64,000 nucleotides of DNA from NCBI GenBank assembly GCA_021030905.1, contig JAGFMI010000007.1, forward strand, positions 434,001 through 498,000. Direction: 5' to 3'. The notes beneath the pieces were generated by a model. It saw nothing but the letters and a program-made list of their open reading frames with translations. It was not told the origin of the DNA and ran no database searches. The translations under genes were made by a program, and so were the position numbers. Below, one piece after another: positions 1 to 64,000 of the stretch; the first letter of the stretch is position 1, and every line of letters begins with the position of its first letter. Source of the DNA: Pyrenula massariospora. Lineage: Eukaryota > Ascomycota > Eurotiomycetes > Pyrenulales > Pyrenulaceae.

Positions 1-1
1 C

Positions 2-3000
2 CGTAAGCTATACGATAGCGTAACTATCCTTCGTCTGCACCTCGATGAATGCGACCGAATGATAACGTCTCTTGGTCTAGGATCCATCTACCCTGACATA
101 TTCTCGCAGCAGCCTATCCGAGATCCGATCAAGCTGCAGACTGTGCTATTTGCTATGCAGTACTCATGTGCTAAGACTTGGATGGACTGTGGGCTTGAGA
201 CCAAGGTCGTGGCCGTCGTAGGCCATAGCTTTGGGGAGATTACAGCGCTGTGCGTGGCTGGCTCTCTCAGCCTCCGGGACACGGTTCGACTCGTGGCAGC
301 GAGGGCCAAGCTGGTGCGTGATTCCTGGGGAACCGATCCTGGAGCGATGGTCGCGGTAGAAGCCGATCTGGATCTAGTGGAGAGTCTTCTGCAGGAAGTC
401 AATCGGTCTGCCGACCGGAATGGCTCCGTCAATATCGCATGCTATAACGGACCGCGCAGCTTCACCCTTGCTGGTTCTACTGCCGCTGTTGACGCCCTGC
501 AGCAAACTATAGTTTCGTCTGCCAAGTTCTCAAGCACCAAGAACAAGCGTCTCAGCGTGACCAATGCCTTTCACTCAACCCTGGTCGAGAAGCTCGTTGC
601 TGGCCTAGGGCAGATTGGCAAAGGGCTTACTTTCCACAAGCCAGTCATCCCTGTGGAACGTGCAACTCAAGAGAGCAATGAGCTGCTGGACTGGACTTTC
701 GTTCCTCAACATATGCGTCAGCCGGTCTTCTTCAACCATGCTGTGCAGCGTGTCGCCAAACGACATCCGCAAGCTGTGTTCCTGGAGGCTGGTTCCAATT
801 CCACCATCACTTTCATGGCAGCCCGTGCCCTCGCCCAGAGCAATGTCGCAACTCCAGAGCACTACTTCCAAGCCGTCTCGATTACCAATACCAAGGGATT
901 TGACGGGCTGACAGACGCCACCGTCGCGCTCTGGAAGCAGGGATTGCGCATGGCGTTCTGGGCCCACCACCAGCAACAGACACTCCAGTATGCGTCTTTG
1001 CTTCTGCCGCCATATCAATTTGACAAGTCACCCGCGTCGCGTCATTGGTTGCCACTAAAATCACCGGCTGAGAAGGTTCGAGAGGCTGCTGAGGCGCTTG
1101 TGAAAGAAAGAGGTGAGGTTTGGAGCAAGCAGCAGGCCGGAGCCCTCGAACCCAAGCCGCTCGCCCTGTGGGATTTTGTCGGATACCAAGACAAGAAACA
1201 GAAAACAGCCCGTTTCCGCATCAACACGCAGTCGGATAAATACAAGGGCTTCGTTCTCGGCCATGTCATTGCGCAGACGGCACCTATTTGCCCTGGGACA
1301 GTTGAATGCGACATGATCATCGAAGCTTTATACAGTCTGCATCCGGACTGGAAGGCCAAAGGTATGCAACCGGTCGTTCGTGATCTGATCAACCACATGC
1401 CCATCTGCGAAGATCCATCCCGCGCCTTTTACATTGAATTATCTGCGCTTGACAAAGAGATGATGCAGTGGAGCGGGCAAATCTTCAGTGTCGAGAAGGA
1501 CGCGGCGGTTGAAAAGCCTCAAATACATGCCGAAACGCGCGTGTCCATGCGTTCATCTACAGACCCGGCTTATGCGCAAGAGTTCGCGCATTTTGAGCGC
1601 CTCACCAGCCACACACGATGCCAAGAAATTCTGGATCTTAGCCTGCATGAGGACGGTGTCGAGTCGCTGCAAGGACGTCAAGTGTACCGCGCATTTAGTC
1701 CTGTTGTCGACTACAGTGACATCTACCGAGGCGTTAGATACGTCGTCGGCCGTGGCGGTGAGTGTGCTGGGCGTGTGCAGCTGGACCGACAGCATCGACG
1801 AGCCGATACTTGGCTCGATGTGCCATTGAGCGACTCATTCAGCCAGGTCGGCGGCTTGTGGGTGAATGCCATGACCGATGTTCCATCGGGAGAAATGTAC
1901 ATTGCCAATGGGTGCGAGCTGTCGATGCGCTCGCCCAAGCACACCGTCGCGGACCGGACCGAAACCGACGTGTGGCATGTGTACGCTCGACATTTGCCCC
2001 AGGGCGATAAAATGTTCATGACTGACCTCTTTGTTTTCGATGCTACAACGAGACAGCTCGTCGAGGTTATGTTGGGTGTGCAGTATGGGCGTGTAGCCAA
2101 GGCATCCATGAGTAAGATGCTGGCTCGAATGACGAAAGATGAATCAGCATTGCGTATCAAGGCCTCATCTGCAGCTCCTCGTGACTCTGCCCCGCCTGCT
2201 GCTTTACCTACGACCACTAATGCCACTACAGGAGTTGTAAAGCCCAAGCCAACCAAGAAAAAAGATTCGACAAAGACCAAGCCGGGCAAGGCAGCTCCAT
2301 CGCCACCATCCGGCAGGCGAGATATCACCGACGAAGTGCGGAATCTTGTAGCCAGCGTCTCGGGCATTCCAGCCGAGGAGATGGAGCTTGACGCAGATAT
2401 GGCTGACTTTGGTATTGACTCGTTGATGGGCATGGAGTTGGCACGGGAGGTTGAAAAGGCTTTCAAGTGCACGCTAGACGAGGTTGAGCAGATGGAAGCA
2501 ACGACTGTGCGCAAGTTCGTCTTGTGTGTAGGACATGCGCTATTTGGGGCTGATGCATATGTGCCTCTCGCTGAACCTGCCGGCGACGACGGCGACGACG
2601 ATGATGACGATGACGATGACAAAGATTCCTCTGATGTGGGATCGGAATCTTCGTCGTTGGTCGTTGTCGAGACCGACTATGAATCTGCTACCACGACGTG
2701 GTCCCATTCGGAGCCCAGTCTTGTCAAGACGCCAGCTACCAGCCAGACGCCGCTTCCTACGGAACATCTACAACCGACGAACATGACGATAGCACAGGCG
2801 TTGCCCCCAGCCCATAGGAACCTAACATTATCACCATCGGACGTTCTTGAGTCTTTTGGCGAGGTGAAGATGGGGACCGACAATCTCATACGCGAGTATC
2901 AGATCGATGACACTGAAAAGACTATCCTAGCGGGCAGTAACCGACTCTGTGCTGCATTGGTGGTCGAGGCCTTTGACGAGCTAGGCTCTCCCCTCCGCAC

Positions 3001-5284
3001 TGCAGCTGCGGGACAGACGCTTGATCGCATGTCTTATTTGCCCCAGCATGACCGCCTGATGCAGTGCTTGTACGATTTTCTTGAGCGTGACGCCCGCCTC
3101 ATCGACATTGACGTCGTCAGTGGGCAGCTGACACGAACCTATGTTGCCGCTCCTTCCAAGACAAGCCATGCCATCTTGCAAGAGCTTATATCCCGGCACC
3201 CCGAGTTCAACGTACCAAATCGTCTCACCTTCTACGCTGGCAAGCAGTTGGCGGGTGTTCTAAGTGGCAAGACGGATGGAATCAAAGTTCTCTTTGGTAG
3301 CCCTGAAGGAAGGGAGCTGACGGCAGCCATGTACTGCGAGCATACATTTAATCGTATGAACTACGGCCAGATGCGCGACGTCATTAAAGGCATTTCTGAG
3401 CGCGCTGGTCCACATGCATTAGGAGAGCCGCTCAAGATACTCGAGATGGGTGCTGGCACAGGAGGGACTACGATCGTCTTGGCGCCCTTCCTACAATCAC
3501 TCGACATTCCGATCGAGTACACCTTCACAGACCTATCACCCTCAATGGTCGCTAATGCTCGCCGTCGCTTCGGGAAGCAATACCCTTTCATGCGCTTCGC
3601 CACGCACGACATCGAAAAAGCTCCCGTGAAAGACCTTCGAGGACATCACATCATACTGGCCAGTAACGCGATCCACGCCACCCACAACCTTGTTACTTCC
3701 CTTACCAATGTCCGCAAAGCGTTACGGCCCGATGGGCTCCTCATGATTCTCGAGATGACCGAGGTCGTGCCCTTTATTGACCTCGTCTTCGGCTTGTTCG
3801 AGGGCTGGTGGTTCTATGACGACGGTCGGAAGCATGCTGTCGTACCGGCCGAGCATTGGGAACGGGAGATGCACGCCGCGGGCTTTGGTCATGTTGACTG
3901 GACGGATGGGAGCCTGCCGGAAAACGCGTATCAAAAGGTTATCATGGCCATGGCCTCGGGTGACCAGGGACCACGGCTGCCGAAACCAGCCCTCAAGGAA
4001 CAGATGGATCTGGACAAGGGCGATGTCGCTGCGCGCACGGCCGAGGCAGAGCGGCTGTTGGCAAAGTATACCAGAGGTTGGGCCACGCCCAGAATCCAAT
4101 CATTGCAGGCAAAGAGGATGCAGGCGAACGCAAACAGCAGAGCGCCGAAGCTTGGCGCCGTAATCCTAGTGACGGGCGCAACAGGAAGCCTAGGGTCGCA
4201 CATTGTTCAGAAGCTGGCAGAGGATCGCACGATTGCCCAAGTCGTATGTGTGAACCGTCGCAGCGGTGTCCCCGTCAACGAGCGACAGCAGGAGGCCTTC
4301 TTGACCAGAGGAATTGCTTTGACCCCCGGAGCGCGCGCCAAGCTCCGCATTCTCGACACCGATACATCCCAGCCGCAGCTAGGCCTACCTCCTCATGAGT
4401 ACCGAGGGCTTGTGCAAAGCGTCACACACATTGTGCACAACGCCTGGCCCATGAGCGGAACGCGTCCAATCGCCGGCTTTGAGCCGCAGCTTCAAGGCAT
4501 GAGAAACTTGTTGGATCTGGCACGTGAAGCAGCCATCGCCAGCGACAGCGCTCAGATCGGCTTTCAATTCGTCTCTTCTATCGGCGTGGTCGGCCATTCC
4601 GGCCTGACCCGCGTTCTCGAGCGCCGCGTTCCCCTCGAGTCCACGATCCCCAGCGGCTACACCGAGGCCAAGTGGGTGTGCGAGCGCATGCTGGACGAGA
4701 CCCTCCACCAGCACCCCGGCCTCTTCCGCGCCATGGTCGTCCGCCCGGGCCAGATCGCCGGCTCCTCCACGAGCGGCTTCTGGAACCCGGCCGAGCACTT
4801 TGCCTTCCTGGTCAAGTCCTCGCAGTCCCTCCGCGCCTGGCCCGACCTCGACGGCGTGCTCCAGTGGACCCCCGTCGACCGCTGCGCCGGCGTCTGCGCC
4901 GACCTCCTCCTCCACCACGACGCCGGGGGGCCCTCGCACCCCATCTACCACATCGACAACCCGGTCGGCCAGCCCTGGAAGCAGATGTCGCCCGTCCTGG
5001 CCCGCGCGCTCGACATCCCCGCCGACGCCATCATCCCGTTTGACCGCTGGATCAAGCGGGTCCGCACCTCGCCGCTGGTGCCCGACACGGAGAACCCGGC
5101 GGCGAGACCGATGATGGTGGAATTCTTGGCGGGGAACTTCGAGCGCATGTCGTGTGGGGGATTGATCCTCGACACGGAGCGGGCGCAGGAGCATAGCGTT
5201 ACGATGGCGGGGGAGGGCCCGGTCAGTCCCGCGTTGGCGGTGAAGTTTGTGGATAAATGGAGGGAGATGGGGTTTTTGAAGTGA
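2..5284 (+). CDS. Non-reducing polyketide synthase, C-terminal part (AT-PT-ACP-CMeT-R)
   Basis: Iterative type I NR-PKS, cut by the window edge: the frame is open from base 2 and bases 2-58 already read as acyltransferase sequence, so the first ATG at 59 is not the real start and SAT and KS lie to the left. Visible order: malonyl-transferase with GHSFGE (Ser codon 227-229); product-template domain with catalytic His in [13 protein letters not shown] (His codon 1262-1264) and a DSFSQVGG motif; one ACP with GIDSLMG (phosphopantetheine Ser codon 2420-2422); an Asp-rich linker (about 2582-2625); C-methyltransferase with SAM motif LEMGAGTGG (about 3440-3466); and a terminal thioester reductase with [10 protein letters not shown] (about 4170) and YTEAK (Tyr 4658-4660, Lys 4670-4672). 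ACP-CMeT-R is the citrinin/azaphilone-type layout, which releases methylated aromatic aldehydes (family knowledge). No intron is seen in this part. The last 700 bp is markedly richer in C/G-ending codons. Confidence 0.95.
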
Positions 5285-7336
5285 ACAACTTTCCTGTCTC
5301 TCTTTTTTCGTAGCAGGCGACGACTGCTTTGGAGCCCGTGGGAGGGTAGGATTCACTGGTAACGAGGTTTTTCTGGAGGTCAATTGGTTCAGGACATTTT
5401 TTCGTTCAAAGATCTTTCTTATTTTATATATCTAGATCGTTTTCCCTCCAAATTGGTATCGAGGGCTCTAGTTTATAGGGCTCGGCGTTTCTACGTCTAT
5501 AGATGATCCATTTCACAAAATTTCGTATCACCGATTCCTTTTCAAGCTTACCCGATCTCGTCGACCTGGGTCGCCAACACGCGGATACTTGAAGCAATCA
5601 TCCCTCCTCGACGATATTCCGCCCGTTACTATACAAAAACTAATATCAGGGACTCCTGTAACCAGCCCTTTCCACGGGGCCCTTGACCACGATCGATTCG
5701 ATTTGAGATCGTTACGTTTTCCGATCCTGGCAATCAGCATGCATCTGACATGTAGTCTCTCACGGGGTCAACGGGGGGGGGGAGAGTGTCCTTGTTCTGA
5801 GCGGTCTTCTTGGCTCTGAGAGGGGGTGGGGGGGGAATTGCCTCTACTCTTAGTGTGATCTCTGGGCTCTTGCCTCCTCGCCTTGCATCCCCGGGGCTCA
5901 GGGATGCGAATAGAAAAGCGCCAACAGCGGTTATGTCATCGTTCATCAATAAAGTACTTTATTATTCATCCAGTCAGTAGGCGCAAGCGTGTAAGATGGC
6001 AGCCCCGTCGATCCGGTCGCAATTCCCACTTACCTATGCCCGTTACCCATGGGTAAAAGTCGCCGCCTATGCCCGGTCGCGTACTGGGCCGGATGGTCTG
6101 CATCGGCCGGCATATGATGACTAACAACTCCGGACAGGGGAGGGGGGGGGGCAATGGAGTTTGAGGGTTACGATTCTCCCCGGCCCGGCAGCCACTGGAA
6201 ATAGAGGGTGTGGGGGTGTACTTACGGCCCGCTGTGGAGGCGGGGGGGGGAGCTGAGGGGGAATTGTTGGAGAGAGAGAGAGATGGGTAAGAGGGAGGAG
6301 CTAGTGATGACAAAGCGAGGTTTATCCACAGAGCGTGGCTTCTCAACTCCGGTCGTCCGCGCCAGAAAGACCACGTGGGAAAAAAGCGCACGTGGCATCA
6401 CAGTCCCGGCCAATTGACGTCGGAAGCGCTTGTATTGGTGGACAAGGTGCATGGGGTCGTTGTGCCCTGACGCTATGACAATGCGTTGAGCATGACAATG
6501 CATGAGCATGGTGGGGCGATAACTAATACGAGAAAAAAAATCCTTTTCTATATCTATCCATTTTTATATTATCATTGTACTTTAATATTCAAATTTTATT
6601 TATAATAATAATTAAAAAAACAATTAAATATATGAGTGGCAAGCCAGTAGCTAGAATCACGTGACCTAGCCTTGTGTCACGAGGCTGTGCGGCCGTAGTT
6701 CATTCTAACCGTTAAAGACGGTGGATCTCATATATCAAATTTCCAGCCCGACCTGCTTTTTTGCAATCGGCGATATCAGGCCATTCGACCCCGAGAAGCC
6801 CGTCACGAAAGTAACGTAAACAAGTTCTTTCCTCCAGCTCTCAACACCCCAAAAGGTACGCGTTTTCCCCGTCCCGCCATTTTTCCCTTCTGCAGAATAG
6901 AGCCAATCCTCTCTCTCGAGACAAGCGACATCGCTCAAAGAGATTTGTAATTCGATTCGATTCGGTTTGGTTCTGCTCCTTCTCCTCCTCCATACAATGT
7001 ACAATACTTTTTACACAACCGCCCCCCCCCCCGACCATGTCGCGGAGCGAGCTGGACCTCCATATGGGCCTGAGATGCCGGGGGCTGGGAGGGCTGGGGG
7101 CGTGGATATGCAGGGCACAGGAAGATCATGTCCATGATCTGGTTCGAAATATTGACAAAGGGGGGGGAGGGGAATAGGCGTTCAAACGCCGAAAACTGCC
7201 GAGTCACGTCATGTACCCGGCCCAGGTATAAGCCTTGAATGATACAAGGTATCTGAATAAATCGAGATCTTTCTATTTTATATAGCGTTTTGCCATTCCC
7301 GTCCCCACCCCCCCAAGGCCTGAATCCCGCCAAGTG
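5285..7336. other. Intergenic region between convergent PKS and regulator genes
   Basis: No convincing gene. It contains several G or C homopolymer runs (around 5777, 5830, 6146, 6241, 7021 and 7160) and a strongly AT-rich island at about 6530-6640. It should carry the terminators of both flanking genes. Confidence 0.6.
6530..6640. other. AT-rich island
   Basis: About 110 bases that are almost only A and T, with runs of A and stacked AATAAT/TTTAT words, inside otherwise GC-balanced intergenic DNA. It could be a terminator/matrix-type region or the remnant of a decayed element. Confidence 0.5.
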
Positions 7337-9429
7337 TCACCTTAGGTACGCGCTCGCCAACCCATTCTTATCCTGCATGGCCCTCAACAGCCTCAGCAGA
7401 TCCTGGATATCGCCCTCGGTCGCTGTCACTGCCATCTCGGCCCCCTTGGCAGCAGCAGTGGTATTCGTGGGGTTGGTAAGATACCCGACCGCGCACCCGA
7501 CCGGGTCCGGCAGGAACGGGTGCGCGCGGACCGCACTGAAAGACGAGATCTGCCGTGCCAGATGGACCATCTCGGCGGCGGCGTTCAGGGCCCGGTTCCG
7601 GTAGGAGGCGATGGTGCCCTGTTTGTCGACGGAGCGCCAGCCGGCGGGTGACGGCGAGCAGCGCTGCGCGGCGTCGCCGAGCCGGATGACGGCGCTGTGG
7701 GCGAGCATGTGGGCGAACAGGAGCATGGGGTCGGAGTCGAGGGGGCCGGACCCGTGCGAGGTCTCGAGCACGCGGAGGCGGGTGTCGACGTCCAGGGCGA
7801 GGCGTTTCTGTTGCAGCCAGAAGGGTGGGTTGGTATCGGCGGGGTTTGTGATGGGGTCGGGGGAAGGAGGGGAGCGTTGGAGGCTTAGGCAGTGGCCGTG
7901 GAGGGTTACGGCGAGGATGCATTCGGCGAAGCTGGATAGGGGTGGGGTGTTTTGCCGGGCTGATATGGCTTCTGATAGGAAAGTGGTGCGGATGGATTGG
8001 TTGTTTTGGAAGTTGGCTTCGGGAGCGGGGAGGCGGACACAGATCTACAGATTGGGGGTTTTGGTCAGCGACGGAGGGTTTCACTTCTATCCGGATTCCG
8101 CTCGAATGCCAAGGGGAGGCACTTACCATGTCTTCTCGCAGCGTGAGGGGGTACCCGTTGCGCAGGCAGAGAGAGCGGTCCAGGCAAAAGCTGAGCCAGA
8201 ATACCCGTCTCTGCTCCTCCACGATCGAAAAAGTGTCCCCGCGGACGTTTTCGCGATTAATGAGGACAGGGGAAGCCTGTGGATAATCGACACCGTCGGT
8301 CCCGGGGGAATCGATATCGGAAAGACGAGCCATGAGCACAAGTCGGAGGCAGCGGCCTGCCGTCAACATGGCCTGACACTCGCCCACACGCAGAAGCTCA
8401 TAGTGTGCCAACAGCAGCCACGCCTGGACGTACTCGACCGATATATCTGCTTTTGAACTAATCTTGTGGGCTTCGAGCAGGTGGCATGTCTCGGCATAGA
8501 GCTGATCGCAAAAACGGCGACCGGGGGCTGACATGGCGGCCGCCATTACGCGCATGGCCGACCGGAGGCAGGCTCGGGTCGCTCCAGGATGCTCCTTATC
8601 TGCCCAGGAAAAATAACGGCGATGATAGATGATGGGGAGAACCGGATGCACCCGGTCAAAAAATACTTGGTCCAAGTCGGCCCGCATGAGGTCTGTCATG
8701 GCCGCGTCTCTGTTGTCGGCCGGGGTGATGGGCTCTGTTGAATAAGAAGGAGTTTGGTCGCACGAGTCGGGGTCTGGCGGCATCGATTGCACCTCTGTGG
8801 GGATCGCGGTCGTGGCCAGGCCACGATTGTCCACTTGCAAGCCTGCCGACCAATATGGCCATCCGGTGTCGACCGGCGCTGCTGGTTTGCTGCCCACTGC
8901 CGCCGATGGGAAGCAGATATTCGAGAGATCCGCCTCTTCGAGGCCGCCGAAGTCCAAATCCCCGGATCCGATCTCGATTTCACGGGGCGCCTGTTCTCCA
9001 TCAGGATCCCATTCCGGCATCGTATGGGCGGGTATAGCATCGCTGCTGTCCGTGTTGGAGCCTCCTTGTTGGCTCAATTGCCACTGGAGAGTTTCTGTGC
9101 ACAGGTAGATGTTAGTAAAGGAGCCCAAAAGCGGATATTGCAGGGACAGGGCCACGACTTGCTGATGGTAGAGAAGCAGAAGCGTCGAAGTTGAAGAAGC
9201 AAAGCTGCTGAGGATGAAAGATGAAGGGGCCCGAACCTATTTGTGACCGTAGCGCAGTCAGATGACCCTTCTTTGGACCCCTCTGAGATTTCTTGTCGAT
9301 AACGATGCAGACGGCGTTGGTTTCCAAGCAGTATCCACACTTGGGGCGAGCCCGATCACATCTAGCTTTTCTCCTCCTGCATTCCTCGCACGCAAATCCG
9401 GCTTGCTGTCGTCGTCCTGTCTCTTCCAT
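7337..9429 (-). CDS. Zn2Cys6 fungal-specific transcription factor (cluster regulator)
   Basis: Probable pathway-specific activator of the adjacent PKS cluster, about 622 aa. Exons: 9237-9429, 8127-9094, 7337-8044 (introns 9095-9236 and 8045-8126; phases agree). The N-terminus has a Gal4-type binuclear cluster, CEECRRRKARC followed by CGYC and a sixth Cys, with CX2CX6CX6CX2CX6C spacing at about residues 14-41. A short linker and a likely dimerisation helix (QIETLQWQL) follow, made by the first splice. The middle matches the fungal_trans domain: FFDRVHPVLPIIYHRRYF, then repeated helices and the VEEQRRVFWLSFCLDRSLC block. Transcription is convergent with the PKS and divergent from the FAD monooxygenase, so it shares a promoter region with a cluster gene. 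The role in this cluster is inferred from position. Confidence 0.9.
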
Positions 9430-14999
<5,570 letters not shown>

Positions 15000-16713
15000 G
15001 GCTCACACAAAGATCAAGGCTCGCTTCGACATGCTGATGGCGCCCGTGGTGGCTATTGTATAGGCCTTCTACAAATAGTTGATTCGTAATTGTTGTGGCC
15101 CAATTCGATTACAGTCGATCATCGAGCATACCTCAGTCATTAAGATATAGTAGATCTAAGTCTAGTAGATAAGATATTAGGAAAGATAAAGCATAATAGA
15201 GTTAGAAATTATTTATAGATAAGAGGAGGGCGTTTATATAGCCGCTCCGGGTAGCGGAGGGATACTAGGCCTGATTAGTGCCGCTAGACGGCGTCGGGAA
15301 AGAGTCGCGCCGGCTCTGGTAATTTATTATCGAGAAGTAGTAATCTTTGAGCCTCATTCCCCCTTTTGCGAGGATATTTGGTTACCCCGTATCATTGCAG
15401 GTCCTTCTGGAGGGCTAGCTTCTGCGCGCCATAAGCGGACGAGTATCAACCAGCCATTATGAGTAAGTGGTTTACTGTGGGTGAAACGCGGTCTTGATCA
15501 CCAGAGTCCAAGCCAATCAGCGGCAGATGAGCTGTTATTTGAAAGTGCACTTTGAGACATTTCTGTTCCCCTATGTATGCTACATTTCCTTCTTGGTGGG
15601 AAAATTTTCCAAAATTCTACTACGTATACCCTCTCTCCATCCTCGCCTTCAGCAAGCTAGCTATCCAAGCTCATCCCGCCACAAGAAAATCTCACTCAAA
15701 AATCTCCAACGGTCTGCCAGCGTGTCTTTCTCCCCAAAATAGTTTCATCCTAGCTAAGGAAATTAGCAGGGGATATTGCACGGGAAATCCAGCCGTCCCA
15801 GGCCCAATAACCAAGAATTCTCGGCCATCGCAGCAAGCTACAATTCCCCCCCGCCCTCTAGAAATACATATCCAGACCTACCCAGCCATCAAGCTTGCGG
15901 ATCTAGAGCACCGGGCCCTCCGAGCAGTGATGTGCATCCGCGCAAGAATTTTTCTTTTGGACGCCGCATGTTAGAGTCCATGCCGGGACGGGAAAGAGGA
16001 GGCATCTCATCCAGCCAGTCAGCCAGCTAACTACATAAGACCAATCCTTAGACCATAAAATACATGGATTCCTACGCTATAGCACAATTAGCTCTAATCG
16101 ATCTTGGCTCGCCTCTCCAATTAGCCCCTATGCCGCTTTATGCTGAACCCAGTCTTCCCTCCCTGTGCTCTACATTCTGCAAGCCGACAGCCCCTGCCTG
16201 CTCATAGATTTCATTCCCTCGTAAGTACTTGCCGTAGTCGTTCAAAGCTGCCCCCACCTCATTCATGCTTGTCAGCGTGGAAAGACGCTCCTTTCTCCCA
16301 AAAATTCTCTCCCTTAATGAGAGGACTTGTCGATGTGTCGTCTCTCTGCTTCCGCATGTGTCGCTTGTCATTGCCCGGCTCGGTCCAGAAGCGAAACCCC
16401 TTATTGTCACGCCGAGTGTGCCCTTCTCATGCAGCCACCTGGGTCGCATGAGTGAGGTAGGTAGCTTGTCCATATCGCCTTCGCATTGTTCCCGTTCATG
16501 GGGAACTGGCTCTTTTAACGCATTTCGGTAAAGATCTATTGATAGTGACATGCTGCGTGAACCTCCCAATACGCGCCGCCAAGCCGTAATCCTAGACTTG
16601 CATAAGAGAAATTCAGGCATGATGTCTGAGTAGAGGCATTAAGGCACTGGATAGCTGTCATTATCTGATACATACCAGCCAAACCTCGATATGTGCTATA
16701 CCCTGTGGAAGAT
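15000..16713. other. Intergenic region, right border of the biosynthetic cluster
   Basis: About 1.7 kb between convergent genes. The 15120-15330 stretch is rich in TAGTAGAT/TAAGATA-like words followed by a GC-rich block, as in a decayed repeat. Small open frames between 15500 and 16700 look random and share no residues with known families. Confidence 0.5.
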
Positions 16714-18988
16714 TCAGACAAGTTCTACAGCAACCTCGTCCGCATCTTCAAAATCAAAAGTGGGCCGTCGGAGACATCCACAGCCAATCCGACGAAACTT
16801 GCGCAAGCTATTCACTCCTCCACCATTTCCAATCTCATCTAGCACCAGAAATGTCGGCGTCTCACCGCCCTCCTCGACCGAAACCCAGAGCTGTAAACAC
16901 CAAACGGAAATCAGTTCTGCGCGCGGGAAATCCTGGTCTTCATCCAAGCGAACCACGAAAGTGTCGCTGTTGTGAGATTCTTCGGTGCCTTCTTCGTGCA
17001 GTCTTCGCCTGAACCAATCGTACTGGAAGGGGATTTTCTTTAAGGGGCCTGAGAGGATGAGTTTTGTGGAGAGGATGGAGGAGAGTAGGGGGGAGCCGGT
17101 CCAGTGAACTTGGACGTCGAGGATTGAGGCGGTGGTGTGTCGGGATAGTGAGGGTTTGTTGGAGGGCTTCTGCTTTGGTGGGGTTTCAGGGCGGGTGGAT
17201 GGAGATGCCTCTGCTTCAAAAGTGTCGGTTGCCGTCCGCCGGAGTGACGCGCTTTGTTCTTTACTGGAAGTAATTTCTTCACCTAGTGAAACGTCGTCCT
17301 CCTGGTAGTCAGCTTCCTGTGGAAAGTCGGATTTTTGTGAAATGTCGTCGTCTTCATCGCTTTCCTCTGAAACATAGCCACCTCTCTGAGCTTCAGAGCC
17401 CATAAAATTCAATATCTCACAGTCTCCGATGGACATCCAACTCCACGTGGGCATGTTAAGGATATTCGAGCGTTGAGGGTTAGCAGATCCGAGCCCCATC
17501 TTTGTCCTACCCGTGTGCCACGCAAGATCGTCCAAGAGCGTTTCTTTCCAGAGACCAAGAACAGGGGTTAAACCGGTTGTCTCTTGATATCTCCTCGTGA
17601 CTCCAATCAACGCAGGTAGTCGATCTGACGATTGAGTGAAATTCCTCTTGCTGAAGTCTTGTACCCACAGCCACCATGGATTAAGACTTTTTGTTTGGAC
17701 AGATCTTGGACGATTAAGTTTTCTCGTCCCAGGCAAATTCAGCGCCATGTCATGATCGATGAAGCCGTCTTCGGAATAGACTCTGGTACTACATTGCCAA
17801 TAGAACTGATTCCTACCACAGTAAAGGACCCGAATAGGTAGCACCAATTCCTGAAAGATCCAGCCCCGAGTGTTGATATGCGAGTCAAACACGTCTGCCG
17901 GATGGGCAGCCAAGGCCCTGATCGCCAGCTGCGATCCATTCCGTAGTCGGACGTGGGTCGCCGGTTTCCGCCGATAGAGAGCGCAGCCGCCGTTGCAGTT
18001 GGGCGAATCAAGCGCCACGATGTTGAGATAGCTACCCTCGTATATATCGCCCATTCGGGCAGCTTCTTGGCGCCAGTCGTCTTCGTCGTCCTGAACTATA
18101 CATAAGCTATCTATCCAGATGTAAGAAATACCGACGGCGAGAGAGATCCTAATTGCGTCTCTAAATGTCCGGGGCAAGTAATGCAGTGTCACACCTTCGC
18201 TGTGCGTTTTCTCGGTTTCTTTCGTCGTCTGAGTAGGTTTCGAGCCTTGTTCCAGTCCCCACCGGTGGCTCAAAGTCGTGTATGCGAAATGGGTAGAGCT
18301 TATCTTCTCTGTGTACACTAGCCGCGGGAAGCACTCTCCGTTTTCTTCGTGCAGAAGAATCAGTCGTGTTGGGAGCTCACGATTCGGTCGTACCTGGGGC
18401 TTGCATTTATCATGTCTATCATTGCAGTCGTGCAGCCAATCTTCGAGCACTGGCAATCGATCCTTAAACCTGATGCGTTCTTCAGCAGCCCAAATCTCTC
18501 TGTCCCGTATCGGACCTGTTTCGCGGTCAAATGTCTGTATCTTACATATGCCTAAAGCCTGAATACCAACCAATTCCCAACTCTTTCCTAATCAAAAAGC
18601 AAAAATACGGATCATCGGGATACTCTCCAATCTTGATCCTTCCCGCCACGATCCCAGCCTCCTTCATAGCAGCGTCAGACCAAAAGCGGCTCGACCCTCG
18701 CCATACATCGATTTCATAACTATCAAAGGTCATATCCCCACCAGTCGCTTCGGTCTCCCGCCAGACTCTCGGCGCTTTCAGGTGCTCGTCCGTCGCCTCT
18801 AACAAATCGGCGCAGACGGGACATGATCCTGCGGAGTCTTGAAGTGAGTCGAAGAACTCGTAGTGCTCGGGAAAGTCGCGCTGTCGATTTTGCTCGGGGC
18901 TCAGTGTCTTTGGGTCCGAGGAGAGGAGCGTGAGAAGCGGGTTGCAGTAGTCGCAGAGCCGCGATCCCACGGGCGCCTCGTCCGACAT
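16714..18988 (-). CDS. HET-domain protein (heterokaryon incompatibility type)
   Basis: About 732 aa. Exons: 18546-18988 and 16714-18469, joined across a 76-bp intron (donor GTAAGA, acceptor CAG; phases agree). This join is the best of several possibilities because it restores a FKDRLPVLEDWLHDC segment typical of the stretch before a HET domain. The N-terminus has two Cys pairs (CDYC, CPVC). The HET domain begins at FAYTTLSHRWG and continues through LPRTFRDAIRISLAVGISY, IWIDSLCIVQDDEDDW and GDIYEGSYLNIVA, then NTRGWIFQELVL. The C-terminal third is acidic and low in complexity. HET proteins trigger cell death on non-self recognition or act as fungal NLR-like effectors (family knowledge). The partner or allele here is unknown. 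Start: the first in-frame ATG. Confidence 0.85.
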
Positions 18989-19907
18989 TTTGCGGTATCG
19001 GTTCAATGGTGGAGAGGTGGAATTGAATGGATGTTTAAATGGGGGTCTCGGTCGTGGCTGACGAGCTTGGTGTGCTAAATTTAAGTGTGGGGTATTCTAC
19101 GTCTCGTTCTCGTGCTAAACTTGACGGTAATACCCAAGAATTTTGCCAATAATCGGCTAATTATTTTAACATTGCTCAACCTACATGACATACGTGTAAC
19201 CTTCTCGTTTTATACCTTATTCTGTGGACACCCGCTTCTGCCAAGATTCAATTAGCCTTCACGCTGATCCTCTCCATATCTATTAGGCTTACTACCAATC
19301 GTAGGCCCACCGTCTCCAATTCACAATCATCACTAATACCATTTTGTAGGATGGATATCGCAAGTCTCGCGCGAGCGGCAGTGGCTTCTAGAACAATCAG
19401 TGACAATGGTGCAGTGGCATATGGACATCAGCTTCCCCCTAGCACCATTTGCATTAATTATTACGATAAAACATATACGTGGTAGAATTTAAGAGCGGCA
19501 GTCACCTCAGAGGGGACTCTTTGAACAGGAAGTTGATTTCAAAGACCTGACCCAACGGCCATACATGATGCCCGGCACTCCAATGGAGGCCAAAGTATCG
19601 AATATTCTGACCATTCCACGTGATCTACGCCTCATCGGCATTGAAACCATAGCTATGGTGACAAAGCTATGATAGCTAGCGTTAAGCGTCTTGAGGTGGG
19701 TACGATGTTAATCGTCTTATCGTCCAAACCCGCTAAACACTGGAAAAATGCCTACCACCGGCTACGCTCCAGCAAGACCAGACACCACCACCGAGGACAC
19801 ACACTATACTACTAAGAGCACACACAATACCGACAAAAGCACCACCGCCAAAACTGCCGTCGCCCCTATAAATGCTCCGAGCTCGACCCGCGCCATGAGA
19901 TACTTCT
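18989..19907. other. Intergenic region
   Basis: About 920 bp, AT-richer than its surroundings, with no supportable gene. It holds the promoter of the HET gene and the terminator of the hydrolase. Confidence 0.5.
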
Positions 19908-20714
19908 TCAGCTCCTTCCGCGGCCAAGGGCAGTGACCTCGCGAATGGCCACGACTACCGCCGGGGAGTCCTTTCTCAGGATCGCGCTATGGCTACTAGG
20001 GACTTTGGCACTGACCCGGATGTTCGGGTTACGGGCAGCCACCGCATCGATGCTGAGGCGACACTGTTCCCTTCCAGCGTCCGTCCCCGAGGCGATCACG
20101 TAGCGCACCGGAACGGTAATACGGTCCAGCACGGGACCCAACTCGCGCTCGCGGGAGATGACGCCGAGCTCGATATTGCTATCCGCCTGTTGCTCGGCGG
20201 TCATGCGCGGGGCGAGACCCGTCGGGCGCAGCAGCGGCATGAACCAGTTCAGCTGCCGGAACAGCTTCCGGATCCGCTTCTCCATAGCCTCGTCGAGCCA
20301 GTCGTACGGGTACGCGCCGTCGACCAGGACCACGCCCAGGCAGCGGTCTCGGTTCCGACTGGCCCAGTGCGCCGCCACGTACGCCCCGTACGACCAGCCC
20401 GCGACCAGCACGCGGTCCGTCAATAGTACACCCCGGCCCGCGAGAACGGCGTCGACATCCCGGACGGCGGCCTCGAAGGAATACTCGGCCGAACGCTTCG
20501 ACTTGCCGCGGGCTCGCTCATCGTAGGTGATGTGTCGCCACTCCGTCGTCCCCAGTTCAGCGATGACCTTCTTCCAGTGAAACTGGGTCGTGAATTGGCC
20601 GTTGAGGTAGATTACGGGAATGCCGGGTCCGCCGGTGTCCGTGACGGCTAGGGCCGTATCCTCGAACGGCAACTTACCCTTCCAGGCCGCAATGGTCGGG
20701 TTCGAGGTAGTCAT
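19908..20714 (-). CDS. Alpha/beta hydrolase, single exon, bacterial appearance
   Basis: Serine hydrolase of the alpha/beta fold, 268 aa, no intron. The segment PVIYLNGQFTTQFHWKKVI resembles the strand and oxyanion region, TYDERARGKS follows, and the nucleophile elbow is GWSYG (GxSxG, Ser at about residue 108). A late Asp is plausible in VIASGTDAGREQ and the catalytic His is probably in SSHSAI near the end. The length is usual for small bacterial hydrolases or peroxidase-like esterases. The coding DNA is clearly GC-rich with G/C third positions, unlike the AT-richer flanks, and Arg/Ala-rich composition recalls actinobacteria. No signal peptide is seen. Substrate unknown. Horizontal origin is an inference. 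Confidence 0.8.
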   Translation of the reverse strand: MTTSNPTIAAWKGKLPFEDTALAVTDTGGPGIPVIYLNGQFTTQFHWKKVIAELGTTEWRHITYDERARGKSKRSAEYSFEAAVRDVDAVLAGRGVLLTDRVLVAGWSYGAYVAAHWASRNRDRCLGVVLVDGAYPYDWLDEAMEKRIRKLFRQLNWFMPLLRPTGLAPRMTAEQQADSNIELGVISRERELGPVLDRITVPVRYVIASGTDAGREQCRLSIDAVAARNPNIRVSAKVPSSHSAILRKDSPAVVVAIREVTALGRGRS

Positions 20715-21749
20715 AAAGTGCGCTCCTTTGGCACCCGTGGATGGTGTTTAGGCATCGTCAGCTCCCGGCGCTGGTTGGGAGTGTACGTCGGCGTCAGCGG
20801 AACCTGTCTTTTGGAGGCTGGGGGTCAGCTTCGAGAATAGGATGGCCGCGTTAGCCTTGAAGAGCGTCGGTAGGAACTTGTCAGAAAGAATGTAACAGCT
20901 GCAAGGCGGGAAGGAGTCCAGGGATCAACAGATTCTATATCCACTAAGAGCACCTTACATATGTAGTTGCGAAGTTCGTGGGCTAGGCTGAGAGACTTTC
21001 GTTGAAATTTCTTCGTGGCCGATGCCGTTGATGCTTTGTCAGCTGTGAGGGCTTCTTGTAAAGTTCTGGATTGCAGACATGGCACAGAGGATCGAATCTA
21101 GTTAAACCTCTCGTCCAAATAGCTATTGTCAGCACTGTCGAGTACAGAACGCCCGGCCAGACGCTCTCTCGTCATCGAGGCGATAACGTTGGGTTTCCCT
21201 CCAAAAGAACATACCGCGGGGGACCGGAAAGCTTGGCTCAGCACAGGTATTTAACGGTAAAATACGCGACTTACTGTGTGTAAGAAAGCCTTGCCAAGAG
21301 ACCTCCGTTACACACACCTTTCCGCCACGAACGCCAATGGGTGTGCAGGAATCCAATCAAGAAATTCACCCGGACAACGCGGTATGGAATATTCCATCCA
21401 TCCTCATGCAAAGCATCAGGCTGGAATGTCGTTCTCCCGCGTAGCTGCTGGCCTTACCGCTTGTGGCTACTTTGAAGGCAGTGCAGGTCCCGACGGCTCA
21501 TGCCATGCCCGTCATGACTCGGAAAACCCTATCTTTGCCTCTCGAGGCCGGAGTCCCCATATTTCGCTAGCATGATCACATGTAAGTGCACATCTGTCTT
21601 GACCTTGTGTGTTCGAGATCTCCGACCTCGTTGAATTCCCAACCGCTTTATCGCTCATACCGTAGGCACCGGTGTGTTTACTTCGCTACGTTTCTGCACA
21701 CATCTTGCCTGCTCACGCTGTCTCTCTCGCACGGCACCCTGCTACAGAA
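20715..21749. other. Divergent intergenic region, hydrolase / P-type ATPase
   Basis: About 1 kb with no supportable gene. It should contain both divergent promoters. Confidence 0.5.
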
Positions 21750-24700
21750 ATGTCACCTTCACCCGACCGTGACACGAAAGTGGCCAAAAGTTTGCCTAGC
21801 GGTGCGAACGAAGAGAAAGATGATGTCCCTCCGAACGTAGCTGCGAGGCGGCGCATACGCTATTTCGACGACACCGAAGAAGGGCAAGTTGAAGTACATC
21901 GCCCAGAAAACGAGGTTGGTCTCTCCCTCTCTCGCCGCACTTCAAGCTTCTCGATACGTTCGGCACCGAGTTTGCAGCGCGGAGACCGAACCATCAACCC
22001 AGCTTTATCGCTACCCATTTCGTACCGTACGGTCAGCTTCAATATCTCAAATACTCAAGAGAGGGCTACTTTCGAGGTTAAGAAGGCCAAGCAGGCGGCC
22101 GAGCAGGGTGATGTGTTCCGATCCGGGAGATTGTTCAAGCTTGATTAACTTCGTCCAGTTTTTGGTGATTCAAAATGGCATCTCTATACCCATGAAGAAA
22201 TCTATAAGAAGTTGACTGTTGACCCAGGTGTCGGGCTCGGTCAAGTAGACGTCAAAGAGAGGATCCAGAGGTGTGGTCGCAACATTCACTCGCCACCACC
22301 GTCTCGGTTGTTTCAGCGTATTTTTTGGTACTGCTTTGGCGGATTCGGTACAATCCTCCTTGGTGGTGGCATTCTTGTCTTTATTTCCTGGAAGCCTCTT
22401 GGCAACCCCCCAGCAGTAGCAAACCTTGCTCTAGCAATTGTTCTAATCGCCGTTTTCGTTATTCAGGCTCTCTTCAATGCGTGGCAAGACTTTTCATCGT
22501 CACGCGTGATGAGTAGCATCACTGGCATGCTTCCGGAAGACTGCATTGTTCTCCGTGATAGAGAAAAACACATCGTACAGGCACAAGATATTGTGCCAGG
22601 CGACATTCTCTACTTCAAAGCTGGCAACAAGATGCCAGCTGATGTGCGCTTTTTAGAGGTTTCGTCCGATGCGAAATTCGATCGAGGTATCCTGACAGGC
22701 GAATCTTTACCAATCACGGCAGTAACCGAATCTAAGGAGCCAAACTACTTGGAGACAAAATGCATCGGTCTTCAGGGTACACATTGTACCTCGGGGACTG
22801 GTATTGGAGTGGTAGTGGTGAGTTCATGATTAGATTTAAGGCGTTCTGTTCTAAGTTCTGTCCAGTCAACCGGCGATGAGACGGTATTTGGACACATCGC
22901 GAAGCTTACCACCCAGCCATCTTCAGGCCATACGAACTTGCAAAAAGAGATCTTGAGATTCGTTTTCATCATTTCTGCCTTGATGATTACGATGGATTTG
23001 GTTGTAATTGGCGTTTGGGCTGGCTATATTCGGAAAACGCATGGAGACTACATGCCGCCTAGTGTTCTAATCGTTAATCTTGTTAGCATTGCGATTGCGT
23101 TCGTTCCAGAGGGTCTGCCAATCGCTTTGACCGCTTCACTCACTATAATTGCGAACACGATGAAGCGCAATAAGATCCTTTGCAAATCCCTCAAGACTGT
23201 GGAGACATTGGGCTCTGTCTCCGTACTACTTTCTGACAAGACGGGAACCCTAACTAAGAACCAAATGGTGGTGACTGATTGCCTGGTGGGATTAAGTACA
23301 CTGACGACTGACGAAGCAGGCAAGGCAGTAACGACAGAAATACAACGAGCACTTAAACAGCTGCAGGTTGTTGGATGTGTGTGTAACGCCGGTGACTTTG
23401 ACTCTAAAACTATCGCATTGCCATTAGTGGAACGCAAGATTTTCGGTGACGCCACAGACCAAGCAGTCCTCCGATTCTCTGAAATGCTGGAACCAATCAC
23501 GCAATCGAGAAGCCTATGGAGAAAGCGCTTCGAGCTTCCTTTCAATTCAAAAAATAAATTTGCACTTCAAATTCTTTCTGCGGATGACGATCACGCGGCC
23601 GTATTAAGCTTGAGTTCGACAGAAGCCAAATCTTTCAACGCGAAGGATGATATGGTCCTTTTGATGAAGGGTGCCCCTGACATAATAATATCTAGATGTA
23701 GCAAATACGTTGGTAAGGACGGTGAAACGTATGAGCTCGATGAAGGCGCCCGCGCTTTAATTGAAAAAGTTAAGAACGCATGGTCAAGCGATGGTAAACG
23801 AGTCCTTCTCCTTGCGCGGAAAGTACTTCATGGACGCGAAATTACCGTTGATCCTAGCAATGGCGATTACGAGCCCGAAGCGCAAAACCACGTCAAAGCC
23901 GGTCTTACATTGATCGGTCTAGTCGCTATGACCGATCCACCTCGCGAAGAAATACCAGGAGTTATTGAAACCTTGCGGGGTGCAGGTGTCCGAACCATGA
24001 TGGTCACTGGCGATTTCGAGTTGACAGCGCAAGCTATTGCCAGAGCCTGTGGTATTGTCACGTGCGCCAATAGCGAGGTACACACTGTGAATGATCTGCC
24101 TCGTAATCCGGAGAATAGCTTAGACTCAAAAAACCGGGTCGGAATCTCCCAAGCCATTGTACTGTCTGGATCACAGCTCAGAGCACTGACATTGCACCAG
24201 TGGTCATTGCTTACTCAATATCCCACCATCGTATTTGCTCGGACCACCCCCGACCAGAAGCTTCTGATCGTCCAGCGTTTTCGAGCTGCAGGATATGTAA
24301 CCGCGATGACGGGGGACGGCATCAATGATGCACCATCGCTAAAAGAAGCGGACATTGGCATCGCACCAGGCTCAGGCTCTGATATCGCTATGGAAGCTTC
24401 AGATATGGTACTCCTCGCGTCCTTCTCCTCGATTATCCCAGCCGTTGCATACGGTCGGTGTGTGTTCTCGAATCTCAAAAAGACCATCGCCTACCTTCTG
24501 CCTGCCGGCAGTTATTCCGAGTTCTGGCCTGTCCTAACTTCGGTGATCTTCGGCCTTCCGCAAATCCTAAGCTCCTTTCTCATGATCATCATTTGCTGCT
24601 TCACGGACTGCGCTGCAGCAGTGGCCCTGACATATGAAAAGCCAGAAGCAGATCTACTTCTCCGCCCACCACGGAACGTGAAGAAAGATCATCTAGTTGA

Positions 24701-25226
24701 CTGGCGGTTTTTGCTGCACAGCTACATCTACACTGGTACTCTAGAGACGCTCACGAGTTTTTCGCTGTCATATTGGTATCTTCAACGGAAAGGAATTACA
24801 TTCGGTTCTCTCTGGTTCAGTTTCGGCAATTACACCACTCCGCGCAGCCACGAAGGCGACAAGGATTATGTCACGAACCATCTCGCCACCGCGTCAGGCA
24901 TTTACTTTGTGACCCTGGTCGTGCTGCAGTTTTTCAACCTCATGGGTGTCCGCACACGGGGACTTTCCTTGTTCCAGCACCCCCCTGTCGGGAACAAGGA
25001 CACGAAGAATTTGTTGCTCTTCCCTGCTATTGTGTTTGCGATTGTGGTCGCAGTCATCTTTGTCTACGTTGGCGGCGTACACGAGGTTGCTGGAAGTGGT
25101 GATGTGCCGGCGGAGTATTGGTTTCTGCCTGTTGCATGCGGGTTGGGACTCTTGGCCGTGGAGGAAAGCAGGAAAGCGGTGGTTAGACGCTGGCCGAGCG
25201 GGTGGTTGGCAAGACTGGCTTGGTAG
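21750..25226 (+). CDS. P-type cation ATPase, type IIC (Na+/K+-ATPase alpha-like)
   Basis: Cation-pumping P-type ATPase of about 1125 aa. Exons: 21750-22107, 22159-22817, 22866-25226 (introns 51 and 48 bp; phases agree). The N-terminus is cytosolic and basic. The splice restores an actuator lead-in (KWHLYTHEEIYKKL), followed by PPPSRLFQRIFWYCFGGFG and membrane helices 1-2. Motifs: actuator LTGES; PEGLP in helix 4; phosphorylation site DKTGTLTKNQM; KGAPD nucleotide-binding loop; TGDGINDAPSLKEADIGIA hinge; and six C-terminal membrane helices. Overall sequence follows the animal Na+/K+ and H+/K+ alpha subunits (IIC) rather than fungal Pma1, ENA or Ca pumps. No beta subunit gene is visible here. 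Ion specificity cannot be read from this. Confidence 0.92.
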
Positions 25227-26398
25227 GGATAACATGTCTTGTACCACAAGTGTGTTCGCGCTTGATAGGGGCTTGGCTTCTCCTAGGATTTGTTCTGTGA
25301 TGACCTACCACATATCCTGTGAAACTTGCTCAAAGCCGTCTGGAGAAAAAATTTCGTGATATATTGACAACGTCTTCTGGAACATCTCCGGATAGATCCT
25401 ACTGCTTAGAATTAATTTTACAGACTTGTCAGTGCAGGTCATAGACCCGCCTGGATCACTATACTAGAAAAGCACATCCTAAACACCAGCACCCTCCATT
25501 TCAAACCCAACAACTTCGCCCGATCTTATCTAGACAGCGTGCTCAAACTTTCTCACTACATCTCCTATTCCGATCAAAATAGAACAGATGCCCATCCAAT
25601 CACGAAGCGCAACTCCTAGCGCAAAGCCAGCGAATGGCTCCTACTGCTAAAGCTAAAGCTGACCGCGTTGGTATCATTGATCGCTCACGAGCGCCGACTC
25701 TCGCGCGGTTGGTTGGCTCTCAAACGGAGCGCTGGATGGCGGAGATGTGCCTCCACCTGACGGGATATTGGATGTGTGGATTATAGGTTCTGGTGTCCGC
25801 CCTTGGTGGCGGAGCAGGTTGTGGTTTGAGTGTCAGACTGCTTTCCTAGTGCCAACGTTTTGGAGTGTTGTTATTGTGTCGTTTTGATGGCGGTGAGGAT
25901 GTGTGTCTTGTGTGTATACTGGATTATAGTAGGGTAGTGTGGGTTAGGTGGGTGTAAATGCACGAGCTGATGTGAAGGGGTTGGTGGCGGGTTTTGTTTG
26001 AGATTGTTAAGATTTGAGGCGTTGACTCCTCCGAGAGCTGAGGGTCCTCCAGCTTTTGAATAAGTGAGTAGTTTTTCTTGTAAATCCTAATAGGCTTTGC
26101 GAAAAGCTGATCCGCGCTATGTATACATGAGGCGCGCTGCGCACATATGTCCCTGTCTCATCGCTGAGATTTCTTAGAGAATCTCCCCCGGGGGGGGGGG
26201 GATGATGTAAGAAAAATAGTGCGGGCAAATTTTAGCAGGACGGTAGGATATCAAGATCTCTTTGCAAGCACCTCTAGGCAGTCGACTCGTCAACCAAGGC
26301 AGAGTATTGAAGCAGTGGCGTGCTTACATATTAGCAGGACGGGCACCGGTGCTGAATTTGGGTAATATTGGTGTCTAGCCTCCAACATACGGTGCACC
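25227..26398. other. Intergenic region between convergent genes
   Basis: About 1.17 kb with no gene supported. It contains a C-to-G homopolymer junction at about 26184-26201 and the start of the 30-bp repeats described at 26378. Confidence 0.5.
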
Positions 26399-26467
26399 TC
26401 AGTCCCAGCCTCCAACATAGGGTGCGTTTGAATCCCAGCCTCCAACATGGGGTGCATCCGAATCCCA
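26378..26467. repeat. 30-bp tandem repeat, three copies
   Basis: Units 26378-26407, 26408-26437 and 26438-26467, each beginning GCCTCCAACAT, with a degenerate partial fourth after 26467. The 30-bp period keeps reading frame. On the minus strand two frames stay open: one gives a decapeptide such as GWDSNAPYVG, the other such as EAGIQTHPML. Confidence 0.9.
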
Positions 26468-27193
26468 GCCTTGAACTTGGCTTTGCCGTCCAGACCTGCT
26501 AGATTTAAGTCTTCGTTGAGGCTGCCGAGTTCGCTGCCCATAATCGCCTGAAATCACCTTACGGTAGGGAACTAGGTCTACCGCCAGCTCGGGCACGTGT
26601 GCTAGCACTGTTCGGAATTCCTCTTCCCCCGCCACGTCTCTCCTGATCACTTCGTGATTGTGGTCGAGCATCCAGGACCTAAGAGCAGCGTCGCTTGCCG
26701 AAGTTTCGCGCCATATGTGGCAAAGAATTTTTAGACGGTCGATGGGGGCGTTATCAAGGAAACAATCTCGAGAACACAGCTTGTTAACGGCCTTTTCGCG
26801 TAAGCCAGGAATGTCGTATTTGTCCGCTAGACGGTAAATAGAAATATCCATAAACGGCCATTTCAGTTCATCGATTACGCTGTGCTCTTCGTACCGATAT
26901 TCGTGGGTATAAAAGTATTGCATCATGCAGTCAACGGCGCCTAGACTGTCGTCGTGAAGCTCAACGACACCTTCTCGGGCTTCCTTTGAGAGTATCAGCA
27001 GAATAAGCCATCTTGCATAGTAGTGTACATAGAAGTCTCTGACCTTCCATGGCGCCTTGCATGCTGCCCTAAAAAACGCGGACTGCGTACACACAATGGC
27101 ACGATGTGCTGCGAACTCCTGTCCGCCGATTTTGATGGTAAGATCTGAGTATTCCCGATTGTTCAAAAGACTGAATATGTCGTTGAGAACCAT
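26399..27193 (-). CDS. BTB/POZ-domain protein
   Basis: Fungal BTB protein of about 245-265 aa, a protein-interaction module often seen as a Cullin-3 adaptor or transcriptional partner. Start SLLNNREYSDLTIKIGGQEF, then AHRAIVCTQSAFFRAACKAPWK, match the BTB core. The 60 bases after that (20 codons VRDFYV...LILSK) begin with GT and end with AG and are probably an in-frame intron, because removal gives WKEAREGVVELHDDS, the usual BTB continuation, then MMQYFYTHEY. A helical region LADKYDIPGLREKAVNKL follows. The 3' end is uncertain. The open frame ends at 26399 in decapeptide repeats, but a GTAAGG donor after LVPY could splice into the other repeat frame and end near 26290. Adjacent to CTR9, same strand. 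Confidence 0.75.
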   Translation of the reverse strand: MVLNDIFSLLNNREYSDLTIKIGGQEFAAHRAIVCTQSAFFRAACKAPWKVRDFYVHYYARWLILLILSKEAREGVVELHDDSLGAVDCMMQYFYTHEYRYEEHSVIDELKWPFMDISIYRLADKYDIPGLREKAVNKLCSRDCFLDNAPIDRLKILCHIWRETSASDAALRSWMLDHNHEVIRRDVAGEEEFRTVLAHVPELAVDLVPYRKVISGDYGQRTRQPQRRLKSSRSGRQSQVQGWDSDAPHVGGWDSNAPYVGGWD

Positions 27194-27976
27194 AAGCAGC
27201 GGTTCTGGGACTAGGAGACGGTCGGTGGCTCACGTTGATATGGTTTTGTTTGTACCATTTGGCTCTTGTTCGAGGTGACAAGGTTTCATGTTGAAGAACA
27301 AAGCTAACAATGCAGGATGTAGTGACGCTAGGAAAATTTTGGCAGAGACTGGATGTCATAAACCGTGATGTATCTAATATATGCTGGGCGGGCGTCAATG
27401 CTAGCAATCAGAGGCGACACTACTTCTAGCACTAAACTTCAAGCGCGTACTTTTAAAAAAACTGTAACAGGGGTTACAGAGGTACTCACACCTAAGAGTT
27501 TGAACTTTTATTGTGTGTGATCATGGTGAAAAAGTGGCATTGTGGAGGAGCTTCTGGGGTCAAACCACGGAAAACATTGTCACTACGACAACGCGTATGT
27601 GTAAGACCGTTTGGCAGTCTAACTTAGAAAATTATGTCTTCGACTTCTTTTGGTGCACATCTCCGTATGAGGCCAGATATCAGATATATTAGTACATCCA
27701 ATGTATACCAGATGGGTGGCCAGGCAGAACTTATCAGAACGCACAATGAAAATTGTCGAAGTTAATTTGCGGAGGTAGGCTGTTGATATAATGATAAGCA
27801 GCTAGTGTTGAGCGCACGCGACGCGTAGTGGATGCGCGGCCAAAGCAGATAGGTAATTATATTCCCGTAGTAAGAGGATGCATACCTTTTGGATGACCAT
27901 CACTAAACTTTGTAAAGCAATGCTACGCTAATCCTATCGCGACCATGCAAATGCCTAGATTCTGTAGTAATACCAC
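27194..27976. other. Intergenic region
   Basis: About 780 bp between two minus-strand genes. No gene is supported. AT-rich, with the BTB promoter at its left part and the CTR9 3' end at its right. Confidence 0.5.
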
Positions 27977-30900
27977 CTACTCAGATGCACTATCCCCTCC
28001 GCCACCGACGCCAACCATGTCATTCTCCGCCCTTCTCCTCTCCTCCACAGCTGCCATCGCCGCAGACGCAATGTCTACGTTGGCATTGACCGCTGCAGCG
28101 TCCTCATCTTCGATCTCATCTCCATTGATATCCCTGAGGGTCTGGACGTCATCGTCCGAGTCTGTGTTATTGCCATTGCGCAGGCCATTGTACTTTGCGT
28201 TGAAACTATCCGATGCTTCCGCCGCATGCATAGGGTCTGCCATATCCTCATCCTCGTCATCTTCCTCCTCGTTGGCAATGACTCGAAGTTGTTTCCTTCG
28301 CCTTGGCTGTTTAGGCGCAGGTGCCGGGGCCGCGCGCTCGGAGTCGGCCATTTCGTCGTCATCGTCTCTGTCTTGACCGGTAGCTTCGGGAGGTGTAGGC
28401 GCGTCGCCAATCTCATCGTCATCAGCATCTCTCGATGGAACAGCAACATCGTCATCATCCTCATCACTATCCACGATAATATCCGCGCTTTTGTACTTGC
28501 TCGAGCTCTTGCCTTTGCGCTCCAGCTTCCTGCGCTTCTTGGGCTTGTCGTCCCCGGCAGATTTTTCTCTCCGTTTTCGTGGAGCAGAGTCTGACGCAGC
28601 AACAGATGTGCTTCTGCTTCTGGCACCACCGGATCCAATGACGCCGTCGATATCGTCATCTGAGACGATGCCTTCCTCGCGCTTCTTACGCTTGCCGCCG
28701 GCCTTCCTCTTCCGCTTGACCCGCTCGCCTGTTTCGGAGTCAGTCGTCATTTCCGCCTCCTCCTGTATCCGACGGGTTTCGTTCTCGCGCTCTATCCGTT
28801 CTCGTGTCTCTTCAATGATCTTCCTTCTCTCCTCACGGATATTCTCCTGTCGCTCTTCCTGGATCCGCTGCTGCTCTCGTTGCTGTTGTTCTTTCCTCTG
28901 AGCCTCCTCTTCTCGGAGCGCTCGTGCTTTAGCTAGCTTCTCTGCATTCTTTTCTTCATACTCTTTCTGCGTTGTGATAGCACGCTCTAACTGTCTCCGC
29001 ATCGTGTTCTTGCCCATAGCAGCTCGTTGTTCCAACGCGCCACGAGGATATGGTGGTTGCTTGACCTTAGCAATGATAGAGAAAGCCTCTATCGCTTCTT
29101 CAAGGCCAGTTTGAGCATCTTCTACATCTTCCAGTGTCCGTTGCCACTCTTGTAACGCGTGAATCATCTGCGCAACTTGGAATTGGACGAAGGCAACATT
29201 GAATTGAAAATGCACCATGTCTGGTTGCATGTCCAAAGCCTTCTGAGAATACTGCAGGCTTGACTTTAATGCTGCGAGATCAGAATCTGTTTTGCCTTTG
29301 AGAAGCCACACCCGTGCGAGACAAGCCAAAATCTGTGGGTTGTCTTTCTGCCTGCCTTCGGAACCTACTTGTCGGGCTTCTTTCTCTTTCCGAAGGGCCA
29401 TTTCGTAGGCTTCGATGGACCGAGAATATTGTCTTAGCTCTGAGTAGACGTGACCGAGATTTGAGTAGACGCTAGGGTCGTCTCGAATAGTGTCACGAAT
29501 CCGAGTAAGAATCTGAAGCGCGCCAGAGAAATCTTTCTTGTCGTCTATCAAGGCGATCGCTATGCCTTGAGCCGCATAAGCATTTCTAGGATCGAGCTGA
29601 AGAGCTTTATCAAAGAATTCAACAGCCTTCTCATACATCTTATGTCGCTTGTCTTTATCCTGATCTGTATCCCGTCGCATGTCTCGAGCAGTGAGAAGAT
29701 AGATATTTCCCATGCCGGTAAGCGAGTATTTGTCGTGCTTGTCGTAGCCTTGAAGAGTGTGCTTGTAGTGGCGCTGCTCTTGGTCTTCAGCAATGTTGGC
29801 AACTCGGCGCTTGCTCTTATTCAAGTACCACCCGAAAAGAGCACGGACCTCGACGTTCTGATTGTCCGTTTCATACAATTTTGCAATCTTCTTCGGCCCT
29901 TCATCTGTTGGTGATTGCCGGAGAGCGATGTAGGCTAGTCGTGCAGAAGCTTCAGTGTAGTCAGAATGGCGCTGAAGAAGACCTTCATAGACTTTCTTCG
30001 CGTCGTTGAGCATTTGGTTTGCGTGCCCAAGATCTTCGTCCAGCGTTCCTTTTTCGAAATACGAAAGCGCCTCATATGTCCGAGCCAAATTGTAAGAGAT
30101 TGTCGTGACGAGCGAATCCGCATTAACGCTACCTTCCTCGTCAATTTCCTTTTCCTTGTCGGAAAGCTTGATACAAGCATTCAAAGCTATTTGAAAGGTG
30201 TCACGAGCACGATCATATTTCTCGAACTGGTAGAGGAAGCACGCTATGTTATTCAATAGCTGCGGTGGCAAAAGCTCGCGAACAGCTGCAGCGTATTTTG
30301 TGGAATCCTCGAACAAAGATGGATCAGGCTTATCCTCGTCTGAGAGTTGATCGAGCTGCATTTGCTCGACCTGCTCAAGGCAACGCATACTTTCTATTGG
30401 CTGGTTGATTTCGTACAGTCTGGCTAAATAGAGCAGGACTGACTCATCAGGAGGTAATTTCGATTTTTCATCTTTCCAAGATTTGCGGACGGCTTCCAAC
30501 AGGGTGATAGCTTTGCGTAGCTCTGTAGATTTATCTTCTCTAGTACCGGATGCCTGGGCTGCAAAGACTTCTTCAGCATAGAGACAACCCAGCAGGGTTG
30601 AATACTCTGGGTTCCTGGAAGTCTGGATGAGCTTTTCGAGACGGAATTTTGCCCCGTCATAATCCCGAGCTTGAATTAGCGTTTGGATGAAGCCAAACTT
30701 GGCTGGAGCATAGCCTCGTTCTTGCCCGCCCCTTGCATCATCCGATTTTTTGTATGATTCAGTGGCTAATTGTCTTTGATCCTCCTGGTGCGCCTTTCGA
30801 GCTAATAAATGCCATCCATCACTTGCAATGGCTGCAACGTCTGTTTGCTCAATAGCTTTCCTTGCCAGTGCTTCGACTGTGGGATAGGACTTGCGAAGGA

Positions 30901-31992
30901 GAAAATAGTTGCCAAAAGTCGCACAACCTAGAGAGAATTCTTTATCCAGTTTGAATGCCTTTTGCGTATATTGTGTCATTGCTGTCTTGTACAATGCGCT
31001 AAATTCCGGGTCTGAAGAACGGACTTGGTAGCTCTGGTAGAGATAGTGAATCCCCAATAGCGCATTGGCAATCTTCGATTCCGGATTCTACGAATGATTA
31101 GTACGTCCGGGGGTTGGACACGAGGACATGCACTTACAAGCTCCAGCGAGCGTTCCCATGCAGCCTTTGCTCGTTCTTTGAATCCTAACCGCCATAGGCA
31201 GCAACCAATACCAATCCGGGGGTCAGGGTCAGTGAGATTCGGCATCCTCAAAAGCACGTCTTGATAGCTGGCAAGTGCATCTGAGATGCGCCCAAGAAGA
31301 TACTGGGTGCGTGCTCTTCCTAGAATCGCCATTAAATTTAGACCGCTCGACGATTTCACCGCATCATCAAAATGTTTTTGAGCTTGCCTAAGAGCCTCAT
31401 CTCTTTCAGAGTTGACATTGGTTCCCACTTTGGTGGAGCTCATCAAGGAGGCACGGAGTAAGTGCAAGACGCCACGCATCAGATGGTGCGGAGGGAAGGA
31501 AGGGTTGATCTTCAAAGCTTCGTTCAGTGCGATAGTCGTCTCCCGGAGGAAGTCATCTTTAGTTTTCAAGTCGGCTCCAACATCATCGGTCTGCTTTGGC
31601 AGCTGCCTTGGCGCTTTTCTGCTCTTCAAGAGGCGAAGCCAACAAATACAATTGAGGAGGCTCAATTTTTCCTTTGGCCCAGACCGAGCAACAGATTGTA
31701 GTCCTCTGTCGAGAATCTCAATCGCTTGATCGATCTCTTGCTGTTTTGCATAGGCAAGGGCAATTGTAATCCACAGATTCTTTGGAGCTTTCTCGTCCTC
31801 GAGCAGCTGGCACAGTTCCGTAGTATCGTCAAGCAGCTCTTCCAGGTTCACTTCAACAGCTTCCTCGTTGTCTTGACCAGAGACTGGAATATCGATCACG
31901 GATGGGATGTCAGAGAATCGCATGCGCGCAGGTAATTCCTCGTGGGTAGCTGCGACAGCGCCATTCGTGAGGCCGTTGGTGTATGGCGCCAT
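27977..31992 (-). CDS. CTR9: CTR9 homologue, Paf1 complex TPR subunit
   Basis: Scaffold of the RNA polymerase II-associated Paf1 complex, acting in the nucleus in elongation and histone modification. About 1321 aa in two exons, 31138-31992 and 27977-31087 (50-bp intron 31088-31137, GTAAGT donor; phase 0). The N-terminal segment SVIDIPV and EVNLEELLDD resemble the family start. TPR repeats fill roughly residues 60-850, for example NLWITIALAYAKQQEIDQAI, DDPSVYSNLGHVYSELRQYS, and LQYSQKALDMQPDMVHFQFN with the conserved following VAFVQFQVAQ. Then comes a charged coiled coil of R/E/Q (about 900-1000) and a long Lys/Ser/Asp-rich tail with nuclear-localisation-like KKRRK runs. Slightly longer than yeast Ctr9 because of the tail. 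Single-copy housekeeping gene in ascomycetes. Confidence 0.93.
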
Positions 31993-32487
31993 TTTCGGCA
32001 GAAAGGGCAGCGGAGGTGTCGCAGAAGAGCAGAACGAGTGCTAGCGGTGCGGAGGGCGAATGTGCAAGTAGCTCAACATTGTTACGAACGGGTTCAAGCT
32101 CATAGAGACAAGTTGAAGGTCAGCTGGTTGAAGTCGTACGAGGGGCCTCAACGCTCGATTCATTCCTAGCGTATGAAAGTTTACAGGCGAAGACAGGTGA
32201 AGAGGCTCGGCCGAAAATGGATTAGCGCTAAGCTTTGACCACCGGACATTGCGGAGTGCGGATAAGTCACGCAATCAAGGGAGACGCCTGGTACAAAAGT
32301 TCTTGGTAGTGTCACCGAGGTCGCGAGGAGCAATCTGACAGTGGAGAGGCATAGCATTGTCAGCGGCTCTTAAACAGTCTATCCAACGCCCTTGATATCA
32401 TTCCTCTCGCCAGATATTCAACCCGAGCAGAACCGGTTTCCCCAAGCGCCAATGCTAAACTACTGATCAGGTGTGACGGGTCGAGCA
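31993..32487. other. Intergenic region, CTR9 promoter
   Basis: About 495 bp upstream of CTR9 on the minus strand and after the acyltransferase stop. No gene seen. Confidence 0.5.
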
Positions 32488-33808
32488 TCATGATTTGGTG
32501 CGTATAGGCCAGAGCAAAATGTTCATGATCGAGACCATGCAGTTGGCAATGAGTGCAAGCGCTGCGAGCACTACGAAAATTTGCCCAAGCTCAAACCACT
32601 TCGCAAGTTTCACTTCTGTGTTGATATAGCCGGCTCCTTGGAGCTTCGATGCTTCTGAACTCTTTTCATCGTCTGCTGGAAATCGCCCAGTTTGAATAAA
32701 CTGCTCAAGGAGTTGATCCTTTTCCTTCCACCGTTGGCTCATCCATTCCTCGAAAGCCTTGGTGTTGTCAAGAGGTATCTCTGAAATAGCAAATCGCTGC
32801 CAGTACATGTTCACAGACTTTGGCGGGCGTCCTTCTAGATAGGTCGAGCGTAGTGTGAATATATCTTGAGCATAGCCGCCGTGGCTGAGCATAGTTAGCT
32901 GATAGATCCCAGCGCTGGTTTGGGAGAAGAACTTACGAGACACCCTCGTACGCAATCGTGCAATCATAAACCCAGTCGACGGTGCCCTTCAGTTGTTGCA
33001 AGCAGAACAAGAGGCCGGTGCTCCGAGGCAGGAGCAAATGTCTCATATCCTCGATGCCCTGTTTTTCTGCCCACTTCTTACTTCCTTGTCGAGTATTAGC
33101 TGAGAGATTAGTTCCTTCAGGAAATATTAGGAGCCACATAGGGTCGAGGCCAGCACCGGGAGACATTGGACCACCATGACGTTGCTTGAGCTTGCTAAGT
33201 CGATGCTCCAATCGAGGCTTGTCAGACATCCATTTTCTGGCCATAAAGATGAAGCCATAGAACATCATGCCGGGCCCAATGAATGGTATGTATTTCAGAG
33301 ACTCTTTACAGATGATATAGATATGGCCATGCATGCGATTTGCGTAAGCAACGTACCACAAGTATAGCCAGTCAGTGTAGACTTGGTGATTGGAAATCAT
33401 GACCATCCGCTCAGGAAAGCCTGTTACTAATCTGTTATCGCCTGTAGTCCCCAACTGTCCACGAACGCTCTTATCTCCACTGACTCGGATCCTCGTGGGG
33501 CTGAACCACTCCGTCGTCGAAAGAAGAAGTCCGAAGGACTGCTTTGTGAACGCCATGTACGCATAATACCAATCTTTATTGTAGAAGTATAGGGGAGCTC
33601 CAATGAGCTGAGTGACATGAGTGCAAACGACACACGTGTTGAACCACGTAGCGAACAACAGCATCCGGAGCACCTGGACAAGTTTGCCGTGCTTCACTTC
33701 TCCAGCCGGATGTGTTTCCTCTATCTTGTCCATGGTGTCCTTTTCTGAGTCCGATTTGATATCGGATGCAGTCTGAGAGTTTCGCTGTTTGAGTTCGCTA
33801 GCATTCAT
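32488..33808 (-). CDS. Lysophospholipid acyltransferase (PlsC family, Cst26/LPIAT-like)
   Basis: Membrane acyl-CoA:lysophospholipid acyltransferase of about 422 aa. Exons 32937-33808 and 32484+ to the stop: precisely 32937-33808 and 32488-32884 (intron 32885-32936, GTAAGT donor; phases agree). Motifs: the catalytic NHQVYTDW (NHX4D) in the first third, FPEGTN (third motif) with WLLIFP before it, and the lineage-typical FTLRSTYLEGRPPKSVNMYW after the splice. Hydrophobic segments lie at the N-terminal third (VQVLRMLLFATWFNTCVVC) and near the C-terminus (IFVVLAALALIANCMVSIMN). The pattern fits fungal enzymes related to Cst26/Psi1 and animal LCLAT1/LPGAT1 rather than Slc1. ER location is expected. 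The start is the first ATG; the frame continues upstream without one. It is divergent from the NAD kinase gene. Confidence 0.9.
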
Positions 33809-34314
33809 GGTTGCGACAGCCGAAGAAGGGAGCGCGAGTTGGTCACATGTGCTCACGATTTTAGGGAAGACGGTAGGAAGGCGGACAACGAAGGTAGGTT
33901 TCACTGGCGGTGGACAATGAAGTCGTGTCTAAAGTTTCAACAATGCGGAGGAATCCTACAATTACAGAGGTATCACAGAAGAAGGACAAGGGCATGATTT
34001 CGGAACTGCAGTGTGGAAAGCTACATCATGTGTTGTCAGATCTGTGGCTCGCGCTGCCTGCGGCTCAAGAGGCTAAACGCACGGACCATACCTTAAGAGC
34101 TTCCGCGGCCAACTTTCACACTGCTTTGCTATTATATCGAGGAAGAGGTTCGAGCCAGTGCGTTCCATGAGACAGATCAGAATTCGCGGTTGCTGAACTT
34201 GTAACTAGTATGGCAATGTATATACGTCCGAGCTCGCATAACCCGGCACCTAGTCACCAGTGTCATATTTCTCCTTTTATCAGAGAATGCTAGAATCTTT
34301 TAAGATTTCCTAAT
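33809..34314. promoter_or_regulatory. Bidirectional promoter, acyltransferase / NAD kinase
   Basis: About 500 bp between divergent start codons at 33808 (minus) and 34315 (plus). No gene seen. Confidence 0.5.
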
Positions 34315-35763
34315 ATGCCGATGTCCCTCTTGCATGGCCGTCAGGCTTCGAGTGTTTTCAAAACTCGAGAATCATTCATCTTCCTCAGACGGTCTTGTTC
34401 ATCTCGACGCTCGTTAAATATTTCTGCAGCGACAAGAGAGGCACATCAACTCGAAGATTTGCCGAACAAGGTCCACCCTCAATATCACCGTAAGTCGTAC
34501 AGTCCGGGAATGACATCGTTGGTCCAGAGAGTAGTGGCGCTAACTTGAATCAGAGCCTGATGCTGGGAAGAATGAGCTTTTCACCCTTACATGGCCAGAA
34601 CAACCTCGCAATATCCTGCTCGTCAAGAAAGACTTCTCCCCACTCGTGACAGATGCGATGGTCGTTTTTGCCAGGTAGGTGAATTCAAATCTCGAAGGAC
34701 CTTTTTAACTATCAGCAGCCACCTTAAAGAAACTTATCCGACAATTAATCTCATGCTAGAGTCAAAAGTTGCTCACGAAATCTCTCGCCGTCTTTCATTC
34801 CCCGTATATACCACCCGCACGAACGATGGAGGCAGCGGTGATGGCAACCTCCTTTTCCACCAGAAGACAGACCTTGTCTCAACTTTTGGTGGGGATGGCA
34901 CCATCCTTCATGCTTCCTCCCTCTTCGCCACCTCGCCAGAAGTCCCTCCAATTCTCTCATTTAGTATGGGCACTCTTGGCTTCCTAGGAGAGTGGAAATT
35001 TTCCGAGCATAAGCGAGCATTTCGCGAAGTATTCATGTCCGGTGCAACCGATCCGATTCGTTCCAAAGGCTTTCCCTCTACGGAATCCGAGCCAGCTCCT
35101 GCTAGATGGATATCGCCGAGAGGGAAGTCGATGGGTACTAGCCGTACTGTGCGGGTGCTAATGAGAAATCGTTTGAAGATTGGAATATACGACACCGCTG
35201 GGATGCAAGTAGACACGAAACGATCAGCAAACCCTAGCCACGAGGTTCACGCAATGAACGAAGTCATCATTCACCGTGGACGAGATCCACACCTTGCTGT
35301 TGTCGAGGTCTTTATTGGTGGCCGATTCTTGACCGAAGCTGTAGCAGACGGTATGATTATTTCTACCCCGACCGGGAGTACCGCCTACAGTCTTAGCAGC
35401 GGGGGAAGTATAGTCCATCCTCTTGTTTCTTCTCTTTTGCTCACGCCTATCTGCCCTCGGAGCCTGAGTTTTAGACCGCTTGTGCTACCCGCCACCACGC
35501 CGGTAACCTTACGGCTGAGTGCAAAGAATAGAGGTCGTGAGGTTGAAGTCAGTATTGACGGTGTCAGAAGGAGTGAGTGTATTGGCGTGGGCATGGAAGT
35601 TCGAGTTTCTTGCGAGGCGGTCAAGAGCCCATCTGGTGACTGGCATGGCGGCGTACCATGTATCATGAGGCGGATGAATGGCGTTGGGGAAAACGATGAT
35701 GGTTGGGTTGGAGGGTTAAATGGCCTCCTCAAATTCAATTACCCATTTGGCGAAGAAAACTGA
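34315..35763 (+). CDS. NAD(H) kinase, mitochondrial Pos5-like
   Basis: ATP-dependent NAD/NADH kinase making NADP(H), about 447 aa. Exons: 34315-34489, 34554-34674, 34716-35763 (introns 64 and 41 bp; phases agree). The N-terminal 40 residues are rich in Ser and Arg without acids (FLRRSCSSRRSLNISAA), as in a mitochondrial presequence. The second exon gives WPEQPRNILLVKKDFSPLV, the family start. Catalytic motifs: GGDGTILHASSLF, SMGTLGFLGEW, and TPTGSTAYSLSSGGSIVHP, with NEVIIHRG before. The length fits Pos5 (about 414) plus a tail. Divergent from the acyltransferase. Housekeeping. Confidence 0.92.
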
Positions 35764-36491
35764 TGGCCGAAAGACGAAAAATTCGCTATGACTGACATGT
35801 CTCACAGAACCTGTTCTGTTTTCTCGCCAATGAACGCGGCTCTAGACGCAAGACGCGCTCAAGCTTCGCCTTAGACAGCAAGCTCCAAGAAGGCATCGTG
35901 CCACGAAGATGACGACGTCACGCTGCCGAAAGAAGTCTTCGTCACGACACAATATGAGTTCTCACGCCAGACCTGGTATTTGATCAGCGCACGAATGTCA
36001 GACATGCTTGGACTTTTGTGCTGAGCGACTCATCCTCTCATCACCCAGTCCAAGTTATGCTGAACGGCTGCCTCAGGCTCGTCTTGGGATACAGACGAAC
36101 CTTCCTAATTGGTCTTCTGCCTATTGGTGAACAAGGTGACAGAAGCTGCATGGCTATCATAATCATTGTAAAGTGATCTGTCAGAGGTGAACGCCGCTCC
36201 TTCTGGTTTATGTGGGATAATTTCGCTGGCTTCATAAACGCACGGCCCCACTTTCAGTATGGTTGGTGGCCGATTGTTGTGTTGCCTTACTCTCTCAAAA
36301 CCCGCAATAAATTACTTTGCTCTCTCCCCTTCATTGCACCACCACAAGTCCACAGTCCACTCTCTTCTCAGTGATCTAAGAGTATTACTCAATTGAAGTC
36401 ACCGTTCCAATTCTCACCCTTTGAACCGCTAAGTAAAGCAACATATACAGAACTTGCAAAACAACTTTCAAGCTCTTCCCAAACGCTTGTT
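35764..36491. other. Intergenic region
   Basis: About 730 bp upstream of the first paralogous unknown gene. No other gene seen. The frame of that gene stays open upstream to about 36393 but without an ATG. Confidence 0.5.
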
Positions 36492-38627
36492 ATGGCTTCT
36501 CAAACAACACTACAGAATGTGGGCCAGCCAGGGCCTGCCATCGGTCATGTCTTCTCAGTAAGTAGTGTCCATGGCAAGGAAAATGCCGCATTACATCCTC
36601 ATACTATACAGCACAACCATCCACAGCCACAGCCTCCCAACCAAAATGCTAGGTCCCTGAATCTTTCGAACTATTACGTTGCACTACTCAAACTCGGTCA
36701 CTTCGAAGACCTTGGAAGATTTAATGCTGCTGGGCAGGCTCTGGCTCCAGACGTTTCACGACCTCTTCCCACTCCACTCAAGCCTCTACAGTTCGACGCT
36801 GAAACAAATACCTTCCACGATCGTGATGATAATAGGACAGACTACCGCGACGATCTTGTCGAATATGATGCAGAAAATCTCCCCGATGAGCTTTATATCC
36901 TCAAGCAGCCCTCCAACTTAGTCAGCAAGAAAGAGCTTCGCCCGCTGCAACTCAAGAAGTACAAAATACACGGAGAACATGTCCGAGATGTACCTTGTCT
37001 GCCAGATCACATCTCTTCTCATGTTCCAGGCTATCTCTTGGAATTGTGGTCACGTCTTGACCCTCGTTGTGAGCTAGATGACATACTAGATCGCATTGAT
37101 CCCCTTTATCGCTCAAAATGTCGGGGCTCGACCCTTCCTATGCGACGTCGTCGATTTCGAAAGGCTTGTGGCCTACTCTCCTGGCACAAAGCATCTGGTT
37201 GGCGAGCCGAGGAAACCCGACTAGTGAACTTGGTGGCAAGTAAAGGGGTTAATCCGGCACTCAATACAACCCGTGGCTTCACTCCTGGCTTGATCAATCC
37301 TGCGGATGGATCAGCAACTACACGAGTCCCTTTCCCAAAGACAAGAGCTGGAAACAATGATAACAGTCTCGAGACACGACCGGTCAATACTTCACGCTCG
37401 CGACTAAGAGAAACCGGTCTATCTCCTTTGTGGAATTCTTCTAGGTCTATTGACAGCATTCAATCAGTTCAACAGACCATACGAGCTATCTCTGCTCCCA
37501 GAAGGGTTCAACCTATTTCAACCCCCGGTTCACAAGCTACCACGTCATCTGTCACCGAAACAAATCCAACGCAGTCTACTGTTGGATCAGGCTCTTGGTC
37601 AAAAGATCCCCGTCGGTCTGCGAGCTTTTCATCGGGCTTTAGAACATTGAGAAACGGACTCCCAACAACCGCTCCCATGGGAAATATGCATACTGGCCCT
37701 AACCTTACACCATCAGGCTCGCCTCAAGTGGATCATGGGCAGCTCTACACTGATCCAATCCACATGCACCATATTCCAGGGCAGCCTACTAGTCCGCACG
37801 TCCATTCTGTGGCCTCTGTTGACACATGTTCCTCATTTACAAATCGTCTTTCGTCCTACAATGGCTTACGGTCTGATATCAACCCAAACCTGGATATGCT
37901 CCCAATCCCGACAGGTCATTTGAGCAACAACACCTTACCTCAAGTTCCTCAGCTTAGCCTAGACATACCTCAACATAGCTTATATTCTCCCAGTCTATTC
38001 GATCCACCACCGTATCCCGCGACTACTTTCGATGGTTCACAAGGCCAAGCTATGCCATCATCTTTACAACCATTAACAAGCTTTACAAATAGCCACACTC
38101 TAATTCCCAGCTATGTGCCGACAAAGAGAAGAAATGACATGGAAGACGATGATCCAAGTGGTGCAGACCGGTTTGCTGTCCCAGCTCGTCCAATGAAGCG
38201 GCTCAGAGCTCGGCGTCCCGAGGATAGCGCACAGTATCTGCCCATAGCTAATAATGACTTCGACGCAGAGTTTCGAATGGGACATGTTGACCAAGAGAAT
38301 ACAGGCCTTGGAATCATGCCCTGGAACAGCATTGAACAAGAGTCAAAATTGGGAGATGATGGTCAAGAGAGCATGTTCGAGAATAACGAGAAAGAGAATG
38401 ACATACCAGAAAGCTTTGTCGGGCATAATACAAATCTAGCATTTACTGAGGAATACAATTATCACGGCGGCATGCATACAGCAATGAGTGGTATGAGGCC
38501 GTTCTCAAGACCCAGTAACGAAACCCCAAATCCTGCAAGCGCTTTTGACGCTCATGAGACCCAAGACTTCGACGGCGCCTTCGATGGTGCCTTTGATGAC
38601 CTGGTGGAGGGAAACACCCAAGAATGA
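36492..38627 (+). CDS. Uncharacterised protein, paralogue A of an unnamed fungal family
   Basis: Protein of 711 aa in a single exon, function unknown. An N-terminal conserved part (about residues 50-280) has LNLSNYYVALLKLGHFEDL, ELYILKQPSN, RDVPCLPDHISSHVPGYLLE, and TTRGFTPGLINP. The rest is Ser/Thr/Pro/Asn-rich, probably disordered, with KRRNDMEDDD and an Arg-rich MKRLRARRPE (possible nuclear localisation), and an acidic tail ending in repeated FDGAFDGAFDDL. It has no membrane segment or signal peptide. It is clearly homologous to the gene at 41916-43523. No named domain is recognised. Confidence 0.85.
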   Translation: MASQTTLQNVGQPGPAIGHVFSVSSVHGKENAALHPHTIQHNHPQPQPPNQNARSLNLSNYYVALLKLGHFEDLGRFNAAGQALAPDVSRPLPTPLKPLQFDAETNTFHDRDDNRTDYRDDLVEYDAENLPDELYILKQPSNLVSKKELRPLQLKKYKIHGEHVRDVPCLPDHISSHVPGYLLELWSRLDPRCELDDILDRIDPLYRSKCRGSTLPMRRRRFRKACGLLSWHKASGWRAEETRLVNLVASKGVNPALNTTRGFTPGLINPADGSATTRVPFPKTRAGNNDNSLETRPVNTSRSRLRETGLSPLWNSSRSIDSIQSVQQTIRAISAPRRVQPISTPGSQATTSSVTETNPTQSTVGSGSWSKDPRRSASFSSGFRTLRNGLPTTAPMGNMHTGPNLTPSGSPQVDHGQLYTDPIHMHHIPGQPTSPHVHSVASVDTCSSFTNRLSSYNGLRSDINPNLDMLPIPTGHLSNNTLPQVPQLSLDIPQHSLYSPSLFDPPPYPATTFDGSQGQAMPSSLQPLTSFTNSHTLIPSYVPTKRRNDMEDDDPSGADRFAVPARPMKRLRARRPEDSAQYLPIANNDFDAEFRMGHVDQENTGLGIMPWNSIEQESKLGDDGQESMFENNEKENDIPESFVGHNTNLAFTEEYNYHGGMHTAMSGMRPFSRPSNETPNPASAFDAHETQDFDGAFDGAFDDLVEGNTQE

Positions 38628-39706
38628 TTGATGGTTGATTTGAACACTTCTCGAATTTGGTCTTTCGGTGAGACACTTGGCCAAGCTTCGATCTGCTATT
38701 CTGAAGGATCTTACAACTACACCGATGATGCATTTCTAGAGGGAGACTCTTCGAACAGCGTCAGCTCACGTAGATGTAGATGCCAAGGCTAAAGTTCTGT
38801 TGTTTTCTTTCTAGTTGATGACAATATTATAAAACTGCTCCAACTTGATTCTACTTCAAGCTCATTCATCGCACCAAGTTTCTAGGGATACTCTACGGCC
38901 AGATAGCAACCATTCGAAATGGTTCCAACGACGTGTCTGAGAAGATTTAAACAACGTTTAATGATTCGGTTCCTAGATCTATAGACGTCATTAAGAATTT
39001 CATCCCAAAGCCATGATATACCACGGAATATACAGTTCACGGTCCGTTCAGGCACCAGTCTCAGATCCCTTGCTGATTTACATGATCCCCTTATCTCCTC
39101 TACGCCTTCGCCTCAAAAGCTTGACTTAGTATGACAGATTTGTGATTATTTTGTCTTAGAACCTGTCGAGATGAATGTTCAGTCCAGCTGCTGACGCTGC
39201 GTTCTAGAAATTCCTGCGAACTTTGTCTAAATTAAAGCCCCAAAATTTACAAAAGAGACTGCAAGCAGTGGCCGCCGAGCCCCACCCCTAGATAAAATAT
39301 TCACCGTGCAGCCGATCACGCTGTAGCTTTCTGGTCCCTGAAAGCTCTGATAAGCTCCCAACCGGCCATTGATCGGAGTAGCTTATGCAACACCCGCCGG
39401 TGTCCTTCGTATAGCCGAGCCTATCTAAAAGGTTCCTTGTTCACATGTATTCACATGAATTCACGGTGAGTGACTGACAATGGCATTCTTGCCGTTTGAT
39501 TCAATTCCTGCATAATTCAGTAACGTAAGCCTGTTTTGATGCTTTTCACTTTCTCTATAGGTATTCCCAAGTAGAGACCCATCCAGAACTCCCGCATCAT
39601 TGCTTGCTTACAAGGCTGCTCGACCAAACAAACATTTGAAGACTACTCATACCCCGTTACATCTGCAAGCTTTGACTAGAACGTTCTTGTCTCCTAACAA
39701 AGAACT
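38628..39706. other. Intergenic region
   Basis: About 1.1 kb with no supportable gene. It includes a short 10-bp tandem repeat at 39440-39469. Confidence 0.5.
39440..39469. repeat. 10-bp tandem repeat, three imperfect copies
   Basis: TTCACATGTA, TTCACATGAA and TTCACGGTGA follow one another. Lies about 240 bp upstream of an unknown gene. Confidence 0.6.
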
Positions 39707-40465
39707 ATGACTACCTCACAAATAACGTTCCCACATTTTCCCACATTCTACCTTCCAAGAGTTTACTTAGAAATAGCCGACAATGGAACGTGGGACTGGC
39801 GAACCGATTACACAGCCGTTAACATGTTCTTATACCGCTTCCTTCGCGAGCCCTGGATCATGGATCGCTATCTCCTCCTTCTCCCCAGCGAACTTCACAA
39901 TCTAGCCGGCCGCCTCTTCCCAATGCCAGACAACCCCTTCGAACAAGACCAATTCAACATCCTACTCAGGTTCGAGCGCAAGAGATGGTGGGCGCAACGT
40001 CGTCACAACGACACCATGATGTCCTACGCGGGCATGATCGTGCATCCTGGGGGAAGCCGTGATGCGATACTCTCGCCCGGAGCAGACGGTAGGGGGGTGT
40101 GTTGTAACCTACCTGAAGTCTTCCTGAACGTCAACAACTATGGGCAAGGCTAGGTCAGGCATCCTCGAGCGCCGCGACTGGTCGAGCTCCGGTACGACGA
40201 GGCGGATGGGAACATGCAGCAGTTCTTGGATTTGGCGAGGACGGAGCTTAGGGGGTGGGCGGACAAGCTGTGGCCAGACAGGAGGGATGTGGAGTTCCCA
40301 GATCAGGAGAACGAGTGGGAGCGTAATACATGGGATAATGTGCGGACTTTTGAGGTGAAGAGGTTCAATGTGGAGAAGATAAGGAGGGAAATGGATATTG
40401 ATTTGCAGGCCGCTGTTACGAGGATGGAGACCGAGATGGGGACGGCCGACTCTGTAGCCGGTTAG
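39707..40465 (+). CDS. Uncharacterised protein between the two paralogues, two exons
   Basis: About 230-240 aa, not recognised. Exon 1 starts at the ATG 39707 and gives an aromatic-rich N-terminus (FPHFPTFYLPRVYLEIADNG, TWDWRTDYTAVNMFLYRFLR). Exon 2 ends at the stop 40465 and holds QQFLDLARTELRGWADKLWP and a charged helical tail. The junction lies at about 40088-40160: a GT donor after GADG or GADGRG with acceptor CTAG at 40150-40153 gives a continuous reading VRHPRAPRLVELRYDE. It is soluble by composition, with no known motif. It is placed between two homologous genes, same strand, but shows no evident homology to them. Confidence 0.65.
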
Positions 40466-41915
40466 ACACACATTGGTCATCATTAATCCTCAGTATGTCG
40501 ACGATGTTGAGGGTCTGAGGAATACTTACTTTGCGGGGGATGTTCTAATGAAGCTGGTGGGTGGTCGTTAAAGGAAGCTAGTCCGAATTAGGAAATGAGG
40601 CCCTTGACGTGACTCAAGAGTACCATCGAGTTGTTTTCTCAGATGAGCTTCTCAAATTCATACGCAACTTGCTTCAAGACAGACCTCTCTACTTTAAGTG
40701 CTTAAAGTCGGCGCCTAGACATAGGTATGACACTCGTAGGCGTGCTTGCTTGCGCAGTTTAACGGACCATGTTCATGGCAACAATGGTGCTATCGGCCCT
40801 ATTGTAGCAGTAAACAAAGCCGTGTAACATCAAAGCTCAAGCCTGAACAACTTCTCGGCAGGGATTTGATAAGTGGATGGCACTGTCTCATCTCAAGACC
40901 TCCAAATCCACTAGTTGGTCGTCGTTTCTCGGGCATTGTTCAGATGAGAACACCCTGGCCAGCGTCCCTTCCTATCAGCTTGGGCTCTTTCCTTCCCTTG
41001 AAGCTCAAGAGACACTCTGACCGTCCGAGAAGGCCACGTCATGCGGTCAAACCAGCTGATTAATCAACGCGCTTTCCGAAGGGTGCTAATCTCCCAGACT
41101 TTGTTCCATGCACATCATTTCTCCATTGAGACAATTGTGTTGGGTGGGAGGCAATAATAGGACACCGAGAAAAGGCCATTCATTATGTAATCAACAACAT
41201 TGACGTCCCAATAGGTTCTCCCTGCAACCAACATCTCGCTATGCTCTCTGACTTGTTTTATCATCTCATAGAAGGGAAAGCAAACACAATCAGAGCTTTC
41301 TGTGCATGGAATTCAGAAGGTTGCATTCGTCGTTATGGAATTGATGTGCTGCTTCGTGATGGGTCATAATGAGAGTAGATCTCAGGGAATGAGTAACTGG
41401 ACCATTCAGAATTCGTCTCTTATCTAGGCGCGTGAAACCTGTGTTTTGTCTAGAGGTACGAGGTAGACGTCTCCGCCCCTATCAACGCCCCTCCGTCGAT
41501 CCAGCCACTCCTCTGGTGGATCTGCCGTGAATAGCCAGGCGCAACGCTTGACGCTCCGGGGTCGACCGCCCGAAGCTAGGTCGGAGCAATCTTATCCGGG
41601 AAACAAGAAGATCCGTAGATAGGCTAGTTACCTGTTTCCTTAGTGTTACATTCCTGCTCCAACGGTTGCCTAAAGCTTCTTGAATTGTTGAGACTGTGTT
41701 TTCGTTTGCTCAATCTTCGAGCACCTTCTTGAGCCTATTTCCTGGCCTAGACAGCACCTGCGTTTGGAAGCTCAAACGGCATACTATTGCGGCCTGCAGT
41801 GCTGGCCGTCATTCCCTAAACTATTACCTAGCAACACTGTTCTTCATCCACTCTGATCGAAGCGTTGCGCGTCACGTCTCCGGAAAAACGTGTCTGGAGA
41901 TTGAAAGCGGTCTTC
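40466..41915. other. Intergenic region
   Basis: About 1.45 kb with only small non-conserved open frames. No gene supported. Confidence 0.5.
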
Positions 41916-43523
41916 ATGAACTCGGGAGGTCACAGAGCAATGAATTACGCCGTTCGCCCAGGTGATCTGGCCACTCCCAATCCTTATCAGTACACAACCT
42001 GGGACGACGTACAGATTCCCCCTCTTTGTCCTCGGCCGCTAAACTTGAAAGATTACCAGTGGGCACTATTAAAGCTTGGTCACATCAAGACTGCGAAGTT
42101 AGAAAACCTGCCTCAGTCAGAACGCAACCAGGCGCCAGATGTTCGTCAACCTTACCCAACGCCTATCCCAGCATCGAGCTGGAATCCCCAAGTTGGTCAA
42201 CATATTGACCGAACCGATAACAAGACAGACTTTCGTTGGGACCAAGAAATTTATAATGAGACCAATATGCCAAGAGAATTGTACATTCTTGATCGACCCA
42301 CTTACAGGCTCCAACCTCGTGACCTTCGTGAGCCTCGCAGAAAGTCCTACCCCATCTTCGGCCAGATCCTGAGAGATATTCCGTGTCTCCCGGACCACAT
42401 CTCCTCCAAGGTTCCTGGCTGGCTTATGGAATTTTGGGCACGCATCGAACCAAGACTGCAGATGGTCGACATTAGCGATCGCATGCATCCACGATATCGA
42501 CCGACGGCAACAAACGCTTTAGCACAACGACGGATGCGCTTCCGGCAAAGATGTTGGCTTTTGGCTTGGAATGCATCAGACCATGACTCCGAGCTCGCGA
42601 GGATACAAGACAAACTTAGATCCTGTGGTATCGACCCAGCGAATGACTCGACACGAGGCCTAACTCCAGGGTTGGTCAATCCTACCAACCCAGACGGCCC
42701 TCGAATACACGACACACGACTTTCAGGCAACACTTTTGAGTCTCGCCCCGATTATACCAGAGGAAGTTTGATCATGACAGGACTTGACCATCTCTGGACC
42801 CCGTCACTCACAAGGGAACCAAGACTACCAGAAACGCCGTTTTATTCTCCATCAGTGTGGGCTCCACCGAGGTCGTCGACAACAGCTTTGCCACCAACAG
42901 CCACAGCTACAACGTTCATGTCGACCGTATCAGCTCCCGTCTCAGCAACAGCTCCGCCTCCCATATTCGCAGCAGCACCGCCCATGCCGAATGTGCCGGC
43001 TTATGTCCAGGGACCGACAGCGACCTACCGGTTATTAAGCTCTGGTCAAGGACATAGTAGCTCATCCGGAACACACATGACTACTTACGTGCCTAGCACC
43101 ATCACTCCTGGGAGCGTCACAGCCGATGCAAATGTTCTTTCCCGTTTTGGCAGCCAGATTGTCCCGCTCGGCCAAGACAGCGCTCCTACCATGTCTCCAT
43201 CCTCGGTCGAACCTATCACCGAGCGTGACTTTCCAGAAGATGAACCTCGAGCATTCAGTCCATCGCCTGCAGTTCTTTCGAGACCTCGGATCGGACCGCA
43301 GTCGGTCGATTATAGCGATCCGGCGTTGTACAATGGCGTGTATACTGAGTCGGCGGGTGCAAACGACAATGGAGAAGAGATGGCGAATACGAACGAGCAG
43401 CACGTTTCGCCTGGTGGAGCTCCAGCTCGCGATGAATGCAACTCGGATCCAGACCCTTGGATTTACATTACGAATTTCGATGAAGAGTTTCGCAGTACAC
43501 TGAGCGGAAGACGCTACGGATAG
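41916..43523 (+). CDS. Uncharacterised protein, paralogue B of the same unnamed family
   Basis: 535 aa, single exon, function unknown. It shares with the gene at 36492 the order LNLKDYQWALLKLGH, RTDNKTDFRWD, ELYILDRP, RDIPCLPDHISSKVPGWLME, a block of paired Arg with RFRQRCWLLAW, and STRGLTPGLVNP. The C-terminal half is Ser/Thr/Pro/Ala-rich and shorter than in A. Its last residues, ITNFDEEFRSTL, resemble NNDFDAEFRMGH of A. No known domain; probably nuclear or cytosolic. The first ATG is used, because the frame is open further upstream without one. Confidence 0.85.
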   Translation: MNSGGHRAMNYAVRPGDLATPNPYQYTTWDDVQIPPLCPRPLNLKDYQWALLKLGHIKTAKLENLPQSERNQAPDVRQPYPTPIPASSWNPQVGQHIDRTDNKTDFRWDQEIYNETNMPRELYILDRPTYRLQPRDLREPRRKSYPIFGQILRDIPCLPDHISSKVPGWLMEFWARIEPRLQMVDISDRMHPRYRPTATNALAQRRMRFRQRCWLLAWNASDHDSELARIQDKLRSCGIDPANDSTRGLTPGLVNPTNPDGPRIHDTRLSGNTFESRPDYTRGSLIMTGLDHLWTPSLTREPRLPETPFYSPSVWAPPRSSTTALPPTATATTFMSTVSAPVSATAPPPIFAAAPPMPNVPAYVQGPTATYRLLSSGQGHSSSSGTHMTTYVPSTITPGSVTADANVLSRFGSQIVPLGQDSAPTMSPSSVEPITERDFPEDEPRAFSPSPAVLSRPRIGPQSVDYSDPALYNGVYTESAGANDNGEEMANTNEQHVSPGGAPARDECNSDPDPWIYITNFDEEFRSTLSGRRYG

Positions 43524-44636
43524 AAGGTGACGCAACTTGGTTGAGCGGGGCAAAGAGAGGATTTTGGGGCTCGAGAAAAGTGCTTTGATGAGTTTATTCT
43601 AGTCTTTGGTTCTTGATTTACATTCCTGTCGTTATGATTGATGCATGTAAAAACACTGGAGGCATAGCATTGCTTGTTGAGCGAACGAAAATCGGAGATT
43701 TCCAGGCCGCATCCCTGTGAAAGACAACAGATTGGACAGCTTCGAAATTTCAGCTCGTTTAATCTTGCTTCATTCTTGATGCTGAGTTTACCCGCTACTC
43801 TTCTACAACCTTCATGTAGAGAAATGACAGACATCTTTGATTGGTCATAAAGCATTTGCCAGCAAAATAGACCCACGAGGCGTTGATGACACACATAAGC
43901 CGGTACCTTCCGAGCACAACCCAAGTCCGTAATCGTCCAAGGCTACCTAGGTCGCTTTGGTGAGATGCGAATCGACCATGCTCTAGAATGACCAGAGCTG
44001 ACTTTGGTGAGCATGTTGTTGACATCGCAGCTGAGATGGTAGGAGCGTAGATAGACGAAGCAACGCGTAAGACAAGTCACACATAGATAAGGTAGTGACA
44101 TAGAGGGCCGTTGAGGAAGTCCGATGCCGGCACTATCCCGGATCGGTTGCGTCCAGTCGGCCGATGGCTTTGAGTCTAATTTCTAGCTCAGCCCAGTGGC
44201 CCGCCTTTGTCACGCCGCAACCAACGCGATGCCCCAGGTTCCTCGGTCTAAGGGCCGATCACCCCTACATCTTTCGCGAGGCTTGCACTATCTATGCAAA
44301 TCTCGCTCTTTTGTAGACAAAAATGAAGGCAATTGCTAGCATCTAATACAAATGTCTCGAAACGCAGGCGACGACACCGGACAATGCGCTTAAAGTTGCC
44401 TGCTTGCCTGCGATACCCCTGAAACAAAATTAGCACTGCCACGCGACGTTCATCAGGGCTGAGATAAGCCTGCTCAGACAGCTCATCTGGAATCAATCCG
44501 ACTGAGCGGCTCAATTGAAGGCGCTGTCGGATGACGTCGCCTCTATGACTGTGCTGCGCGTGTCTCAAAAATCTTCCGTGTGTTTGCAAACTCCATCTTG
44601 GTTCTGATTGATCTGCATGGCCTGAACCGCACGAAC
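43524..44636. other. Intergenic region
   Basis: About 1.1 kb with no supportable gene. Both flanking genes are on the plus strand. Confidence 0.5.
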
Positions 44637-46280
44637 ATGTCCACAGCTTCGGCGAAAGCTCAATCCAATTTCAAGAGCGACTTTCTCTTCGTGACTCATG
44701 AACCAAAGAACGTCTCTCGCGTCAAAGAGAGGCGATCGCATGCCGTCCGCGAACATTTCAGGAAGCGGAGATGGCAGAAAGCGAATGACCCACTTCCGCT
44801 ACGACATGACTATCCATGGACTCAACGGGTATCGCCCGGCCGTGAAAGACCTTTACTCACGAAGAAACCCTTGCCTTCACTCAAGAAGGTTGAACGGTCG
44901 CAAGCTAGAGCTGTCGGCGATACAGACGATTTAGAGGCTAGCCGAACGTCCCGAGATCTCCATGGCACACGCCTTGAATCACTAGCAGGGACTGGAAAGC
45001 CCACATATGGTACTCGACAGACTGGGTACTCAGACTTCATCTCCTCGCCAGAAGCGACCTCCAAAGCTAGTGAAAATGCGGAAAACGACGAGCTAGCGAT
45101 AGTCGCTTCGCCCTCCTCCCCAAGCGCTCTAGATCCGTTCTCATCGTTGTCCGTCAATTTTGCAACCACCGAAGACACACTTATCAGCCACTTTCTTGTC
45201 CAGCCGAACATCAGTTGGGGAATTGACACATCAAAGATCTTTTCTTTGCACCGGGATGTTATATTTCCTCACGCGGTCCGATATCCGGCCACAATGCTTA
45301 CAACGCTTCTCTACGCGTCCATCATCAAAGACAGAGTGACTGGAACAGGCTTGAGTCAAGCAACCATGCAATTGTGGAGGAAGAGTGTCATCAGTGTTAG
45401 TGACCGTGTCCGCGACCCAAAGACTAGACATACCGGGACGCTAATATCTGGTGTTGCAACCATACTGCTCATCGAAGACCTCACCGGTCGAACCGCAAAT
45501 CTTGTCAAACACTTTAGCGGGTACAAGCAAATGATGCGCATCAGAGGAGGATGGGAAGGCTTTCGAACCTACAATGAACATCAAGAAGATCTGGTCGTGA
45601 CGGTGCAGGCGATTCTTCTCGCTAAGCGCGAGATGTCGATTTTACCCTTTGTCGACCCAAATGATAGCAATGGCATTTTGGATCTATGGGAGTTCCATCA
45701 GAGTTGCAATGAATTTGCTGCAAAGCTTCATGCGTTCAGAGAGCTTTTACAGCTGGAAGGCTCTGCTAATCTGACCTTTGCCAAGTCGCATTACACAGTG
45801 GCATCGCTGTTCGCCAGGGATAACCTGCTACTACAGCGACTACGCCACGCTCTTGTGACTGGTTTCAGAGGACCGTGGTTTATCGAAAACGTTGATTCGC
45901 AGGTCTGGTTCATCATTATGTGGATGGCTCTAACTCTGTGGGATTACCGTGAAGACCCTGCCAAATGCCGAGCCGTCTTCAGGAAACTGATTGAGGAGCC
46001 ATTCAAAACGCCGATCAAGAATCTTCGATCCACGCATGGTCTCTCGTGGCTGTTCGTCTCCCAGATCGACGAGGTCCCAGAGCGGAGATGGGCGGCTACG
46101 AACATGGTGAGGGTTCTGCATAGACTGAAGCCTGCCTCTCGGACGAAGGTCCTTGAACGTTCGCTGGACATGTTAGAGCTCCGACCTGGCAGCATGATGG
46201 GCGAAGGATTTACAGAGGATGAGATTGAGCAGATGCGGAATGAAGCATTAGAGGGACTACCATTTCGATTTGACCGTTGA
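44637..46280 (+). CDS. Fungal-specific transcription-factor-domain-like protein without zinc cluster
   Basis: 547 aa, single exon. The N-terminus has DFLFVTHEPKNVSRVKERRS and HAVREHFRKRRWQKAN, a basic motif seen before the fungal_trans_2 (PF11951-like) domain in many ascomycete proteins that lack a Zn2Cys6 cluster. From about residue 180 the helical domain follows: FPHAVRYPATMLTTLLYASI, RHTGTLISGVATILLIEDLT, and KHFSGYKQMMRIRGGWEGF. No Cys cluster is seen upstream in the frame. It is probably a nuclear regulator, though binding to DNA is not shown by sequence. Targets unknown. Confidence 0.75.
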   Translation: MSTASAKAQSNFKSDFLFVTHEPKNVSRVKERRSHAVREHFRKRRWQKANDPLPLRHDYPWTQRVSPGRERPLLTKKPLPSLKKVERSQARAVGDTDDLEASRTSRDLHGTRLESLAGTGKPTYGTRQTGYSDFISSPEATSKASENAENDELAIVASPSSPSALDPFSSLSVNFATTEDTLISHFLVQPNISWGIDTSKIFSLHRDVIFPHAVRYPATMLTTLLYASIIKDRVTGTGLSQATMQLWRKSVISVSDRVRDPKTRHTGTLISGVATILLIEDLTGRTANLVKHFSGYKQMMRIRGGWEGFRTYNEHQEDLVVTVQAILLAKREMSILPFVDPNDSNGILDLWEFHQSCNEFAAKLHAFRELLQLEGSANLTFAKSHYTVASLFARDNLLLQRLRHALVTGFRGPWFIENVDSQVWFIIMWMALTLWDYREDPAKCRAVFRKLIEEPFKTPIKNLRSTHGLSWLFVSQIDEVPERRWAATNMVRVLHRLKPASRTKVLERSLDMLELRPGSMMGEGFTEDEIEQMRNEALEGLPFRFDR

Positions 46281-47370
46281 GACAAATCAGTGAAGTGCAT
46301 AGCAGCGACTATTTTACGCGAATCTGAGCTTTCAGATTCACCACCACCTACTCCACGTCTAACGACCGAAAATATTCATCGGACTCCAAAGACGTCTCCC
46401 GCAGCCACCGCGGCGCTTCCTCAGGCGACTCGATCCATCCACAAGCCTTCCATTGCTTGCATCGAGTCGGTATGAGGAAACCGTACTGACGGTAAAGACG
46501 GATGCTTAAAGTCCCGCGGCGAGCCGAGATTTTGACGCCGATATGCTCCGCAGCACAGAATAGCAGGCTTACGGAAGATAGCTCCCCAATCATCAATATC
46601 CAGGCCTTTGGGAGCTTCTTCATACAGCCTAATTGATGTGCTACTGCCGACAATCTAATTGAATCGAGTTTTCGGAGCACGACATATCTTACGGAGCGCC
46701 TACTACAATTGAGCTATCGCTTGAGGGGCCGGAAACATCAGAGCTCTGAGCGAAGACAATCACCACTTGCCTATCTAGGCAATGTGACAAGTTCACAATG
46801 ATTGTAGACGGATATCCGGCGCCACCAAGCAGAGAATAGCACCTGAGCGGCATACAAGTTGAGGTAGATCGCCAAGGCTATTAAATGTGAGGAAGGAACA
46901 GAAGATTAGTAGATGTAAATCAGATCGAGTGCGATTAATGATCGAGGTGAACGATGAGGATAATTCGACGGGAGAATATTGTTTCGAGGAGATCACTCTG
47001 CTTCTACAGCAAGCGAGTATGCATTTACATGGCAGCAGTGCGGTACAGCATGACGTATCCTAGTCATCGAGAATTTCCATTATACAAGTAGTTCATCAAA
47101 ATGACGAACTCGATCATACAATCTCATTAAACCCAAAAATCTAATCACCCATGAGGCGAATCATCAAGCGCGACATCCCTCCGCAAGCCATGCCCGAAGA
47201 TCCTGCGGCCTTGGCATCCCCCACCCCCCGCCTCTACCGCCCCACTAGCCCCATCCATCCTAGCCAGACTGCAGAATTTTTCCCACCTCCCCCATCTCTC
47301 TCCGTCCCCCTTCCCTCCTCCCCCCCATCAACACCCCCCCCCTCTTTTCATCAACCCCTATACATCCACA
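46281..47370. other. Intergenic region
   Basis: About 1.1 kb with no supportable gene. The 47200-47345 stretch upstream of the HTH gene is C-rich, with several C runs on the plus strand. Confidence 0.5.
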
Positions 47371-47986
47371 ATGCCACCATCCGGCTACGCCCAACTAACC
47401 CTCCCGCAACGTACGGCAATCCTGGCCCTCCTCTACAAAGACACGCCCACGAAGGAGATCGCAGAGCTCTTCAACACGTCGTATTCCACTATCCAGCGGC
47501 TGCGCATCCGGCAGAGGAAGCTGGGGGGCACGCTCGCGGAGCAGTTGGCGAAGGAGGACTGGGGGAGTCGGGCGAGGAGTGGACGGCCGAGGAGCGCTAG
47601 GGAAGGTGAGTTTGAATTGCGATAGGTGTGTGGTTTAAAGGGTGGCAGGGGGTCGTAGGGGGAAAGGATGGGTTGTTGGTGGTAAGGTGCTAATTGGGTG
47701 TACAGGGTCGAGACGGTGGAAGGCGAGGCAAAAGGCGGAGGGGAAGGGGAAGGGGAGGGGTGGGAGGAAGGAGGGGAAGGGGGAGGTGGAGGTGGAGGCG
47801 GGTGTTCAAGGCGAAGGGGATGCTTTGGAGGAACAAGAGAGCAGGGTTGCGGATGGGCTTGGGGAGGGTGGTGCAGCCGCTCAGATGGATCTGGAGAATG
47901 CGGTGATAGAGGGGGATGGCGGCGGTGGTGGGCTCGGTGAGAGTGCGTCGATGGATTGGATTGATCCTGCGCTTCGTGGGATGTGA
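47371..47986 (+). CDS. Small protein with helix-turn-helix (transposase-type)
   Basis: About 171 aa, two exons, 47371-47605 and 47706-47986 (100-bp intron with GTGAGT donor and TACAG acceptor; phases agree). The N-terminus, SGYAQLTLPQRTAILALLYK then EIAELFNTSYSTIQRLRIRQ, is a homeodomain-like HTH of the type found in Tc1/mariner and IS630 transposases and in regulators derived from them. The C-terminal half is Lys/Gly/Glu-rich and of low complexity, ending SMDWIDPALRGM. No DDE catalytic domain follows, so it is either a domesticated DNA-binding protein or a decayed element. The purine-rich second exon makes its reality less sure than the first. Confidence 0.6.
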
Positions 47987-49526
47987 TGCGTTCACTTGTT
48001 ACGCGGCTTGTTGACTTCTAAGCACTGTTGCATGGGATAGGGTATATTGGAGGTACTTGTATGTTATATTTGGATCATTGCAGAGAGTCTTACGCATGGT
48101 GCATATGAGGCATGGTATCAGAAGTCATGGCGCATCTGATTGTCAGCACTAACAGTCGCCCGGCTAATATTCGGACGCGCTGCGACATCTGACACCTTAA
48201 GTAGCCTCGACAAATACCCGAGAGTGCTAGGCGACGACGCCACCTATTTCGGATGTCATGCACGAAATCGCCTACCATGGCTCTTGTTTCCGGTTCGCCC
48301 CGTCCAATGTTTGTCTTAATCTCAGCGGTGATACAGCATTAGAGCTAAACCAATTCTTGCTTTGCACATCCATGCCTGTGCAACAGTCTCCTTCCAGGAC
48401 TTTATGGGGGCGAACGAGGCTAGCAATGTCCTTTCGATCACTTCGGTGAAAGAGGTTGACACACCAATAGCAGTACCAGTCTTTCATGTCAGAACTCATT
48501 CCCTTGTCATGTCCAGCTTGCAGCGCGTGCGGTATACGCTATTTGCTGGTCTAGCAATGAGTCCGCCCGCAATCTCTGATCTTCTCCCCTGCTATCATTA
48601 TTGCTGACGCCAAGGTCCGGTCAGGGACGCACGCGTTGTTCAAAGTGTGTTACACTGCGCAGAAATGACCACAGCCTCCGATGATCTCCGTTGTGCCTTA
48701 ACCAATCACAATCCATTAAGGATGCTTCAATCTCAAAACCCTTTAGCTTTCCGCAACGACATGGAGAGCGGTAAAGGGTGTATGCGTTATTTTGAATCTG
48801 TGATTTCTCTATCGGAAGCACCCAGTGATTTAAATGTTCGACTGTAGTCTGATGCTATCCATGCCATCCTCTTTCGTCATCGCGGCCTCTTAGGATACAG
48901 TGCGAGCAGCCATTGAGCAGAGCTGTGACTCTCGCATAGAGCTCTTACTTATCCATGGACCTTAGCAGTTACTTGGGCAGCTATTCTAGCCTTATTGGAG
49001 TGACGATGGGTACGAGGATACGAGAAGATTATCCAATTGAGAAGATGGTAAGTCATATCCTTTTCTGTGCTTGCACTTCCTGGTGCCACTGTTTCAGACC
49101 TTCGTTGTTGTACCGTGCCAATGAGCGTGATGATATTGCTCCCATATCTATTCTGTGGGTACAGCGATATGGGGTTATTTAGTACAGGGAAGGTACGACC
49201 ATTGTCCAGACATCCTGCCATGACCTACATCATGTTCAAAAGTGGGGTCTATGCACCCTAGGCGTGGCCCCTACAATATCACCCTTCTTCTGGCAGTTTC
49301 TTATTGGTCTACCCATAGCCTATCAAGAAGATGTCGGACATCGGTGTAAAAAGTCTCAAAGCTTCTACAATAGCTCCTAACACATTGGCCAGTTCAGGTT
49401 CAAAACATGCACACCAACTGTGCTCCTCACCTGCCAGTGTGCGGCACTTTCGGCGTTAATTTATAAATCGCAGACGTTCGTTCGAAGTCTTTCAACATGT
49501 TCATATTTTGAGTTGGATTTCTAGAC
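47987..49526. other. Intergenic region
   Basis: About 1.5 kb. Small open frames near 48955-49260 have GT/AG sites around them but do not assemble into a recognisable protein. No gene is asserted. Confidence 0.45.
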
Positions 49527-51966
49527 ATGGACCTCAAATCAATCCCCAAAGAGATATTTGCGTCCACCAAGGAGAATCGCAACCGAACCCGAGCTTTTTC
49601 CCTCAACCGTAAGGCAGCTTTAGCAGAATGTGCTATCTTGCATTTTTTACCGGTTGTCCTTACGATAGGTGTGCTACAGCTTAGCTTTTTCTCAATCTAC
49701 TGGGCCGATCCGACTGCGTACTCATCCTTCAATGAAGTCTTAAATGGTCTGCAGTATGCGTCCAAAGCTCTTGAGATCCTAATGAATCTCTCTATATCGC
49801 GCATCCTACTTCACCGAACCAGATTTCTCTTAGTTAACAAGACGTTGCCGCTGGGACTCGTCGCGGTGGGCTATGCGCCAATATTATCGAATATAATCAG
49901 CGCTGACTTCTGGAACTCTGTCCTACCTCGTTACAAATCCTCTATTACGAATTGGTTCAAGAGCCTGATACCTTCAATATGCCTTTTGGCTCTCTGTGTT
50001 TCTCTGATGCTTGTCGCTGGTCCATCGTTGGCTGTTGCCGTCTTACCCGACCTTGACTGGTGGTCGATCGATCCCTTCCGGAATATGCGCGTCTCCACCT
50101 GGGCTCGAGATCGGGACGGGTTGCCACTCTGGCCGACTAACCTAACGGCAGATTTAATCACGGACAAAAAATGCTTTGAAACTGGCGCCGACCAAGTCTA
50201 TGCCTGCCCTTCGCAAAATTGGCAATCGGTCCAATATTGGACTGAGAACGCAAGATGGCGCAGGACTTCTCCGAACCTGACCATTGAGGTTCAGTCATTC
50301 AACGCTCAGCGCTACTTGACTTCATCGAGCGACGATACATGGAACTCAGGCTGGACGTATGTATTTATTTTTTCTTCGAATTCTATTGACGTTATGGTCT
50401 AGCCTTACATCGCCGACGCTGACACATAATGCTTTCAATTACTGACGCCATTACATGTCTAGAGCGGCCTCCTCGGCGCCTGAATGGATTTCTATGGACA
50501 TGGGATACTTTTACCTCTTCATGACCTCACATCTCGATGTCAATTTTATGAAACGTCCGATGGTGGTTCCAAGACTCACTGATTCAAGACGAGGCTTCCT
50601 TTTGAAGCCTTTGGTGGAGACACAATGTCAGAATGTAGATCACTCTGATGAACAGAACATGTTCTTTCCCAAAGACAAATTGTGGACTCCTCCAGGGATC
50701 AACTACGAAAATGTTACGTGGCAGGTCCCTAGGGATAGTTGGAGTCTCTTCTCAAATGAGTCCGACAAGTTACACATTAGGTTGAAATGGGTGGATATGC
50801 AGTCCTACCCCAACCATCCCTCTATCGGAGTTGTAATATCCACGCCCACGGCTGTCAAGAACGAGAGTGGGTGGTTTCAAGGCACTAATGTTTTTGCCTG
50901 TTCAGTCAATGCGCGATGGATTCCGACAGATCTTCGGTACGATCCCTCGGCAGCCGCTGTGAGTCTTTCCCTTTTGTTGTGGCACTTCGACGACGGTTTA
51001 TTTGCTGACTCGACAGCGGCACAGATAATAGATGAAGTACTTGACCCAGCAGCGTACATCCTTTCTGGAGCGCTTGATCACGATGCCACGTCAAGGAACG
51101 CTTCTAATCATCCTGTATACGAGCAGATCACAATCGACACAAGCTGGGCAAAAGCTCTTGACGTCATTCCCGCAAGCTTCAATACATCGTGGGACCACCC
51201 TCACCAACGCGGTGGCATCCCGGAGATGGTAGGCATGGATGGAACCTGGTATTGGTACCACGGTCTTCGAAGCGGACCCGCTTCAGATACAACACTTCCC
51301 GTCGAATTTTCTCTAGGAAGTGGAATCAGCGAAGCGTGGGCACTATCAACACTTGTCAACTTATACCTCACCAGTGGCGTTGCATACCTACGGATGGAAG
51401 CTGACAGATACGTAATGGTCGAGGACCTCAAGCACCCGAACGATTCGTACCTCATCAATCTCTCCGCTTTTAACGATGCTACATACGCCGTTGGCTCGGT
51501 CGATCAACTATTGCAGTATCTTCACAACGACAAGCCACAACATGATAACTGGCTCAACGTCTCGTGGGAGGTCTTTCGCTATGGATACGGCTGGGGTCCT
51601 CATAATACGACAATTCGCCTTGCCGCTGCTGCCCTCCTACTATATACTGTGCTTGCCATTTCTCACATGGCATTCTTACTGCACCGAGGCTGGATGCCGC
51701 ACGGTCGTTGGAGCTCGATCAGCGAACTCCTTCTCCTGGCTTTAGAGTCACCTGGGCCGGACAGATCATCATCACAGGCCAGCAACCCACGAGGACGAAT
51801 TCAGTCGTGGAAGCAGATCCTGTCTCGCTGTAGCCAACGATATTCGGAGCAAGGAAATGTCTGCGCGCAGCGCGTGCAGATCTCTGATCTCGGTGAGGGC
51901 ATCGTCTTCGTAGAGAAGCAGGCGGAAGGTCGCCAGGAACTGATTGAGGAAGAGTCTGCTCGCTGA
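49527..51966 (+). CDS. Multi-pass membrane protein with large exposed domain, unknown function
   Basis: About 777 aa, exons 49527-50356 and 50463-51966 (106-bp intron, GTATGT donor; phases agree). The N-terminal third has hydrophobic segments (ECAILHFLPVVLTIGVLQLS; LVAVGYAPILSNII; LIPSICLLALCVSLMLVAG). A central region of about 450 residues is Trp-, Asn- and Thr-rich with NxS/T sequons (NLTADL, NLTIEV, NVTW, NTSW, NTTI) and scattered Cys, as in an extracellular or lumenal domain. One final helix, AAAALLLYTVLAISHMAFLL, precedes a cytosolic tail. This layout is common among uncharacterised ascomycete surface proteins; none is named here. Confidence 0.75.
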
Positions 51967-52485
51967 CACATCAGGAATAGTAAAATGTGCATGAGAAAAG
52001 CTTCTTTTGAACTAAAAAGAATTTATGCACCTCTTTGATCAATTCATGAATGCCACAGCGCTTCGGGGCAACTTGGGGCTTCAATTCAACGCTCTATCAT
52101 GCGATCTCTTGGTTTATCGGTAATGTTCCTTATGATAGGCTGGCTATATTGGAGGCATGCATTTGGTTTTATTTTGTTGAATACCGAAAGTCTTGATAGA
52201 TTGAAGTTCCCCGCGCCTCCCGTCCAGCCCCATGCTCGGATTCAGCGGCCCGGTCGCAAATAGCCTTGAGCGCGGCAAGGCGGTGTAGCATGTACTTACG
52301 CCATCACGGGCTTCACGACATAATTTAATCTAAAGACGTGATCGTTCTAGAGCATGCTCTATTCATACTACCTCAGAGGAATGTATTGAGAGTTGTATTT
52401 GAGGAATCTAGATTGACCGCTAGAAGCAACGAAGAAGTTCAAGGTGATTTAGGTGAAGTGGGTGCAATTCCAAAGATTTCGCATC
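51967..52485. other. Intergenic region between convergent genes
   Basis: About 520 bp. No gene seen. Confidence 0.5.
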
Positions 52486-53049
52486 CTATGATGATTCACC
52501 TTCCGAATCGTCCTGTTTCTTTACTTTCTTTTCGGTAAAATCCCACTTGACCCCATCTTGCTTTTCAGATTTTTTCCCTTTGGATTCACCTTCTGGATCG
52601 CCCTGTTTCTGTACTTCTTCGGTAAACTCCCACTTGTCTCCATCTTGCTTTTTCGATTTTTTCCCTTTAACCAGAGGTTTGAAGTGCATCGGGCGGCTTG
52701 GTTTTCCACCCTTCGCGATGTCCTTTACGAACCATTGGGGCGCGTTTTTGTATATGTCTCCATGTAATGCCTCCGATTCTTCGCCATCAAGCTCACTTCT
52801 GTAATAAAGAGTGTCAGCGGCAAACTCGAACTTATTTGGTTCGCCGGCTTCGGGTTGGCCATCATATTTCGCTTTGAAGACCGGTTTGTCTCTAGTCTTA
52901 TTGTTCTTGTCATTGCGGATACAGTTCGTGCTTGCTATTTGCGCTTGACGGTCGTAAGAAGAATTTTGCGCAGAGTCTTCATCGTTTTCCGTCTGCCTTA
53001 AAATATTCTCCGCCTTTTGATTGATCGATTTCTTATGACATGTCGCCAT
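52486..53049 (-). CDS. Hypothetical charged protein with C-terminal repeat
   Basis: 187 aa from the first ATG. The frame stays open upstream to about 53322 but without an ATG, so an upstream exon is possible. No family recognised. The middle (KPVFKAKYDGQPEAGEPNKF, YRSELDGEESEALHGDIYK) is polar. The end consists of two copies of about 29 residues, each beginning KGKKS-KQDG, then KW-FTE and a Gly/Glu-rich tail. Lys- and Asp-rich throughout, no signal or membrane segment. Confidence 0.5.
   Translation of the reverse strand: MATCHKKSINQKAENILRQTENDEDSAQNSSYDRQAQIASTNCIRNDKNNKTRDKPVFKAKYDGQPEAGEPNKFEFAADTLYYRSELDGEESEALHGDIYKNAPQWFVKDIAKGGKPSRPMHFKPLVKGKKSKKQDGDKWEFTEEVQKQGDPEGESKGKKSEKQDGVKWDFTEKKVKKQDDSEGESS
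52489..52668 (-). repeat. Two-copy coding repeat, about 87-93 bp units
   Basis: Units about 52582-52668 and 52489-52581 encode the KGKKS(K/E)KQDG...KW(E/D)FTE module of the hypothetical protein above. Differences between the copies are mostly substitutions. Confidence 0.7.
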
Positions 53050-54449
53050 ATTTGTGGTGTGCCTATCCTTGTCTAAACAGTTCGTCACAATAGAAGACAA
53101 GGTTCCGCTGAAGCTATTGAGGATGAGAAGCTGAAGATTGCTTTTCACACTTTCCAATCCTGTGAATGTGCTGTGAGTTCTCTCTTCTGCCCTTTGCCTT
53201 GCCCACAACCAATACCAAAAGCTCTTTAAGAAATTGCTTGACGTATAGCCAAGATACTCGAAAAGAAGTCTTCGAACAAAATAATATGCGCCTTGATGTG
53301 CTCTAAATAAACTTCTATACACGATGTTTGCAGGTTTGGGTTGTTACCAATTGAATCGACGATGGATGCCAGCGATCTCAAGTTTTCTCCCTTTTCTCAA
53401 TAGTACTGACATCCTTTGAGTCTTCAACAGCTGTTTGGATCGAGGAGATGACGCGGCATATGTATGCGCAGAGATGTGATGTGCTAGAAATAGCCCCGAG
53501 AATCTCTAATCCTGACATTGCGGTACATTGTTTCAGCTAGACTGGCATCCCAAGAACTAGAAATCCTACTCGTAGCTCATGAATCTACCGAGGTGGCGAG
53601 ACTGCACACCTATCTAACAAACTTCCGCTGCAGCATGATGTAGCTGCTGCCCCTCACTACCCTCAAAATTCGCCTTATCGATTGCCTTGTACGACATATT
53701 CAAGCCTTGCGCAAGGCTACGATTACAAATCTCTGAGATTTGTGATTTTGCTCATCCTAGGACATCGTAAGTGAATTTCAAAGAAATTATGCAGTTTGCC
53801 TAAGTTTCAATCACCGAAAGTAGAAAGTTCTGCGGTGACTGACATACTCTTATTGTTTTGCAGAAGTTTGCCAAGCATACTGCAGAGCCTTATCTATATC
53901 AGACGACCGGATTGGTCAGCAAAGGTCTAAGCCTCCGGCTGGCAACGGTACCCTCGATTTGACACACATGGTCCCTGATGTACATCACAACTAGTTCAGC
54001 CGCTTCTAGCCGTGATATGTCTACTAAGTCCCTTGGTGCCTACATGCTACGGCGATATGTGCTCCCAGACTTTACGCTCTAGCCAAGCGGACGAAGAAGA
54101 AATCAGCATTAGCTTACTTCCGATTCTTCAAGCAGCTCTGATGAATCAGACCAAAGATGTAATTTCGTTGACCGTCCAAATCGAGCCAGCATATTTGGAG
54201 GGATCAGATTGACCGGTGACCAAGGCTACCAACATAACGGTCACATCTATGACTGGAGAAAGTATCGCCTGAATTTCGACTTTCAAAAAGCACTTGAGTT
54301 TTTAAAGAAATGTGTTATCATAGCATTGTCTCCAGGCTTTACTGGGCTCATCATTACCAGCGCTACCGGATCTGTCAGTACCCTCACTTGCATAATACGT
54401 ATTTCCAAATGCTGACCTACCCTCTGGGATAGATCGAAGCATACCTCTA
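53050..54449. other. Intergenic region with dyad symmetries and unassembled open frames
   Basis: About 1.4 kb. Holds two perfect palindromes at 53703-53745. Plus-strand open fragments at about 54012-54415 (one containing SPGFTGLIITSATGS) may be exons of the Cys-rich gene that follows, but no splice path with agreeing phases could be fixed. Confidence 0.4.
53703..53745. repeat. Two adjacent perfect palindromes
   Basis: 53703-53718 AGCCTTGCGCAAGGCT is a 16-bp perfect palindrome. 53725-53743 is ACAAATCTC, one base, GAGATTTGT, a 9-bp inverted repeat with a single-base centre. Only six bases separate them. Could be protein-binding sites or element debris. Confidence 0.8.
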
Positions 54450-54733
54450 CAGAACTACCAGATCCAACCTCTACAGAGTCACCAGATCCAATCTCTACTT
54501 CCTCCTGCGAACCGAATCATTGCACCACAGATGCACCAGGATACTGCCAGGTGTTGACAACTTCTGATATCTTCACTACAACGGCCACCTGCTTCGAGGG
54601 CTTTGTAGGATGGAAGTGCATGAACGGCGATGACTGCTTTGGTACACTTACATGCGCCCCATTTGGCCTCGCATGCGGTCACTGTGAAGGCTGCGAGAAA
54701 TGGTCAACAGCCACTGGCCATCCAGTTGGCTGA
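54450..54733 (+). CDS. Cys-rich open frame, probable 3' exon of an unassembled gene
   Basis: Open frame of about 95 codons ending at a stop at 54733. It begins with a Ser/Thr/Pro/Glu linker (two copies of a PDP-STES-like unit), then SCEPNHCTTDAPGYC, TTATCFEGFVGWKCMNGDDC, FGTLTCAPFGLACGHCEGC: ten or more Cys, as in secreted or surface proteins. No start codon lies in this piece, so earlier exons (perhaps from about 54012) are needed. Family not recognised. Confidence 0.4.
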
Positions 54734-54984
54734 AACCTAACAAGAGTTTGGATCTATGGACATCAGCTGGGGATTTGCCTTTAATATTCCGGTTGCTATG
54801 GCCCTGGGTCTTAGTAGGCAATGTTGCGCCATTGCGCAAAGCTTGGTATTGCGTTCTACCATGGTACGGAGAGACTGGCGGACCTCCGACACCCGCATCT
54901 GCACCTCCTATAAATCTCCCCTGCTCTTACGCTTTCCTCTGTCCTTCTTTCTTGATCACGTTCATGACAATATTTTCCCTCAAC

Positions 54985-55617
54985 ATGGCTTCGGAACGCT
55001 TTATTCCTGACGATACTAGAGACAGTAGGCCAGCTGTTCCATTGCTTCCTACACATAACTCTGATTGTCGTTCGTCGTCTGCGGATCAGTCTCAAAATCA
55101 GAATCTCGAGCGCAGGTCCACTCCACAGAAACGCAAGAAATTGGCGCTTGAATTACACCAGGTCTTGTTCTCAGCCATGATGGTTGCAATGACTCCAGGT
55201 ATCATAATTCAGTTTTTCACGAACTTCGAATCCAACTGGACCTGGATCAAAATAGCCGACCAAATGCTCATCCTCTTAATCGCGCTCTTCATGTCCACAC
55301 TCGTCGAAACAGCCCTGTTAAGGATCGATCTTAGAAATAAACTTGGTCTCTCTCGAGACGGGGAGAAGCGACTACAGCTACTTATAACCTGGCTGGTCTT
55401 AGGCTGCATGATGCCAATCGTCATAATTGCGCTGCCAGGCAGGCCGCAGCCTCAACCGATACCTGTCACATTTACAAACGGCCCTCTGCCTTCACATCTG
55501 CGACCATGCGACCTGTCGAAGTTTCTTCCTCAACCTGTCTTAGAAGAATTCTACACGGTAAAGGAGGTTTTTTGGGAGTGGAATCGAAAAACGAGATCCG
55601 ATTATGCGCTCGATTAG
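54985..55617 (+). CDS. Small membrane protein, unknown function
   Basis: 210 aa from the ATG at 54985. The frame extends upstream to 54700 with less natural composition. A polar Ser/Arg-rich N-terminus of about 60 residues is followed by three hydrophobic segments (LFSAMMVAMTPGIIIQFF; QMLILLIALFMSTLVETALL; LLITWLVLGCMMPIVIIALP) and a Pro-rich tail. No family recognised. It may belong with the membrane and Cys-rich genes to its left, but no evidence links them. Confidence 0.55.
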   Translation: MASERFIPDDTRDSRPAVPLLPTHNSDCRSSSADQSQNQNLERRSTPQKRKKLALELHQVLFSAMMVAMTPGIIIQFFTNFESNWTWIKIADQMLILLIALFMSTLVETALLRIDLRNKLGLSRDGEKRLQLLITWLVLGCMMPIVIIALPGRPQPQPIPVTFTNGPLPSHLRPCDLSKFLPQPVLEEFYTVKEVFWEWNRKTRSDYALD

Positions 55618-56683
55618 GGAGACATCTATGTACGGAGCGGCCGTCTCTTTGAGCTGTGCCTATTCTTTATCAGGGGTAATGAGATCTCAAACCCATATAT
55701 CTTAGACCTCCCCACGACACAATACGAGCAAAGAACACAGCTGCGGGCAGTGTTTGAACGCTCAGTGTGCTAAACCATACCATTGCAGTGAGGATATGAG
55801 GTGCACACCCTTACTATTATCAGTACAGTCCAACAACGATATAAAACAGTGGCGTGCAGGGAGGATTCAGAATAGAAGAACATACTATGCTTAACCTTCA
55901 TTGCCTTCAAAACCCTCTCTCTATGCCTCTACCGCTTAAATGAGGGATTGAATAGAGGAAGTGTCAAGCAGACCAATGCACCAAAAGACCGGCCGTAATG
56001 GCCAAATAGATAGCCTGCTATTTGTTCGACAGGAGAGCATCGGATCGACTTTCATTGCTGCGAGGACTCCCCTCTCTTCGCATCCCCCAACGCCCGAATA
56101 GATTTAGAATACATAAACGAATAACCACCAAGGTCTACGGTACAGCACGGATTTTAAGTAGTTGGAGGTTCGAGCTGTGCAGCCTTCGTGGGTTCAAGAA
56201 CTGGGTGGAGGGTATGTACAGAGCAGCTTAGAAATATAAAGACAAGGGGGGTTTATTCGTTGTGTTAATTATTCGCCGTTCTGGTAACGCCGTTCTAGAG
56301 TCTTTGACGTTACACTATGCTGATAGGAGCGATGACATTCATGCTGTTGTACAGTGAGATAGGGCAGGTTACCGCAGTACCAATGCACTCATGGACTCAG
56401 ATCGGATGGGCGGTTAGATACTGGGAGGCCTTCATGTTGACTCTTACGCAGTCTTGTTACGCTGTGATGAGATTTCAAGACTATGCTGTAGAGTAAGTAA
56501 ATTGGCTTACTTAGGATTCTAAAAGTCTCAGCCTCACGCAAGCTAACGAGGCATCTTGCGGTACACTATCTCTTCTCAACCCGAATCAAAAGCCGGTGGC
56601 GACTCTGCTCAGCAACCCCAATAGCTACACTCTCTCACTATATTTCTTATCCAACATTTCCTATCACCTCCCAGCTCCACAAA
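55618..56683. other. Intergenic region between convergent genes
   Basis: About 1.07 kb, no gene seen. Confidence 0.5.
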
Positions 56684-58472
56684 TCACCTCGTCCTCTCCC
56701 CGCCGCCCCCAGACCTCCGCATATACACCCCTAAAACCCCTACCGCAACCACCGTCACCGCCCCCGCCACAACAACAAGCACATAAACGCTCGCCATGCT
56801 CTCCAGTATCGCCCTCAGCGCCTCCCCCCTCGTCCGCTCATCCAAGCTTGCGAGATCCTCACTCCCCACCCCCGCCACCACGCGCAGCACCCGCACATCG
56901 CCCGGCAAGATGCGCCGCAGCCTCCCCACCGCCCGATTCAAAAACACCGCATTCGCCACCCCCAGCGTCACCGCGGGGGCCGCCAGCTGCGCGCCCGTGA
57001 TCAGCCCCACCGCGGCCGGGATCCGCGCGGGCTCGACGAAGGTCTGCGCCGCGTGGAAGGGCAGCTGGATGTAGGCGCCGGCGCCGGCGCCGACGAGCAC
57101 ACTATAGCCGTAGACGCGGGCGGCGGGGGTGTGGTGGGTGTTGGAGAGGGTGGAGAGGAGGGCGCCGCCGAGGAGGACGAGGGTGCCGCCGTAGAGGAAG
57201 AGAGGGAGCCAGTGGGTGCGTTTGGTGGCGACGAGGAGGGCGGTGAGCTGGACGGTGAGGACTAGGGTGCAGATGAAGGGGAGGAGGTAGAGGCCGGCTT
57301 TGAGGGGGGAGGTGCCGTGGAGGTATTGGAAGCTAGGGGTTTTGTTAGGGTCTGGGGGAGGGGAGGGGAGGGGGGAGGGTTGGAGGGGGAGGATTGTGTG
57401 CATGGATGGTACTTACTAGAGAGGGATAAAGTAGATGGGGAGGAAGCAGGCTGTTGCTGAGCATGTCTCACAGACGAAGATGGATAGGATGTTGAGGTTC
57501 TTTAGCAGGCTGATGGGGAGGACTGGATGCTTTGTGAAGAGGCTCAGTGCTTGCTGGAGGCCAAAGGTAAGCGTGCAAACGCCTGCCACAACAAATAACG
57601 CGATCGTACGGGCAGAATCCCACGCGTACACCACGCCGCCGAAGCATATGCCCATGATCAGCGAGGTCGCCGCCCCCGCCAGGAGAGCCACCCCGACCCA
57701 ATCGACATTCTTGAGCCGCTGCTTCGCAGTGGCGCTTGGCTGCGGATCAATCGAAGGGATTAGAAAGATGTAGACTGGCGCACATGCCGCCCCAACGCAG
57801 AGGTTGATATAGAACCCCCATCGCCATGTCGCGTGAAGAGCAAATGCACCCCCGATGACTGGTCCCAAGACAGTCCCGATTCCCCAAGTGATCCCAGGAA
57901 TACCCATATAGAGAGCGCGTTTCTTCTCCTCGGTCATGAGGGAGAGTAGCGTCAAGACGCCAGTGTACATCCCGGCACCTCCTACGCCGCAGATGGCTCG
58001 GCCGGCGATGAGAACGGACTCAGATGGTGCTGCGCCGCAGACTGCGGAGCCGATCTCGAAAATGAGAACGCAGAGGATGAAAACCCATTTGGCATCGAAG
58101 TGGCTATAGACTTGTCCCCTGTGATTGAGTGGCTTGCTGTTAGATTTTCGTAGGACTTCTATAGCCGCTATAATGAATGACTTGCCATGACAGTACAGTT
58201 GCGGCAGCGCCTAAGAAGAATGCCACTGAGTTCCACGCCAGTTTATCAATGGCGTGGAATTCATCGACAAAGGTGGCTTGAATGTCGGCGACGATGGTGC
58301 CATCGAGACCCCAGAGGAAGGTAGCTGAAATGAGTGCGAGGACAACAAGCAGCAGGCGGATACCGTGGATCGAAGTGTTCGAGCTCTGCTGCTCATCACT
58401 GTCGTCAAAATGCGAATTGGTCTTCTCAGAATCGTAATGTGGCAGAGCAGTTGCCTTCTCTGCGTCTTCCAT
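56684..58472 (-). CDS. MFS transporter, drug:H+ antiporter type
   Basis: Membrane transporter of about 545 aa. Exons: 58186-58472, 57417-58118, 56684-57332. The first intron (58119-58185) uses a GC donor (GCAAGT) with AG acceptor: only this gives LSWGQVYSHFDAKWVF, a conserved transporter reading. The second intron is 57333-57416 (GTAAGT; phases agree). After a polar N-terminus, LLLVVLALISATFLWGLDGT IVADI starts helix 1 with the DGTIVA motif. GRAICGVGGAGMYTG matches helix 4 and GITWGIGTVLGPVIGGAFA is the antiporter motif C. At least 12, more likely 14, helices. DHA2-like family members export toxins and metabolites (family knowledge). The substrate here is unknown. It is next to and codirectional with the NO synthase gene. 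Confidence 0.9.
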
Positions 58473-59438
58473 GGTGGGAACAATGGGGTTGTCTCAGTCA
58501 AAGGAGACCATCGACGCAGACGCATATATTCTCATTGGAAAGGCTATGTGTCACACCATGGACAGGAACTTCTTCTCACAAGAGACCAGCGCAAGGAAGA
58601 GAGCATCCCCAACGTTGAAGGGACTCCCTCGCTGTAGTCCGCTCATCCCTGCTGGAAGATCTACGATTCGTTAGACTGCGTATCTGCGCAAGTAACTCAA
58701 ATTTTGGACACCCACATGAGTCCTGCAAAGTCAGTGAACTGAGCGTGGCCGCAATCATTGGAGTTCTATAACCGAAGTAGGTGCCGAGTAGGTTGGGCGA
58801 GTCAGTGTGCGTCGCTTGGCGTGAGACAAAGGTTCACGGCGAGCAAAAGCAGCAATTTCTGCATCTGCACAATGCTCCCGAACTCTAAAATGAACGTCTT
58901 TGAAATTTAAAGGCGACCAGTTCGAGTCAGTCACGGATGTAAAAGTCTTGTACGAAGGTGAGGTTTCGCGAGGCTAAATTAACCTGAACTCTATCCCACT
59001 TTTTGTGAGGCGGAAGAGCCGGCAACTATCTTCCTCGTACCAACCCTTCGGTCTGTTCAGCGATACCCACGCAGGATAAGCTTTCAGGTAGCAAGAAGAG
59101 AGTGTAGAGGTGTGCATAGACTTTCGGCTGTGAGCCCAGACTTTTCGCTAGGAACATCACCCGGCGGAGACCGGTCTCATTTAGGCTGGGGAGGATACAT
59201 GCACGGATCGGCCCGCACGCCTTAGGAAGGTTCGTGACAGCCGATCGTTGCACAATCTACCGAGGGCTGGTAGTAGGATGGTTGTCGCTTGTTCTTCCCC
59301 AATGGGTTTCTATGGTATTCTAGTTTCTAACAGATGCATGCCCGATAAATCCATGACTCGATGTTTTCACATCTCGTCCAGCAGTACATGTCCCGATGTC
59401 TCACCAGGGGCACGGCAGTTAAGTACATCCCTCTTTTC
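58473..59438. other. Intergenic region, MFS promoter
   Basis: About 970 bp between the MFS start and the NO synthase stop, both minus strand. No gene seen. Confidence 0.5.
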
Positions 59439-62400
59439 TTAGCCCGCATGAAAGCTATCCTGAATGTACCGCTCTCCTAGTGCTCTCCTGACATCACAAC
59501 CAACCACCGCGCTGAGGTCAACCGCGACAGCCTCCGACGTCATCAGATTTGCGCACACAAAGATGTACGCACCATTCTTAATCTTGGCCACGATCTTTTC
59601 GCGTACACCAGGCTGGAACACCTTGTCCTGAGCGCGGACTCTGTGCTCATTGCTAGGCGTCAGAAAAAGCATGTCCAGTAAATTGCATGAGATGGCTTCA
59701 GCTAGACCTTCTTGGATGAGCTGCGTATCTGTAGGGCGAAAGCCAATGAAGAGGCTGATCTGATTTTCAAACGGGTGACGACGCTCACCATGAGCATTTC
59801 GGACCTGTTGCGCACGAGAACGGAGAAGGCTCTGCATGGGAGCGAAGCCGGAGCCGGTGATAAAGGCCACAAGAGGTGCACATGTCGGATCGCAGAGTTT
59901 TCGGAGAGGTATAGCTGGTTCAATCCGGCATCTAATGTTGACCCCAGGTTTAGCGGAATTGAGAAACTTCTCGCTAAACTTGCCGTTGCGTTTAAGTTGA
60001 ACGAGAAGCTCAAGCTTGGACTTTGATATGCCTAGGTTGCTGGCATCTGGGATTGAAGCAACTGAAAAGGTTCTTGGATTAATTGTAGGCATGCTGATGA
60101 GAATGTCATCGACGCTGACCTTTCTTTGCCATCCCAAGGGCAATGCGCGAAGGACTTCTGTCACCGGTAGCCTGCAGATTGTGTTCGTATCAAAAATTCC
60201 AAGCTTTTCTATCCAGCCAGTTTCTGCAAATGGTTTTTGCAGCTCCACAAAATCTTGAAGGAATTCGAAATAAGTCACGTTGTCAAGGCTTGTCATTTTG
60301 TCATACGCTCTCTTTCCTAATGTTCGAAGGAGCTTTTTCACTTGTCGATCCTCGTTAGGCACAAGAACTAGCAGATGATCCATCGCTGTGTAGGGCTCGC
60401 AGGTTTGTAAAACAACCTTCCTAAGACCGCGATGAATGTCTGCAGATATGAGCTGAAATCGCTGATACGACCGAACTGTTGTCTTCAAAACCTCAGTACG
60501 TGGCTTCTTGTCGATAAGGTCCTGATGAAAGCCGTCGACTTCAGCATCTGGGCCGCATATCTTCTGTGGTAGATTCTTCATCCAAGAATCCAGGGCTTTC
60601 CACGGTGGGCTTTCCTTCGCATTATCACCCTCCGCGTAGCCCTCACCTAACGAATTGAAACCTGCATCTTTGAAAAGACTATGAAGACTTCGAGCCGCGC
60701 CGTTGAAAGAGTCTGCGTAAGAGCTATCGCCGTTACCAAAGACGACAAAGCGCGATTTCGCATCTCGAGCTATTCGAAGGGTTTCAACCGCTTTCTGTCC
60801 ATTCGATGGTACATCACCTCGACCGGTTGAGCTGGAAATAACGATAATGATATCATCCGATGTTAGTGCCGCCAAATCTAATGAGTCTAATGGCAAAGTA
60901 GGTCGAATTTCCAGCTTTAAATCATCGAAGTTAAAAGTGTTATGCAAGAAGTCTTGGACAGCATTGGCAAGCTTGACGGCAATGGTCCCAGAGCTGCAAT
61001 AGAAGACAAAGATCCGGGCTTTGGCTTTTGTGTTGTGCGGACTACTAGTCTTAGAGTCCAGATCTTTGTTTTTGCTTGACTGTTGAGGCATGCTCCAGCA
61101 TCCACGTCGCCGTCGTTTCCACGCTTTGACTGGATCTTCTCGATGGCGGCAGATCATAGGCTTCGGCTGATAGTGAGGGGAGCCTCCTCGATGCCAAATC
61201 GGAACGATGGATCCCTGCGGTGGAGCAAGCCAATATGGATCGGCGGGAAGACGAAATCCGTACTTATTGAAGTGATCGTTGTCAAATTGACAGTAATTTG
61301 AGGATGCAGTCAATGTGTCTGACATTCGGACACCATCTTGTACGAAGGAGTAATGTACTGCAAAATTGAGCTCTGCTTGAGCACGGGACTATCCTTCCTG
61401 TAAGCTTCAACGACGTAACCAAGAATAACAATCCTCACGAGCATTGCAAGGCGTTCATATTCGGGAAGCTGCTCCAGTGGTCTCTCAAGTTCGTTCGCGT
61501 AAAGCTCTCTTGCAAGTTCAGGAAGCACGTTGTATCGACTCTCATCCGCGAGATTGCGGACTCCTATTTCCGCATCCATGAACCTATACGCTCCATTAGA
61601 GATATATTACGCAAAAATCACGCAGCCTCACCATCCAATAAAAGGCGCAGCCGTATACTGGACACCTCCAATATCGAAACCTAATCTACTTAATGCTGGT
61701 GCAGGCACCCATCGAAGTCCTAGTTTTGCGAAAGGTATTTCGTAGCGTGGATGGCGTATATGCACCAAAGGGAAATCTTCTTCTGACAAATCTGTAATGA
61801 CTGGCTCCTCACCATCAGCCATTGTGACAAGCGGCAAAAGATCCCACTTGGTTCGAAATTTTGGAGGCTTCCATCCCAAATCAATAATGCTTGCCGTGAG
61901 ATTCGCATTTAATGGATCTCCGAGAATCGAATCATCATCGTTCGTGTACTAGCTATGCCGGTGAATTTCACAATCCATCTAAGAAACGGGCTTCACTTAC
62001 CCCCGCAAAAGCTAACAGCTGCTGATTCCAAATCATCGGACCACTTTTGCCTGCTTGTCGCGGTGGGAACACGAACACTGCTTTTTTCAGATGTCTACAA
62101 GACACTTCAAGAAGATGCATCTTACCTGTTGGCAAAATATCACCTTGATTGAATGCCTCTTTCAATTTTTGAGTCAGGATTGTGCCCATGTCAGCACTGG
62201 TCTTCATGTGCCGCAGATCGCAGAGCCTAAGGGACAAGCATTAGAATTGGTCGTCTCTTAGTTAAAAGTTGAAGAAGTTACTGTAGGCTTTGATATTGAG
62301 ACCTCATGATACATTTTCGAGAGTGCTTCCATGCAGCCTTGATACCAAATTCAAGTTCTTTGGTTGTTTGATTCCAGCTATGAGCGCTCCTATAACCAGA

Positions 62401-62826
62401 CATCTTGAAGCTTGAGGGCTTTTCACTAACAAAGCCGGTTGGTGAGTTTGGGAGCTCTATGTCGTTATGGTTGTTGATTTCTTTAAGAACTTGTATCAGC
62501 CGGCTCTGGTATTCTTCATCATCTTGGAATAGATTCTCGCGCCGAATTTGCTTCAAGAAGTCCTCGGCTTCGGCTTGTATCTGATAAAGCGGTCGATCTT
62601 TCCCCACACGCGGCTCATCTGTGTGAATCATCCGGCCGGATTGGCAAAACCTTGCAGAGCAGCCAGTTGAGGCGAGGATAGGATAATGCTCCATAATTTT
62701 GCAGTACTCTTTCATCGTGGCCGTCTGCTTGGATTGTGAAGATGTACGGTGGATTTGGCCGCCATGAAGACAAAGTAAATCTTCATCCTGGGCGTATCGG
62801 TCTTGCGAGTGGTCTGCGGAGTGCAT
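59439..62826 (-). CDS. Fungal nitric oxide synthase, oxygenase plus reductase
   Basis: Makes NO and citrulline from arginine with NADPH and O2 (family knowledge); about 1050 aa. Exons: 62282-62826, 62001-62226, 61632-61948, about 61390-61583, and about 61330 down to 59439. The first three introns (55, 52, 48 bp) have agreeing phases; the fourth junction, between 61325 and 61400, could not be fixed. Oxygenase: zinc motif C56-x4-C61; heme ligand Cys172 in SRKCIMRSQY; FVFPPRQAGKSGPMIWNQQL; GWKPPK...WDLLPLV; RHPRYE; LGLRW; GGVQYTAAPFIGW; then after the splice FMDAEIGVRN with the arginine-binding Glu (about 368); YWLAPPQGSIVP. A basic linker AWKRRRR precedes the reductase: FMN motif FYCSSGTIAVKLA, FAD motif RTFS, NADPH motifs GSGFAPMQSLLRSR and GFRPTD, end GERYIQDSFHAG. 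The FMN part lacks the long autoinhibitory insert of animal constitutive enzymes. Order and motifs exclude P450 reductase fusions. Confidence 0.93.
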
Positions 62827-64000
62827 GTTGAATAGCTACAAAGCAGAGCGGACAATGTTGATGGTGCAAATAGACGCGATGCTTCTCCCATGACGTCTTT
62901 TGCCAGCTGAACATTACCTAATCCGTCAAGTCTCGTCTGATATCAAAAATGCCATTGCCGGTGTTACGAGCATCTATTAACAGTTCTGCAACGCCCTTTG
63001 ACAATGTCATTGCCACTTGCCAAGAAAGCCATAAACTTGTCAACTCCATCCTGGCCAAGGTGGAGCTTCATGAATCATGTGTAGGTAGAACTCGAAAGAG
63101 TTATCCGGTCATCGTGCACACCATCACCGATCACCGTGCTTACTTTCACCGACCATTGTGCTTACCTTCACCGACCATTGCTGGTATCATACCGAAGCTG
63201 ATCGGCAAATGTCTGCTACATGACAAATCCTCCATTCTGCGTGTGGAAGAGGCGGTAGTTGTTCTGAACGCCGGTCTGCAAGGGACGGTGAAACCTTGAA
63301 AATTTAGTCGTGAGGCTGGCTGGGATCTCCCTGATCGGAAGGATGCGGTGCTAATTTTAACTCGGCACGTGATTCAAGACAGGATCCACAATTCGGCTTG
63401 CTTGAGTCGAACCCTTTGGCACCCGAAATGTGAACAAGAACTAGAAATCATTGAGGAGAAGACTAGGATCCTCTGTAGCATAAAACATTAAGGATCAGGG
63501 GTATAGAGATGAATTCAACACTATCTTTAGCTAAGTTGAGATCATGCCTCCCCGCTGTCAACATTGGGCATGGTCATTGGGGCCCGAAATTGCTCATAGT
63601 TTGCACTATCTCCTCTCTTCGCGCCAGCCCTAACTCCGAAACCATAGTGTTCACCAGGGGTAGCATAGAGCTGTGAATTACCGCACTATGTCCTACTTTA
63701 CGGATACCGCGCTATGCAATGACCTGAAGGTCGGTTGACTGACCACATTGGGACGCCGACGAACACGGATACCTGGTACAACGAGAGAGAACAGATTGTG
63801 CTTTGCCGAAACTAAAGTGTTTATACTATCCTTTATGGAGCTCATGGGCCGGACCGCTCCGGACTTTGGCTGACGCGTGACGGGAAAATTTTTCTTCATC
63901 AACAGATCGAGATCACTCGGTGACACGACGTCGACATCTAGAGGCTAAGTCTGAGCGCAGAATAGCGAAACTCTACTGCTGAAGATTTGACTTTCCGCGT
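62827..64000. other. Intergenic region, NO synthase promoter and window end
   Basis: About 1.17 kb. A small open frame at 62949-63299 runs through a 22-bp tandem repeat and is not supported as a gene. Nothing else seen up to the window end. Confidence 0.45.
63124..63181. repeat. 22-bp tandem repeat, about 2.6 copies
   Basis: Units 63124-63145, 63146-63167 and a partial 63168-63181, each beginning TCACCGA. Lies about 300 bp upstream of the NO synthase start codon. Confidence 0.8.

Follow-up and report, generated by a model that had tools for sequence, protein, structure and literature searches.

The mammalian nitric oxide synthases (NOS) nNOS, iNOS and eNOS are an obvious yardstick for the gene of Pyrenula massariospora described here, with which they appear, judging from alignment, to have in common the zinc-site cysteine pair, the heme cysteine, the arginine-site glutamate, the pterin residues and the reductase fold. 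In contrast to these enzymes, the P. massariospora NOS has neither a long C-terminal tail nor the FMN-domain insert, its linker is short, and the arginine-site tyrosine (replaced by phenylalanine) and residues of the NADPH site are altered. The cyanobacterial syNOS of Synechococcus PCC 7335 is likewise a fusion of oxygenase and reductase, and in it, too, the FMN autoinhibitory loop and a counterpart of Arg1400 are missing (PMC12922734). It differs from the fungal protein in its reported globin domain, and in its C2-like domain and elaborated tail at the C-terminus (PMC12922734). Both proteins have a tryptophan where nNOS has a phenylalanine before the histidine at the end of the oxygenase. The oxygenase-only bacterial enzymes, of which those of Bacillus subtilis and Deinobacterium served as positive controls, have the PF02898 core in common with the fungal protein, which adds an N-terminal zinc hook and a reductase of its own. 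NOS records from other fungi (Bogoriella megaspora P0003, Bathelium mastoideum P0006, Pyrenula sp. P0007, Colletotrichum and Aspergillus) are of similar length and have the same domain order, key residues and divergent reductase as the P. massariospora protein.

The published accounts of fungal NOS are uneven. A 2016 review, in its available portion, states that NOS orthologues are absent from fungal genomes, and mentions a Magnaporthe NOS-like gene whose deletion reportedly left NO unaffected. As far as their accessible text goes, other sources call the evidence for fungal NOS limited (PMC4948021) and the formation of NO from arginine in fungi unclear (PMC9324006), or say that few fungi have a NOS and list those of Macrophomina, Neofusicoccum, Colletotrichum, Glomerella and A. 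oryzae (PMC4160249). The available part of a 2024 review regards close NOS genes as rare in fungi, lists fungi with NOS-type activity, some of them with cloned genes, and describes cloned or purified NOS from other fungal species, whose sequences lie outside the present comparison (PMC10889981). Biochemistry of a purified protein shown to belong to the fungal family discussed here was not found in the open-licence papers surveyed. The view that the role of fungal NOS is poorly known, put forward in the original prediction for this locus, is in keeping with these reviews, which in the text accessible still leave the fungal route from arginine to NO unsettled.

The window analysed here is a stretch of 64,000 nucleotides (C31:434001-498000) on a contig of 1,451,853 nucleotides in the P. 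massariospora genome, and the limits of the NOS gene within it are exact: it lies on the minus strand, as do all features of the gene given below, with an ATG at 62826 and a stop codon ending at 59439. Splicing by hand removed five introns, all of them GT-AG and 48-55 bases in size, and gave a stop-free product of 1044 residues. Exon 1 (62282..62826, 545 bases) opens with the start ATG and is defined by its splice site and open frame; intron 1 (62227..62281, 55 bases) leaves the junction QSLQ/LCDLRH, which is matched by KDLRLCDLRH and similar sequences in relatives. Exons 2 (62126..62226, 101 bases) and 3 (62001..62077, 77 bases), both defined by splicing, flank intron 2 (62078..62125, 48 bases), where the junction ILPT/VFVFP is the same in relatives. 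Intron 3 (61949..62000, 52 bases) and exon 4 (61632..61948, 317 bases) were placed in the same way, and intron 4 (61584..61631, 48 bases) joins GW to FMDAEIGVRN; the arginine-site glutamate falls in exon 5 (61439..61583, 145 bases). Intron 5 (61389..61438, 50 bases) precedes the long exon 6 (59439..61388, 1950 bases), which encodes the end of the oxygenase, the linker, the FMN and FAD/NADPH domains and the stop codon.

In the raw DNA the frame shifts near 61388 and the upstream frame is stopped at 61310. A frameshift had indeed been suspected at about 61325-61400, and it would have parted the oxygenase from the reductase to leave a pseudogene or two separate proteins. This reading was dropped when the relatives revealed a fifth intron. 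It was placed at 61438-61389 because P0003, P0006, P0007 and P0011 are contiguous there and follow the same sequence pattern; the junction reads EYERLAML/SRAQAELNF, which compares with LALLSRAQAELNF in P0006. The 50-base GT-AG intron resembles the other four and ends exactly where homology resumes, the PF02898 match is unbroken across the junction, and there is no other stop in the 1044 codons, all of which makes a broken gene most improbable. At the level of sequence, the oxygenase and reductase thus appear to be joined in one intact gene, as originally predicted.

PF02898 matches the fully spliced protein over residues 148-465 with 301.7 bits (cut-off 22.7) in a single stretch, having been split into two pieces of 257.5 and 36.9 bits before intron 5 was removed; the lack of such a match, which the prediction named as refuting it, was not observed. 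The signal is far above chance and comes from one gene: the same profile finds four matches in the genome (37.8 Mb, 33 contigs), all of them exons of this gene, and this search of the 37.8 Mb found no second NOS. With the four-intron piece as query, the oxygenase is closest among solved structures to heme domains of neuronal NOS (E 7.5e-54). Key residues were compared in an alignment of 111 rows, made up of the P. massariospora NOS and those 110 of 170 NOS homologues with a length of 950 aa or more. All the oxygenase motifs quoted in the prediction are present, namely C-x4-C at residues 56 and 61, Cys 172 in RKCIMRSQY, GWKPPK, and Glu 352 in FMDAEIGVRN. The predicted zinc site C56/C61 (62644..62661) aligns with TGCTEHIC of nNOS and has cysteine in 103 and 104 of the 111 rows, respectively; alignment with nNOS likewise identifies the candidate heme ligand Cys 172 (62311..62313; cysteine in 109 rows) and the arginine-site Glu 352 (61568..61570; glutamate in every row). 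Arg 356 (61556..61558), kept in 110 rows, and Trp 448 (61230..61232), kept in all 111, both of them aligned with nNOS, are the residues that we take to form the pterin site, and in general the aligned oxygenase positions named here as pterin or arginine contacts are presumed to be such. C56, C61, C172, E352, R356 and W448 occur jointly in 101 of the 111 rows; six of the ten deviating rows lack only the N-terminal stretch and one lacks this stretch together with the heme-cysteine column, and the remainder comprise one gap at R356, one threonine in place of the heme cysteine and one lysine in place of the first zinc cysteine. The tyrosine of the nNOS arginine site (GWYMGTEIG) is a phenylalanine in P. 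massariospora, as in 99 of the 111 rows, with tyrosine in ten.

A fused diflavin reductase is present as well, to judge from a PF00258 match and a predicted FAD/NADPH fold. The FMN (flavodoxin) domain (60549..61019) is seen in the predicted model and passes its profile check, with 47.1 bits against a cut-off of 25 on the fully spliced protein and 47.9 bits before removal of intron 5. The FAD/NADPH (FNR-like) domain (59448..60500) has its fold in the predicted model and lies under the Pfam cut-offs: PF00667 reaches 16.9 against 32.3 bits, with no listed match on the fully spliced protein, and PF00175 reaches 17.6 against 22, or 17.0 on the fully spliced protein. Elsewhere in the genome PF00667 (FAD_binding_1) has ten matches, the best at 222.6 bits, and none in the NOS gene. 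The FAD motif RTFSVAS (60054..60074) is well kept (R in 82, the first S in 87 and the last S in 87 of 88 rows), as is the NADPH loop GSGFAP (59838..59855), with both glycines in 88 and the proline in 86 of 88 rows. The reductase motifs reported earlier are only partly canonical, the fold being present nonetheless. Taken alone, the FAD/NADPH halves fail to distinguish NOS from other diflavin reductases, with chains of P450 reductase, P450 BM3, nNOS and CysJ tied; Foldseek TM-scores over the whole model were no higher than 0.36-0.44 (50 rows shown, query-normalised). In the NCBIfam search the 11 cross-matches, to models such as flavodoxin and CysJ, were weak and all below their own cut-offs. A search of the NOS protein with Pfam gave no globin or C2 domain.

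Residues around the NADPH site are changed. At the position of the usual CYPOR cysteine, which is kept in no more than 2 of 88 rows, the P. massariospora protein has phenylalanine; the Ser-Arg of the 2'-phosphate motif of nNOS and CYPOR has become Ser-Asn, and an arginine occupies, in 86 of 88 rows, the position where CYPOR has tyrosine. The C-terminus extends three residues past the shield phenylalanine (0-11 across 88 rows), which amounts to no long regulatory tail; the end of the model aligns with nNOS residue 1398 in 1tll, and the nNOS chain 8t1j has 1429 residues. There is no FMN-domain insert of the animal kind, and the linker, 31-100 residues long over the 111 rows, is predicted to form a short helix at residues 86-97 of the open reading frame, followed by residues 97-119 with pLDDT <50. 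Since the two brakes of the animal enzymes, the long tail and the FMN-domain insert, are absent, and since order is poor in what is only a short linker, electron flow is probably not under calcium-calmodulin control. The label animal-type thus fits the oxygenase and the overall layout; it does not fit a divergent fungal reductase that is devoid of long tail and FMN insert and has altered NADPH-site residues. The description of a full-length, intact NOS with its named key residues stands at the level of sequence.

We consider it likely that the locus encodes a complete, single-copy fungal NOS that is calcium-independent, probably uses a folate-type pterin and converts arginine to NO. The oxygenase would be dimeric, clamped by zinc near its N-terminus, and would form citrulline and NO by oxidising L-arginine at a cysteine-ligated heme, with electrons passing from NADPH through FAD and FMN to the heme by way of the fused reductase, in a flow probably free of the calcium-calmodulin switch. 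What counts against this explanation, besides the Magnaporthe deletion, should that gene belong to this family, and the failure of a NOS inhibitor to suppress NO in the lichen Ramalina, is that the FAD/NADPH halves score below their cut-offs and that the CYPOR cysteine, the 2'-phosphate arginine and the arginine-site tyrosine are altered, changes which recur in most of the aligned fungal rows. The same changes, together with the failure of the PTPS search to find a tetrahydrobiopterin (BH4) route in the genome, could instead point to a NOS-derived enzyme for which NO is no longer the main product, such as a superoxide-making NADPH oxidase or an enzyme with a different guanidine compound as its substrate. 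This is unlikely in our judgement, given that Glu 352, the heme cysteine and the pterin tryptophan and arginine are kept in 109 to 111 of 111 rows, and that NOS-type activity and inhibitor effects are on record for several fungi, as is an active cloned inducible-type NOS, in the accessible part of a review that does not establish their membership of this family (PMC10889981).

The NOS oxygenase can take either BH4 or tetrahydrofolate, according to the available portions of two sources (PMC6104048; PMC12922734). In a profile search of the P. massariospora genome GTP cyclohydrolase I was found in two exons, and dihydropteroate synthase was found too. A six-frame, exon-by-exon search gave no match in the genome for the BH4 enzyme PTPS (9 of 14 prokaryote controls positive), for Biopterin_H (1 of 14 positive) or for the NO sensor HNOB (1 of 14 positive). 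As the frames were read without regard to introns, a short and much-split PTPS could escape such a search; GTP cyclohydrolase, the sole split-gene control, was detected although split. Since PTPS was not found, the pterin of a genuine NOS would probably be of the tetrahydrofolate type rather than BH4. The targets of the NO would be metal centres or proteins that it nitrosates, with no part played by a guanylate cyclase of the HNOB type, and the NO may be cleared by a flavohemoglobin. A candidate for the latter is the 415-aa open frame that holds the one globin match in the genome, which we read as a flavohemoglobin because FAD- and NAD-binding domains above their cut-offs share the frame. Four Mo-co dimer matches may each represent a nitrate reductase or a sulfite oxidase.

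The surroundings of the gene bear on whether its NO might feed secondary metabolism instead of signalling, with a partner P450 carrying out nitration in the manner of bacterial clusters. In bacteria NOS-guided mining turns up nitrating P450s in such clusters, as described in the accessible part of one study (PMC10831120); here an MFS exporter adjoins the NOS gene (57416-58210) and multicopper oxidases lie on the opposite side. Among the 102 P450 matches listed, however, the nearest on the contig (C31:650216) lies at a distance of about 154 kb, and none of them falls within about 150 kb; 92 of 262 candidates were scored, and some P450s may have escaped. Nor was a synthase domain found in 20 of 29 window frames of at least 200 aa besides NOS, or in 6 of 7 and 4 of 5 frames of at least 150 aa in the next 20 kb. 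We regard a dedicated supply of NO for nitration as quite improbable.

Other features of the neighbourhood are noted for the record. The exporter frame (MFS_1, TRI12-like) is on the minus strand, like NOS, and is the next recognised gene downstream; the multicopper oxidase pieces (L015 2424-3798, minus; 5486-7191, plus) lie upstream, just outside the window. A P-type cation ATPase (22149-25226, plus) consists of two open frames that share one reading frame and are interrupted by a stop codon (22827-22829) within the E1-E2 ATPase domain, which points to either a small in-phase intron or a broken gene; its best named relatives (65 and 64%) are labelled Chaetothyriales, and the three best proteins of all reach 67-71%. 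A 625-residue open frame (16714-18591, minus) encodes a heterokaryon incompatibility (HET) domain protein, and seven open frames of 285-750 aa between 36375 and 55617 have no Pfam match at E 0.001.

At a threshold of E<=0.001 two homologue searches returned 249 proteins and 285 proteins, of which the best 120 were listed in each case. The argument from rarity made for this gene is weakened by the 285 matching proteins, many of the best 120 being already annotated as nitric oxide synthase in public records, and the published claim that NOS is rare in fungi looks out of date against the database. The nearest full-length relatives among the best 120 of 285 are those of Bogoriella megaspora (59% identity), Bathelium mastoideum (59%) and Pyrenula sp. 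(57%); the first two belong to the Trypetheliaceae and are, we assume, lichen-forming, and the third is labelled Eurotiomycetes. The Aspergillus niger NOS is 39% identical, and none of these 120 combines an identity above 60% with coverage of more than 30% of the length. Over the oxygenase (residues 40-490) identities are 72.3, 75.6, 71.4 and 55.0% for Bogoriella, Bathelium, Pyrenula and A. niger, and over the reductase (515-1044) they are 51.1, 49.0, 49.8 and 30.4%, respectively. A quick tree was built from 49 rows, the P. massariospora NOS and 48 named relatives chosen by hand; in it the P. massariospora NOS clusters with Bogoriella, Bathelium and Pyrenula sp. (SH-aLRT 100), with Pyrenula sp. 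outside the other three (SH-aLRT 92) and the order among these three not settled.

Two further placements in the tree, concerning rows P0007, P0081 and P0089, are unexpected: the Pyrenula (Eurotiomycetes) NOS groups with Trypetheliales (Dothideomycetes) instead of Lithohypha, and two Collybia (basidiomycete) sequences fall within lichen ascomycetes; both placements reflect either lateral transfer or mislabelled metagenome bins. In Hirsutella minnesotensis a protein of 1581 aa (P0133) joins NOS to PF27041 and PF27039, which could be a gene-model fusion.

With similar fungal NOS on record, the gene is a further example of a kind known from many fungi, whose enzyme has hardly been studied. We put forward tentatively, as somewhat short of probable, that fungal NOS form a large and overlooked subfamily set apart as a whole from the animal enzyme, independent of calmodulin, using a folate-type pterin and a rebuilt NADPH pocket, and providing a main arginine-dependent source of NO in the fungi that carry them, lichen fungi included. 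In the lichen Ramalina nitrate reductase is involved in NO synthesis and L-NAME left NO unsuppressed, according to the available part of that work (PMC6681199), which, should Ramalina carry this gene, speaks against a general role in lichens. If true, such a subfamily as a main NO source would contradict the literature view of fungal genomes as devoid of NOS orthologues. The intact gene, with its key residues and no BH4 route detected in the genome, makes P. massariospora a clean subject in which to ask whether a fungal NOS is a real source of NO, which pterin it uses and, if not calmodulin, what controls it.
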